Source of the DNA: an uncultured Pelagibacteraceae bacterium
GTDB taxonomy: Bacteria > Pseudomonadota > Alphaproteobacteria > Pelagibacterales > Pelagibacteraceae
Direction: 5' to 3'
DNA length: 50,943 nt
Assembly (NCBI GenBank): GCA_902588625.1
Contig: CACIPU010000007.1
Coordinates: forward strand, 1-50,943
The notes beneath the pieces are model-generated. The model saw only the letters and a program-made list of their open reading frames with translations, was not told the DNA's origin and did not search any database. The position numbers and the translations under genes are program-made. This document shows positions 1 through 50,943 of the stretch, piece by piece (positions within the stretch are counted from its first letter, which is position 1; each line of letters starts with the position of its first letter).

Positions 1-648
1 TTCATTATATTTATTAATTAAATAATCAATGTCTAAATTTTCAATATTATTTTTCATTCTCATGATTTCTGCAAAATCATCTAAATCTTCCAAAGGTAAT
101 ATAAAGTTAATTAACTCGTTCTTAATTTTTATTCCATTCCAGTTATTATAAAAAAAATTCTCCCTAAAACTTTGAATTTCATCATTAATATAAAAAACTG
201 GAAAAAAAACAGAAGAAATGTTGTCTGGTAATGTAAACGACACATTCCTTTTAGCTAAAAATTTTCTTACTCTTTCTTCGTTATAAACAATTTTAATGTT
301 GGCTTTATAAACGTTGCTTAAATAACTTTCATCTAAAATTTGAAATCCATTTATTAATTGCTTGATTTGGGCTAGCTGAATATTTTCAACTTTTTTTAAA
401 TCCCTTGTAAGTAGAATTTTGTTTATAAGATTGTAAAAAGAATCGTAAAAAGCTTTATTTAAAAATTTATCTCTAGAAAAATTTACATCAATTGTTTCTT
501 CTATTTTTATATCATTTATAGTAAAAACGTTTTCATCACCAAAGGATTTTGAAATATTACTTAATAAAAGTATTGCTGATATTAAAAAAATAAATATATA
601 TTCTTTGAATATATATTTTAAAAATTTTAATAATAAGTAGTTTTTCAT
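1..648 (-). CDS. DUF2066-type exported protein, 3' end outside window
   Basis: An open frame of 216 codons runs from an ATG at 648 to the left edge without a stop, so the C-terminus is missing. The first 35 or so residues form a signal peptide: a basic start, then a long Leu/Ile/Phe stretch ending near SKSFG. The rest is a soluble Asn/Lys-rich domain. Position beside purM and overall look fit the DUF2066 family found next to purM/purN in many alphaproteobacteria; function unknown. Its start codon overlaps the purM start on the other strand within one CATG. Family call is moderate; the gene itself is clear. Confidence 0.7.
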   Translation of the reverse strand, partial: MKNYLLLKFLKYIFKEYIFIFLISAILLLSNISKSFGDENVFTINDIKIEETIDVNFSRDKFLNKAFYDSFYNLINKILLTRDLKKVENIQLAQIKQLINGFQILDESYLSNVYKANIKIVYNEERVRKFLAKRNVSFTLPDNISSVFFPVFYINDEIQSFRENFFYNNWNGIKIKNELINFILPLEDLDDFAEIMRMKNNIENLDIDYLINKYNE

Positions 649-1681
649 GAAGAATACCTATAATACTTATAAAAAAAGCGGTGTTAATATGGCAGCCGCA
701 AATAAGTTAGTAAATTACATATCAAAAATATCAAGAAAAACTTATAATAAAAGTACTGAATTAAAATCCTTCAAAAATATAGGTAGTTTTGGATCAATAT
801 TTGATTTGTCAAAGCTAAAAATGAAGAATCCACTAATTGTATCATCTACGGATGGTGTTGGAACAAAAATTGAAATTGCTAATAAATTTAAAAAATATAA
901 CAGCATTGGAATAGATTTAGTCGCGATGTCAGTCAACGATTTAATCGTGCTAGGAGCAAAACCTATTTTTTTTTTAGATTATATTGCCGTCAATAAAATA
1001 AAAATTAACAAATTAAAAAAAATTTTAGATGGAATTGTTTTAGGATGTAAAGCTTCTGGTTGTTCCTTAATAGGTGGTGAAACTGCAGAAATGCCAGCCA
1101 CTTATGAAAAAAATAAATTTGATTTAGCTGGATTTGCTATAGGGGTGGTAGAGAGAAAAAAATTATTAACTAAAAATAAAGTTAAATTAAATAATATTAT
1201 TTTAGCTGTTCCATCCTCCGGTTTACATTCAAATGGATACTCCTTAATAAATCACATACTTAAAAAAAAAAATAATCAATTATCAAAAATTGTCAAAAAT
1301 GAATTAATTAAACCTACAAAAATATATGTTAAAGAATTAAATAAAATTAATAAAAAGGGATTAATTAATGGATGTGCAAATATTACAGGAGGTGGTCTTT
1401 TAGATAATTTAATTCGAGTTATACCTAATAACTTTTCCGTAAATATAAACTTATCTAAAATTAAAATTAAACCTATTTTTAAATGGTTAAAAAAACATAA
1501 TATCGACGACAAAGAAATGTTAAAAACATTTAATTGTGGTGTTGGTTTTTGTTTAATTGCAAATAAAAAAAATGTAGAAAAAATTAAGAAAATATTTTCT
1601 TTAAAATATAAACCTTATGAAATTGGTTACATTTCTAACGAAAAACCAAGAGTTAATGTTTCTGGAAAAATGGAATGGTAA
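647..1681 (+). CDS. purM: Phosphoribosylformylglycinamidine cyclo-ligase (AIR synthetase)
   Basis: Cytosolic purine enzyme that closes the imidazole ring of FGAM using ATP to give AIR. The 344-residue length is normal. Visible family motifs are TYKKSGVN near residue 7, SSTDGVGTK near 67, GIDLVAMSVND near 88, GGETAEMP near 143, the SSGLHSNGYSL segment near 190, and NCGVGF near 300. The conserved TYKKSGV segment lies upstream of the second Met, so the start at 647 is preferred even though it overlaps the start of the divergent gene. It overlaps purN by 7 bases, implying translational coupling of consecutive purine steps. Confidence 0.97.
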   Translation: MKNTYNTYKKSGVNMAAANKLVNYISKISRKTYNKSTELKSFKNIGSFGSIFDLSKLKMKNPLIVSSTDGVGTKIEIANKFKKYNSIGIDLVAMSVNDLIVLGAKPIFFLDYIAVNKIKINKLKKILDGIVLGCKASGCSLIGGETAEMPATYEKNKFDLAGFAIGVVERKKLLTKNKVKLNNIILAVPSSGLHSNGYSLINHILKKKNNQLSKIVKNELIKPTKIYVKELNKINKKGLINGCANITGGGLLDNLIRVIPNNFSVNINLSKIKIKPIFKWLKKHNIDDKEMLKTFNCGVGFCLIANKKNVEKIKKIFSLKYKPYEIGYISNEKPRVNVSGKMEW

Positions 1682-2238
1682 AAAAAATAAAAGCTTGTGT
1701 TTTTATTTCGGGTAGCGGATCAAACTTAAAATCAATAATTAAAAACTCTCGAGAGTATAACTTTCCTATTAAAATAGAACTAATCATTTCAAGTAACATA
1801 AATGCCCAAGGGGCGAAAATAGCAAAAAAATATTCAATTCCATATAAATTTTACTCTCCAGCAAATAAAAGTAAATTTGAGCGAAACTGTTTATGCGAAA
1901 TTAAAAGAAGAAAAATTAAATTTATATGTTTAGCCGGTTTTATGAAGGTTTTGTCGCCTCATTTTATCAATTCTTTTCACTATAAAATAATAAATATTCA
2001 CCCCTCATTGCTACCAAAATATAAAGGTTTAAACACACACAAAAGAGTTTTAAAAAATGGTGAGAAATATTCAGGTTGTACAGTACATTTTGTTACTTCA
2101 AAACTAGATTCTGGCAAAACTATTTTGCAAAAAAAAATTATAATAGATAAAAAAGAAACTGAAAATTCTTTAAAAACAAAAATTTTAAAGCAGGAACATA
2201 ATATTTACTCAAAATCTATAATATCAATATTTAGATAA
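1675..2238 (+). CDS. purN: Phosphoribosylglycinamide formyltransferase (GART)
   Basis: Transfers a formyl group from 10-formyltetrahydrofolate to GAR in purine synthesis. It shows the phosphate-binding GSGSNLKSI near residue 14, the catalytic segment INIHPSLLPKYKG near 105 (Asn and His of the active site) and the LDSGKTI segment near 145 carrying the conserved Asp. The length of 187 residues is usual or slightly short. The start overlaps the end of purM, and the stop at 2238 sits 1 base from the convergent ndk stop. Confidence 0.95.
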   Translation: MVKKIKACVFISGSGSNLKSIIKNSREYNFPIKIELIISSNINAQGAKIAKKYSIPYKFYSPANKSKFERNCLCEIKRRKIKFICLAGFMKVLSPHFINSFHYKIINIHPSLLPKYKGLNTHKRVLKNGEKYSGCTVHFVTSKLDSGKTILQKKIIIDKKETENSLKTKILKQEHNIYSKSIISIFR

Positions 2239-2239
2239 T

Positions 2240-2641
2240 TTACTTAAAGAAAAAATTAATCTCAATTTTTCCATTTTCTACACTATCTGAACCATGTACT
2301 GAATTTTTATCTATTGAAATACCATATTTTTCTCTTAAAGTTCCTTTTTCTGCTTTCTTGGGATCTGTTGCTCCCATTAATTTTCTGTTATGTAATACAG
2401 CATTTTCTCCTTCTAAAATCATAACTATGATTGGCCCAGAGGACAAATAATTACACAAATCATTGTAAAAAGGTTTTGTCTGGTGAACTTTATAAAATTG
2501 ACAAGCTTCATCTTTTGAAATTTTTACTTTTTTAGATTTTACAATTTTTAAATTATTGTTTTCAAAAAATAGTTTTATTTCATTTTCCAAATTTCTTTCT
2601 ACTGCGTCTGGTTTTATAATGGAAAGAGTTTGCTCAGTCAT
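2240..2641 (-). CDS. ndk: Nucleoside diphosphate kinase
   Basis: Exchanges gamma-phosphate among nucleoside tri- and diphosphates through a phosphohistidine. The 133-residue protein starts with the typical EQTLSIIKPDAV, carries RKLMGATDPKKAE, and has the catalytic His in NSVHGSDS near residue 115. It lies 5 bases downstream of pepA on the same strand, so the two are probably co-transcribed. Convergent to purN with almost no spacer. Confidence 0.97.
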   Translation of the reverse strand: MTEQTLSIIKPDAVERNLENEIKLFFENNNLKIVKSKKVKISKDEACQFYKVHQTKPFYNDLCNYLSSGPIIVMILEGENAVLHNRKLMGATDPKKAEKGTLREKYGISIDKNSVHGSDSVENGKIEINFFFK

Positions 2642-2646
2642 ATTTT

Positions 2647-4125
2647 TTATTCATAATATTCTTTAACTAAATTATTTAATAATCTCACGCCAAAACCTGT
2701 TGCTCCACCAGGATTTAAACTTGCAGCTTTCTTAGAAAATGCAGTTCCTGCAATATCTAGATGTGCCCATGGTGTTTTTTTTAATATAAATCTTTGTAAA
2801 AATTGTGCAGCAGTTATAGATCCTGCTCCACCTGCATAATTAATGTTTTGAACGTCTGCTATTGGAGAATTCATTAACTTATCATAATTTTTATGTAGTG
2901 GTAAACGCCATACTTTTTCATTTACGTTTTCACTAGCTTTAAAAATATTTTTTGATAATTCATCATCATTAGAAAATAAACCTGCATATTCATCACCTAA
3001 TGCCATTATAATTGCTCCTGTTAATGTTGCTAAGTCAATAATAAATTTGGGTTTAAACTTTTCTTCTGTATATGTAAGTGCATCAGCTAGAACAAGTCGA
3101 CCTTCTGCATCTGTATTAAGAACTTCAATTGTTTTTCCTGAATATGATTTAACTATATCTCCAGGTCTTTGAGCATTTCCATCAGGCATGTTTTCAACTA
3201 AACCTACTACTCCTACTGCATTTACTTTTGCTTTTCTTAATGCAAAACTTTTCATTAGGCCAACAACTACTGCTGAGCCACCCATGTCGTACTTCATCTC
3301 TTCCATAAACCTAGCAGGTTTTAAAGAAATTCCACCAGTATCAAAACACACACCTTTACCCACAAATGCTAGTGGTTTCCCAAAATTATTTTTTGCACCA
3401 TTCCACTTTATAATTACTAGAAAAGTTTCATTTTCACTTCCTTGGCCGACTCCTAATAATGAGTTCATGCCTAGTTTTTTTAATTTCGCTTCATTTAAAA
3501 TTTCAACTTTTAAACCTAACTTTGTAAGTTTTTTTATTTCTTCTGTATATTTTTTTGGATTTAATACGTTGGGTGGTTCAGAAACTAAATCTCTACTTAG
3601 AAAAACTCCTTCTTTTATGGCTTCATAATATTTAGAATCTTTCATCATTTTTTCTTTATGAGATGTAATAATTTTTAAAACAATTTTTTTATTAATTTTT
3701 TCTTTGTTTATAGTTTTATATTTATCAAATGTATAACTCTTTAAGTTAAAACCTAAACAAAACTCAGAAAAGAAATTTACTAATTTTTTCTTATCAAAGT
3801 CTAAACTATCCATATATAAATCTATTTTCTCTAACCCTTTTGCTTTTTTTAAATCAGAAAAAAATCTTCCCCCAAGTTCTTCTGGAAAGAAATTTTCATA
3901 CTTGTTTTTAACTTTAACGATAAAACATTTTTGTTTTTCAGAAATATCAAAGGAAATAATTTCATCTTCTTTTTTTTTAGATTTTAATATACGAAGAAAA
4001 GAATTGATTTTTTGAAGCGCAGTTTTTGACAAAACACCATTTTTGTCTTTGTATGTGTAATTTTCATTCACAAATACTGCTAGCGCATCACTATCTGGAC
4101 TCAAACTGCTTATAAAACTTGCCAT
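2647..4125 (-). CDS. pepA: Leucyl aminopeptidase (cytosol aminopeptidase, M17)
   Basis: Hexameric two-metal exopeptidase that removes N-terminal residues; some homologues also bind DNA. The M17 signature NTDAEGRLVLADAL lies near residue 338, and the metal/active-site Lys in GKGVCFDTGGISLKP near 255. At 492 residues it is full length, with the usual variable N-terminal domain and conserved catalytic C-terminal domain. It is divergent from lptF across a 70-base spacer and is followed by ndk. Confidence 0.97.
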   Translation of the reverse strand: MASFISSLSPDSDALAVFVNENYTYKDKNGVLSKTALQKINSFLRILKSKKKEDEIISFDISEKQKCFIVKVKNKYENFFPEELGGRFFSDLKKAKGLEKIDLYMDSLDFDKKKLVNFFSEFCLGFNLKSYTFDKYKTINKEKINKKIVLKIITSHKEKMMKDSKYYEAIKEGVFLSRDLVSEPPNVLNPKKYTEEIKKLTKLGLKVEILNEAKLKKLGMNSLLGVGQGSENETFLVIIKWNGAKNNFGKPLAFVGKGVCFDTGGISLKPARFMEEMKYDMGGSAVVVGLMKSFALRKAKVNAVGVVGLVENMPDGNAQRPGDIVKSYSGKTIEVLNTDAEGRLVLADALTYTEEKFKPKFIIDLATLTGAIIMALGDEYAGLFSNDDELSKNIFKASENVNEKVWRLPLHKNYDKLMNSPIADVQNINYAGGAGSITAAQFLQRFILKKTPWAHLDIAGTAFSKKAASLNPGGATGFGVRLLNNLVKEYYE

Positions 4126-4195
4126 TTTGCCTTTCTTTAACGTAAAAATTGAATTCTATTCAAAGTTGATTTATTAATTATATACAACTTTTACT
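4126..4195. promoter_or_regulatory. Divergent pepA / lptF promoter spacer
   Basis: This 70-base AT-rich spacer separates the starts of pepA (minus) and lptF (plus), so it must hold promoters for the pepA-ndk pair and for the lptF-to-rsmA run. TATA-rich stretches occur near 4178-4190. I cannot assign a convincing -35/-10 pair to either direction. Confidence 0.4.
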
Positions 4196-5320
4196 ATGAA
4201 AAATACAATTTACAAATATATTTTTTATGAATATTTAAGATATTTTTTAGTAGCTTTATTCTCTTTAACCATCATAGTTTGGACTATTCAATCTGTCAAC
4301 TTCCTAGATCTTGTCACTGAAGATGGGCACGCCTTTAGAACGTACTTTAGCTATTCTATTTTAACACTGTCTAAAGTTCTAACAAAATTAATCCCTTTTT
4401 GTTTTATGTTAGCCTTAATTTTAACTCTTACAAAACTTGAAAAAGATAATGAAACAATAATTATTTGGACAGCAGGTTTAAATAAAATTTTTATTGTAAA
4501 TCTTATATTGCGAATATCTTTATTAATAATGCTAGTACAGTTATTTTTTACTACTATAGTAAATCCAACTTCTCTTAATTTTTCTAGAAATATTATTAAA
4601 AATTCTCAATTACAATTTATACCATCGCTCATGAAAGAAAAACAGTTTAATGATGCTGTTGAAGGTTTAACAATCTTTGTTGAAGAAAAAGATAGAAACG
4701 ATATATTTAAAAATGTTTTTATAAGAGATGAAGGAAAAGTTTTATCTAAAATAGCTACTGAATCTTCAACTATATTTGCTAAATCTGGAAGAATAACTAA
4801 AGATGAAAAAAAATTAATTCTTTATAATGGTAATATTCAAAAATTAAACGAGGGCGGTGAGGTAGATATTGTTAAATTTGACAAAACTACTTTAAATCTT
4901 GAAGGCATTAGTACAAAAAGTATTTCTGAACCTAAAATACAAGAAACATCAACACTTGAAATTGTGGATTGTATAATTAGTAAAAATATAAATTTGCATA
5001 ATTGTGATCAAAATAAAAAATCTAAAATGGATATCAAAATCGAATTTAATAAAAGATTTGGTATGCCATTTTTTATACCTGTAGTTGCTCTGATTTGTTC
5101 ATTTTTACTTACTTCTCGAAAAGATAAAAAAATTTATTCTTATAATAAATACATATACTTCTTTATAGGCTTTGCAGTACTTGTAATGTCAGAAATTTTA
5201 GTTAGATTTTCTGGTATTTCTTGGAATCATACTGGCCTGTATTATTCTTTACCTTTTCTGCTGCTGCCAATATTTTATTTTACTTTAATAAGAAAATTTA
5301 AATATGAGAATTTAAAATAA
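4196..5320 (+). CDS. lptF: LPS export permease LptF
   Basis: Inner-membrane subunit of the LptB2FGC transporter, which extracts lipopolysaccharide from the inner membrane and pushes it along the periplasmic bridge. The 374 residues show the YjgP/YjgQ layout: three N-terminal membrane segments (about 15-40, 55-80, 100-122), a periplasmic beta-jellyroll in the middle (about 130-270), and three C-terminal membrane segments (about 285-305, 315-335, 345-365). The start context YKYIFYEYLRYF is typical. It is followed 5 bases later by its paralogue lptG. Confidence 0.93.
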   Translation: MKNTIYKYIFYEYLRYFLVALFSLTIIVWTIQSVNFLDLVTEDGHAFRTYFSYSILTLSKVLTKLIPFCFMLALILTLTKLEKDNETIIIWTAGLNKIFIVNLILRISLLIMLVQLFFTTIVNPTSLNFSRNIIKNSQLQFIPSLMKEKQFNDAVEGLTIFVEEKDRNDIFKNVFIRDEGKVLSKIATESSTIFAKSGRITKDEKKLILYNGNIQKLNEGGEVDIVKFDKTTLNLEGISTKSISEPKIQETSTLEIVDCIISKNINLHNCDQNKKSKMDIKIEFNKRFGMPFFIPVVALICSFLLTSRKDKKIYSYNKYIYFFIGFAVLVMSEILVRFSGISWNHTGLYYSLPFLLLPIFYFTLIRKFKYENLK

Positions 5321-5325
5321 ATATT

Positions 5326-6417
5326 ATGATTAGATCTTTTTTAATAAATAAATATCTTTCAAAAGAATTTTCAAAAGTAATTCTTAATACAATTTTAACA
5401 TTTTTTTTCTTAGGTTTTATTATGAATTTATTTGAAGAAATAAATTTTTTTAAAGACATAGATAATCAAATATATATACCTATGCTTCTTACCTCATTAA
5501 AAGTGCCCAGCCTATTGTATGAAATGTTACCTTTTATAGTTTTAATATCTGGGATGTTGTTTTTTCTAAAAATAAAAAAAAGTGATGAAATTATTGCGAT
5601 GAAAGTTTCTGGAATGTCAAATTTTTCCGTCATTTTAATTCCGAGTCTTGTGTCAATGATTTTAGGTGTAATTTTTATTACATCGATTAATCCAATTACT
5701 TCTGTTGCTTTAAAAAAATATGAATTAATTAAAGGAGGATATGAAAGAGATAAAGATTATTTAGCTGCAATTACAAAAAATGGTATTTGGATAAAAGAAA
5801 AAAAAAATAATAAGAGTAATATAATTAGGGCCGCAAGTTTAAAAGGTAACAATTTGATGAGTCTTACGATTTACAAATTTGATGAAAATAATAATTTTGA
5901 TAAAAGGATAGAAGCAGATTATGCTGATATTTATTCTCAGTCCTGGGTATTAAATAATGTAAAAATAATCGATAAAAATGGAATAATCCTCGAGAGCGAT
6001 GATGAAGGGAATATATACGAAAGTATATATAATTTAGAAAAAATAAAAACTTTATATTCAAATTTAGAGACAATTTCATTTTGGAAAATTAATAGTGAAA
6101 TAAAGCTTTTAGCAGAACGTGGATATTCAACAAAACAGATGGAAACTAAATTGCAAAAATCACTTTCCTTTCCTCTCTTTCTTTTAGCAATGCTTTTACT
6201 TAGTGGCGTATTTACTCTGGGTTTGAATTACAAGGAAAATAATTACTTTATATATTTTATAACAATAATTACATGTGTTTTGGTTTATTTCTTAAATGAC
6301 TTTTCTGGAGCTTTAGGAAAAACTGAAAAACTATCGGTAGAAATTGCTGTATGGATGCCAATATTGATAATTTTTATTTTCAGTTCTGTGGGGATTATTC
6401 ATGCTAATCAAAAATAA
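5326..6417 (+). CDS. lptG: LPS export permease LptG
   Basis: Partner of LptF in the same ABC transporter, with the same layout: membrane helices near residues 15-38, 55-80 and 98-122, a periplasmic jellyroll, and three C-terminal helices from about residue 278. KKSDEIIAMKVSGMS near residue 84 is the typical cytoplasmic coupling segment after the second helix. Gene order lptF-lptG followed by lptD supports assigning the second copy as lptG. The stop is directly followed by the preferred lptD start. Confidence 0.93.
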   Translation: MIRSFLINKYLSKEFSKVILNTILTFFFLGFIMNLFEEINFFKDIDNQIYIPMLLTSLKVPSLLYEMLPFIVLISGMLFFLKIKKSDEIIAMKVSGMSNFSVILIPSLVSMILGVIFITSINPITSVALKKYELIKGGYERDKDYLAAITKNGIWIKEKKNNKSNIIRAASLKGNNLMSLTIYKFDENNNFDKRIEADYADIYSQSWVLNNVKIIDKNGIILESDDEGNIYESIYNLEKIKTLYSNLETISFWKINSEIKLLAERGYSTKQMETKLQKSLSFPLFLLAMLLLSGVFTLGLNYKENNYFIYFITIITCVLVYFLNDFSGALGKTEKLSVEIAVWMPILIIFIFSSVGIIHANQK

Positions 6418-6418
6418 C

Positions 6419-8833
6419 ATGAAGCTCATATTTTTTATAATTTGTAGCATATTTATATTTAATACCAGCTTATTATCTGACGAATTTAATATTACTGCTA
6501 AAGAAATTATAATTGATAAAGAAAATGAGATTCTTGTTGGAAAAGGTTCTGTAGAAGCTGTCGATACCCAAGGTCAAATCATATTTGCAGATAAAGTTAT
6601 TTATGAAAAAAATAAAGAATTTATACTTGCTGAAGGAAATGTTAAAATTTTAGATACCCAAGGTAACATTTTAACTAGTGATAAAGCGTCTTATGATAAA
6701 ATAAATGAATTGATGACTACTTATGATAATAGTGAATTAAAGCTAAAAGAAGGTTATAAACTTTTATCAAAAAATATCACCTACAATTTAGTTGATAAAA
6801 TACTTAATTCTAATGAAAATTCAATTTTTACTGATGCCGATGGTAATACCGTTGAAACTAGTATGTTTCAATATAATGCTTTAAATAATTTATTTTCTTC
6901 TGTAGGTAAAATAAAAATTGTAGATATTAAAAATAATAAATATTTTTTTAAGGAAATTCATATAGATACCAAAAAGATGGAAATTATCGGATCTGATGTA
7001 AGCGTATTATTTGATCAAGAAAATTTTGGTTTAAGTAAAAAAAATGATCCTAGATTTGTAGCAAATGATATCTTTATAAGAAAAAATATAACTAGATTAT
7101 CAAAGGGGGTTTTTACTGTATGTAAGATTGATGGAAAAAAGTGCCCTCCGTGGTCAATAAAGGCAAAAAAAATAAGTCATGATAAAGTAAAAAAAACAAT
7201 ATATTACAAAAATGCAACTCTAAAAATATATGATATACCAATATTTTACTTTCCTACTTTTTTTCATCCTGACCCAACTGTTAAAAGACAATCGGGTTTT
7301 TTATCTCCTTTTTTTTCTAACAGCAAAACATTAGGTGCGGGATCGGCTATACCTTACTATTGGGCAATATCTGAAAATAAAGATTTAACTTTTACTCCAA
7401 AAATATATACAAAGGAAAATTCTTTATTTCTAAACGAATATAGGCAAGCATTTAGAAACGGATTTTTAACTTTAGATACTAGCTATAACCAAGGATATAA
7501 CAATACCTCAATTAAAAAAACTAGCGGATCAAGAAATCATCTTTTTGCAAATATAGATTTTAATTTTGGTGAAGATAAAAATTATACAAGTGATTTAGCT
7601 TTAAAAATTCAAAGAACCTCTAATGATACATATTTCAGAGTACATGATATTGATACAAATTTAGTTAATTCAGATAATACAAATTTAGAAAATGAGTTTA
7701 AATATAGCTTTACTAAAGGTGACATGTATTTAGATATAAAGGCAACCGCATATGAAGATTTAAGAATAAAAACTAACGCTGATAGATATGAATATATATT
7801 GCCAGATATAACTTATGGAAAAACTTTCTTTAGTGATAAATTTGGTGTCGTTGATTTCAAATCAAATGCTTTCTATAGTAATTATGAAACAAATAAGCAT
7901 AAAACATTTTTAACTAACGATATTCTGTGGAATCCTTCTAGTCAAATTACAAAAAGTGGTTTTGTTAATACTTTGGAAGGATTAATAAGAAATACAAATT
8001 ATGAAACTAAAAAAACTGACGAATATAAAGATATAAATGGTACAGTTAATGAATTGAGTGGTGTATTAAGTTATAAAACATCTATCCCTATGAAGAAAGA
8101 TGGTAGTTTATACTCTAAACTTTTTTCACCAAATTTTATGATACGTTATGCACCCGGTCATATGAGAAGACTTACCTCCAAAGATGTTACTTTAAATTAT
8201 ACTAATCTTTATGCTCTAAATAAAACATCTGTGATAGAAGATGGATTGAACGCAATTCTAGGTATTGATTATAAAATAAATGAAAAAAGAAATGGAAGTG
8301 AGAGAGAAAAAATGTCACTTTCATTAGGGCAGGTTTTTAATTATGAAGAAAATTCTAACTTACCTTCAAAAAGCTCTTTAGATCAAAAAATGTCTGATAT
8401 AGTTGGAGAAATAAACTACAATTTTTCTGAAATTGGAAATATTGATTATAAATTTTCGCTAGATCATAACTTAAATGATATAAATTATAATGATATTTCT
8501 ACGAAATTAAATTTTGGTAAAGTGCAATTTAATCTTGATTATTTAGAACAGCAAAATCATATTGGAAATGAACATTATGCAAGTTCTGGAATTACTCTAA
8601 ATTTTAATGAAAATAATAAGTTTAGCTTTTCTACGAAAAAAAACTTTAAAACTGACAGTACTGAACTATATGACCTAAGTTATCAATATGGTATTGATTG
8701 TTTAACTGCTGGAGTAGCCTACAGAAGAGAATTTTATAGAGATGTTGATGATCTTGAACCAAAAAATACTTTAATGTTTACTATAACTTTTGTACCATTT
8801 GCTAGTGTAAAAACTCCATCTTTGAAACAGTGA
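6419..8833 (+). CDS. lptD: LPS-assembly outer membrane protein LptD
   Basis: Outer-membrane barrel that, with LptE, inserts lipopolysaccharide into the outer leaflet. I prefer the ATG at 6419 because it gives a clean signal peptide (KLIFFIICSIFIF, cleavage near SLLSDEF); an ATG at 6401 would add six residues inside lptG. The N-terminal third is an OstA/LptA-like repeat domain with the recurring pattern GxGxVxAxDxQGxI. The rest is the beta-barrel, with the conserved YFPTFFHPDPTVKRQSGFL segment near residue 280. The two cysteines in CKIDGKKCPPW near 240 match the region of the conserved plug/barrel junction. Confidence 0.92.
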   Translation: MKLIFFIICSIFIFNTSLLSDEFNITAKEIIIDKENEILVGKGSVEAVDTQGQIIFADKVIYEKNKEFILAEGNVKILDTQGNILTSDKASYDKINELMTTYDNSELKLKEGYKLLSKNITYNLVDKILNSNENSIFTDADGNTVETSMFQYNALNNLFSSVGKIKIVDIKNNKYFFKEIHIDTKKMEIIGSDVSVLFDQENFGLSKKNDPRFVANDIFIRKNITRLSKGVFTVCKIDGKKCPPWSIKAKKISHDKVKKTIYYKNATLKIYDIPIFYFPTFFHPDPTVKRQSGFLSPFFSNSKTLGAGSAIPYYWAISENKDLTFTPKIYTKENSLFLNEYRQAFRNGFLTLDTSYNQGYNNTSIKKTSGSRNHLFANIDFNFGEDKNYTSDLALKIQRTSNDTYFRVHDIDTNLVNSDNTNLENEFKYSFTKGDMYLDIKATAYEDLRIKTNADRYEYILPDITYGKTFFSDKFGVVDFKSNAFYSNYETNKHKTFLTNDILWNPSSQITKSGFVNTLEGLIRNTNYETKKTDEYKDINGTVNELSGVLSYKTSIPMKKDGSLYSKLFSPNFMIRYAPGHMRRLTSKDVTLNYTNLYALNKTSVIEDGLNAILGIDYKINEKRNGSEREKMSLSLGQVFNYEENSNLPSKSSLDQKMSDIVGEINYNFSEIGNIDYKFSLDHNLNDINYNDISTKLNFGKVQFNLDYLEQQNHIGNEHYASSGITLNFNENNKFSFSTKKNFKTDSTELYDLSYQYGIDCLTAGVAYRREFYRDVDDLEPKNTLMFTITFVPFASVKTPSLKQ

Positions 8834-9765
8834 TAAATATAAAAAAAATAATTTTTTCTTTTTTGTTAGTATTATTAAACTTCGATATAGCAAATTCTAA
8901 CGTAAGTGACTCCTTATTTATGACTGTTGGAGATAAACCAATAACTAAGTCTGACATTGTTGATGAAATAAAAATACTATTAATCTTAAATAATGAAAGC
9001 TATTCAAATGAGAAGATTGAAAAACTACATGAGCTTGCTGTAAAATCAACAGTAAAAAGAACTGTAAAAGAAATAGAGCTTGAGAGAAATAATTATTATC
9101 AATTTAATAATGAAGATTTTCAAAATGAATTAAATAGATTAGCTTCAAATATTTTTATGGATTTAGATACATTAAAAAATATTTGTTCCTCAAATGAATT
9201 AAACTTTGAAAAAATTGAAAATCAGGTAAAAGTTGAGCTTTACTGGAATAGTTTGATATTTCAACTATATAAAAATAGACTTGTTATAAACCCTGATCAA
9301 ATCGAAGAAAGAATTAAAATAGTTCAACAAGAAAAAAAATTAAATGAATTTTTAATTTCTGAAATTATAATAAAGCATGATGAAACAAAAGAAATTGCAG
9401 TTGAAGTCGAAGAATTAAAAAATAAAATTAATACATATGGATTTGAAGAAACAGCACGTGAAATAAGTATTTCTGAATCTTCTATAAAAGGTGGTGACTT
9501 AGGTTGGTTAAATGAAAATATTTTATCTGATAAAATAAAAAGCCTAATAGTAAACACTCCTGTAGGATCTATTACTGAACACATAGAATTATCAGAAGGT
9601 ATAATAATATTCAAATTAAGGGACAAAAGAGAAGTTGAACAAAATCTAAGTATAGAAGAAATTAAAAATCAAATTGTACAATCAGAAAAATCTAAAATAC
9701 TTAGAATGCACTCTTTATCTCATTATGATAAAGTTCTTAGATCAATTTCTATAAAACTTTTTTAA
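8830..9765 (+). CDS. surA: SurA-like periplasmic peptidyl-prolyl isomerase / chaperone
   Basis: Periplasmic chaperone that delivers outer-membrane barrels such as LptD to the assembly machinery. A GTG start overlapping the lptD stop (GTGA) gives a signal peptide ending near NFDIANS. The N-terminal SurA domain follows, then a single parvulin domain (about 165-275) recognisable by the GGDLGWL segment and the later GIIIFKLRDKR. E. coli SurA has two parvulin domains; one is usual in small alphaproteobacterial versions. Position between lptD and pdxA is the classical order. Confidence 0.88.
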   Translation: MINIKKIIFSFLLVLLNFDIANSNVSDSLFMTVGDKPITKSDIVDEIKILLILNNESYSNEKIEKLHELAVKSTVKRTVKEIELERNNYYQFNNEDFQNELNRLASNIFMDLDTLKNICSSNELNFEKIENQVKVELYWNSLIFQLYKNRLVINPDQIEERIKIVQQEKKLNEFLISEIIIKHDETKEIAVEVEELKNKINTYGFEETAREISISESSIKGGDLGWLNENILSDKIKSLIVNTPVGSITEHIELSEGIIIFKLRDKREVEQNLSIEEIKNQIVQSEKSKILRMHSLSHYDKVLRSISIKLF

Positions 9766-10737
9766 ATGAAAAAAACTATAGCAATAATTGCTGGTGAGCC
9801 AAATAGTATTTCATCTGAAATAATCTTTAAAAGTTGGATAAATAAAAAAAAATATAATCACAAGCCTTTTTTTATTATTGGAAGTATAAAATTACTATAC
9901 TTACAAATGAAAAAACTAAAATATAAAATTAAAATTAAAAAAATTAATAATAATTTTCAAGTAAAAGATTTATTAACCTCACAAATGCCTGTTTATAATG
10001 TTGACTATGAGCAAAAAAAACCATTTGAAAAAATAACAAGTAAATCAAATAAATATATATTTCAATGTTTTGATGTTGCTTTAAGTTTATCTAAAAATAA
10101 AAAAATAATAGGTTTTATTAATTGTCCTGTAGCAAAAGAAACTTTATTTAAAAATAAACATCAAGGGATAACTGAATATCTCTCTAAAAAAGAAAATAAA
10201 AAAAATAATGGAGTTATGTTAATTTATAATAAAAGTTTATCTGTATCTCCTTTAACTACTCATATATCTATTAATGAGGTTAAAAATAAAATTAAGTATA
10301 ATGAAATCGTAAAAAGAACTAAGACTATTAATTATTTTTATAAAAAAAATTTTAATAAAAAACCCATTATTGCTATTTTAGGTTTAAACCCCCACAACTA
10401 TTATTCAAAAAAAGAAGTCAAAGTAAAAAATATCATAAATAAGGCTGTTAAAAAGTTGAATATTTTAAATATCAAAATTGAAGGTCCTATTTCACCTGAC
10501 TCAAGTTTTATAAATTATAAAAAAAATAAATTGGATGTAATAATAGGAATGTATCACGATCAAGTTTTGACACCTTTTAAAGCTCTATATAATTTCAGCG
10601 CTATAAATGTTACTTTAGGGTTAAAGTATATAAGAATTTCACCAGATCATGGTGTTGGTAGTAATATAATAGGTAAAAAAATGGCTAACTGCAAAAGTTT
10701 AATTGAGTCTATTAAATTTTTTAACTACATAAAATAA
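9766..10737 (+). CDS. pdxA: 4-hydroxythreonine-4-phosphate dehydrogenase
   Basis: Oxidises 4-phosphohydroxy-L-threonine in the DXP-dependent branch of pyridoxal phosphate synthesis; a metal- and NAD-dependent dimer. Typical segments are IIAGEPNSISSEI at the start, GFINCPVAKE near residue 118, TEYL near 137, the metal-site MYHDQVLTPFK near 262, and the SPDHGVGSNIIGK stretch near 292. The 323-residue length is normal. It starts directly after the surA stop and ends 1 base before rsmA. Confidence 0.94.
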   Translation: MKKTIAIIAGEPNSISSEIIFKSWINKKKYNHKPFFIIGSIKLLYLQMKKLKYKIKIKKINNNFQVKDLLTSQMPVYNVDYEQKKPFEKITSKSNKYIFQCFDVALSLSKNKKIIGFINCPVAKETLFKNKHQGITEYLSKKENKKNNGVMLIYNKSLSVSPLTTHISINEVKNKIKYNEIVKRTKTINYFYKKNFNKKPIIAILGLNPHNYYSKKEVKVKNIINKAVKKLNILNIKIEGPISPDSSFINYKKNKLDVIIGMYHDQVLTPFKALYNFSAINVTLGLKYIRISPDHGVGSNIIGKKMANCKSLIESIKFFNYIK

Positions 10738-10738
10738 A

Positions 10739-11545
10739 ATGTATATTATTCAAAAACCTAAAAAGAGTTTGGGTCAAAACTTTTTAATTGATAAAAATAT
10801 AATTAATAAAATTATTGAGGTAGGAAATATTAATCAAAATAAATGTATAATAGAGATTGGTCCAGGCAACGGAAATCTTACAGAAAATATAATAACAAAA
10901 AAGCCAAAAAAAATAATTGCAATAGAAAAAGATTATAAATTATCATTTTTTTTAAAAAATAAATTTAAAAATTATAAAAACATAAAAATAATTAATAAAG
11001 ATATTTTGAAATCAATCGATAAAAGTTATTCTGAAAAAAATATTACTATATTTGGTAATCTTCCGTATAATATTTCAACGAAAATATTGGTTTTATTTAT
11101 TCTTTTAAAAAAATGGCCACCTTTTTATGATTCCCTAATTTTGATGTTTCAAAAAGAAGTTGCTGATAGAATAATTGCTAAAAATAAAACAAAAGCATTT
11201 GGGAGACTAACTGTACTATCTAACTGGAGATTGGAAATAAAAAAACATTTTGATATATCTAGAAATTGCTTTTATCCAAAACCAAAGATAGATTCTACTT
11301 TGCTATCATTTAAACCAAAAAAGAATAATTTTCTTAAGTTAAAAGATCCAAAAAGCTTAGAAATTGTCACTAGATTGCTATTTTCTAATCGAAGAAAAAT
11401 GATAAATAAAAGTTTTTTAAAATTATTTAATAAAAAATTGCATTTAGTAAAAAATTTAAATATTGATTTTAAAAAAAGACCAGAAGAATTAAATAATGAA
11501 ACTTTTTATAAAATTGCTTTGGAGTACGAAAGATTAATTGGTTAA
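10739..11545 (+). CDS. rsmA: 16S rRNA dimethyladenosine transferase (KsgA)
   Basis: SAM-dependent enzyme that dimethylates two adjacent adenosines in the 3' terminal hairpin of 16S rRNA during late 30S assembly. Motifs: KKSLGQNFLID near residue 8, SAM-binding IEIGPGNGNLTE near 39, AIEKD near 61, and the catalytic NLPYNIST near 106. The C-terminal domain includes SNRRKMI. At 268 residues it is full length. Its last 12 bases overlap the convergent gmk. Confidence 0.96.
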   Translation: MYIIQKPKKSLGQNFLIDKNIINKIIEVGNINQNKCIIEIGPGNGNLTENIITKKPKKIIAIEKDYKLSFFLKNKFKNYKNIKIINKDILKSIDKSYSEKNITIFGNLPYNISTKILVLFILLKKWPPFYDSLILMFQKEVADRIIAKNKTKAFGRLTVLSNWRLEIKKHFDISRNCFYPKPKIDSTLLSFKPKKNNFLKLKDPKSLEIVTRLLFSNRRKMINKSFLKLFNKKLHLVKNLNIDFKKRPEELNNETFYKIALEYERLIG

Positions 11546-12166
11546 TTGGCTTATTCTTTTTTCTATTTCATTAAAATCTTGTTTCTTGTGTATGCCATTT
11601 TTTTCAGATTTAATTATATCTAAGATTTTATTGTAACAAGAGGTTAAATCATCATTCACAACTACATAATTGTATTCATTCCAATGTGAAACTTCTTGGT
11701 TAAATTTTTCCATTCTTTTTTTAATTAGCTCTTCTTGGCCTTGATGTCTATTTAGGAGTCTATTTTTTAGAACTTTAATATTGGGTGGTAATATAAAAAT
11801 TGTAACTATATTTAAACTATGAATTTTCTTTAATTGTTGCGTTCCTTGCCAGTCAATATCAAACAACACATCTTTTCCTTTTGCTGCTAACTCTAAAACT
11901 GTTTCTTTTGATGTTCCATAATAATTATCAAATATTTTAGCAAACTCAAAAAAACTATTTTCTTTTATTAAATTATTAAATTGATCAAGACTTATAAAGT
12001 GGTAATCTTTTCCATTTACTTCATTGGGTCTAGGGTTTCTTGTAGTATGAGAAATAGAAATTTCTAAATTTAGGTTATTTTCGGCAAGTTTTTTTGTTAG
12101 TGTTGTTTTTCCAGCACCAGAAGGTGATGATAATATAAACATCATGCCTTTTTTTTTGATTCCCAT
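11534..12166 (-). CDS. gmk: Guanylate kinase
   Basis: Phosphorylates GMP to GDP with ATP. The P-loop SSPSGAGKTTLTKK is at about residue 13, the GMP-binding HTTRNPRPNEVNGKDYHF near 40, and the DIDWQGTQQLKK segment near 103. The length of 210 residues is normal. It lies 36 bases downstream of acpP on the same strand. In many alphaproteobacteria genes such as fabF and mltG lie between acpP and gmk; they are absent here. Confidence 0.96.
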   Translation of the reverse strand: MGIKKKGMMFILSSPSGAGKTTLTKKLAENNLNLEISISHTTRNPRPNEVNGKDYHFISLDQFNNLIKENSFFEFAKIFDNYYGTSKETVLELAAKGKDVLFDIDWQGTQQLKKIHSLNIVTIFILPPNIKVLKNRLLNRHQGQEELIKKRMEKFNQEVSHWNEYNYVVVNDDLTSCYNKILDIIKSEKNGIHKKQDFNEIEKRISQLTN

Positions 12167-12202
12167 ATTAATATTGGTCGGCGTGATGTTTTTTAAAATT
12201 TA

Positions 12203-12442
12203 TTATGCTGCTTTACTTTCAATAAATTTTATAGCATCTCCAACTGTAAGAATTTTTTCGGCATCGCTATCAGATATTTCTGAACCAAATTCTTCTTCGA
12301 AAGCCATTACTAATTCAACTGTATCTAAGCTATCAGCACCAAGATCATCGATAAAATTAGCTTCATCAGTTACTTTAGACTCTTCTACTCCTAAGTGATC
12401 GATAACCATTTTTTTTACTTTGTCTGCGATATCTTTTGTCAT
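12203..12442 (-). CDS. acpP: Acyl carrier protein
   Basis: Small acidic carrier that holds growing fatty acyl chains on a 4'-phosphopantetheine arm. The 79 residues contain the modification site [14 protein letters not shown], with the Ser near residue 37. It belongs to the minus-strand fabD-fabG-acpP cluster. The next gene downstream is gmk rather than the ketoacyl synthase fabF that often follows. Confidence 0.97.
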
Positions 12443-12500
12443 TTTTAAATTCCTTATATTTTTGGTTTATTAATTCTTAATAAATTATTCGCAAATTTTG

Positions 12501-13235
12501 TCAAGACATATACATGCCTCCATTAACATGTATAGTCTCACCTGTTATGTAAGACGCTGCATTAGAAGATAAAAAAGCTACACAATTTGACACATCTTCG
12601 CCTGTTCCCAGTTTTCCCATAGGGATTCTTGATGTGAGGTATAATTTAACTTTATCAGCTATATTCATTGTCATGTCAGATTGAATGAAACCAGGAGAAA
12701 CACAATTAATGGTTATGTTTTTCTTTGCATATTCAATGGCTAAACTTTTTGACATTCCAATAATTCCGGATTTCGTTGCTGCATAATTTGCTTGCCCTAA
12801 ATTTCCTGTGTGACCAACTACTGAAGTAATATTTACAACTCGTCCAAATTTATTTTTTAACATTTTTTTTATTGCATATTTTGATAATAAAAAAGTACCA
12901 GTTAAATTGACATTAATTACTTTTTTCCATTCTTCATCTTTCATTCTTAAAGATAAATTATCCATATTCAATCCAGCATTGTTAATTAAAATATCTATAC
13001 CACCTAGTTCTAAATTAACGTTTTCAATAAATTCTTCAATTCTAAGATCGTCAGCAATATCAAATTTTTTTACTTTAATTCTAGGATATTCTCTTTTTAA
13101 TAAATCTAACTTTTCAGTTTTGGTTCCTGTACCTAGAACTTCACCGCCCAGAAGAGTAAATTTTTTAACTAGTTCTTTTCCTATGCCCCCGCTTGCACCA
13201 GTGATTAAAATTTTTTTATTTTTAAAATCAATCAT
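12501..13235 (-). CDS. fabG: 3-oxoacyl-[acyl-carrier-protein] reductase
   Basis: NADPH-dependent reduction of beta-ketoacyl-ACP in fatty acid elongation. A classical short-chain dehydrogenase: cofactor motif TGASGGIGKE near residue 12, NNAGL near 86, catalytic Ser in NITSVVGHTG, and the Tyr-x3-Lys pair in NYAATKSG near 150. The length of 244 residues is normal. It overlaps the end of fabD by 8 bases. Confidence 0.96.
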   Translation of the reverse strand: MIDFKNKKILITGASGGIGKELVKKFTLLGGEVLGTGTKTEKLDLLKREYPRIKVKKFDIADDLRIEEFIENVNLELGGIDILINNAGLNMDNLSLRMKDEEWKKVINVNLTGTFLLSKYAIKKMLKNKFGRVVNITSVVGHTGNLGQANYAATKSGIIGMSKSLAIEYAKKNITINCVSPGFIQSDMTMNIADKVKLYLTSRIPMGKLGTGEDVSNCVAFLSSNAASYITGETIHVNGGMYMS

Positions 13236-14148
13236 TTTTAATATCTTCTATACAATTTATATTTGAAATTTTAACATCATTATTAATCTTTTTTACTAAA
13301 CCAGAAAGAACTTTACCAGGACCTATTTCAATAAAATTTTCCACTCCCTTTTTTACCATATAATTTACACTTTCTCTCCATCTTACTTTTGAAGTTATTT
13401 GGCTTATTAATAAAGGTTTAATTTTATCAATATCTTTCTCTTCTTCTGCAGTAACATTGCTTATAATTTTTGGTTTTGGTTCTATAAAGGCTGTTTTGTT
13501 TATTTTTTCTTTCATTATTTCTTCAGCATTTTTCATTAAAGAACAATGAAAAGGTGCGCTAACAGGTAGAATTATACTTTTTTTCTTTTTTTTTTTAAGA
13601 TTATCATTAACTTTTTCTATAACTTTTTTTTCTCCACTAATAACTACTTGGGAATTACTATTATCGTTTGAAATTTCACAAACTCCATCTTTAGAAAAAA
13701 TTTTAATTTCTTTTTCTACTTCTTCAATTTGCATTCCAAGTATTGCCATCATTGCTCCTTGTGTTGATGAAATTGAGTCTTGCATTGCTTTACCTCTTTC
13801 GTGTAATAAGTATGCAGCTTTTTCTAATGATAAAGATCCTGCACACACAAGTGCAGTATACTCTCCCAATGAATGTCCGGCGAAATATTTAGAATTATTT
13901 AAATTTAATCCATACTCTTTATTAAGTACATTAAATATACTAACACCAATTGTCATAATAGCTGGTTGAGTATTTTTTGTAAGTTGTAACTCATTTTTTG
14001 GACCTTCTAAAATAATTTTAGAAAGCGGATATCTCAAAGTTTCATCAACTTTTAAAAAAATACTTTTAACTAAATCGTATTTTTTGTAGAAATCTATACC
14101 CATGCCTACATATTGAGAGCCTTGACCTGGAAATAAAATTGCGCGCAT
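13228..14148 (-). CDS. fabD: Malonyl-CoA:ACP transacylase
   Basis: Loads malonyl groups onto acyl carrier protein for chain extension. It begins with FPGQGSQYVGMG and has the nucleophile in GHSLGEYTAL near residue 93; the catalytic His lies in SAPFHCSLM near 200. At 306 residues it is complete. It is the first gene of the minus-strand cluster and divergent from rpsF. Confidence 0.96.
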   Translation of the reverse strand: MRAILFPGQGSQYVGMGIDFYKKYDLVKSIFLKVDETLRYPLSKIILEGPKNELQLTKNTQPAIMTIGVSIFNVLNKEYGLNLNNSKYFAGHSLGEYTALVCAGSLSLEKAAYLLHERGKAMQDSISSTQGAMMAILGMQIEEVEKEIKIFSKDGVCEISNDNSNSQVVISGEKKVIEKVNDNLKKKKKKSIILPVSAPFHCSLMKNAEEIMKEKINKTAFIEPKPKIISNVTAEEEKDIDKIKPLLISQITSKVRWRESVNYMVKKGVENFIEIGPGKVLSGLVKKINNDVKISNINCIEDIKND

Positions 14149-14280
14149 AAGATAATTAAATTAAGTACAATATAGTTGAATTTTAATAGTTGTATATTAA
14201 ATATTTTAATAGTATAAAACCCTACCTCTACCAAAATTATGGTGGATTATTCGATGATTTCGGATTAACCAAGGAAAAAA
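14149..14280 (+). promoter_or_regulatory. rpsF promoter and leader
   Basis: The 132-base spacer between divergent fabD and rpsF contains TATA-rich promoter-like DNA (about 14,170-14,216), then a less AT-rich leader. A hairpin CTACCA (14,228-14,233) with TGGTGG (14,240-14,245) can form in the RNA, followed by a TTCGG stretch. Many bacterial rpsF operons have an S6:S18-binding leader, and this is a candidate. I cannot match the consensus with certainty. AAGGA before the ATG is the ribosome binding site. Confidence 0.4.
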
Positions 14281-14466
14281 ATGAATTGTTACGAACATAC
14301 TCTAATAGTAAAGCAAGAATTGCAAGAAGTTCAATCAAAAACATTATTGGATAAATACGAAGAAATAATAAAAAATAATTCAGGTAAAGTAATAAAAACC
14401 GAAAAATGGGGATTAAAAAATTTCTCACATAAAATTAAAAATAATAAAAAAGGATTTTATTTTTAG
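14281..14466 (+). CDS. rpsF: Ribosomal protein S6, truncated to its N-terminal half
   Basis: The 61 codons match the N-terminal half of S6: NCYEHTLIVKQEL at the start and KTEKWGLKNFSHKIKNNKKG near residue 40, which in full-length proteins continues for about 50 more residues. The reading frame ends by chance at 14,466, just where argS sequence from the opposite strand begins. The downstream partners rpsR and rplI are also missing. Promoter, leader and start look normal, so the gene was cut, not decayed. See the junction entry. Confidence 0.85.
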   Translation: MNCYEHTLIVKQELQEVQSKTLLDKYEEIIKNNSGKVIKTEKWGLKNFSHKIKNNKKGFYF

Positions 14467-15580
14467 AGATTGCGCTTGTAGCAGAAACAATTCTTTTTAC
14501 ATAACCAGCGTGATCAGCACCCAAAATGTTAATTAAGAAATCAAACTTTCTAGAAACTTTATTGTAATGATACCCAAGATCACCAGCAAAATAAGTCCAA
14601 GATCCATCATTTTTTTGTAACGGCCTGTCTACATCATCACCAAACATGGTAGATTTAAATAATAACTGTTTTCTGGGCTTCCAATCTTTTGTCAATTCAC
14701 CTTTAGGCTGATCTAATTTACCCTCATAAACAAATTTTTGTTTTTTAAGATTTTTAATAACATTATTGACAACGTTTTTTTTGATTAAATGAGATTCATA
14801 AACAAAGTTATTATGTTTTATTCCAAGTAAGTTTAAATTACTTTTAATTAAATCTATTGAGCATTTTAGAGAAACTGACGTAAGTTTGGATTTTATTTTT
14901 TCAAAGTTGTCAAATCTTTTAATTTTTTTACTCTTTATAATTTTATATGCAATGTCTTTAATATACTCCCCTGGATATAGATTCTTTTGTTCAGGAAATT
15001 TTTTTTTTTTAATAATTTCTAATATTCTAAAGTATACAGATAAAACAAAATTATTAATTTGAACTCCATAATCATTTACATAATACTCTCTAGTAACTTT
15101 ATTACCATTGAATGCTAAGATATTTGAAATAGCATCACCTAAAATAGCACCTCTACAATGACCAACATGAAGAGGTCCGGTTGGATTTGCTGATACATAT
15201 TCAATATTATATTTTTTTTTAACAGATTTATTTGAGCCAAATTTTTCATTAAATTTAAAAATTTCAGAAAGTTGTTTTTTCCAAAAAGTCAGATTAAAAT
15301 AAAAATTTAAAAAACCTGGTCCAGCAACATCTATACTTTTAAATTCACTAAAATTTTCTAATAATTTTTTTTTTAGTATTTCAGCTATTTCAGTTGGAGC
15401 TAGTGAATTTTCTTTAGCCAGCAATAACGAGGCGTTGCAGGTCATTTCACCTTTTTGACCTTTTGGAGGAAGTTCAACAACAAATCCCTTAAAGTTTTTT
15501 GGTATTTTAATAATATTTTTCTTTTCAAGTTTTTTTAAAAATAAAAAAATCTTATCTTGATAGTTTGCTAAAAGGTTCAT
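14435..15580 (-). CDS. argS: Arginyl-tRNA synthetase, C-terminally truncated
   Basis: Class I synthetase charging tRNA-Arg. The 381 codons hold the N-terminal tRNA-binding domain, the HIGH-type motif in ANPTGPLHVGHCRGA near residue 130, and the core up to LGADHAGYVKR near 355. The frame then runs into the rpsF fragment and stops after about ten unrelated residues (ILFYYF end). About 190 residues of a normal ArgS are missing, including the KMSKS loop and the anticodon-binding domain, so this copy could not work. The start overlaps the dgt stop by 4 bases. Confidence 0.88.
   Translation of the reverse strand: MNLLANYQDKIFLFLKKLEKKNIIKIPKNFKGFVVELPPKGQKGEMTCNASLLLAKENSLAPTEIAEILKKKLLENFSEFKSIDVAGPGFLNFYFNLTFWKKQLSEIFKFNEKFGSNKSVKKKYNIEYVSANPTGPLHVGHCRGAILGDAISNILAFNGNKVTREYYVNDYGVQINNFVLSVYFRILEIIKKKKFPEQKNLYPGEYIKDIAYKIIKSKKIKRFDNFEKIKSKLTSVSLKCSIDLIKSNLNLLGIKHNNFVYESHLIKKNVVNNVIKNLKKQKFVYEGKLDQPKGELTKDWKPRKQLLFKSTMFGDDVDRPLQKNDGSWTYFAGDLGYHYNKVSRKFDFLINILGADHAGYVKRIVSATSAISKNKILFYYF
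14455..14466. other. Breakpoint joining rpsF to argS
   Basis: rpsF homology read rightward stops at about 14,463 and argS homology read leftward stops at about 14,465, leaving no spacer. The run ATTTTATTTTT here can belong to either gene, so the join has roughly 10 bases of microhomology. A simple end-to-end deletion of convergent genes or an amplification/assembly chimera would both look like this. Because S6-S18-L9 and arginyl-tRNA synthetase are hard to lose, an artefact is the likelier explanation. Confidence 0.8.
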
Positions 15581-16722
15581 TTTATTCTTTTATATAAATT
15601 AATTGCGTATCTATCAGTCATGCCAGCTATAAAATCTGCTACTTTTCTTTCTGGGGATTCGTTTTTATATATACTCTTATTAATATACTTTTTATGTTTT
15701 TTTAAGAGTTTTTTAAACAAGTCTTTAATAATTTTTTTTCCTTTGTTTGTGTTTTTAATAACTTTTTTATTATTATACATGTTATCTTTTAAAAAATTTT
15801 TTATGTTTATATCGATAATTTTCATTTTATTAGAAAATTGCACTATGTTAGATCTATTAGCATAAATATCTTCAATTGACTTTGGTTTAATTATTTTTAT
15901 GTTGTGATTTGTTGTTTTAACAACATCTAATACCATTAAATTAATTAAATCTCTTACTATTTGATTAATTATAATTTCTTTTCTAAATTTGTTTTGTCTT
16001 TTTTTATGTTTGTTCACTATTTTATTAATAAATGGAATTAAACTTATATTTTCAATTGTAAAAAGACCTGCTCTTAGACCGTCTTCTAAATCATGATTAT
16101 TATAAGCTATATCATCAGATATAGAAGCAACTTGCGCTTCAAGGGATGGAAAAGTATTTAAAATTATTTTTTTATTAAAAAAATTTTTTTTTAATATTTT
16201 TTTATATGGAGAAATGTCAGTCACTGGTCCATTATGTTTTAATAGGCCATCTATTGTTTCTAGAGTGAGGTTTAGTCCATTAAATTTATAATACTTATTT
16301 TCTAAAAATGTAACTATTCTTAAAGTTTGTATATTATGATTAAAACCGCCAAAGTCTTTCATGCAATTACTTAATATTTCTTCCCCAGCATGTCCAAACG
16401 GTGTATGACCTAAGTCATGAGATAAACTTAAGGTTTCACATAAATCTTCATTTAAACCAAGCGATCTAGCAAGTGTTCTTGCAATTTGTGAAACTTCCAT
16501 TGAATGTGTTAATCTAGTTCTATAGTGATCACCTTCGGTGTTAACGAAAACTTGAGTTTTGTGTTTCAATCTCCTAAAAGCGGAACTGTGAATGATTCTA
16601 TCTCTATCTCTTTGAAAGGCGGATCGATAAGAATTTTCGGTTTCTTTATAGATTCTGCCATTGCTATTAAAAGATTTAGCTGCATATGGTTTTAGATAAG
16701 TTTCTTTATTTTTTTTTTGCAT
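15577..16722 (-). CDS. dgt: Deoxyguanosinetriphosphate triphosphohydrolase-like HD protein
   Basis: HD-domain phosphohydrolase expected to cleave dNTPs to deoxynucleoside and triphosphate. Metal-binding motif: RLTHSMEVSQIART near residue 70, then LSHDLGHTPFGHAGEE near 100, with a further Asp in ASISDDIAYNNHD near 190. At 381 residues it matches the alphaproteobacterial Dgt-like length. Its stop overlaps the argS start, and it is divergent from the Fe-S carrier gene. Confidence 0.92.
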   Translation of the reverse strand: MQKKNKETYLKPYAAKSFNSNGRIYKETENSYRSAFQRDRDRIIHSSAFRRLKHKTQVFVNTEGDHYRTRLTHSMEVSQIARTLARSLGLNEDLCETLSLSHDLGHTPFGHAGEEILSNCMKDFGGFNHNIQTLRIVTFLENKYYKFNGLNLTLETIDGLLKHNGPVTDISPYKKILKKNFFNKKIILNTFPSLEAQVASISDDIAYNNHDLEDGLRAGLFTIENISLIPFINKIVNKHKKRQNKFRKEIIINQIVRDLINLMVLDVVKTTNHNIKIIKPKSIEDIYANRSNIVQFSNKMKIIDINIKNFLKDNMYNNKKVIKNTNKGKKIIKDLFKKLLKKHKKYINKSIYKNESPERKVADFIAGMTDRYAINLYKRIK

Positions 16723-16761
16723 AATCTGATAAGATGTTTATATTACAATAAAGTTAGCAAA

Positions 16762-17079
16762 ATGATTAAAGAAATAAATTTTAGCAAAAAAGCTGTGGAA
16801 AGAATCAATCAATTAATATCCAAAAAACCATCAGGAACATACTTTAGAATTGCGGTTAAAGGCGGCGGTTGCTCAGGATTTAAATACGATTTTACGTTTG
16901 ACAGTAAAATTGAAGATAATGATTCTAAACATGAAAATATTCTTGTTGATAAATCTTCATTAGATATGCTGAAAGGATCAACAGTTGATTTTACCGAAGA
17001 ATTAATAGGAAACTCTTTTAAAATTACAAATCCAAAAACAAAATCTTCTTGTGGCTGCGGTGTTTCTTTTTCTCTTTAA
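16762..17079 (+). CDS. erpA: Iron-sulfur cluster carrier/insertion protein, HesB/IscA/ErpA family
   Basis: A-type carrier that passes Fe-S clusters to apoproteins. I choose the ATG at 16,762, giving 105 residues that begin IKEINFSKKAVERI, over an upstream ATG at 16,717 that adds an unconserved leader. The three cluster cysteines are in GGGCSGF near residue 36 and SSCGCGV near the C-terminus. Whether it is ErpA or IscA in the strict sense cannot be settled from sequence alone. Confidence 0.87.
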   Translation: MIKEINFSKKAVERINQLISKKPSGTYFRIAVKGGGCSGFKYDFTFDSKIEDNDSKHENILVDKSSLDMLKGSTVDFTEELIGNSFKITNPKTKSSCGCGVSFSL

Positions 17080-17081
17080 TA

Positions 17082-17858
17082 ATGAAGGTATGTTCTTGGA
17101 ACGTTAATTCAGTAAGGGCAAGAATTAATAACATAAAAAATTACATAAAATTATCTGCTCCAGATGTTCTAATGTTACAGGAAATTAAAACTGAAGAAAA
17201 AAATTTTCCTTTTAATGAATTTAAAGAACTAGGATATAATTCTTATGTTTTTGGTCAAAAAAGCTATAATGGTGTAGCAATAATAGCTAAAAAAAAAATA
17301 ATAGATGTTGATACAGGTTTTTTAAAAGATGAAAAATCACAATCTAGAATTATAGTAGGCAACTTAATAAATAAATCTAAAAAAATTTTGATTATTAATA
17401 TTTATGCACCTAACGGAAATCCAGTTGAGACTGATAAATATACATACAAAATTAACTGGTATAAAAATTTTATTCAAAAGATTAAAAAGCAAATATTAAT
17501 AAATAAAAATATAATAATTGGTGGTGACTTTAATATTATTCCTGAAAATATAGATGTTTATAATCATATGAAATATGAAAACGATGCGTTATTTAAAATT
17601 GAAATAAGAAAAAAATATAGAGAATTAATAAATTTGGGTTTTGTTGATGTATTCAGATATTTTTATAAAGATAAACAAGATTACACTTTTTGGGATTATA
17701 TGTCTGGAGCTTGGCAAAAAAATAATGGCATGCGTATTGATCACTTCTTAGCATCAAATAATATTTTAGGTAATATTAAAAGCATCAATATTAATAAAAA
17801 ACCTAGATCAAGAGAAAAACCTTCTGATCATACTCCGATAGAGTTAGAATTTAATTGA
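17082..17858 (+). CDS. xthA: Exodeoxyribonuclease III (AP endonuclease)
   Basis: Mg-dependent nuclease of base-excision repair that cuts at abasic sites. It starts at the ATG 2 bases after the carrier gene, giving KVCSWNVNSVRAR. Motifs: LMLQEIKTEE near residue 33 (metal Glu), NIYAPNGNP near 106, GGDFNIIPE near 146, and the C-terminal SDHTPIELE catalytic His. The 258-residue length is standard. Its last 8 bases overlap the convergent manC-type gene. Confidence 0.95.
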   Translation: MKVCSWNVNSVRARINNIKNYIKLSAPDVLMLQEIKTEEKNFPFNEFKELGYNSYVFGQKSYNGVAIIAKKKIIDVDTGFLKDEKSQSRIIVGNLINKSKKILIINIYAPNGNPVETDKYTYKINWYKNFIQKIKKQILINKNIIIGGDFNIIPENIDVYNHMKYENDALFKIEIRKKYRELINLGFVDVFRYFYKDKQDYTFWDYMSGAWQKNNGMRIDHFLASNNILGNIKSININKKPRSREKPSDHTPIELEFN

Positions 17859-19056
17859 TCCTACCATAAATATCTTTATATCTAACAATATCACTTTCTT
17901 TTAAAACTTCTCCCGTTTGAGCCTCCATAATTTTTATGGGTTTATTAAATAAATTTTCAATTCTATGTATAGATCCTTTTGGAATATAAGCTGATTCTCC
18001 AGCTTTACGATAAATTGTTTGATGGTTTATAGTTATTTTTGCTTTACCTTTTGTAATTAACCAGTGTTCATATCTGTGATGATGTTTTTGAAGACTAATT
18101 GAAGACTGTTTATTTATAATCAATTCTTTAATTAAAAAATTTTTTCCCCTAAATAAATTTATATATTTTCCCCAAGGTCTATGAAAAACATTTTTTTTAT
18201 TAAAATATTTTAATTTATTTTTATTATACACTTTTAATATTTCTTTCCAGCTGCCTAGATCTGACCATGGTATATTTAATTTAATGGAATTAATTTCATT
18301 AGTTTTTTCTAAAATGGCATAGTCAAAAGATTTAGCTTTTGTTTTTAAAAATGATGTCTTGTTTAGGCTGTACGTATTATTTTTATATTTAGCTTTTAAA
18401 ACAGCTTTCAAACAATTTTTAAAAGTTTTTGGTTGATGCTTTTTAAAGTTATAAATTATTGAGTCTTTTCTAATGAAAAACATGCCCGAATTCCAATATC
18501 CACCTTTCTTAACAACACTTTTTGCTTTAGATAGCATAGGTTTTTCAATAAATTTTAAAACTTTATCAATATTTCCTTTGTTTTTTTTTGTTAAGAAATA
18601 TCCATACTCTACGGACGGAGATGTTGGTTTTATTCCAAAAACAAATATATTTTTTTTAGTAAGCTTATATCTATTTTTACTAATTGCTTTATTAAAAATA
18701 GTTATTTTGTCTATAAGATGATCAGCAGTAAAAAACATCAATGGTTGGCTATTTGGTATATCTTTAATTAAAGTTGCAGCTAAAATTGCTGGTCCTGTGT
18801 TTTGTTTAGATGGTTCTAAAACAATTTTATATTTCTTTATTTTAAATTTTTTTAAATAGCTTCTTATTTGCTTAATATATTTTTTATTAGTACTTATGAT
18901 TGGATAATCATAAATAGGATTCTTTAATCTTTCGAAAGTTTTCCCTAATAAAGTCCAACCACCAAAGTCAATAAATTGTTTTGCTAAATTATTTTTTGAA
19001 TTAGTCCACAATCTAGTACCAGCTCCACCACATAATACTACTGGTCTAATTTTCAT
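17851..19056 (-). CDS. manC: Mannose-1-phosphate guanylyltransferase with C-terminal cupin (mannose-6-phosphate isomerase type II)
   Basis: Makes GDP-mannose for surface sugars, with a fused cupin isomerase domain. The nucleotidyltransferase motif LCGGAGTRLW is at residue 8 and FIEKP near 170. The cupin part has RPWGKY near 295 and the metal-site LQKHHHRYEHW near 325. At 401 residues it is shorter than the usual 460-480, mainly between the two domains. The segment after GTRLW reads LAKQF where the family usually has PKQF. Both domains are present, so a working enzyme is likely. Confidence 0.88.
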   Translation of the reverse strand: MKIRPVVLCGGAGTRLWTNSKNNLAKQFIDFGGWTLLGKTFERLKNPIYDYPIISTNKKYIKQIRSYLKKFKIKKYKIVLEPSKQNTGPAILAATLIKDIPNSQPLMFFTADHLIDKITIFNKAISKNRYKLTKKNIFVFGIKPTSPSVEYGYFLTKKNKGNIDKVLKFIEKPMLSKAKSVVKKGGYWNSGMFFIRKDSIIYNFKKHQPKTFKNCLKAVLKAKYKNNTYSLNKTSFLKTKAKSFDYAILEKTNEINSIKLNIPWSDLGSWKEILKVYNKNKLKYFNKKNVFHRPWGKYINLFRGKNFLIKELIINKQSSISLQKHHHRYEHWLITKGKAKITINHQTIYRKAGESAYIPKGSIHRIENLFNKPIKIMEAQTGEVLKESDIVRYKDIYGRIN

Positions 19057-19059
19057 TTT

Positions 19060-20775
19060 TTATATATCTGCGTAGCATTTCTTTTCCTTTGAAGCTCCTG
19101 GATGAGTAACAGCTCCTTCAAAGGCTGGTCCTACAGATTGTGAATATTTCCACAACGTACCGGTCGTGTATTCAATAATCTTTGGTTTCCACTTGCTTTT
19201 GCGCAATTTAAGTTCTTTTTCTGACAGATTTACATTAAGAGTTCCTTTCTCAACATTTATTTCTATTGTATCTCCATCTTTTAAAAGTCCGATCGGACCT
19301 CCTACCGCTGCTTCTGGACCTACATGACCAATTGAAAATCCATGCGTTCCACCTGAAAATCTTCCATCCGTTATAAGCGCAACATCTTCACCTAAACCTT
19401 GTCCATATATTGCTCCTGTTGTTGATAACATTTCTGGCATTCCTGGACTTCCTTTTGGTCCTTCATATCTAATAACAACAATATCTCCAGCTTTTATTTT
19501 TTTATCTAATACAGCATTTAACGCTGACTCTTCATCATCAAAGCATTTTGCTTGACCTTTAAAATTTTTTCGCTTTAGGCCAGCAACTTTAAGAATAGCA
19601 CCATCAGGAGCTAAATTTCCTTTTAATCCAGCAAACCCACCGGAAGGACTTAAAGGTTTTGACGTGCTATAAATAATTTTTTGGTCTTTGGGAAAATTAA
19701 TTCCTTCATGATTTTCAGCAATAGTTCTGCCAGTCACAGTCATACAATCTTTATGTAGTAAACCACCATCTAGTAATGCTTTAATTAAGATAGGAACACC
19801 TCCTATTTCATATAAGTCTTTTGCTACATATTTACCTCCAGGTTTCAAATCAGCAATATAAGGAGTCTTTTTAGAAATATTTGTTACATCTTCTAGTGTA
19901 AATTTAATACCAGCTTCATTTGCTATGGCAGGTAAATGTAATGCTGCATTTGTTGAACCTCCTGAAGCGGCAACAATTACAGCTGCATTCTCAAGAGATT
20001 TTTTAGTTACAATATCTCTAGGTCTTATATTGTTTTTTATTAAACTCATGACAGCTTCTCCACTAGAAATAGCAAATTTATCTCTGGTTTCATAAATTGC
20101 TGGGGTTCCTGCAGATCCTGGTAAAGCTAAACCAATAGCTTCAGAAACGCATGCCATTGTATTAGCTGTGAATTGCCCTCCACAAGAGCCAGCTGAAGGA
20201 CAAGCAAGGCTTTCCAATTCATCCAAATCTTTTTTTGACATAGATCCAGTTGAGTATTTTCCTACACCTTCAAATACATCAACAATAGTCACATCTTTTC
20301 CTTTAAATTTTCCTGGTAGTATTGATCCACCATAAATAAAAACAGAAGGTACGTTCAATCTAAGCATAACCATCATTAAACCTGGTAACGATTTATCACA
20401 TCCAGCTAAACCAACTAAGGCATCATAACAATGCCCTCTCATTGTTAATTCAACGGAGTCAGCTATAACTTCCCGACTAATTAATGAGGATTTCATTCCA
20501 GCATGACCCATTGCTATACCATCAGTAACAGTAATAGTTGTAAACTCTCGAGGTGTTCCTCCTGCTAATTTGACACCTTTTTTTACTGATTGAGCCTGTC
20601 TTGATAAAGTAATATTGCATGGAGCAGCTTCATTCCAAGTTGTTGCAACTCCGACAAATGGTTTTTCAATATCTTCATTTTTTAATCCCATTGCATGATA
20701 CATTGATCTATGAGGAGCACTTTTAACACCCACAGATACGTGTCTACTAGGAAGTTTTGTTTTATCAAATTTCAT
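19060..20775 (-). CDS. ilvD: Dihydroxy-acid dehydratase
   Basis: Fe-S enzyme of branched-chain amino acid synthesis converting dihydroxy acids to 2-keto acids. The cluster cysteines sit in AGCDKSLPG near residue 124 and CPSAGSCGG near 192; GRFSGGTHG near 475 is the second family signature. The length of 571 residues is normal. It lies between valS and the manC-type gene on the same strand with spacers of 2-4 bases. Confidence 0.97.
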
Positions 20776-20777
20776 AA

Positions 20778-23423
20778 TTAATTTTTAATACTATTTAATA
20801 TACTATTCAACTTTTTAAGCTCAATATCATATTTTTTTAAAGAATCTTTTTCCTTACGTATAATTTGATTTGGTGCATTTGCTAAAAACGATTTATTTTC
20901 TAATTTCTTCTTTAGTCCAGTCACTTTATTATCCAAGATTTTAACTTTATTCGTAATATTGATCTTTTTTTCAGTCAAGTTCACTTCTTCACTAAAATAA
21001 AGCTTAATAGTCTCTGTGCCAACTACAATATTTATACCATTTTTATTAATATGTTTTTCATGTACACTATTAACTCGACCAATTCTCTTAAAAACGTCTA
21101 AATTGTTAATAATTATATCTTTTGTAAAGACTGTTAAATCTTCAATGGAAATATCTATAAAAGCTCCTGGTGAAACGCCTAATTCAACCTTAGAAGACCT
21201 AATGCTACCAATTAAATCTATCAACCAATCAATTTTTTTATAGCTTTTTTTAAATGAGCTATTGCATTTAAATGGTAATACCCAATTTTTGTACATTAGT
21301 GGACTTTTTAAACTTTTATCTAGTTTTAAATCTAACCAGATTTTTTCTGTAAAAAATGGAATAAAAGGATGTAACATTACTAATATACATGATTGAATAT
21401 AAGCTGCAAAAGCACGTGTTTCATCAATATTTTTCTTAACTTTTGTATCAAAAACAGGTTTTAAAAATTCAATATACCAATCACAATATGAATGCCATAC
21501 AAATTGATAAATAACTCTTGCTGCCTCATCAAATCTAAAGTTTAAAATGTATTTTTGTATCTCCGCATTGGTTTTTTCCAACTCAAAATATATCCATTTA
21601 TTAACATCGAGATTTACTTTTTTAATACTCATTTTCTTTTCAAGTTTGAAGTTATTAAGTTTTGAAAATTTATTAGAATTCCATACTTTATTTAAAAAAT
21701 TTCTATAACCTTTCACACGGTCTTCGGAAAGTTTTACATCTCTTCCAGGCGCTGCCATAGAAGTTAATGTAAATCTTAAGGAATCAGCCCCATATTTTTT
21801 AATTAAGTCCAATGGATCAATAACGTTACCTTTAGATTTAGACATTTTTTGTCCTTTTTCATCTCTAACCAGTGCATGTACATAAACTTTTGAGAAAGGG
21901 GTTTTAGATAAAAAATAATTCCCCATCATCATCATTCGAGCAACCCAAAAGAAAATAATATCAAAACCTGTGACTAGTACAGATGTGGGATAGAATCTTC
22001 TAAGTTCATATGTTTTTTTTGGCCATCCAAATGTAGCAAATGGCCATAGAGCTGAAGAAAACCAAGTATCTAAAACATCATTATCACGTTTTAAATTAAC
22101 TTTCTTTTTATAAAATTTAAAAGCTTGTTTTTTAGCTTCTATTTCTGATGCAGCAACAAATATTTTTTTATCTTCAGAGTACCAAGCTGGTATTCTATGA
22201 CCCCACCACAACTGCCTTGAAATACACCAAGGTTCTATATTATTCATCCATTGGAAATATGTCTTCGACCAGTTATTAGGAAAAAAATCTGTTTTTTTAT
22301 TTCTTACAACTTTGATTGCTTTCTTTGCTAAAAATTTTGCATCAGCAAACCATTGTTCAGTTAATAATGGTTCTATAATAGTATTTGATCTATCTCCGTA
22401 TGGAACAACATTTTTTATACTAACAATTTTTTCAACTAAATTTTTTTCCTTAAGATCTTTTATTATAATATCTCTTGCTTCAAATCGATCTAATCCAACA
22501 TACTTATCTGGAACATTTTTATTCATTTTTCCATTTTTATTAAAAATATTAATAAAATTTAATTTATGTCGTTTTCCAATTTCAAAATCATTAAAGTCAT
22601 GCGCTGGTGTAACTTTTAAAGCTCCAGAACCTTGATCTATAGACACATAACTGTCACTTATAATTGATACTTCTCTACTAGTAATAGGAAGCAATACTTT
22701 TTTGCCAATAAAGTTTTTGTATCTATCATCGTCTGGATTAACAGCAACGGCTGTATCTCCAATCATTGTCTCAGGCCTTGTAGTTGCAATTGTTATAAAT
22801 TTATCTTCATTTAAAATTTGGTATTTAATATAGTACAAATTTGATTGAACATCTCTTTGTTCAACCTCTAAATCTGATATTGCTGTTTCTAATTTTGTAT
22901 CCCAATTAACTAATTTTGTATCTTTATAAATTAATTTATTTTTATAAAGATCGATAAATGTGTGCGTAACTGCTTCTGACAAGTCTTTGTCCATTGTAAA
23001 TCTATTCCTCGACCAGTCACATGAACATCCTAATTTCTTTAATTGATTGATAATCGTATCACCTGATTTTTCTTTCCATTTCCAAACTTCTTTAATAAAT
23101 TTATCTCTTCCGAGTTTCTCTTTTTTGATACCCTTGCTTAATAATTGTTTTTCTACTAAAGCTTGAGTTGCTATTCCTGCATGATCTGTTCCTGGTTGCC
23201 ATAGAGTCTCATAACCATTCATTCTATAAAAGCGTACCAGCAAATCTTGGATTGTATTATTTAATGCATGCCCCATATGAAGGCTTCCAGTTATATTTGG
23301 TGGGGGAATTACAATAGAAAAAGATTTTTTACTGTTCTTTTTGGCCTTAAAAAATTTACTTTTCTCCCAATATTCGTATATTTCTTTTTCTATATTGATA
23401 TGGTTGTAATTTGAATTTTGCAT
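20778..23423 (-). CDS. valS: Valyl-tRNA synthetase
   Basis: Class I synthetase with the HIGH motif in [13 protein letters not shown] near residue 42, an editing domain containing [30 protein letters not shown] near 390, and the KMSKS loop in [11 protein letters not shown] near 525. A C-terminal coiled-coil arm rich in Lys and Asn closes the protein. The length of 881 residues is complete. It is transcribed away from the tRNA genes at the prophage border. Confidence 0.97.
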
Positions 23424-23491
23424 TTTATCTAAACATATAATAATTTGATCTTAAACAAAGAATTGATTCATTCAATTTTTATTATAAATTG

Positions 23492-23565
23492 GGCCACGTG
23501 GCGGAATGGTTACGCAGAGGATTGCAAATCCTTGTATCCCAGTTCGATTCTGGGCGTGGCCTCCA
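23492..23565 (+). tRNA. tRNA-Cys (GCA)
   Basis: A complete cloverleaf: acceptor GGCCACG pairs with CGTGGCC, the anticodon stem GAGGA/TCCTT encloses loop TTGCAAA with anticodon GCA, the T arm reads CCCAG-TTCGATT-CTGGG, and the discriminator T is followed by an encoded CCA. It lies 46 bases upstream of the interrupted tRNA-Asn. Confidence 0.96.
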
Positions 23566-23611
23566 AAGTTTATTGTTGTTTTACCTTAAAAAAAAAGTAT
23601 CTTGGCCCTAT

Positions 23612-23650
23612 TCCTCGGTAGCTCAGTTGGTAGAGCAGTTGACTGTTAAT
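23612..23650 (+). tRNA. tRNA-Asn (GTT), 5' half only, cut at the prophage border
   Basis: The run TCCTCGGTAGCTCAGTTGG and the following GTAGAGCAGTTGACTGTT, then AAT, match bacterial tRNA-Asn from the acceptor 5' strand through the D arm, anticodon stem and anticodon GTT. After 23,650 the sequence no longer supplies the 3' anticodon stem, T arm or acceptor strand. The break beside an integrase gene marks the left attachment site. An intact copy is expected at the unseen right border, or elsewhere in the genome. Confidence 0.9.
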
Positions 23651-23683
23651 TTCTCCACAAATTCAACTCTGCATTGTTAAACA

Positions 23684-23863
23684 ACTAACAATGGAGGTAT
23701 ATGCTTTTAAGTGGATTTTCCAAGACAATCTCATGTCTTGATTATTTGATGAAAATTAATTCATCAGAAATTCATCATCAATTTATTACAACTCTAAAGA
23801 ACATAGTAATCAGAGTAGTTGACTTGGTGTTGTGGAATAAGCTGACGAAGCTATAAATAATAT
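23684..23863 (+). repeat. attL-proximal leader block of the integrase gene (copy A)
   Basis: Non-coding DNA between the attL core and the integrase start. It holds ACTAACAA (23,684), ATGGAG (23,691), TTTAAGT (23,706), a hairpin CAAGACA/TGTCTTG (23,721-23,740), three TTCATC half-sites in both orientations (23,749-23,777), AGAGTAGTTGACT (23,812) and AAGCTGACG (23,839). The same landmarks recur in the same order at 34,146-34,294. Repeated TTCATCA motifs next to a core are the kind of arrangement integrase arm sites or excisionase sites have; that role is inferred. Confidence 0.6.
23721..23740 (+). repeat. Inverted repeat before integrase
   Basis: CAAGACA and TGTCTTG form a perfect 7-bp stem with a 6-base loop. 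It could be a small terminator (weak T content follows) shielding the integrase from tRNA read-through, or a protein-binding site in the attachment region. It is absent from the otherwise similar copy B at 34.2 kb. Confidence 0.45.
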
Positions 23864-25138
23864 ATGGATAACATATACAGAGTAACACCACTAAAACGAA
23901 AAAAAGGTAAGGTATATATAGTTCAAAGGATTGCTGACAGAAAACAAGTTGGCAAAGCTTTTGAAAAAAGATCTTTAGCTTATCAAGAAGTTGATAATCT
24001 TATGGCTAAAGTTGCCGAGCAAAACGGAGCATCAAACGAAACAGGATTAACTTTCGTAGATGCTTTTAAAAAGTTTGCTGATTGGAAAAAATCTCAAGCT
24101 ACAGCAACAAGTAGATTTACCAAGCATTCAGCAGAAAGATATGATCAAGAATTTAGATTAAGAATATCTAAATATATAGATCATAAAATATTGCTTTCAA
24201 AATTTAATCTGAAAAATATGGAAGATTTTTTGAAAGTAGCTTATGATGATGGAGTTCCATTTAAGACACTTAGAAAATGTGTTAAAGATATTAAACATTT
24301 TTTAAAACGACAAAAAGCCATCGGTAATAAGCCATGTATGGATATGATAGAATTTAATATTCTTCAATACCATTACGTTGTTCCAAATGATGATGATCTT
24401 CTTTTCAAAAAAGAAGTTGAACTTATTGATGATGTAAAGATTGTAGAGATCATTGGTGAGTATTATCAAAATCTTTGGAATGATGTTGATGCAGCAAATA
24501 CTTTTGCAATTTTTAGTATGCTGTTTTTGTTTGGATTAAGAGCATCTGAACTAAGCGGTATTAAAAAATCTGCAATAGATTTTGATAGAAGTTTGTTGCA
24601 CATCAAAGGTATTTATATTCCAGCAGAAGGTGGATTTTTAAACCGAACTAAAAACAGAGGTAGCAGACAGCCAAGACCTATAGGTGATGATGCTAAGAAG
24701 TTTTTAAATGTTTGGCTTGCTTATCTGGAGAAGAATTATAAATATTCTAATTGGTTGTTTCCTTCCATGAAAGGTGATGGACCATTAGGTTATAAATACA
24801 TCAATTCTCATGTTTGGAAAGCTTATGCTAAAATGGGGTTAGCGGAAATTGAAGTTAGAAAAGATGGTCATGTTAAGATCATTAAATCTCCGTTAAAACA
24901 TTATCCAACAAAAGTATTTAGACATCGTTTGGGTTCATCATTAATTGAAGCGATGCATAAATATAATGAGCTAAGTAAAAATCAAGTTAAACGTATTGTT
25001 GGTCATACTCAGTTTTCAACGACAGCTGAGATTTATGGCAACAAACTATTAAGAGGAACACCAGAAGAAAGAGCAGCGCTTGCTAGAGCAAAAGAAAAAG
25101 CAACTAATGCTAATCTTTTAACTAAGTTAATTACATAA
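23864..25138 (+). CDS. int: Tyrosine-type site-specific integrase
   Basis: Catalyses insertion and excision of the prophage. The 424-residue protein has an N-terminal arm-binding region (1-60), a core-binding SAM-like domain (about 65-180), and a catalytic domain. Catalytic residues seen: Arg226 in GLRASEL, Arg353 in VFRHRL, His381 in VGHTQFS and Tyr391 in TAEIYG. The usual His three residues before the second Arg is a Lys (Lys350), a tolerated substitution in some family members. It lies about 210 bases from the cut tRNA-Asn and ends 12 bases before a hairpin copying part of that tRNA. Confidence 0.96.
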   Translation: MDNIYRVTPLKRKKGKVYIVQRIADRKQVGKAFEKRSLAYQEVDNLMAKVAEQNGASNETGLTFVDAFKKFADWKKSQATATSRFTKHSAERYDQEFRLRISKYIDHKILLSKFNLKNMEDFLKVAYDDGVPFKTLRKCVKDIKHFLKRQKAIGNKPCMDMIEFNILQYHYVVPNDDDLLFKKEVELIDDVKIVEIIGEYYQNLWNDVDAANTFAIFSMLFLFGLRASELSGIKKSAIDFDRSLLHIKGIYIPAEGGFLNRTKNRGSRQPRPIGDDAKKFLNVWLAYLEKNYKYSNWLFPSMKGDGPLGYKYINSHVWKAYAKMGLAEIEVRKDGHVKIIKSPLKHYPTKVFRHRLGSSLIEAMHKYNELSKNQVKRIVGHTQFSTTAEIYGNKLLRGTPEERAALARAKEKATNANLLTKLIT

Positions 25139-25150
25139 AACTAAATAAAA

Positions 25151-25184
25151 TGGAGCGGTTGGCTGGAAACAGTCAACTGCTCTA
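25151..25184 (+). repeat. 15-bp hairpin carrying an inverted copy of the tRNA-Asn arm
   Basis: Bases 25,151-25,165 pair with 25,170-25,184 around a GAAA loop, with three G-U pairs that exist only in plus-strand RNA. The 3' arm and next base (25,168-25,185) are the exact reverse complement of 18 bases of the host tRNA-Asn (23,630-23,647). It is placed directly after the integrase stop, so it would end the integrase mRNA. No T-tract follows, so it is not a standard intrinsic terminator. Confidence 0.85.
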
Positions 25185-25244
25185 CTTACTCTCACAACAG
25201 TTATTTACTATATAATTCACCAAATTTTTTGTCATAATAATCTC

Positions 25245-25481
25245 ATGGCTAAATATGGAAAATACAGATCACAACAGGAACTATTAGAAGCTACACAAGG
25301 TGGTGTTTACGTTTTAGAAAATCTTGAAGATATTATTAAAGATATACAAGATGTGCGTAAAAGACTTAATAAACCAGAAGAATTAAAAGCAAAAGATGCT
25401 ATTGATCATGATTTAAGAAGTTGGCTTGTTGGATTAAATAAAGTTGTTAAACAATTAAAGAGAAATAAAAATCTTAACTAG
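25245..25481 (+). CDS. Small phage protein of unknown function
   Basis: A 78-residue, charged, mostly helical protein (helix from ENLEDIIKDIQDVRKRLN). Nothing recognisable in it. It stands alone on the plus strand between the integrase and the leftward operon; a TATAAT at 25,211 could be its -10 box. Its end overlaps the convergent coiled-coil gene by 8 bases. Real but functionally unassigned. Confidence 0.65.
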   Translation: MAKYGKYRSQQELLEATQGGVYVLENLEDIIKDIQDVRKRLNKPEELKAKDAIDHDLRSWLVGLNKVVKQLKRNKNLN

Positions 25482-25713
25482 AGGATTTTTTTGCAATTTT
25501 TTCTATCAATCTGCCAATTTCTATATTTAGCAGTTGATTATCTTCTTTAACTAAAGCCATATCTTTAGTTAAACGATCTATTTCTTTATATAAATTTCCA
25601 ACTAATTTTTTATGATCTTTACTTATTATTTTTAATCTCTTTACTTCAGCTTTAAGTTTATTAATTTTTTCATGCTCATCTAAACGATCAAACATACCTG
25701 CATTAGTATTCAT
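25474..25713 (-). CDS. Small coiled-coil phage protein
   Basis: A 79-residue protein that is almost wholly heptad-like (DEHEKINKLKAEVKRLK through NQLLNIEIGRLIEKI), so a dimeric coiled coil. Last gene of the leftward early operon; its ATG shares a base with the preceding stop (TAATG pattern). Function not recognisable. Confidence 0.65.
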   Translation of the reverse strand: MNTNAGMFDRLDEHEKINKLKAEVKRLKIISKDHKKLVGNLYKEIDRLTKDMALVKEDNQLLNIEIGRLIEKIAKKSSS

Positions 25714-26042
25714 TAAATTATTCCTTCATCTCTCATCTTCTCTACATGAGTTCCTTTTTCTTCATCAGCATCAGGTAAGACTTCATTTACTTTAAGGTCA
25801 TAATTACTTTGTGGATCTTCAATAAAAGCTATTTCTGTTTTAGTTTCTTTTATAATTTGCTTACAATGGTCTTTTGCTTGTTCTAAAACGATTGTTAAAT
25901 TAGGATAATTAGAGCTAAATACTCCATATATAGAGAGATCATTAATAGCTGCTGCTACTCTACTTAATCCTTGGTATCGCTTCTTAAGTCTGGCTAATTT
26001 ACCATCGTATTCTAGGTTATGATCTACTGTTTTTGTTTCCAT
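25713..26042 (-). CDS. Phage early protein of unknown function
   Basis: A 109-residue, acidic protein; helical N-terminal half (GKLARLKKRYQGLSRVAAAIND) and a charged tail (PDADEEKGTHVEKM). No family recognised. It overlaps the small gene upstream (stop at 26,024) and ends in a one-base stop/start overlap with the coiled-coil gene, consistent with translation by re-initiation along the operon. Confidence 0.6.
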   Translation of the reverse strand: METKTVDHNLEYDGKLARLKKRYQGLSRVAAAINDLSIYGVFSSNYPNLTIVLEQAKDHCKQIIKETKTEIAFIEDPQSNYDLKVNEVLPDADEEKGTHVEKMRDEGII

Positions 26043-26185
26043 TTTATATTCTCAATTTTAATTTCATTAATATTAACTTTACTTACTTCAGGCTTCTCAC
26101 CTACTTCGGCATCAGCTTCATCTGCAAACTCTTCTGTTTGAACAAATGCAGCTGTACCTTGGGTTGTTTTAATTATTCTTGTCAT
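26024..26185 (-). CDS. 53-residue early protein
   Basis: Short frame starting at an ATG at 26,185 (TRIIKTTQGTAAFVQTEEF) with an acidic centre and a basic, Gln-rich tail. It fills an otherwise empty 126-base stretch in a fully packed operon and overlaps its neighbours by 17 and 19 bases, which supports it being a gene. No function can be given. Confidence 0.5.
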   Translation of the reverse strand: MTRIIKTTQGTAAFVQTEEFADEADAEVGEKPEVSKVNINEIKIENIKWKQKQ

Positions 26186-26456
26186 GAAATGTATTAGGCA
26201 TTGGGTTAGATTTCTCGTCTTGTATAGAGATCTCTAAACCTGCTTGCTCATTTAAGCTGTTCATGTGTTTTTCCATAGTGACGTTATTATTCTCTACAGT
26301 AAAACGAGTGTATGGTTTGTGATCTGTTTTAATCATAAACAACAGCTTGTCATGGTCTTTTTCTCTTACTTTAACAAAGACACACCACTTACTATCATTA
26401 CCTTTATTCTGCTTTTGAAATTCTATTTCAACATCTTCAACTTTAATTATTTTCAT
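26169..26456 (-). CDS. Phage early protein of unknown function
   Basis: A 95-residue protein with a beta-rich N-terminal two thirds (KIIKVEDVEIEF, KWCVFVKVREKDHDKLLF) and a loose Asn-rich tail. Not recognised. Its ATG overlaps the last codons of the XRE regulator gene, so the two are translationally coupled. Confidence 0.6.
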   Translation of the reverse strand: MKIIKVEDVEIEFQKQNKGNDSKWCVFVKVREKDHDKLLFMIKTDHKPYTRFTVENNNVTMEKHMNSLNEQAGLEISIQDEKSNPMPNTFHDKNN

Positions 26457-26932
26457 TTTTTATTCTCCAAAATGGCATCGTAAGTAGCTCTCATCTTAGG
26501 ATCGTTTTCTAATTGAGATAAAGGCGCAGGATATTCATCAGCAAACTCTTCGTATTTACTAGGATCAAAACCAACTTCTACTCCGCCATCAGCTGTTTCT
26601 GTAACTATAACTTTTCTCTTAACTTCATATTCATCATCTTCGATTGCGTGCTTTATTTCCTCTTGCTTGTCTTTATAGCTACACATCCTCATAATTAAAT
26701 TAGGATCTAAAATATCAGATACTGGGAAGTTAAAAAATTTAGCAAGCTGCGTTAATCTCCAGGCATTAATACAATTTGTGCCAGCTTCATATTTCTGCAT
26801 TTGTTGGAAAGTTACGTTTAAACATTGTGATACTTTTGTCTGCGTAAGACCTTTATGTATTCTAATGTATCTTAAGTTTGCACCAACCATTTTACTGAAC
26901 TCGGTTAATTCTTTAGTCTTTAGTAGCTTCAT
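26453..26932 (-). CDS. XRE-family HTH transcriptional regulator
   Basis: 159 residues with an N-terminal Cro/C1-type helix-turn-helix (about 13-70): LRYIRIHKGLTQTKVSQCL, then TFQQMQKYEAGTNCINAWRL and LAKFFNFPVSDIL. This matches the XRE domain common in alphaproteobacteria and their phages. The C-terminal part is acidic and has no peptidase motif, so it is more Cro- or SinR-like than a self-cleaving repressor. It lies in mid-operon, not at the divergent promoter, and may control later early genes. Confidence 0.85.
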   Translation of the reverse strand: MKLLKTKELTEFSKMVGANLRYIRIHKGLTQTKVSQCLNVTFQQMQKYEAGTNCINAWRLTQLAKFFNFPVSDILDPNLIMRMCSYKDKQEEIKHAIEDDEYEVKRKVIVTETADGGVEVGFDPSKYEEFADEYPAPLSQLENDPKMRATYDAILENKK

Positions 26933-27224
26933 TCTTTACCTCCATAAATCCAAGGTTGTCAGCAAAGAAATCTTCTATCTCACCTTCAACATCTTTTAAA
27001 TTAAACGTAGCAGATCGTAATGCTGTTGCTTTAAAACAATCTTCTGGCATCTGTTGGAATTTATCATCCATTTTCAGAAAATAACCAGGTCTGCCATTCT
27101 TCATTTTTAAAAACCAAGGTGATTGGTTTAACTGTTTAAAGTTTCCAGTCTTAGGATCTAAAAATGTACTATTCATCATCGAAGAATAAGAATTTCTTAT
27201 TCCAGATTTTACATAATTACTCAT
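26913..27224 (-). CDS. Phage early protein of unknown function
   Basis: 103 residues, with an aromatic central segment (PWFLKMKNGRPGYFLKMDD) and a C-terminal acidic stretch (VEGEIEDFFADNLGF). No family recognised. Overlaps the start of the XRE gene by 20 bases and follows the next gene with no spacer. Confidence 0.6.
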   Translation of the reverse strand: MSNYVKSGIRNSYSSMMNSTFLDPKTGNFKQLNQSPWFLKMKNGRPGYFLKMDDKFQQMPEDCFKATALRSATFNLKDVEGEIEDFFADNLGFMEVKNEATKD

Positions 27225-27533
27225 TTATATTGGGTCCTCTTCTTGTAGCCTGTATTTATTTAGCTCTGTTGCAAGATTGGCTATTAATCTTTGAGCGGTT
27301 AGTGGTGTGAAGGTTAATCCTTCACCAAATTGTCCTAATAATTCCATGTTGTGATCTGATATAGGAGCAAATTCCCAGACCTTCTGGTTCATTATTTTTT
27401 CAATCGTTAAAGTTAATGCAACTAAATCATTTTTTTGTTTTTTTAATTTAGGATTTTCGGCTTTAGGAAATTGAATGACATTATTTTGTTTTCTCTCCTT
27501 GTGCATAAGATCAAAAATTTCCTTCCAGCTCAT
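27225..27533 (-). CDS. Phage early protein of unknown function
   Basis: I take the ATG at 27,533 (SWKEIFDLMHKERKQNN), which forms a classical ATGA overlap with the upstream stop, instead of one 33 bases earlier. The result is 102 residues, largely helical: a basic N-terminal third and a C-terminal LTAQRLIANLATELNKY helix. No recognisable domain. Confidence 0.6.
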   Translation of the reverse strand: MSWKEIFDLMHKERKQNNVIQFPKAENPKLKKQKNDLVALTLTIEKIMNQKVWEFAPISDHNMELLGQFGEGLTFTPLTAQRLIANLATELNKYRLQEEDPI

Positions 27534-27934
27534 TTTGAGTTCCTTTTTTCGTGGTTTTTTTTCCAAGCTTTATAACCAGCAAGCCACTCTTCAGTAGATG
27601 TTTCACTTACTTCGTCTTTAACTATTTTTTCTGTATTAAAAAGTTTTTCTGGTCTGTGCATTTCTTCTGCTTGGACCAAATAAGCTAAAGCATCATCATA
27701 ACTATCTTCTTTATAATTATTTGAAGCTCTTACTATTTTCGCTGCCGCATACATCAGCGCAACTTTATGTGCAGGTATTTGTCTTGCTAACGGTATTCCA
27801 TCAGACAATTCGTCATCTAAGATTACGGACCAAACTTTAGCAATCTTTTTTAAATTTGCTGAAAAAGGTCCGTAAGTTAGTTCTCTGGATTTTTTGAGAT
27901 CGGCTAATCTTTTATTTAGATTGTCTTTTGCCAT
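27530..27934 (-). CDS. DUF6378-like phage protein
   Basis: Starting at the ATG at 27,934 gives 134 residues. The core reads RELTYGPFSANLKKIAKVW, then IPAHKVALMYAAAKIVRASNN and DSYDDALAYLVQAEEM. This TYG...K...W / A.K..R.A / D...D...Y pattern is the one seen in DUF6378 proteins, all-alpha and MazG-like in appearance, common in early regions of alphaproteobacterial phages. Function uncertain; nucleotide metabolism has been suggested by fold. An upstream ATG at 28,030 gives an unconserved leader overlapping the RHH gene and is rejected. Confidence 0.65.
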   Translation of the reverse strand: MAKDNLNKRLADLKKSRELTYGPFSANLKKIAKVWSVILDDELSDGIPLARQIPAHKVALMYAAAKIVRASNNYKEDSYDDALAYLVQAEEMHRPEKLFNTEKIVKDEVSETSTEEWLAGYKAWKKNHEKRNSK

Positions 27935-28085
27935 TCTCTTTATAATCCTTATGACCACGTTGAATAAAAAACTCAACTGTCTTTGACATACTAATAGGCA
28001 ATTCGAATTTCTTTTGAGATAACTCTTCAAGCAATTTGTATGTTTGAATATTTATCGCTACAGATTTGAATTTGTCTGGGTTCAT
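27912..28085 (-). CDS. Ribbon-helix-helix (Arc/CopG-like) small DNA-binding protein
   Basis: A 57-residue frame whose ATG shares a base with the preceding stop at 28,085. It opens with a strand-like FKSVAINIQTYKLLEEL, then SMSKTVEFFIQRG: the beta strand, helix, helix order with a Ser-x-Ser-x-x-V helix cap typical of RHH repressors. Ends RQSK. Likely an autoregulator or early switch protein. The family assignment is by pattern only. Confidence 0.65.
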   Translation of the reverse strand: MNPDKFKSVAINIQTYKLLEELSQKKFELPISMSKTVEFFIQRGHKDYKENGKRQSK

Positions 28086-28363
28086 TATGCCTCCAACTCC
28101 GATGGCTGGAATGATGTATCACCTGCTGGTGTTCCTCCAGGTGCTTGATCTTCTAATGGTTCAACTCTGTAAAAGTAATAATATTCACTACCTTTAGGCA
28201 TTTTACCATTTCCACTTGCCTGGCTTTTATATGCGCCAAACTTATATTTCTTTCCATCAACTACGATGTTTCCAGAAAGATCATAACTTTGTGGGGTTTT
28301 TTTATTGACTACTGGAATAGCAATTCCAAGGTCAGGTCGTTTTTTTTTAGTTTCTTCAGTCAT
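28085..28363 (-). CDS. Small phage protein next to the annealing protein
   Basis: 92 residues: Lys-rich start, a compact beta-rich core (SGNIVVDGKKYKFGAYKSQ, EYYYFYRVEP) and a Gly/Pro/Asp-rich tail. The acidic, flexible tail after a small beta core recalls single-stranded DNA-binding proteins, but no OB-fold signature is clear. It sits one base after the annealing-protein gene, so a role in recombination or replication is plausible and no more. Confidence 0.55.
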   Translation of the reverse strand: MTEETKKKRPDLGIAIPVVNKKTPQSYDLSGNIVVDGKKYKFGAYKSQASGNGKMPKGSEYYYFYRVEPLEDQAPGGTPAGDTSFQPSELEA

Positions 28364-28956
28364 TACTGAATAACTCCTTTTGATTTAAGGTTAGATTTAA
28401 TGGTTGTGTACTCGCTCATAAAACTTTGGTACGTCAAAGGATTAGTTTCCTTTAAGGTACTCAAAAAGGTCTTATAATTAGTCAACCACTGATTAAATGA
28501 TCCTGCATGAGAAATTGTTTTCAATTCCGACAAAGCTTTTTGGATCTTTTTGTCTTGCTGCTCTATTGCAGCTGATACTTCTTCTGCTGATGCAATGCTG
28601 TCATTAGTAATTCCTAAAAAACTACACATCCTACCGATTGCGCTAGTTTCTGCGTTCTCAAGTGCTGATGTTTGATTTATTCTGGATGCAGTTCTTTTTT
28701 CTTCTGCATGACCTGTTGCAACAACTTTTCCATCAATAGTTCCTGTTGCTTTTACAACAACAGTATCTTTATCAATAGAAATTATTTCTGTAGTGATGGT
28801 AAGACTTGTTCCAAGTACACGCCTTGCAACTGCAATTCTTAAAGCTACTGTAGCGTACTCCTTTTGATGTATGGATATTGTATTTCCTTTTAAAGATTTT
28901 TTAAATTCAGAAATAGTTTTAACAAGTTTATCTTCACCAATTATAGTATTAGCCAT
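28363..28956 (-). CDS. Putative single-strand annealing protein (Erf/Rad52-like)
   Basis: 197 residues. The N-terminal part is beta-rich (IAVARRVLGTSLTITTEIISI), followed by ATGHAEEKRTASRINQTSAL and ENAETSAIGRMCSFLGI near residues 83-120. The ...A.GHAEE.R....N.TSALENAETSAIGR...LG pattern is the one I associate with phage proteins annotated as Erf/Sak-type annealases. The C-terminal third is helical and may oligomerise. The gene for a PD-(D/E)XK nuclease is two genes upstream, the usual two-part recombinase arrangement. Family call is moderately secure. Confidence 0.65.
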   Translation of the reverse strand: MANTIIGEDKLVKTISEFKKSLKGNTISIHQKEYATVALRIAVARRVLGTSLTITTEIISIDKDTVVVKATGTIDGKVVATGHAEEKRTASRINQTSALENAETSAIGRMCSFLGITNDSIASAEEVSAAIEQQDKKIQKALSELKTISHAGSFNQWLTNYKTFLSTLKETNPLTYQSFMSEYTTIKSNLKSKGVIQ

Positions 28957-29069
28957 GTTATTACTCCTAATATTATGATTAAAGATATAGCGATTTTAAT
29001 ACGTATTCGCTTTTCACGTTGAGCTGCTTCTTGCAGATCTCTTTTTAAATCTTCAGACATATAATTCAT
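28941..29069 (-). CDS. 42-residue single-membrane-span protein
   Basis: From the ATG at 29,069 (sharing a base with the nuclease stop): a charged N-terminal helix (SEDLKRDLQEAAQREKR) and a C-terminal hydrophobic segment of Ile/Leu (IAISLIIILGVITWLIL). It ends inside the start of the annealing gene. Translation could also begin at the fourth codon (second Met). One membrane helix and no motif; function unknown. Confidence 0.55.
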   Translation of the reverse strand: MNYMSEDLKRDLQEAAQREKRIRIKIAISLIIILGVITWLIL

Positions 29070-30139
29070 TAAACTACTCCCCACATCGATTTGATTTCTT
29101 GTAAAACATCTTTAGGATAATTATTCCAACACCAAGGATGGTCAAACATTGGATCCATAATTTCTATGGCTCCAGCTATAATTTCTTCTTTAGTTTTATC
29201 TTCGTTAAGTGCTAATATTTTTTCTCTTCTTCTAAAAACATTCAACATAATTTGAAAATTCTTTTTAAGTCCTTCAACTGTAAGACCTGGACAATTATTA
29301 GAAGTAAAAACTTTGTAGCCTTGTTCTGTTACATAAAGTAAATAAACAGGAACTTTGAATTGATAGTAAGCTGCATAACAAGCACATTGAATTAAATGAT
29401 TGAAGCTTGGTGTAGTTGGTGGAGCTACTTTAACAAAAGATCTGCTTCCATCTTTTTTTATTTTGCCTAGTCTCGAATATTTCGTCTTGAGTTCGATAAG
29501 TTTTTGTGGAAAGGCTGCCGTAGCAGTCGGACTGGTCTCATGAGGAGACTTGCCACCGAACACAGAACCACCGAACTCAAAATCTGAACGTCCTACAATT
29601 GATAGAGAACAAGGAAGAAAAAAACCATCAATATTGTCAGACGTTAAACTGATTTGCTTTTCACATATAACTGGAGAAGCTAAACCAATTTCTTCATTTA
29701 GCGCTTTGAAGCCATTTGTAACCAACTGAGGTATTTCCTCTAAGTATTTTTGATGCTTAGTTCTGTCGTTGTCATCCGTTGGTATATAATTTTTGTACTT
29801 TTCTAATTCTTCCTGCAAACATTCTTCTTTTTTAAGCTTAGTCCATTTAACAGGAGATAATTTTTTTGCTGAATTAAGTTTCCATATTTCATCAGCTAAA
29901 ACATTTTGTAAAACATTACCTACACAAATACCTGCTGCCATAGCTGCATTAGGTTTAAGTATTCTTCGTCTAGTTTCTTGGTTCATCCAGACGTACTCGA
30001 TTAACCAACTAGCATCAGGTTTTGCAAATTGCGATGGACTGAAATGATTTATTGAAAGCTTTTGTGCGAAGAGAGGAAGTAGTTTTTTCTTTTGAATATC
30101 TTTTAAAGGATCATCCGAAACTTTTGTAGTTAATGTCAT
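29069..30139 (-). CDS. PD-(D/E)XK nuclease (RecB/Cas4-like), with an unusual insertion
   Basis: 356 residues. The active-site pattern is Asp186 in VGRSDFEF, Glu216 and Lys218 in LIELKTKYSR, and the following helix HLIQCACYAAYY with Gln251, as in RecB-family exonucleases. A partner annealase is encoded two genes downstream, so a phage recombination pair is likely. Between Asp186 and Glu216 lies a Gly/Ser/Thr/Ala-rich stretch (GGSVFGGKSPHETSPTATAA) whose DNA is much more GC-rich than its surroundings and folds strongly (separate entry). In related nucleases this gap is usually about half as long. Confidence 0.8.
   Translation of the reverse strand: MTLTTKVSDDPLKDIQKKKLLPLFAQKLSINHFSPSQFAKPDASWLIEYVWMNQETRRRILKPNAAMAAGICVGNVLQNVLADEIWKLNSAKKLSPVKWTKLKKEECLQEELEKYKNYIPTDDNDRTKHQKYLEEIPQLVTNGFKALNEEIGLASPVICEKQISLTSDNIDGFFLPCSLSIVGRSDFEFGGSVFGGKSPHETSPTATAAFPQKLIELKTKYSRLGKIKKDGSRSFVKVAPPTTPSFNHLIQCACYAAYYQFKVPVYLLYVTEQGYKVFTSNNCPGLTVEGLKKNFQIMLNVFRRREKILALNEDKTKEEIIAGAIEIMDPMFDHPWCWNNYPKDVLQEIKSMWGVV
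29485..29582 (-). repeat. GC-rich structured in-frame insertion in the nuclease gene
   Basis: In minus-strand RNA the segment is closed by an 11-bp stem (29,572-29,582 with 29,485-29,495; core GAGUUCG/CGAACUC, one G-U). Inside are GUCUC-CUCAU-GAGAC, a CUGC-UACG-GCAG hairpin with a UNCG-type loop, a possible GUGG/CCAC stem, and a direct repeat GTTCGGTGG. The reading frame passes through. The density of pairing and the base composition differ sharply from the rest of the gene. No known ribozyme or leader consensus was matched by eye. Confidence 0.6.
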
Positions 30140-30178
30140 GAAAGTACATATAGTCTTTCATTGTTTGGTACGCAACAT

Positions 30179-30199
30179 CTATTGACAATTTTGCAATAG
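30179..30199. promoter_or_regulatory. Operator-like inverted repeat O1
   Basis: Half-sites CTATTG and CAATAG are perfect inverted repeats separated by 9 bases. It lies 40 bases upstream of the nuclease start, and 17 of its 21 bases match the site at 31,818 in the divergent control region. A regulator bound here could separate transcription of the recombination genes from that of the repressor and excisionase. Confidence 0.6.
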
Positions 30200-30216
30200 G
30201 TAGCTGTTGAGATTGA

Positions 30217-30516
30217 TTACTTTGGAGGTTTCGTGAATTTCGTTACGTTTGAATTTTTCGTGAAAATTTCTTTTGTTTTATCTTTGTTTTTGTAAGCAAA
30301 TTTAATTCTTGAAGTTTTATTCTTCCACGTTTCTAATTCACTTTTCCACCAAATCTTCTTACCTAAGAAAATATGATATTTAGGTTTAAATTGGTCAGCT
30401 AATTGATTTCTGGGATCGTAAAAATAAATAAATGTAGAATTTGGCATTCCTAAAAACTTAGCTGCATCAGTAGCATTGTAATATTCAGTTCCATTATAAT
30501 CTTTTCTAATTCTCAT
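30217..30516 (-). CDS. Excisionase-like winged-helix DNA-binding protein
   Basis: 99 residues: YYNATDAAKFLGMPNSTFIYF, then KYHIFLGKKIWWKSELETW, the HTH_17/AlpA-type layout in which a short helix-turn-helix is followed by a wing and a Trp-containing helix. Then a basic Lys-rich tail. Small proteins of this type serve as excisionases or phage activators. Its ATG shares a base with the stop of the 426-residue candidate repressor, so it is co-expressed with it. Exact role inferred. Confidence 0.65.
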   Translation of the reverse strand: MRIRKDYNGTEYYNATDAAKFLGMPNSTFIYFYDPRNQLADQFKPKYHIFLGKKIWWKSELETWKNKTSRIKFAYKNKDKTKEIFTKNSNVTKFTKPPK

Positions 30517-31796
30517 TATGCACTTTTTCTAAGGAAGCTTGGTAAATCTTCATCTAGGTCCTCTTTCTCTTTTGTTATTTTTTCTAACTCTTTCCAAGTA
30601 GCTTCCAGTTCTTTACTAAAATCTTTTCTAGCTAATTGTCGTTCCATCATTAGATGATCAAATTTTTCTTCTTCTAAACCAGATTTGCTTTTATGATATA
30701 GTTCACGCATTTGATCATTCATTTGTTGTTGAAATCTTTTTTGTTTCTGAGCAATTGTTTCAGCCATTTCTTGTACTGCAAGAATTTTATGAGCTTCTTT
30801 GTTTAATTGATAATAATCATAATCTCTTTTTAAAGCTTCTGGATTTGTTAAAGAAACTACTGGAGCTACAAATTCAAAAGGTCCAGAACAAATAAATTGT
30901 TTTTCTGCATTACGATCTGGATTATAAAGTTCTTGTTTGCCACCTTTAGCAATGTGATAAATTCCAAACCAATAATTATCTATATTAAAACCTAAATCTT
31001 CAAATCCATTATTTTTAGTTTGAGCAATAACTAATTTGCCATTATGGTTTGCACTATCAGAATTTGTTTTATAATAAAAAGCAGTTTGCGCATGAAGCCA
31101 AGAGCCAGGCGAATTAACATTAATTGCCATGATGTTTGGTCTGTAAATATTTCTAGGTACAATCGTTGATTTTTCTGCTGCTGGATTTATTTCGCAAGGC
31201 ATATATTTATCATTACCTAAATCTCTAACATTATATAAATCAACATTTCCCCAGATCTTACAAGTTAGATCTTCAAATAATATATCAACTGGATCACAAT
31301 CTAATTCTTTACTATAATCTATTGCTTGTTTTAATGATAAAGGTCTATCACCTCTTAACTCTCTAAACATCTGCGTATAATCTTTATTAATTTTTGCAGC
31401 AAATTTTCTAGGTTGCATTCCATCTTCGGTTAATTTTTTTGATAATTTTTCTCCACTAGCAGCTTGAGGAAATAATATTTTATTTTTTCTATAAAAAGCT
31501 CCTTTTGCTTGCGACCAGGTAACAGAAAACATTTCTCTTTTACGAGCATTTGCAATCATAAAATTATATAAAATTCCTGCTGATCCAGAGAGCTTTTGCT
31601 TATAACTCTGTTCTCTAAAAATATAATTTATATAAACATCTGCATTTAACCTTGGTGCTAAAATTGTGCCAGCTTGTTGAAATGCTACAACATAATCTTT
31701 TAAGTAAGCTTCTTTTTTTGTAAATTCTTTAGGTACTTTTCTAAGCCATGAAACGCTTATACTTTTCGGTACTGGATTTCCTTCTTCGGAATACAT
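30516..31796 (-). CDS. Candidate lysogeny repressor (HTH plus S24-like C-terminal region)
   Basis: 426 residues. After about 110 residues of unassigned sequence comes a Cro/CI-like HTH region, KFAAKINKDYTQMFRELRG to LSLKQAIDYSKEL and CDPVDILF (about 128-175). Residues about 215-330 read INVNSPGSWLHAQTAFYYK, NGKLVIAQTKN, NYWFGIYHIAKGG, then NPDRN and FVAPVVSL, resembling in order the S24/LexA-like domain of phage repressors. No clear Ser-Lys catalytic pair is visible. A long C-terminal coiled coil (345-415) follows. First leftward gene at the divergent control region, as expected for a CI-type protein. Function is inferred. Confidence 0.6.
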   Translation of the reverse strand: MYSEEGNPVPKSISVSWLRKVPKEFTKKEAYLKDYVVAFQQAGTILAPRLNADVYINYIFREQSYKQKLSGSAGILYNFMIANARKREMFSVTWSQAKGAFYRKNKILFPQAASGEKLSKKLTEDGMQPRKFAAKINKDYTQMFRELRGDRPLSLKQAIDYSKELDCDPVDILFEDLTCKIWGNVDLYNVRDLGNDKYMPCEINPAAEKSTIVPRNIYRPNIMAINVNSPGSWLHAQTAFYYKTNSDSANHNGKLVIAQTKNNGFEDLGFNIDNYWFGIYHIAKGGKQELYNPDRNAEKQFICSGPFEFVAPVVSLTNPEALKRDYDYYQLNKEAHKILAVQEMAETIAQKQKRFQQQMNDQMRELYHKSKSGLEEEKFDHLMMERQLARKDFSKELEATWKELEKITKEKEDLDEDLPSFLRKSA

Positions 31797-31817
31797 AATA
31801 CTATCTTATATATACAT

Positions 31818-31838
31818 TCATTGACAAAATTGCAATAG
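31818..31838. promoter_or_regulatory. Operator-like inverted repeat O2
   Basis: TCATTG and CAATAG enclose ACAAAATTG; 17 of 21 bases equal the site at 30,179-30,199, including the whole right half. It covers the -35 region of the leftward promoter, so binding would repress the candidate repressor operon. Confidence 0.55.
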
Positions 31839-31889
31839 AACATCAAATTTTTGCAATAATTTGACAAATAAGCTGAGTTTGGTAGCAGG

Positions 31890-31913
31890 TTCTATAGATG
31901 TTCACTTATAGAA
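31890..31913. promoter_or_regulatory. Inverted repeat before the rightward operon
   Basis: TTCTATA and TATAGAA are exact reverse complements with a 10-base spacer, about one and a half helical turns between centres. It lies 27 bases before the first rightward gene. It differs from the CTATTG-type sites, so it may be bound by another regulator (the XRE or RHH protein). This is inference. Confidence 0.5.
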
Positions 31914-31940
31914 GCAAAATCAACAATATATAAGCAATAT

Positions 31941-32441
31941 ATGGCTAGAAATCAGTATTATAACCAGCTTCATAGTCCAGTTTCGACTTGGCATAGGTCA
32001 AAACATGATGGAATTAGCTATTTAGACCTGGATTTCCTTAGTATTTGTCCTGCCTGCGCAAAGCCTCTATTCCTGGCTGATACCATTTATAACAAAAACA
32101 ATGACTTTAGAGAGAAATCAGCATGGATGCAAAGACCATATAAGTTTGTAGCTGAAAAGTGTGAGCTTCCATATTTTCTTATTTGGTACACGGTAGATGA
32201 AATATCAGAACAAAATAGACCAATAAAAGAATTTCATATTAAAAGAATTTATCCGTCTGGCGGTAAAGGTTTAGTTAAATTAACTCCAGATGAAATGTTG
32301 CAATACTTAGAATATAAAGTTCAACAGCACATACCTACCTGCTCTTCTAAAAGTTATTTATTAAAAAGAATTACAACAAAGTCAGAACATAATGCTGACT
32401 TCAAACGGTTAAATAATTATGTCAAACTTTTATCTAAGTGA
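31941..32441 (+). CDS. Small Cys-containing phage protein, possibly PD-(D/E)XK-like
   Basis: 166 residues, first gene of the rightward operon. The pattern LDLDFLSICPACAKPLFLAD, then KFVAEKCELPYFLIWYTVDE and PIKEFHIKRIYP resembles small phage proteins with a D-x-D, a CPxC knuckle, 'PL..xE' and a later beta strand, which I read as a degenerate PD-(D/E)XK fold; here the expected Glu is Asp. A second Cys occurs in HIPTC. A nuclease or zinc-binding role is possible but not secure. Confidence 0.5.
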   Translation: MARNQYYNQLHSPVSTWHRSKHDGISYLDLDFLSICPACAKPLFLADTIYNKNNDFREKSAWMQRPYKFVAEKCELPYFLIWYTVDEISEQNRPIKEFHIKRIYPSGGKGLVKLTPDEMLQYLEYKVQQHIPTCSSKSYLLKRITTKSEHNADFKRLNNYVKLLSK

Positions 32442-32928
32442 TCCAAACGTATTGATTAATGGCAATTTAAAGCCTTTAGAGTACAGAGTTTATAGTTACT
32501 GCTGCTCACAGTTCAATGTTAAGAAAATGTCTGCGTTTATACGTATTGTTAATATTGGTGGTCAATTTCAAATGACTAAAGAAGAAGTAGAAAAGATATT
32601 AATTAATTTAAGTAAGATAAGATTATATGAGAGAGAATTGATTTCTATAAAAGATGGAGCGAAGTATATCATATTTGATATGCCTGCACACAAATATTTT
32701 TTGGAAAATATAGGATTTGTTAAATATAAATCTTATAAAGGTTGGAGAACTTTAAACGGTTATTTAAAACAAAGAGAGCATACAGATAAAGTATTTCTTT
32801 ATCCTGATTTAGATCAATATGCGCTGCTTGATAAATTGAATAGCTTGTCATTAGAGGAACTTAATAGGATTAAGCAAGATCCTAGTCAATTACGTTATCC
32901 ATGGATGTTAAAAAGTGTTAATAAATAA
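32419..32928 (+). CDS. Winged-helix-like phage protein, possible replication protein
   Basis: 169 residues. The N-terminal 90 residues read LKPLEYRVYSYCCSQFNVKK, a short segment, MTKEEVEKILINLSKIRLYE and ELISIKDGAKYIIFDMP: a helix, helix, helix, two-strand wing order as in RepA/DnaD-type replication initiators and MarR-like proteins. The C-terminus is helical and charged. No polymerase or helicase is encoded nearby, so a protein that recruits host replication machinery would fit here. Speculative. Overlaps its left neighbour by 23 bases. Confidence 0.45.
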   Translation: MSNFYLSDPNVLINGNLKPLEYRVYSYCCSQFNVKKMSAFIRIVNIGGQFQMTKEEVEKILINLSKIRLYERELISIKDGAKYIIFDMPAHKYFLENIGFVKYKSYKGWRTLNGYLKQREHTDKVFLYPDLDQYALLDKLNSLSLEELNRIKQDPSQLRYPWMLKSVNK

Positions 32929-33385
32929 ACAAATAGAAAAACAACTTAATTGCGAAAGAAATATTATTCGCATCCTGGATGATGCTGCTTATGCAGAGAA
33001 GTTTTTATCTAAACCTAACAACAAAAGACGACCTTCTATGTTTCAGCTTATTGAAACAACTTGCGGCTATACTAAATACGATAAAGAAGATTATGGGTAT
33101 CACGTTGACAATAAATTAAAATTAAGAGCAACGCCTAGGCAAATGACACACTACGATTTGGCAATAGATTTTCTTATGGAAGTTAAAGATGATATATCGG
33201 ATGATCCTGTAACAGATCGTAAGCTGCTTTGGTTAAGAGCTAATAGAATTAAATGGTCAACATTATCTAAAATGTTTGGAAAGCACAGAACAACTGTAAA
33301 AAGAATGTATGAGATAATCCTCAACAGATTGGCAACCAAAATTAATTCTACAATGCTTGACAAATACGACAAATTCTTTATTTAA
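32915..33385 (+). CDS. DUF6362-like HTH phage protein
   Basis: 156 residues from a GTG start that overlaps the preceding gene by 14 bases. The C-terminal half, DRKLLWLRANRIKWSTLSKM then FGKHRTTVKRMYEIILNRLA, is a helix-turn-helix like that of DUF6362 proteins found just upstream of terminase genes in alphaproteobacterial phages. Probably a late-gene regulator or a DNA-binding packaging helper; the function is unproven. Confidence 0.6.
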   Translation: MLINKQIEKQLNCERNIIRILDDAAYAEKFLSKPNNKRRPSMFQLIETTCGYTKYDKEDYGYHVDNKLKLRATPRQMTHYDLAIDFLMEVKDDISDDPVTDRKLLWLRANRIKWSTLSKMFGKHRTTVKRMYEIILNRLATKINSTMLDKYDKFFI

Positions 33386-33559
33386 TTTATATATCCTTAC
33401 AAATTAAAAGTTTTATAAATATATTATTTTCTTAGCCTAGACAAATAAGCAAAGAGCAGTACAATCATATATTGTAGGAAGGCTCGCAATAGAATTATAT
33501 TGTTTTAATATTTTCTTTTTTTCTTTTTTTTCTTTTTTCCATCAACTAGAGCAAAGACA
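33386..33559 (+). promoter_or_regulatory. Spacer before terminase region with a 30-base pyrimidine tract
   Basis: 174 bases without a gene. It contains ACAAT/ATTGT inverted repeats (33,461-33,475), a TATATTG-rich stretch, and an unbroken C/T run from 33,511 to 33,540. The T-rich tract could end transcripts of the preceding genes, and the spacer probably also starts the late operon. No clear stem precedes the tract. Confidence 0.4.
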
Positions 33560-33790
33560 ATGAAATTTAAATTACAATGTCAAAGTAAGACAAGACAATC
33601 TAATTACACAGTACAATGTAATGGTGTAGGTATAGTTTGCAAGAATGGACGTATTCGTTGTAAGAACCACGCAGGTAAAAGTACAGGACCTAAAACACCT
33701 CAAGGTAAATTAAGATCTATTCAAAATATTAAAAACTATAATGACAAAAGAAATTCAATTAACAACAAGTCTGCGCAACAAACTCCTTAA
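33560..33790 (+). CDS. Small Cys-rich phage protein beside terminase small subunit
   Basis: 76 residues with four Cys and one His (QCQSK, VQCNG, GIVCKNG, RCKNH), then AGKSTGPKTPQGKLRSIQN. The C-terminal HxGxSTGPKTPxGKxR pattern is common in small proteins encoded just before the terminase small subunit in many phages; probably zinc-binding. It overlaps the terminase gene by 50 bases. Confidence 0.65.
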   Translation: MKFKLQCQSKTRQSNYTVQCNGVGIVCKNGRIRCKNHAGKSTGPKTPQGKLRSIQNIKNYNDKRNSINNKSAQQTP

Positions 33791-34136
33791 TCAGTTAATG
33801 ACTGGAGTTCCTTTATCGAAGCTATGTAAAGAACAAGATATGCCTAGTCTTTCTAAGGTTTATTCTTGGATTGCCAAGCATCCTGACTTTGCTAAAGATT
33901 TGGTTCAAGCTAGAAGATGTGGAGCGCAATCGTATATCGATCAAGCTATCGAAGCCTTGAATACTGCGGATAATACGAACATCCACGTAGTAAGAGAGAA
34001 AGCTTCAATGGCTAGATGGATGGCTTCCAAGCTTATTCCTATTTACGGAGATAAGCAGCAGATAGTTCAAGACACTAAGATAGAGATTACCTGGAACACA
34101 CCAGATGATAATCAAATGAAGAGTGTGAATAGTTAG
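33741..34136 (+). CDS. terS: Terminase small subunit
   Basis: DNA-recognition part of the packaging motor. The 131 residues begin with a helix-turn-helix (LLNQLMTGVPLSKLCKEQDM, PSLSKVYSWIAKHPDFAKDL), continue with ARRCGAQSYIDQAIEAL, and contain REKASMARWMASKLIPIYG followed by a beta segment (KIEITWNTPDD): the layout of small terminases from proteobacterial phages. A 420-base stretch separates it from the large subunit, an unusually wide gap. Confidence 0.85.
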   Translation: MTKEIQLTTSLRNKLLNQLMTGVPLSKLCKEQDMPSLSKVYSWIAKHPDFAKDLVQARRCGAQSYIDQAIEALNTADNTNIHVVREKASMARWMASKLIPIYGDKQQIVQDTKIEITWNTPDDNQMKSVNS

Positions 34137-34234
34137 GTAGCACGCACTAACAAACGAATGAAATCCTTGCGTCATGGAGTTTAGTTTAAGTAATTCATCA
34201 GATATTCATCAAGACTTTAAATAAGTAAGTAATA

Positions 34235-34265
34235 AGTAGGTAGAGTAATTGACTATTTATCAATT
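34235..34265 (+). repeat. tRNA-Asn D-loop/anticodon-arm look-alike
   Basis: AGTAGGTAGAG, then TAATTGACTATTTATCAATT. Against the host tRNA-Asn half (23,625-23,650) 21 of 26 bases match, and the continuation TCAATT is what bacterial tRNA-Asn normally has next. The anticodon stem is perfect here (AATTGA/TCAATT, 7-base loop), and the anticodon reads ATT in place of GTT. No T arm or acceptor strand follows, so it is not a tRNA gene. Confidence 0.6.
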
Positions 34266-34276
34266 ATTGAAAAAAG

Positions 34277-34320
34277 CTGGCGGAAAAATAATGTTTTTTC
34301 TGTAGGTACTATACCACCAG
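34277..34320 (+). repeat. Three-way-junction-like inverted repeats
   Basis: CTGGCGG (34,277-34,283) pairs with CCACCAG (34,314-34,320) with one mismatch. It encloses an A/T hairpin (34,284-34,299) and a short TAG-GTA-CTA hairpin. This could be a transcript structure or a DNA cruciform in the terS-terL spacer. Confidence 0.4.
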
Positions 34321-34367
34321 ATTGAGGCGCAGGAGGCTTATACGTTAATAACCGATACTATAAACAC

Positions 34368-34556
34368 ATGGACAAAAAGATACCAAATAAATTCAAAGAT
34401 GTTCAGGCATTAAGTTTTACCACAGGTAGAGAGCTAGTCATAAGCTTTGAAGGTTTTGAAGATGAGGCAGACCTTAGAGATTTCGCAGACTTTGTCTTTG
34501 CTAAAATTAAAATGAGATACAGTCATATACCAGATGGACCACCGACTTATCATTAA
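34368..34556 (+). CDS. 62-residue phage protein of unknown function
   Basis: A small acidic protein (LSFTTGRELVISFEGFEDEA, DLRDFADFVFAKIKMRY), apparently one beta hairpin and one helix. It ends with the stop overlapping the terL ATG by one base, so it is translated with the large terminase. No family recognised. Confidence 0.6.
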   Translation: MDKKIPNKFKDVQALSFTTGRELVISFEGFEDEADLRDFADFVFAKIKMRYSHIPDGPPTYH

Positions 34557-35827
34557 TGAAAATTACTATACCGTACAAACCAAGAGTGCAGCAAAACTTT
34601 CTGCACCAGACTTTAAGAAAACATAGATACGCATTACTGCTTTGCCATCGAAGGTTTGGCAAAACAACAATGTGTTTAAACCACATTATTCGAGAGGCTT
34701 TATTAAATAAAAATCATAATCCAAGATACGCATACATAGCACCAACTTATAAACAGGCTAAAAGCATTGCTTGGGATTTTTTAAAACACTACGCATCAAA
34801 AGTGCCTGGTGTTAAATTTAACGAAACAGAATTACGATGCGACTTTCCAAACAAAAGTCGTATTACTTTACTGGGTGCTGAGAATTTTGAAAACTTGAGA
34901 GGAAATTATTACGATGGATGCGTAATTGACGAAACAAGTTTAATTCCAGCATCGCTGATCGAAGAGGTTTTAACGCCTGCTCTATCAGATCGTAAAGGCT
35001 TTATGTATCTTGTAGGAACACCTCAAGGTATGAATAATATTTTTTATGAATATTATTTAAAAGCTCAAGGCGACAAAAATTGGCTACTCTATACTGCTAA
35101 AGCTAGCGAAACAAAAATCGTTGACCAGGAAGAGCTAGACCAAGCGTTATCCTTAATGGGTAGCGCAAAATATAATCAAGAGTTTGAATGCTCTTGGATA
35201 GGTAATGTTCCTGGAAGTATTTATAATGATGAGCTTGAAGTCTTAGAAGATAACAAACGCTTGACGTCTGTTCCTTTTGATCCTGCTTATCCTGTTCATA
35301 CTTCTTTTGATATTGGTTATAATGATGATACGGCTATAATTTTCTTTCAAGATATTCGTAGTCAAATTCACATTATTGATTGCTTTGCCGATCACAACCA
35401 GCCATTTCCTTATTATGCAGAAATCCTAAAACAAAAACCGTATTCGTATGGTTATCATTTAGCTCCGCATGATATTGAAGTTAGCGAATACTCTTCAGGT
35501 AAAACAAGAAGAGAAGTTGCTTATCAACATGGAATAAAATTTAGAGTAGTACCAAAAACTTTATTAGATGATGGTATTCACGCAGTTAAAATGATTTTGC
35601 CTAGATGTAAAATTAATGTTGATACGTGCAAACCTTTAGTGGATGCGCTTCGACATTATCATCGTAAGTATATTGAAAAAGATAGAATATTTAAAACCAA
35701 ACCTGTTCATGACTGGAGTTCTCATTTTTGCGATAGCATGAGAGTTTTAGCAACAGGATTTGAAGAACCTAAATATCAAAACGCCAATCGCCAACGAACA
35801 GCAATAAGTGAGTATAAAATAATATGA
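34556..35827 (+). CDS. terL: Terminase large subunit
   Basis: ATPase-nuclease that drives DNA into the prohead and cuts it. 423 residues: Walker A LLCHRRFGKTTM (residues 28-39), Walker B GCVIDETS (121-128), coupling motif YLVGTPQGMNN near 151, and the RNase H-like nuclease domain starting FDIGYNDDTAII with Asp252 and later Asp residues (HDWSSHFCDSMR near 390). The length is normal for a short terminase. It overlaps the next gene by 4 bases. Confidence 0.95.
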   Translation: MKITIPYKPRVQQNFLHQTLRKHRYALLLCHRRFGKTTMCLNHIIREALLNKNHNPRYAYIAPTYKQAKSIAWDFLKHYASKVPGVKFNETELRCDFPNKSRITLLGAENFENLRGNYYDGCVIDETSLIPASLIEEVLTPALSDRKGFMYLVGTPQGMNNIFYEYYLKAQGDKNWLLYTAKASETKIVDQEELDQALSLMGSAKYNQEFECSWIGNVPGSIYNDELEVLEDNKRLTSVPFDPAYPVHTSFDIGYNDDTAIIFFQDIRSQIHIIDCFADHNQPFPYYAEILKQKPYSYGYHLAPHDIEVSEYSSGKTRREVAYQHGIKFRVVPKTLLDDGIHAVKMILPRCKINVDTCKPLVDALRHYHRKYIEKDRIFKTKPVHDWSSHFCDSMRVLATGFEEPKYQNANRQRTAISEYKII

Positions 35828-36045
35828 GTTTTTTAATGCCAAAAATGCCTAGTCCTCCAGCAATGGTAATGCCAGAAGTTAAGGATGTGCCTAACTATGA
35901 TGATGCAGATAGAAAAGCTGCAGAACGTGAAGCTTTAGAAGCTAGCGAAAGAAAACGTAGAGGCAGAAAAAGCACCATCTTAACTGGTGGTAAAGGCTTA
36001 ACAACTGAAGCCGAGTTAAATCAAAAGAGTTTATTAGGAGGTTAA
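35824..36045 (+). CDS. Small virion-region protein with RRGR..TILT tail (paralogue 1)
   Basis: 73 residues: a Pro/Met-rich start, a charged helix (ADRKAAEREALEASERK), then RRGRKSTILTGGKGLTTEAE and the end LLGG. The C-terminal pattern is repeated in the next gene. Such short proteins with an RGR.STI.TG.QGL-type tail are common between terminase and portal in marine podoviruses. Role unknown; head assembly is a guess. Confidence 0.65.
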   Translation: MSFLMPKMPSPPAMVMPEVKDVPNYDDADRKAAEREALEASERKRRGRKSTILTGGKGLTTEAELNQKSLLGG

Positions 36046-36046
36046 T

Positions 36047-36268
36047 ATGGGTGGATTTTCACCAGCTAAAATATTTAAACCAAAACCTAGACCTGTTGCA
36101 CCAAGAGTTCAAAGAGAAGCAGTACAAGCTGCTCCGACTGGACCAACGGTTGCAGAAATGGATCAAGGTAAATTAAGACGTGGACGTGGAAGGAGAGCAA
36201 CCATCTTAACTTCATCGCAAGGCTACGATCAAGAAGCAACATTAGGTCGTAAAACTTTATTAGGATAA
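36047..36268 (+). CDS. Small virion-region protein with RRGR..TILT tail (paralogue 2)
   Basis: 73 residues: a Pro/Arg-rich first half (KIFKPKPRPVAPRVQRE) and the tail RRGRGRRATILTSSQGYDQE ending KTLLG, matching the preceding protein over the last 35 residues (RRGR-x-R-TILT-G-EA-L-K-LLG positions). The N-terminal halves do not align. Tandem duplication or domain sharing is indicated. Start follows the previous stop by 1 base after a GGAGG site. Confidence 0.65.
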   Translation: MGGFSPAKIFKPKPRPVAPRVQREAVQAAPTGPTVAEMDQGKLRRGRGRRATILTSSQGYDQEATLGRKTLLG

Positions 36269-36270
36269 AT

Positions 36271-36390
36271 ATGTCTTTAGTCAGAAATATTAATAAAAGA
36301 AAAAGAGCTGGTACTTCCAGATCTAAAAAGAAATCAACTATATCTAAAAAAGCCTACGCAGCAATGAAGAGAGGCTGGAAAAAGAAATAA
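36271..36390 (+). CDS. 39-residue very basic protein
   Basis: A short frame from the ATG at 36,271: SLVRNINKRKRAGTSRSKKK, then STISKKAYAAMKRGWKKK. About 40% of residues are Lys or Arg. It exactly fills the gap between paralogue 2 and portal, its stop overlapping the portal ATG by one base. It may bind DNA in the head or be a scaffold-like peptide; not recognised. Confidence 0.6.
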   Translation: MSLVRNINKRKRAGTSRSKKKSTISKKAYAAMKRGWKKK

Positions 36391-38012
36391 TGGAATTAAA
36401 TGAAAATAAAAATCTGGCTAAACAATTAAAGTCTAGCTTAGATCAATTAATAGCAAAAAGATCAAATTGGGAAGAGCATTGGCAAGAAACTTCTGACTAT
36501 TTCTTAACAAGAAAATCAGATGTTAATACGGAAAGAACTAAAGGCGATAAAAGAAATATTCAAGTATTTGATAGCTCGGCTATTCATTCCTTAGAACTCT
36601 TATCAAGTTCTTTACACGGTATGCTTACCTCTTCTGCTAATCGTTGGTTTGATTTAAGATTTAAAGAAGCTTTAGTTAATGAAGATGATACTGCTAAAGA
36701 ATGGCTAGAAGATAGTACGGATAAAATGTATCTGGCTTTTGCTAGATCCAATTTTCAACAAGAAATTTTTGAGGCGTACCACGACTTAGTTTGTTTCGGT
36801 ACAGCTTGTTTATACATAGAAGAAGATACGGATGATATTATTAGATTTTCTTCAAGACATATAAAAGAAATTTATATTTCCGAAGATGCAAAAGGAATGG
36901 TTAATTGCATTTATAGAAGATTTAAAATTACTGCAAAAGCAGCTGTAGAAAAGTTTGGTTTAGAAAATTTAAGTCGAAGTATTCAAAGCATTTATAAGAA
37001 TGCTCCATTTGATGATGTAGAACTTTGTCATGTGGTGAAACCTAGAGAAATGTATAATCCTAAGAAAAAGGATAAATCAAATATGCCTTTTATGAGTGCA
37101 TACTTTGAATACAATGAAGATCATATTATTTCTCAAGGCGGCTTTAGAGAATTTCCTTATGTCGTTCCAAGATATTTAAAAGCCTCTAATGAAATTTATG
37201 GAAGATCTCCAGCGATGGCTGCGCTTCCTGATGTAAAAGTTTTAAATAAAATGGTTGAGATCCAATTAAAAGCTGCGGCTAAACAAATTGATCCACCATT
37301 ATTAATACCTGACGATAGCATGATCCTCCCAGTTAGAACGGCTCCAGGTAGTTTAAATTTTTATAGAGCTGGAAGCAGAGATAGAATTGAACCATTAAAC
37401 ATTGGTGCTAATAATCCATTAGGATTAAACATGGAAGATCAAAGAAGGCAATCGATTGCTAGAACTTTTCATGTTGATCAACTAATGATCCAAGAAAATA
37501 GAACGATGACTGCAACAGAAGTAATGCAGCGTAATGAAGAGAAGATGAGAATACTTGGACCTGTTATGGGAAGATTACAATCAGAATTACTACAACCACT
37601 TATCATAAGAGTATTTAGTATTATGTTAAGAAATAACTTATTTGCTCAACCGCCAGAAATTTTACAAGGTCAAGAAGTGGATGTTGAGTATGTATCTCCA
37701 ATGGCATTAGCTCAAAAAGGACAAGAGCTAAGTTCTATTATGAGAGGTATGGAAATCTTTGGATCAATATCTCAAATGACACCTGTTATGGATTACATTG
37801 ATGATAAAGGTTTAGTTAAAGAAATTATTAAAGTTTTAGGCTTACCAGCTAAAATGATTAAATCAGATGCGGAAGTAGAAGAAATCAAAGCTGAAAGACA
37901 AGCGCAACAAGCAGAACAAGCACAAATGCAACAAGCCATGCAAGAAGCTCAAGTTGCTAAAGACGCAGCACCAATGGTGCAAACTTTAAATGACACAACA
38001 AAACAACAATAA
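36390..38012 (+). CDS. Portal protein (T7-like head-to-tail connector)
   Basis: Forms the dodecameric ring through which DNA enters and leaves the head. 540 residues with the podoviral connector features: NWEEHWQETSDYFLTRKS near residue 25, DSSAIHSLELLSSSLHGMLTSS near 57, a SNEIYGRSPAMAALPDVKVLNKM segment (about 270-290), and TMTATEVMQRNEEKMRILGPVMGR near 370. A Gln/Ala-rich helical tail ends the protein. Its end overlaps the next gene by 23 bases. Confidence 0.93.
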   Translation: MELNENKNLAKQLKSSLDQLIAKRSNWEEHWQETSDYFLTRKSDVNTERTKGDKRNIQVFDSSAIHSLELLSSSLHGMLTSSANRWFDLRFKEALVNEDDTAKEWLEDSTDKMYLAFARSNFQQEIFEAYHDLVCFGTACLYIEEDTDDIIRFSSRHIKEIYISEDAKGMVNCIYRRFKITAKAAVEKFGLENLSRSIQSIYKNAPFDDVELCHVVKPREMYNPKKKDKSNMPFMSAYFEYNEDHIISQGGFREFPYVVPRYLKASNEIYGRSPAMAALPDVKVLNKMVEIQLKAAAKQIDPPLLIPDDSMILPVRTAPGSLNFYRAGSRDRIEPLNIGANNPLGLNMEDQRRQSIARTFHVDQLMIQENRTMTATEVMQRNEEKMRILGPVMGRLQSELLQPLIIRVFSIMLRNNLFAQPPEILQGQEVDVEYVSPMALAQKGQELSSIMRGMEIFGSISQMTPVMDYIDDKGLVKEIIKVLGLPAKMIKSDAEVEEIKAERQAQQAEQAQMQQAMQEAQVAKDAAPMVQTLNDTTKQQ

Positions 38013-38214
38013 AGAAATATTAAAACTTATTAAAGACTACAAAATTTGTTTTGGAACAGATGCAGGAAAAAATATTCTTTCTGATCTTTCAAAACGATGC
38101 CATGAGTTTGTGACTACTCATGATAAAGCTAACAGTCATGAGAGCGCCTTCCTTGAAGGTCAAAGAAGCGTTCTCGTATTTATAAAAAATATGATCAATA
38201 ATAAAAAGGAGTAA
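37990..38214 (+). CDS. Bbp19-like phage protein
   Basis: 74 residues with the pattern FGTDAGKNILSDLSKRCHEF, then SAFLEGQRSVLVFIKNMI. The DAG...L.DL...C and EGQR.V...I signature is that of the Bbp19 family found between portal and scaffold genes in podoviruses. Function unknown. Confidence 0.7.
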   Translation: MTQQNNNKEILKLIKDYKICFGTDAGKNILSDLSKRCHEFVTTHDKANSHESAFLEGQRSVLVFIKNMINNKKE

Positions 38215-38217
38215 TCT

Positions 38218-39087
38218 ATGGATCAGACAACTGAAGCTGTTGTTAAAGAAGAACAACCAGCTCAACCTGATGTGCAGACAACTACAACATTGTCTTCAGA
38301 TCAACCGCAAGCAGAAGTATCAAAAGTCGATTTTAAATCTTTGATACCTGATGCTTACAAAGAAGAAAAAGCATTGCAAAACTTTCAAGACATGGATGGT
38401 TTTGTTAAATCTTATTTGCATTCACAAAAATTAGTGGGTTCAGATAAAATACCTATACCTAATAAATATGCTACCGATGAAGATTGGAATGCTGTTTATG
38501 AGAAGTTAGGAAAACCAACAAGTCCAGATGGGTACGAATATAACTTACCTAAAGAAGCTAAGTTAGATGAGAACTCATTAAAAGCGTTTAGCACAGAAGC
38601 TCATAAGTTAGGCTTACTACCGAAACAAGCTCAAGGCATTATTAAATATTATAATGATTTAGCTGGTGCTTCGGAAACAGAAGCTAATACTAAAGCGGAA
38701 GCTGCACGCACAGAAGCTGAGAAAAATTTAAGAAAAGAATTTGGCTCAACTTTTAACGATAGAATAACGGCTGCTAAAAAGCTGGCAACATCAACATTAG
38801 GTAATGAGTTTTTAAATAATACTCTTTTACAAGATGGTAGTAAGCTTGGAGATAATCCAACTGTTGTTAAAGCGTTTGCTGATTTAGCTGCTCAAATGTC
38901 AGAAGATAACATCATTAAAGGTGATGCTCCTGCATATATGAGTGAAAAAGAAATCAACAGACAAATAGCAAGCTTACAACAACCTGGTTCAGCGTATTGG
39001 GATAAAAAACATCCTAGTCATGCTGACGTAGTCGCAGAAGTACAAGACTTAATTCGTAAAAAAAATAACGAACAGGATGTTGAATAA
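38218..39087 (+). CDS. Capsid assembly scaffold protein
   Basis: 289 residues, acidic and helical: a Gln/Glu/Thr-rich disordered start, then FKSLIPDAYKEEKALQNFQD, GKPTSPDGYEYNLP, a coiled region rich in Ala/Glu/Lys (SETEANTKAEAARTEAEKNL) and a basic-acidic C-terminus. Position between portal and major capsid and this composition are those of T7 gp9-type scaffolds. It starts 3 bases after the Bbp19-like gene with a GGAG site. Confidence 0.88.
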   Translation: MDQTTEAVVKEEQPAQPDVQTTTTLSSDQPQAEVSKVDFKSLIPDAYKEEKALQNFQDMDGFVKSYLHSQKLVGSDKIPIPNKYATDEDWNAVYEKLGKPTSPDGYEYNLPKEAKLDENSLKAFSTEAHKLGLLPKQAQGIIKYYNDLAGASETEANTKAEAARTEAEKNLRKEFGSTFNDRITAAKKLATSTLGNEFLNNTLLQDGSKLGDNPTVVKAFADLAAQMSEDNIIKGDAPAYMSEKEINRQIASLQQPGSAYWDKKHPSHADVVAEVQDLIRKKNNEQDVE

Positions 39088-39253
39088 AAGTTTTACTTTA
39101 CGCAAGTAAAGTGAATGACAAGGATAATCGCAAGACCTTTGTTGACATTAGGAAAGACTAACATCGACAAGATGTAAAATTGAGGACCGATCCTTAATAG
39201 GAAAATCAACCGAAAATTTTGTTTAACAATCAACCTAAGGAGTTAATATTACC
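39088..39253 (+). promoter_or_regulatory. Structured leader of the major capsid gene
   Basis: 166 bases without a gene in an otherwise packed operon. A 10-bp hairpin with a GCAA tetraloop spans 39,092-39,115, and a second hairpin ACATC/GATGT lies at 39,161-39,175. TTGACA at 39,142 could be a -35 element. AAGGAG at 39,236 is a strong ribosome site for the capsid gene. An extra promoter, RNA-processing site or stabilising leader for the most abundant virion protein would all fit. Confidence 0.5.
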
Positions 39254-40126
39254 ATGAGTGTAAATATAACAACTAGTTTTGTTGAGCAGTATTCGGCTAA
39301 TGTGTCGATGCTGGCACAACAAACAGGCTCGAAATTACGAGGCGCTGTTGATGTGGAAAACGTAAGAGGAAAAAACGCATTCTTCGATCAAGTCGGAGTT
39401 ACTGCTGCTCAATTAAAAACGAGCAGACATAGCGATACACCTCAAATCGATACGCCACATTCAAGACGTAGAGTAAGTTTGAGTACATACGAGTGGGGAG
39501 ATTTAGTTGACGATGCCGACAAAGTTCGTGCATTGATCGATCCAACTAGCACATACGCAAGAGCGGCTGCTGCTGCAATGAATAGAAGTATTGATGATGT
39601 CATCATTACAGCTATGAATGCTTCAGCTGACACAGGCGTTGCTGGTGGAACTTCAACTGCGCTTCCTAGTGGTCAAAAGACTGCAACATCAGACCAATCA
39701 GATGGTTTGACTATTGCAAAACTTAGATCTGCTAAATACATACTGGACAACAACGATGTCGATCCGTCTTTAAGACGTTTCGTAGTTTGTGGTCCAAAAC
39801 AAATTCAAGATTTACTTGCAACTACTGAAGTTACTTCAAGTGATTTCAATGTTGTTAAGGCGCTAGCTGCTGGACAAGTAGATAGTTTTCTTGGGTTTAA
39901 TTTTATAATGTCAACAAGACTGAACAAAGACGCTACGCATACGTCTGACAGATTAGTTTTTGCATTTACGGAAGATGCAGTAAAACTAGCTATCGGAAAA
40001 GATGTAACAGCAAAAATTTCAGAGAGAGCTGACAAATCTTACAGTACACAAGTTTATTACTGTATGGATCTTGGCGCTACTCGTATGGAAGAAGAAAAAG
40101 TTGTTCAGATACCTTGTCACGAGTAA
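39254..40126 (+). CDS. Major capsid protein
   Basis: 290 residues. N-terminal segment SFVEQYSANVSMLAQQTGSK, the E-loop-like part with NVRGKNAFFDQVG and SRRRVSLSTYEWGDLVDDAD, an A-domain with RRFVVCGPKQIQDLLA, and the end GATRMEEEKVVQIPC. This is the HK97-fold capsid type common to marine and phiKMV-like podoviruses. It has its own leader and strong ribosome site, and its codon use is richer in G and C than neighbours, as expected for a highly expressed gene. Confidence 0.9.
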   Translation: MSVNITTSFVEQYSANVSMLAQQTGSKLRGAVDVENVRGKNAFFDQVGVTAAQLKTSRHSDTPQIDTPHSRRRVSLSTYEWGDLVDDADKVRALIDPTSTYARAAAAAMNRSIDDVIITAMNASADTGVAGGTSTALPSGQKTATSDQSDGLTIAKLRSAKYILDNNDVDPSLRRFVVCGPKQIQDLLATTEVTSSDFNVVKALAAGQVDSFLGFNFIMSTRLNKDATHTSDRLVFAFTEDAVKLAIGKDVTAKISERADKSYSTQVYYCMDLGATRMEEEKVVQIPCHE

Positions 40127-40144
40127 TAATAGGAGAATAATAAT

Positions 40145-40624
40145 ATGGGTACAGCAAATTCAACGCTAGTTTCGAATTTCGAAGCTACACCTCAAGTCCT
40201 TAACAACTCGGCAAATCTACACGGAGTTTTGCGTGTAGCTCAAGGTACGATAGTTGTTGCGGCAGGAGATAGTGACGATAACGACATTGTTATGCTTGCG
40301 CCAATTCCAAGTAATGCAACCGTTCCACAAATATGGATAGGTTCAGATACACTTGGTGGTTCATGTACTTTCAATGTTGGTATTTACCAATCTTCTGGAA
40401 CAGTAGTTGACGAAGATTACTTCGCAAGTGCGGTGGCTGATGCTGCTGCAATAGCGGATGTAAGACATGAAGCTGCTGACATCAATACTGCAGGAAAAAC
40501 AATGTGGGAAATGGCTGGAGCGAGTTCAGATCCTGGAGGTTACTACTATATAGCTGCTACAATGCAAGCTGCTGGTGGAACTGAAGGCGATATGTCGTTC
40601 TGCATACACTACGTTGTTAATTAA
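40145..40624 (+). CDS. Putative capsid decoration or minor head protein
   Basis: 159 residues, beta-rich and acidic with Ala/Gly/Thr-rich segments (GVLRVAQGTIVVAAGDSDDN, DLGG-like turns, GGYYYIAATMQAAGG). It lacks Lys almost entirely, unlike most proteins here. It sits right after the major capsid gene and before a terminator-like hairpin. Proteins of this size and look follow the capsid gene in several marine podoviruses; a decoration role is inferred from position. Confidence 0.6.
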   Translation: MGTANSTLVSNFEATPQVLNNSANLHGVLRVAQGTIVVAAGDSDDNDIVMLAPIPSNATVPQIWIGSDTLGGSCTFNVGIYQSSGTVVDEDYFASAVADAAAIADVRHEAADINTAGKTMWEMAGASSDPGGYYYIAATMQAAGGTEGDMSFCIHYVVN

Positions 40625-40648
40625 TCAGTAACAATAAAGACAATAAGT

Positions 40649-40670
40649 TAGGCGGTGAAATATCCGCCTA
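40649..40670 (+). terminator. Hairpin after the capsid gene pair
   Basis: TAGGCGG and CCGCCTA form a perfect 7-bp GC-rich stem with an 8-base loop, followed by GCTTTCAATAT. The T content after the stem is modest, so it may be a partial terminator that lowers transcription into the tail genes after the abundantly expressed capsid genes. Confidence 0.6.
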
Positions 40671-40698
40671 GCTTTCAATATGAATTTTAACAAAATTA

Positions 40699-40920
40699 AT
40701 GATCAAAGTTTATCTCATCGTGGGAATACTCTGTATTCCAACAATAGAATGTTTCAATTTCGTGGAACCAAATCCAAAACAATACATCAGTTTAGAAAAG
40801 TGTTTAGCGGAAGGAAAAATGGTAGGTGATGATATGTATGATCGAATGAATAAACTTGGAATACCAACTCGATTAAAAGTTTGGTGTCAACAAATTAACC
40901 ATCACGGAGAATATAGTTAA
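40699..40920 (+). CDS. Small exported or membrane-anchored phage protein
   Basis: 73 residues. The first 19 (IKVYLIVGILCIPTIECF) look like a signal peptide or anchor; three further residues patterns include paired Cys (KCLAEG, VWCQQ) that could form a disulfide in the periplasm. Located between the head and tail genes. It could act in lysis or superinfection exclusion, but nothing in the sequence decides this. The stop overlaps the next start. Confidence 0.55.
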   Translation: MIKVYLIVGILCIPTIECFNFVEPNPKQYISLEKCLAEGKMVGDDMYDRMNKLGIPTRLKVWCQQINHHGEYS

Positions 40921-41498
40921 TGGCTTCAGTAGTCGATATGTGTAATAGCGCTTTAAATTTATTAGGCGCATCAACAATTTCATCTTTAACAGAAGATACT
41001 AAGAATGCACGTCTGTGCAATCAGCGTTTTGAACCAATAAGAGATCGTGTGTTTAGATCGCATAATTGGAATTGTTTAATTAAAAGAGTTCAATTAGCTC
41101 AGGACAGTACAGCTCCAGTTATTGAATTTGATTATGCTTATACACTTCCTGTTGGATGCTTGCGTGTTCTTAAAATACACAATGGAACAACCGATAGTAT
41201 TAAAGCAGATTTAGAATATAAAATTGAAGGTAGAAAAGTAGTTACCGATCAATCAACAATTTATTTAGTTTATATAGATCAAATAACAGATCCTAATGAA
41301 TTTGATAGTTATTTAAGAGAAGCTATCTCTCATCAATTAGCTGCTGATATTTGTTATGCTATTACTAATAATTCAACATTGGCTAATAATTATATGACAA
41401 GAGCTGATGAAAGATTAAGAGAAGCTAGATTTATCGATGCAACTGAAAACTCATTAGATACGATTGAAGCTAATGAATTTACTGATGCAAGGTTATAA
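40920..41498 (+). CDS. Tail tubular protein A (gp11-like)
   Basis: 192 residues forming the ring under the portal. Typical features: SVVDMCNSALNLLGASTISS, EDTKNARLCNQRFEPIRDRV, FRSHNWNCLIKR, then a Tyr-rich region (YAYTLPVGCLRVLKI) and the C-terminal SYLREAISHQLAADICYAIT helix. This is the standard T7-type gatekeeper layout and position. Confidence 0.9.
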   Translation: MASVVDMCNSALNLLGASTISSLTEDTKNARLCNQRFEPIRDRVFRSHNWNCLIKRVQLAQDSTAPVIEFDYAYTLPVGCLRVLKIHNGTTDSIKADLEYKIEGRKVVTDQSTIYLVYIDQITDPNEFDSYLREAISHQLAADICYAITNNSTLANNYMTRADERLREARFIDATENSLDTIEANEFTDARL

Positions 41499-41707
41499 TG
41501 ACCTTAGCAAAATTCGATCCAAGAAATATAACTCATTATAAAGAACCAAGATTTTTAATTCATTTTCAATGGGGAAAATCTGAAAAGGTTTATCGATATG
41601 CTTTGGTTGAAATTATTAATCCAGGTGCAATCGATCACAAAACTAAACAAAAAGATGATGAAATTGGTTTAAGTCAAAAAGAAATTTGGACAAATAAATA
41701 TGCCTAG
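41498..41707 (+). CDS. 69-residue protein between tail tube genes
   Basis: A short protein (FDPRNITHYKEPRFLIHFQW, YRYALVEIINPGAIDHKTKQ). One-base stop/start overlap with tail tube A and an 8-base overlap with tail tube B show it belongs to the operon. No family recognised. Confidence 0.6.
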   Translation: MTLAKFDPRNITHYKEPRFLIHFQWGKSEKVYRYALVEIINPGAIDHKTKQKDDEIGLSQKEIWTNKYA

Positions 41708-44279
41708 AACAACATTAGCTTTAACATCATTTACTGGTGGCGAATTATCAGCAAAGATGGATGGAAGGACTGACTTCGAAAAATACGCATCAGGCTGTAA
41801 AACTTTAGAAAATATGTTGGTACATCCTCAAGGAATGGCATCAAGAAGAGTGGGAACTCAATTTATTTCAGAAGTTAAAACAAGTTCTTTAAAAACAAGA
41901 TTAATACCTTTTGAATTTTCAACAACTCAAACTTATATGTTGGAATTTGGAAACCAATATATTCGTTTCTTTAAAGATAAAGGTCAAATATTAGAAGGCG
42001 ATAAAACTATATCAGCGATTACTAAAGCTAATCCTGGAGTAGTCACCGCCTCTTCTCACGGATATTCTGATGGAGATTTTGTTGTCATTAGTTCAGTTGC
42101 TGGTATGACGCAAGTCAACGGTAAGACTTTTAAAGTTTCAAATAAAACAACAAATACTTTTGAATTAGAAGATATAGATGGAACTGATGTTAATACATCT
42201 GGCTATAGCACCTACACTTCTGGTGGTACAGCAAATAGAATTTATCAAATAACAACAAGCTATACGACTGCTCAACTTTTTGAATTAAAATTTGCACAGT
42301 CCGCAGATATTTTATACATCACTCATCCATCACATGAAGTGAGTAAATTATCAAGAACAGGTCATACAAGTTGGACTTTATCTGAAGTAGATTTTGCAGA
42401 AACAGGACCATACTTAGATGCCAATACAACAGCGACAACTTTAACACCAGCCTCTTCTGGAACTGGAACTGGCGTTAATATAACAGCTAGTGCTATTACA
42501 GGAATTAATAGTAATGCTGGTTTTCAAACAACTGATGTTGGAAGAATATTAAAATTTAATAGTGGCGAAGCTAAAATTACAGCTCGTACTAATACAACAG
42601 TTGTTGTTTGTACGATAACAAAAGCATTTGCTAATACAGATGCAACGGCATCATTTCAATTAGGAGCCTGGTCAGATACAGATGGATTTCCATCTTCAGT
42701 TTCTTTCTTTCAACAAAGATTAGTCTTTGCAGGTACAACTAATTATCCGCAAACTTTATATTTTTCTAAATCTGGCGATTATGAAAATATGACAAGTGGA
42801 ACTAATGCAGCAGATGCTATGGTTTATACTATTGCTTCTAATCAAGTTAATGCCATTCGTTATTTAAAATCACAACGAACATTAATTATTGGTACGACTG
42901 GTGGAGAATACACCGTAGATGCTGATGGAACAGATGCAGCTATTACGCCAAGCAATATTAATATTAGAAAACAATCCTCTTATGGAAGTGCTAATGTTGA
43001 TGCTTTAGCGGTTGGAAATGCTGTTATCTTTTTACAAAGAGCTAAAAGAAAAATTAGAGAACTGGCTTATAACTTTGATCAAGATAGTTATGTTGCACCT
43101 GACTTAACCATTTTAAATGATACCGTTACTAAAACTGGTATTAATGAAATGGAATTTCAACAATCTCCAGATAGTATTATTTGGTGTGTTCGAGATGATG
43201 GTCAATTAGGTGCTTTAACTTATCAACGATCAGAAAATATAGTTAGTTGGACAAGACATAAATTAGGTGGTCATTTTGCAGAAGCAACAATTACAGTTTC
43301 TGATTATGATAACATTTCTGTTGGTACAACTTTAAAATTAACAAAATCTGATGGTACATCTGTTACGTTTACATCAGAAGCTGCAGGTGCTTCCTCACCT
43401 TCTGAAACTTTAGGATTTAGACCATACACAAATAATAACACGACAGCCGATAATATTTTTACTGCTATCAATGCTCATGCAGATTTTACAGTAGCAAATC
43501 CAGCAGCAGCAGTTGTAACTATTAGAGAAAGTTCACACGCAGCTACAGGATTTTTAACTATTGAAAGTTCAGACAATGATCGTTTAACAGTTTCAAATGA
43601 AGGTCATTCAGTTGTAGAAAGTGTTGCTTCTATTTCTGGATCTTTAAATGAAGATGAATTATGGGTAATTGTTAAAAGAACTATTGATGGCACAACAAGA
43701 CGTTATGTTGAATGCTTTACTGATTTTGATTTTGACGAAGCTACTCAAACAGATTTCCATTTTCTTGATAGTGGATTATCATACGATGGAACAGCAACAA
43801 CATCGATTACAGGCTTAGATCATTTAGAAGGCGAAACCGTAACCATCATTGCAGATGGTGGAACACACTCAAGTAAAATAGTAAGTTCAGGAGCCATTAC
43901 ATTAGATCGAAGTTCAAAAAAAGTAAAAGTAGGATTAGGCTATAATAGCATACTACAAACAATGAGAGTAGAAGGTGGTGCTGGACAATATGAAGGTACT
44001 GCTCAAAGCAAAACTAAAAGAATATCAAAAGTAACTTTAAGATTATTTGAAACTGTTGGAGCAAAAGTGGGTCCAAGTTTATCTAAATTGGAAACAATAC
44101 CATTTAGAACAACATCCGATCCAATGGACACAGCCGTTTCAACATTTCTAGCAGGTGATAAAACAATAGAATTTGACGATGATTATAACTCGGATGGTTT
44201 TGTTTTTGTAAAACAAGATCAGCCTTTACCGTTAAGTATTTGTGCAATTTATCCTGAGCTTGTTACACACGATGGTTAA
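41700..44279 (+). CDS. Tail tubular protein B (gp12-like nozzle protein)
   Basis: 859 residues. The start, TTLALTSFTGGELSAKMDGR, then FEKYASGCKTLENMLVHPQG and SRRVGTQFISEV, is diagnostic of T7 gp12-type tail nozzle proteins and their relatives in siphoviruses. Further features: YMLEFGNQYIRFFKDKGQ, FFQQRLVFAGTTNYPQTLYF, and the C-terminal YNSDGFVFVKQDQPLPLSIC. The middle has Thr/Ser/Gly-rich beta repeats, including an inserted region near 530-620 that may be a surface domain. Confidence 0.92.
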   Translation: MPRTTLALTSFTGGELSAKMDGRTDFEKYASGCKTLENMLVHPQGMASRRVGTQFISEVKTSSLKTRLIPFEFSTTQTYMLEFGNQYIRFFKDKGQILEGDKTISAITKANPGVVTASSHGYSDGDFVVISSVAGMTQVNGKTFKVSNKTTNTFELEDIDGTDVNTSGYSTYTSGGTANRIYQITTSYTTAQLFELKFAQSADILYITHPSHEVSKLSRTGHTSWTLSEVDFAETGPYLDANTTATTLTPASSGTGTGVNITASAITGINSNAGFQTTDVGRILKFNSGEAKITARTNTTVVVCTITKAFANTDATASFQLGAWSDTDGFPSSVSFFQQRLVFAGTTNYPQTLYFSKSGDYENMTSGTNAADAMVYTIASNQVNAIRYLKSQRTLIIGTTGGEYTVDADGTDAAITPSNINIRKQSSYGSANVDALAVGNAVIFLQRAKRKIRELAYNFDQDSYVAPDLTILNDTVTKTGINEMEFQQSPDSIIWCVRDDGQLGALTYQRSENIVSWTRHKLGGHFAEATITVSDYDNISVGTTLKLTKSDGTSVTFTSEAAGASSPSETLGFRPYTNNNTTADNIFTAINAHADFTVANPAAAVVTIRESSHAATGFLTIESSDNDRLTVSNEGHSVVESVASISGSLNEDELWVIVKRTIDGTTRRYVECFTDFDFDEATQTDFHFLDSGLSYDGTATTSITGLDHLEGETVTIIADGGTHSSKIVSSGAITLDRSSKKVKVGLGYNSILQTMRVEGGAGQYEGTAQSKTKRISKVTLRLFETVGAKVGPSLSKLETIPFRTTSDPMDTAVSTFLAGDKTIEFDDDYNSDGFVFVKQDQPLPLSICAIYPELVTHDG

Positions 44280-44721
44280 TTGGATAGTAAAAGAATTTAA
44301 ACAAGAACACGCAGACGAAATTGTTTCTTACGGAATGAATAGTAAGTTAATGGAAGTTGATGCGTCTTATAAAGATCATCGTATATGTACTGCTGACAAA
44401 GGTAATGCTTATACTTTGTTCGTTGATAAGAAACCAATTGTTGCAGGTGGAATAATTATTTTGTGGGATGGTGTTGCTGAAGGCTGGGTAATGGCTTCAC
44501 AAACTATTTATGATGTTAAATTTTTAGCGTGTAAAGAAATTAAAAGAAGAACCGACATTCTCTGTAAAAAGAATAATGTCAAAAGATTACAAACAACAGT
44601 CAAATATAATTTTAAAACAGGCATTCGTTTTGCAACGTGGCTTGGATTAAAGCCTGAAGGTGTCATGAGAAAATATGGACCTGATGGATCTGACTATTAC
44701 AGGATGGCAAAGATATATTAA
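44272..44721 (+). CDS. gp13-like internal protein with acetyltransferase-type fold
   Basis: I choose the ATG at 44,272 (VNWIVKEFKQEHADEIVSYG) overlapping the nozzle gene by 8 bases. 149 residues with the GNAT-like order: KGNAYTLFVDKKPIVAGGII strand pair, a central helix (FLACKEIKRRTDILCKK), and a final RLQTTVKYNFKTGIRFATWL then GLKPEGVMRKYGPDGSDYYR. In T7-like phages the protein at this place (gp13, DUF2833) helps virion maturation. Enzyme activity is not implied. Confidence 0.8.
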   Translation: MVNWIVKEFKQEHADEIVSYGMNSKLMEVDASYKDHRICTADKGNAYTLFVDKKPIVAGGIIILWDGVAEGWVMASQTIYDVKFLACKEIKRRTDILCKKNNVKRLQTTVKYNFKTGIRFATWLGLKPEGVMRKYGPDGSDYYRMAKIY

Positions 44722-44722
44722 T

Positions 44723-45157
44723 ATGGCATGGATTACAGCATTAGGAAGTATAGCAGCAGCTCAAGCTTCTATACAAATTGGTAAATATAATGCGGAGTTG
44801 TTTAATCAACAAGCTGCTTATCAGAATGCAAAAGCATTACAACAAAGAGAAGTTTATAACCAATTAGATCGACCAAGATTAATTAAACAACAAAATAGAG
44901 ATTATTCAAATTTCTTTGTTCAAAGTTTAATGAGTGGAGCTGAAGTTGCAACAGGTTCGGCTTATGAAAGTTTATTAGAATTTCAAGTTAATCAAAAAAC
45001 TGATTTAGATATTGCAGATTATAATGAAAATATTGATTTTATAGATGCTAGAAATCAATCTTTGTTATTAGAAGCTAAAGGTAAATCAGAAGCTTTTAAA
45101 GGAAGAGCCTTAGCTGGTCCTGAATATATTAAAGCTGGAGCATCATTGTTAGGATAA
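44723..45157 (+). CDS. Internal virion protein gp14-like
   Basis: 144 residues from the ATG at 44,723, two bases after the gp13-like stop. Start AWITALGSIAAAQASIQIGK is hydrophobic and helical, then FNQQAAYQNAKALQQREVYN and AEVATGSAYESLLEFQVNQK. This Ala/Gln-rich, small internal protein is found directly after gp13-like genes; in T7 gp14 forms the outer-membrane part of the ejection channel. Confidence 0.75.
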   Translation: MAWITALGSIAAAQASIQIGKYNAELFNQQAAYQNAKALQQREVYNQLDRPRLIKQQNRDYSNFFVQSLMSGAEVATGSAYESLLEFQVNQKTDLDIADYNENIDFIDARNQSLLLEAKGKSEAFKGRALAGPEYIKAGASLLG

Positions 45158-45159
45158 TT

Positions 45160-46791
45160 ATGGCTAAAATGGAAATATACCAATCTAAAGCGCAAGCTAA
45201 AACACAACAGGTTATGAATGTAGGTGGTACTTTATCTTTACCTTTTGAAATTGCTCAAGCTCAAGGCGCATCTATTAATAAATTAACATCAGCAGTTAAA
45301 AAGATTAGAGATCAACGTCAAGCTACTCAGGATAAAAACAAAGCAAGAAAAATTATTAAAGACATAGATCCAGATATTAAGAATATTTTTAAAGATTTTC
45401 AAAATTCTTCAGATGTTGCAAATCTTGAAGATTTTTATAAAAAAACTGACATTAAAAATTTTAGAAGAAAATTATGGTTTAAAAATAAAAGAGTTAAAGA
45501 ATTAGTTGGAGATTATATTTATAAAGAGCAAATTCAATTAGGTGATCGATTGATGACTAAAATTACTACTAATCATGCTCTTGAAACACAACAAACACAT
45601 GATGACGAATTAGCGGAGTATAAATTAAAAGCTTCTTCTAATGATCAAAATACAAGAAATTTTGGTTATAGAGATATTGAAAGTTGGTTTGCTGATCCAA
45701 ACAATCAAAATAAATATCCTCCTGCTGTATTTCAAAAATTATATAACGATACTTTTGCAGATATAAGAAAACTTCAATTACAGTTTAATATTAAAAATGA
45801 TCCTGGATATGTAATTGATAATTTTAAAGCAATTTCAAAAAAAATTGGAAATAAAAAAGAAGCAAAGAAAGCTTTAAAAGCAGCTAAAAAAAGTTGGGTA
45901 AGCAAACAAATTTCTAAAGATTGGGATGAATTACAATTTGAAGAAGCTGATACAAAACAAAAAATAGCAAACTTTGCAGAAATTATAAAACGAGTAAATA
46001 GTGGTGAACGAATACCAACGCTAGATGATATTGAGGATTTATTTGATGAAGAAGGAATTAACTCTTCACAATATGCAGCGATCATTGATCTTTATGCAGA
46101 TCCTAAAAAATTAAGCAAACGAAGAGTTGTTGATATGATTAATGCTCAACTGTTTGTTGCTAAGGATGCTGAACAGTTAGACGCTTTAGAAAAACAAATT
46201 AATTTTGATGCAGATTTAATTACTCAATTAAATGTAAAAGATATTTCTGCTTTTAAAACAATCTTTGATAAATACATACAAGATAAACCTGGTTTTAAAA
46301 TGTATCAACATTTTGGAAAAAAATTAAATACTAATTTAGGTAAAATTGAAAATTCTGGAGGTTATGTTTTAGGATCTGGAAAATCATCAGAAAGTGATAA
46401 TCAATTAACAAGAATTGATGGAATGAAAATGTATAATGATTTAATTGCAGCTGATGTTCAACCAGGTGATGCTTATATTCAAACTTTAAATGCTTATCAA
46501 AATGAAATTACTTTACCAACAATTTATCAAGTAGTTCAACCAACATCGATTAAAATATTAGAACCACCTGAAGATACGGTTAAAGATCCTGGAAAATGGT
46601 TTGAAGATAAAAGAAAAGAAGTTTTAGAAAATTATAAAAATGGAACAATAGATTTTAATTTATATCAAGCTGATGTTAATGCAGTTGGTATTATTGAAGA
46701 TTATTTTAAAGTTTTACAAAGTATCGATGGACAAGTTTTTGCTTTTGCAGATAAAAGAACAGCAATTAGTACAGGTGAACAAGGAGAATAA
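45160..46791 (+). CDS. Internal virion protein (gp15-like by position)
   Basis: 543 residues, strongly helical and Lys/Asp/Gln-rich. It begins AKMEIYQSKAQAKTQQVMNV, and the middle contains long helical runs (KKIGNKKEAKKALKAAKKSW). Size, composition and place suit the T7 gp15-type ejection protein, but I see no specific motif. It ends with a stop/start overlap with the next gene. Confidence 0.65.
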   Translation: MAKMEIYQSKAQAKTQQVMNVGGTLSLPFEIAQAQGASINKLTSAVKKIRDQRQATQDKNKARKIIKDIDPDIKNIFKDFQNSSDVANLEDFYKKTDIKNFRRKLWFKNKRVKELVGDYIYKEQIQLGDRLMTKITTNHALETQQTHDDELAEYKLKASSNDQNTRNFGYRDIESWFADPNNQNKYPPAVFQKLYNDTFADIRKLQLQFNIKNDPGYVIDNFKAISKKIGNKKEAKKALKAAKKSWVSKQISKDWDELQFEEADTKQKIANFAEIIKRVNSGERIPTLDDIEDLFDEEGINSSQYAAIIDLYADPKKLSKRRVVDMINAQLFVAKDAEQLDALEKQINFDADLITQLNVKDISAFKTIFDKYIQDKPGFKMYQHFGKKLNTNLGKIENSGGYVLGSGKSSESDNQLTRIDGMKMYNDLIAADVQPGDAYIQTLNAYQNEITLPTIYQVVQPTSIKILEPPEDTVKDPGKWFEDKRKEVLENYKNGTIDFNLYQADVNAVGIIEDYFKVLQSIDGQVFAFADKRTAISTGEQGE

Positions 46792-47696
46792 TGGAAGAAA
46801 ATAATTTTAATATTGCTGAACGATTAACCAGCTATGAAAGTTCTAAAGCAATGCGTAATAGTAAAGCTTATAAACTTTTAGAAGAAAATCACGTTGATAC
46901 CAATGAAATACTTGGTATAAATAAAGAAGCTTTAGCAGGTAGTTATTCAGCTAAAGATAAAGATCCAGTTATCCAAAAAGCTAAAGAAAAAAGTTTTATG
47001 GATGGTGTTTTTGAATTAGGAGAAAATTTAAAAAATTCTGATGTAGCTACATCTATTAAATCAAGAGTACCAGAAGGATTAATTAATGCTGCTGATTTTG
47101 GTACAAACATATTTAATTCTTTTGATAGGCTTTTTAGTCTTGATCCAAATTATCAATCAACGGACATTTTTAATAAATGGTCAGCGAATTTAGATAAAGC
47201 TAGAAATTCATATAAAGAAAAAAGAAAAGATATTGAAGGCTCAGTATCGGATTTAGCTGGAATGCTATTACAAGATGCACCTTATGCGGCTGCGCTTTAT
47301 CCAGTCTTTAATAAATTTACATCAAAACCAAAAGCGACTGCTTTAGCTTTGGGTGTAGGATATGGAATAGCTTTTGAAGAAGATAAAAATATTTTTCTTC
47401 CAAGTGAAGCAATTACAAAATTTAAACATTTGCTTAATATTTTGCCTGATACTCCTGAAGATCAAATAGCCGATGATGTTATTGAAGCTTTTGAAGGATC
47501 AGCTATGTTTTATTTAATTCCAGGTACAATTAAAGCATTACAATTTATGAAAAGAAGATTACCAACGAAAGAAGTTGTATCTGATTTATCTAAGATTGGT
47601 GCTGCTGGAACAGTTATGGGTATATCTGCAACTAAGACTAGATCAAATGAAAAACCAGTTATTGATGTAAGTAAAAAACAACTTATGAAAAATTAG
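46791..47696 (+). CDS. Virion-region protein of unknown function
   Basis: 301 residues: helical charged N-terminal half, then a more hydrophobic part (DLAGMLLQDAPYAAALYPVF, PKATALALGVGYGIAFEEDK, SAMFYLIPGTIKALQFM) that may contact a membrane. Probably another ejection protein. The gene ends at a TAG, but the frame stays open for 33 more codons to a TAA directly before the next start (see finding). Confidence 0.55.
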   Translation: MEENNFNIAERLTSYESSKAMRNSKAYKLLEENHVDTNEILGINKEALAGSYSAKDKDPVIQKAKEKSFMDGVFELGENLKNSDVATSIKSRVPEGLINAADFGTNIFNSFDRLFSLDPNYQSTDIFNKWSANLDKARNSYKEKRKDIEGSVSDLAGMLLQDAPYAAALYPVFNKFTSKPKATALALGVGYGIAFEEDKNIFLPSEAITKFKHLLNILPDTPEDQIADDVIEAFEGSAMFYLIPGTIKALQFMKRRLPTKEVVSDLSKIGAAGTVMGISATKTRSNEKPVIDVSKKQLMKN

Positions 47697-47798
47697 TCTG
47701 AGAATGTATCGGACACAATAGTATTTCAAAACAAACAAAAAAGAAGTAAGAAAAGAATATCCTCAAGAATTTCTTTTTTTAAATCAGGAAAATTATAA
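47697..47798 (+). other. 102-base spacer, open in frame with the upstream gene
   Basis: Reading on after the TAG at 47,694 gives SENVSDTIVFQNKQKRSKKR, then ISSRISFFKSGKL and TAA at 47,796. The stretch also contains AAAAGAAT and ATTTCTTTT, which can pair with one bulged base before a T-run, so a weak terminator is an alternative reading. AGGA before 47,799 is the ribosome site of the next gene. Confidence 0.35.
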
Positions 47799-50711
47799 AT
47801 GGCAGATATAGGTAGAATAATAACTACTGGCGCAAAAACTAAAGTCGGTAAGGAATTTACAAAAGATATAATAGAGGCAGCTCAAGGTATAATTAAAACA
47901 GGTAAAACAACTGAGGCTACTAAATTATTAAAAAAGAAAAAAACACCAGTTAAAGTTGGTGATCAAGAAACGCAAGTTGTAGAAGGCGCTGAAACTGTTG
48001 TTAAATTAAAAAAGAAAGATATTAAAGTTAAAAAACCTGAACTTAGTACAGAGCAAACTGATGAGTTTATTGATTTATTTAAAGGAAGTAAAATTCCTAA
48101 GACTATTTTAAAAGATTTTAATTTTAATAAAATTACAAGTAGCGAAGATATAAAAAAGATAATCCAGCTTACTTCTCAATCTATGCGTGGTCAGATAGAT
48201 AAGCAAAAAAGAGGAGTACAAACTCAAGAGATTACAAAAAGACTTGCTACCTTAGTTGGTAAAAATGAAAAAGATTTAACAAGAACTTTATTAGAATTAA
48301 AACCTGGTCAAACTTTAAATGCTGAATATATTTTAGCTGCAAGAGAACTTTTGGTTGCTGGTCAAACTAAATTAGATGGTATGGCTAAAAAGCTTACTGA
48401 TGTTAGTCGTATTGGTAAAGTAACCGATGATGAGCGATTAGCTTTCAGACAACATCTTGCTTTAATGAGTGAATTTCAAAAAGTTATTAAAGGTGTTCAA
48501 ACAGAAACAGCCAGAGCTTTACAACAATTTAGAATACCAACAAGAGAAAAGAAATTTTCAAGTGTAGATTTAGATGCTTTAAACAAAGAAGCTTTATTAA
48601 TTGAGTTAGGTGGTGGTGATGAAATTTCAGCAGTTGCTAAACTTTATTTACAAGCAGGAAGTAATGAAGCTAAATTAAAATTTGCTCAAAATACTGGAGG
48701 ATTTAAAAATTTAAGAAAAGCATCCGATAGTGTTGCTGAAGTTTTTTTAAATGTCATTTTATCTAATCCAATAACTCACGTTAGAAATAGTGCTGGTAAC
48801 TGGTTCACTATGGGGATTAATAATTTTGAGAGAAGAGCTGCTGCAAAAATGTATGGTGGCACAACAAAAGATGGTTTAGCTGAATTTGAAGATATAGCCA
48901 AAATGTACGGAAAGACTATGGCGGCTCAAGAGATGCAAAAAGCTCTTGGTGAAGCTTTAAGTAAAGGTGGTGTAACAGGTTTTTTAAAAAATTTCGATCA
49001 ACAGATTGCATCTAATTTTGGTGGTACTAGTAAAATAGAATTATTTGGAAAACATTTAACTGGAGAAAATTGGAACGCTACATCCAAATTTGGAAAAAAT
49101 ACTATTGATGGTATTGGAAATGTTTTAACTTTAGGAAGAGTTCCAACTCGTCTTTTAACAGTAATGGATAATTGGTTTAAAAACCAAGAGTACCGTTCAG
49201 AATTATACGCAATAGCTTATAGAGAAACGATGCAGATGTGGCGTGAAGGTTGGTTAAAACAAAGTGATATGGCAGCTTATATGGCTGATCGTGTTGTTAA
49301 TCCAACTAAAGCAATACAAGAAGCAGCTTATGATGCTGCACATTATGTAACGTATCAAAACAAATTAAGTAAGCAATCTGGAAACAAATTAGCAGAATTT
49401 GGAAACCTTTTACAAAAAGGTAAATCTAAATCTGGGTTTATGTCTTGGTTGGCAAATTATTATTTACCATTCATACAAACACCAACAAATATTGCTTCTT
49501 TTGCTGCAGAGCGAACTCCAATGTTAGCAAGTCTAGCTTCAAGATACCAAGCAGAAATTGCTGCTGGTGGGGCAAGAGCGCAAATGGCTAAAACAAGATT
49601 GCAGTTGGGTTATATGTTTTATACTTCAATGGCTACAGCTGGATATTTTACTGGAGCTATAGGTGGAAGTGATATTCAAATTCCAGGAAAAACAACTGGC
49701 GGTAAAAGAGAGTTAATGAAAGGATTTGGTTATCAACCAAATGCAATCAGAGTACCGATTGGCGAAGATAAGTATGCTCAATTTAATTTAACAGGTCTTG
49801 ATCCTGTTAGTTTTATGATGTCCATGGCTGGTAATAGTGGTCAAGCTATAAATTTAGCTTTGCAGTCAGGAGCTGATCCTGAAGCATTAGCTGACGCTGC
49901 AATGCTTATGTCTTACGGTTTCGGAGAAATATTATCCAACGGAACTTATATGCAAGGTGTTGGAAATTTACAAAGAGATTTAACTAACATAACAAAAGTT
50001 ATAGCTGGTGATAGATCTTCTAATAAAGCTTTACAACAATGGTGGAATAGATTTTCTGCATCCTTTGTTCCAGGATTTGCTAAATCTATCGGAAAAAATT
50101 TACCTACTATTAATGAAGAAGGTAAAATAGCTTATTTTAATGATGACTTACAAAAACAAGCTGTTGAGTGGAACGAGTTTTTATTAAGAAACATTAACGA
50201 AAAGAATTTAGAATACGATTACAATATATTTGGTGAACGAATAGAAAAATTTGGTTTTTATTCAACAATACAAAAAACTGATGTATCAAAGGCAGTCGAA
50301 GAAGTAATGCCTAACATACGACCTATTAAAGATAATATTCAATATACTTATGCAAAAGGAATGAGTGTTCAAATACCTTTAGATAGCGAACAGTTAAGAT
50401 TTTATAAAAAAAATGCTGGTATAAATTTTATGGATCTTATGAGAAATAGAGTTTTTAAAAATCCTTTATGGCAACCAGACACAGAAGAAATTGTAAAACA
50501 AAAATTAATAACAACAGCTTTAAGTGATGCAAGATCTTTGGCTAAAGATCAATTACTTAATCCTGAAAATGGATTTCTTGAAGATTTACAATCAAAAGGC
50601 GATGAACTTAAAATTAAAAAAATACTAAAAGAACAAGGAGGAAAACCAATTATCAACGATAACTTTGGAATATTAAATAATGACAATATCAACAACAACA
50701 ATCAAGAATAG
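47799..50711 (+). CDS. Large internal virion protein (gp16-like by position and size)
   Basis: 970 residues, helical. N-terminal 90 residues are Lys/Thr-rich. Further regions: a coiled part (about 90-260), FLNVILSNPITHVRNSAGNW near 315-335, RVPTRLLTVMDNWFKNQEYR near 445, and SWLANYYLPFIQTPTNIASF then RTPMLASLASRYQ near 545-580, followed by Gly-rich hydrophobic segments (YMFYTSMATAGYFTGAIGG). The 'SNP.TH.RN' and 'NW...QEYR' pattern is seen in large internal/ejection proteins of many podoviruses. No lysozyme or transglycosylase motif is visible. Confidence 0.7.
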   Translation: MADIGRIITTGAKTKVGKEFTKDIIEAAQGIIKTGKTTEATKLLKKKKTPVKVGDQETQVVEGAETVVKLKKKDIKVKKPELSTEQTDEFIDLFKGSKIPKTILKDFNFNKITSSEDIKKIIQLTSQSMRGQIDKQKRGVQTQEITKRLATLVGKNEKDLTRTLLELKPGQTLNAEYILAARELLVAGQTKLDGMAKKLTDVSRIGKVTDDERLAFRQHLALMSEFQKVIKGVQTETARALQQFRIPTREKKFSSVDLDALNKEALLIELGGGDEISAVAKLYLQAGSNEAKLKFAQNTGGFKNLRKASDSVAEVFLNVILSNPITHVRNSAGNWFTMGINNFERRAAAKMYGGTTKDGLAEFEDIAKMYGKTMAAQEMQKALGEALSKGGVTGFLKNFDQQIASNFGGTSKIELFGKHLTGENWNATSKFGKNTIDGIGNVLTLGRVPTRLLTVMDNWFKNQEYRSELYAIAYRETMQMWREGWLKQSDMAAYMADRVVNPTKAIQEAAYDAAHYVTYQNKLSKQSGNKLAEFGNLLQKGKSKSGFMSWLANYYLPFIQTPTNIASFAAERTPMLASLASRYQAEIAAGGARAQMAKTRLQLGYMFYTSMATAGYFTGAIGGSDIQIPGKTTGGKRELMKGFGYQPNAIRVPIGEDKYAQFNLTGLDPVSFMMSMAGNSGQAINLALQSGADPEALADAAMLMSYGFGEILSNGTYMQGVGNLQRDLTNITKVIAGDRSSNKALQQWWNRFSASFVPGFAKSIGKNLPTINEEGKIAYFNDDLQKQAVEWNEFLLRNINEKNLEYDYNIFGERIEKFGFYSTIQKTDVSKAVEEVMPNIRPIKDNIQYTYAKGMSVQIPLDSEQLRFYKKNAGINFMDLMRNRVFKNPLWQPDTEEIVKQKLITTALSDARSLAKDQLLNPENGFLEDLQSKGDELKIKKILKEQGGKPIINDNFGILNNDNINNNNQE

Positions 50712-50943
50712 TTACTCAGGTAACGGTTCTACTACAGCATTTTCTTACACTTTTAAACTTTCAGATGAAGATGAAATACAAGTTATAGAAAGATCTTCTA
50801 CTGGAACTGAAACGGTAAAAACTAAAACAACACATTATAGTGTTTCAGGTGTAGGAAACGCATCTGGTGGAACAGTTACGATGGGTTCTGCTCCAGCTTC
50901 TGGTGTTACTTTAATTTTAAGAAGAGCAACAGCACAAACGCAA
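50680..50943 (+). CDS. Tail fibre protein, N-terminal part, truncated by window end
   Basis: The ATG at 50,680 overlaps the preceding gene by 32 bases. The 88 codons to the edge read TISTTTIKNSYSGNGSTTAF, SYTFKLSDEDEIQVIERSST, later THYSVSGVGNASGGTVTMGS and VTLILRRATAQTQ. This is the N-terminal tail-attachment domain of T7-type fibres and related tailspikes (Y.G.G.T..F.Y.F......I.V). The receptor-binding part lies outside the window. Confidence 0.85.
   Translation, partial: MTISTTTIKNSYSGNGSTTAFSYTFKLSDEDEIQVIERSSTGTETVKTKTTHYSVSGVGNASGGTVTMGSAPASGVTLILRRATAQTQ

Follow-up and report, generated by a model that had tools for sequence, protein, structure and literature searches.

The window, a stretch of 50,943 bases of contig CACIPU010000007.1 (assembly GCA_902588625.1) from an uncultured Pelagibacteraceae bacterium, carries genes that, by their content and relatives, appear to form a prophage akin to Pelagibacter phage HTVC028P; it is on these phage relatives that the assignment of the genome to the SAR11 type rests. 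A tRNA-Cys gene at 23,492–23,565 is followed by a phage integrase gene at 23,864–25,138, and this pair (23,492–25,138) marks the probable prophage attachment site; the contig, whose end may fall inside the prophage, contains no repeat of the tRNA end of at least 14 bases. From 33.7 kb onward there are genes for terminase, head-tail adaptor and capsid. On the minus strand, the gene at 29,069–30,139 encodes a protein of 356 amino acids that shares 52% identity with gp07 of HTVC028P, a 'putative nuclease'. This protein matched nothing in Pfam or in PHROGs; its motif VGRxDF...E-K-T (GRxD plus ExKT) is invariant across the nuclease relatives, and its predicted model gave weak fold matches (best E 0.0029) to the Cas4 family, AdnAB (AdnB), AddAB (AddB) and MGME1. 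Because of these invariant motifs and fold matches, the product would fit a PD-(D/E)xK exonuclease. The nuclease gene sits upstream of a gene in the phage annealing-protein position, whose product matches PHROG 11717 (function unknown); this neighbour is named 'annealase' here because related phages carry a single-strand annealing protein gene at the same position.

The AlphaFold2 model of the nuclease, with a pLDDT of 82, places the catalytic residues on two strands formed by residues 180–189 and 213–219. Since residues 192–207, encoded by the heart of the RNA described below, fall below a pLDDT of 50, the peptide between these strands is predicted to be a disordered excursion and a tolerant site of the protein.

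Fold and architecture of the messenger segment

The loop between catalytic Asp186 and Glu216 is encoded by 98 bases (29,485–29,582, minus strand), which constitute the RNA element on the sense strand of the nuclease gene. A previous sequence-only reading had drawn attention to this segment as GC-rich and highly folded, and its coordinates, reading frame and stems were all reproduced, namely the outer stem TTGAGTTCG/CGAACTCAA, the GUCUC/GAGAC helix and the CUGC-UACG-GCAG hairpin, together with the direct repeat GTTCGGTGG, which does occur twice in the element. The segment holds the highest-GC 60-nt stretch of the whole window (60%, where the gene averages 33.8% and the window 29.7%), a value reached by about 4 in 100,000 segments of that size. 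Its minimum free energy of −35.7 kcal/mol corresponds to a z-score of −3.8 versus dinucleotide shuffles, with none of 200 as good. Moreover, when the peptide was recoded at random with synonymous codons, none of 400 versions was as stable (z −5.4), and a synonymous-codon scan of 32 ORFs ranked the element second among 891 coding windows (z −5.7; background mean −0.42, standard deviation 1.29). Both strands of the element fold well in the window itself, and the strand had to be tested separately because the antisense folds strongly as well. As regards frameshifting, no slippery heptamer was evident by eye at the element, and its outer stem begins directly at the catalytic Asp codon.

A single architecture was found in the mRNA of 23 carriers of the element, in which an outer stem (P1) is followed by P2, P3 and P4 around a junction that ends in the unpaired strand CCUUUC. 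Read 5′ to 3′ on the sense strand, the order is P1, P2, one base, P3, P4 directly abutting P3, the unpaired CCUUUC, and then the closing strands of P2 and P1; in the computed fold, the core is a three-way junction of P2, P3 and P4 closed by P1. All of the following positions refer to the minus strand. The 5′ strand of P1 (29,566–29,582) comprises the codons of DFEFGG and gave a z-score of −5.2 versus synonymous versions, while its 3′ strand (29,485–29,502), the codons of LIELKT, was assigned from the fold and the P1 codon test. In P2, UGUG (29,561–29,564) pairs and covaries with CACA (29,505–29,508), and the pair is found as AAUG/CAUU in L011, as UGAG/CUCA in L017 and L215, and as UGUG/CGCA in L048 and L171. 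P3 is formed by UCGG (29,556–29,559) and CCGA (29,527–29,530), and silent compensated pairs were observed in it twice, U-A in L010 and A-U in L034.

The loop of P3 takes two forms. In about half of the members it is UGNAAAU, which is compatible with a T-loop, while members of the window type have an additional hairpin there that opens the loop and covaries, P3b (GUCUC-CUCAU-GAGAC, 29,535–29,549), with counterparts in relatives that read CUUC/GAAG, ACUC/GAGU and ACCU/AGGU. P4, the hairpin CUGC-UACG-GCAG (29,515–29,526) placed right after P3, is hypervariable in sequence and in length, ranging from 12 to 66 nt and always in multiples of three. The junction strand CCUUUC (29,509–29,514), read as the codons GCC TTT C, lies in the loop of every carrier. 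The GCC codon, which supplies the first two bases of this strand, is fixed at the junction in 23 of 23 carriers, and accounted for 15 of 322 (4.7%) of the other alanine codons in the 16 carriers tallied. L049, L053 and L047 have otherwise different loops, and they too contain CCUUUC, read there in another frame. Furthermore, a candidate hairpin upstream of the element (P0, UUGAUGG...CUAUCAA, 29,599–29,631) covers the codons of the adjacent beta-turn in the nuclease; this hairpin is weak in the window (z 0.35), and z-scores below −3 were obtained for it in L150, L034, L027, L031 and L092.

The search of the window against Rfam 15 returned only tRNA-Cys at gathering level, and nothing relevant was obtained for the element at E up to 5 or for five relatives at E up to 1. 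The RNA had not been matched to a known class by eye, and the covariance-model search likewise left it without a match; the suggestion that it might be ribozyme-like was not borne out, as the element matches none of the ribozyme families of Rfam and there is no hint of cleavage. The sequence UCGG-UGNAAAU-CCGA fits the UNNRA pattern of T-loop RNAs, such as the tRNA T arm and the TPP riboswitch, in about half of the members, a likeness that is to be read as resemblance only; unlike those RNAs, the window-type members carry an extra hairpin in place of the loop, and no Rfam match accompanies it.

Constraint at the level of RNA

The fold was compared in 24 homologues with 400 random synonymous versions of each, drawn with the codon usage of the gene family. 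In 12 of them none of the 400 versions was as stable (z down to −6.4), and the sense fold was more extreme than the antisense fold in 19 of the 24. In most homologues, few or none of the windows along the gene scored lower than the element loop. The outer stem, which is built from codons of conserved residues, showed the same preference in its codon choice, with a mean z of −2.87 for sense versus −1.30 for antisense and a sense preference in 18 of 23 carriers, P1 being not significant in about a third.

Pairing in the inner stems was assessed in three ways. A segmentation anchored on UCGG, CCGA and CCUUUC, in which pairing in P2 or P4 was not required, gave 88 of 88 paired cells in P4, all of them Watson-Crick across 22 members, and 87 of 88 in P2. 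A covariance-model alignment, which itself leans to the model, gave 97.8% of cells paired versus at most 42.6% when the partner was slid, and a covariation of 0.33 versus 0.09 after shuffling. On a tree of the 23 carriers built from the rest of the gene, 26 two-sided pair-keeping changes were counted, with no one-sided change and one break attributable to a register ambiguity in L034. The paired fraction on this tree was 99.6%, versus a null mean of 76% and a null maximum of 88% with independent columns; the segmentation behind the tree counts required pairing in P3 and P4, so that the anchored counts are the less biased ones for P4 and P2. Only 2 of 264 cells in P2–P4 are G-U pairs, which is unusual for an RNA.

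In several pairs of sequences, both sides of a stem had changed silently. In P4, the window has ACT/GCA and its nearest relative, L007, has ACA/GCT, which turns a T-A pair into A-T. Similarly, in P3, TTC/CCG in L012 corresponds to TTT/CCA in L010 (C-G to U-A), and CTC/CCG in L033 corresponds to TTA/CCT in L034 (C-G to A-U); in an extension of P4, ACT/CCA in L033 is replaced by ACA/CCT in L144. The sequence-only reading had stated that homologues with the same peptide and silent changes that destroy the stems would speak for constraint on the protein; the opposite was found, each silent change being matched by a compensating one in the partner strand. An explanation by the shared peptide alone is ruled out by the synonymous null and by these compensated silent changes, which also substantiate the proposal that the coding region contains an RNA structure. 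The element is thus held, with high confidence, to be under constraint at the RNA level, and its structure is conserved beyond what peptide and codon usage account for, as would be expected of a cis-acting RNA in a coding region.

Distribution among nuclease genes

Relatives were gathered from three sources: genomes of the same order, phage records and viral contigs. Where a carrier was retrieved with a motif pattern, the motif is there by construction; carriers retrieved by protein similarity are free of this effect. The same loop was found in the nuclease of every close relative, with the peptide pattern FGxxxFGxxPHExxPTxxxAFP. At the site of the element the loop measures 16–42 residues when the homologue shares about 50% protein identity or more, and four distant phages have just 8 residues there; the description of the segment as an insertion therefore holds relative to the distant homologues with the 8-residue loop and fails relative to those of about 50% identity or more. 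In other nuclease lineages (L013, L040 and L052) no folding signal was found versus synonymous versions, and because of this, together with the 8-residue loop of the four distant phages, the element is dispensable for the enzyme family. As a separate observation, the more distant nucleases L049, L051, L036, L047 and L053 have other loop sequences that fold better than their synonymous versions, with different architectures.

No second copy of the element was found in the host genome (990 kb, 78% complete). A covariance-model search of 397 genomes of the order gave strong matches only in the two genomes that carry this nuclease element, and seven weak matches with E values of 0.003–0.05 per genome, which is chance level for 397 genomes. 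In whole phage records, the same search gave one match per carrier record, only in the nuclease gene, and in the fetched DNA (6.8 Mb, both strands counted) structure-filtered copies occurred only in the nuclease gene and at the same site. Several candidate copies were examined and discarded. L164, the one of the weak genome matches that was read, lies in sequence that bears no sign of the element; the antisense match in L039 forms none of the stems when folded; and the degenerate-pattern matches to other genes in viral contigs were mainly due to chance, among the matches listed, with only nuclease copies passing the structure filter.

These results bear on the comparison with the palindromic elements of Rickettsia (RPEs), which had been put forward for this locus. 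Like an RPE, the element is hairpin-forming DNA in frame, encoding a disordered peptide. Unlike RPEs, it occupies a single orthologous site, and the multiple copies in unrelated genes that characterize them were not found: all true copies that were found share one gene and one site, with none in the rest of the host genome or of the phage records. The comparison fails because each phage record searched has one copy, none lies elsewhere and the loop is inherited with the gene.

Possible roles of the element

The reading to which we lean, with somewhat better than even confidence, is that of a conserved cis-acting structured mRNA element that occupies, in frame, the codons of a tolerant protein loop and is translated through. 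Because its unpaired bases are conserved, something probably reads the element, and a docking site acting in cis is preferred; the mechanism by which it would be recognized is proposed more tentatively, its function being inferred. In such a mechanism, a phage or host factor, a protein or less likely a ligand, would dock on the messenger by reading the P3 loop together with the CCUUUC strand. During recombination, this docking might set how the nuclease-annealase messenger is translated or processed, or how stable it is. In the free loop of the protein, the RNA could change length without harm to the enzyme. In its fullest form, to which we give a little less than an even chance, the proposal describes a factor-sensing junction RNA of a new class in marine phages, translated as part of an enzyme that would owe its disordered loop to the room required by the RNA, whose helices are free to grow and shrink three bases at a time. 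Pairing of CCUUUC with a Shine-Dalgarno site was also considered and rejected, as the phage part of the window has no GGAAAGG apart from the antisense strand of the element.

Several other explanations have to be weighed against a cis-acting mRNA element. The structure might be selected in single-stranded phage DNA, as a signal for replication, priming or recombination, with the RNA fold as a by-product. The almost purely Watson-Crick pairing of P2–P4, the good folding of both strands in the window and the membership of the gene in a recombination module are in keeping with this idea; however, after correction for the peptide, the P1 and whole-element tests favour the sense strand, L049 folds only as sense (z −5.0 versus −0.2), and the conservation of single-stranded bases speaks against it, so that hairpins in DNA are considered an unlikely account. 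Alternatively, the RNA could merely slow the ribosome so that the two catalytic strands fold properly, with no factor reading it. The element lies exactly between the two active-site strands, and in some members a hairpin likewise encodes the beta-turn next to it, which agrees with such a translational pause; yet a plain pause needs no conserved unpaired bases, whereas CCUUUC and the UGNAAAU loop are conserved, the former even in another reading frame, and we accord this possibility a rather low probability. It is improbable that excision from the nuclease messenger yields a small RNA acting in trans on host or phage targets: the domain is closed and compact and its conserved single-stranded pyrimidine tract could pair with targets, but the complement of this tract, GGAAAGG, occurs in the window only on the element's own antisense strand and once at 6,167, outside the phage genes.

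The fold might also be a mutational or chance by-product with no RNA function, arising from codon bias, from the peptide or from palindrome perfecting by template switching, and the lack of G-U intermediates is what palindrome correction would produce; this account is nevertheless very improbable in view of the synonymous nulls, the conserved unpaired bases, the sense-strand bias and the persistence of the fold at about 50% protein identity. Finally, a selfish palindrome inserted in frame, as in Rickettsia, can be practically dismissed, since this in-frame, hairpin-rich, GC-rich loop in an AT-rich genome is inherited with its gene and has no convincing copy outside it in the host genome, the 397 genomes of the order, the whole phage records or the fetched DNA.

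RNA viruses are well known to have covarying RNA elements within their protein-coding genes, and the Rev response element in the HIV env gene and the picornavirus cre are cis-acting RNA elements inside viral coding regions. The phage element resembles them in that its helices, placed within an open reading frame, are conserved through compensated changes, many of them silent, and differs from these RNA virus and retrovirus elements in that its host is a gene of a double-stranded DNA phage and its helices change length in frame within a disordered loop. Another parallel is the origin of phage lambda, which lies inside the replication gene O and is also a cis-acting signal in a flexible part of a phage DNA-metabolism protein; unlike lambda ori, which is a DNA site with repeats, the element shows covariation and a sense-strand preference. 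No description of the element was found in a literature search that took in the minority of subscription papers, and this partial search likewise gave no report of a covarying RNA element within a DNA phage gene. As a kind, an RNA element in a coding region is known from RNA viruses, and the present one appears to be new as an RNA class and in an enzyme gene of a DNA phage.

The host phages are viruses of SAR11, very abundant bacteria of the ocean, and the element provides a clean comparative argument in SAR11 phages, in which silent changes are compensated across a stem. This case suggests that RNA signals can be parked in the disordered loops of phage enzymes, and that where a protein alignment shows a hypervariable loop, the messenger rather than the protein may have shaped it. 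The element is directly testable with the isolated phage HTVC028P and ordinary reporters.

Other coding regions of the window also folded strongly in comparison with their synonymous versions. The strongest such fold, with a z-score of −7.6, lies at 28,396–28,494 in the neighbouring gene in the annealing-protein position (28,363–28,956, minus strand) and is an imperfect hairpin of 36 pairs, of which 33–36 are kept in the nearest relatives and which decays in distant ones. Values of about −5 were also obtained at 35,117–35,215 (plus strand) in the gene of the terminase large subunit, at 28,199–28,297 (minus strand) in a small gene at 28,085–28,363, and at 39,287–39,385 (plus strand) in the major head protein gene.
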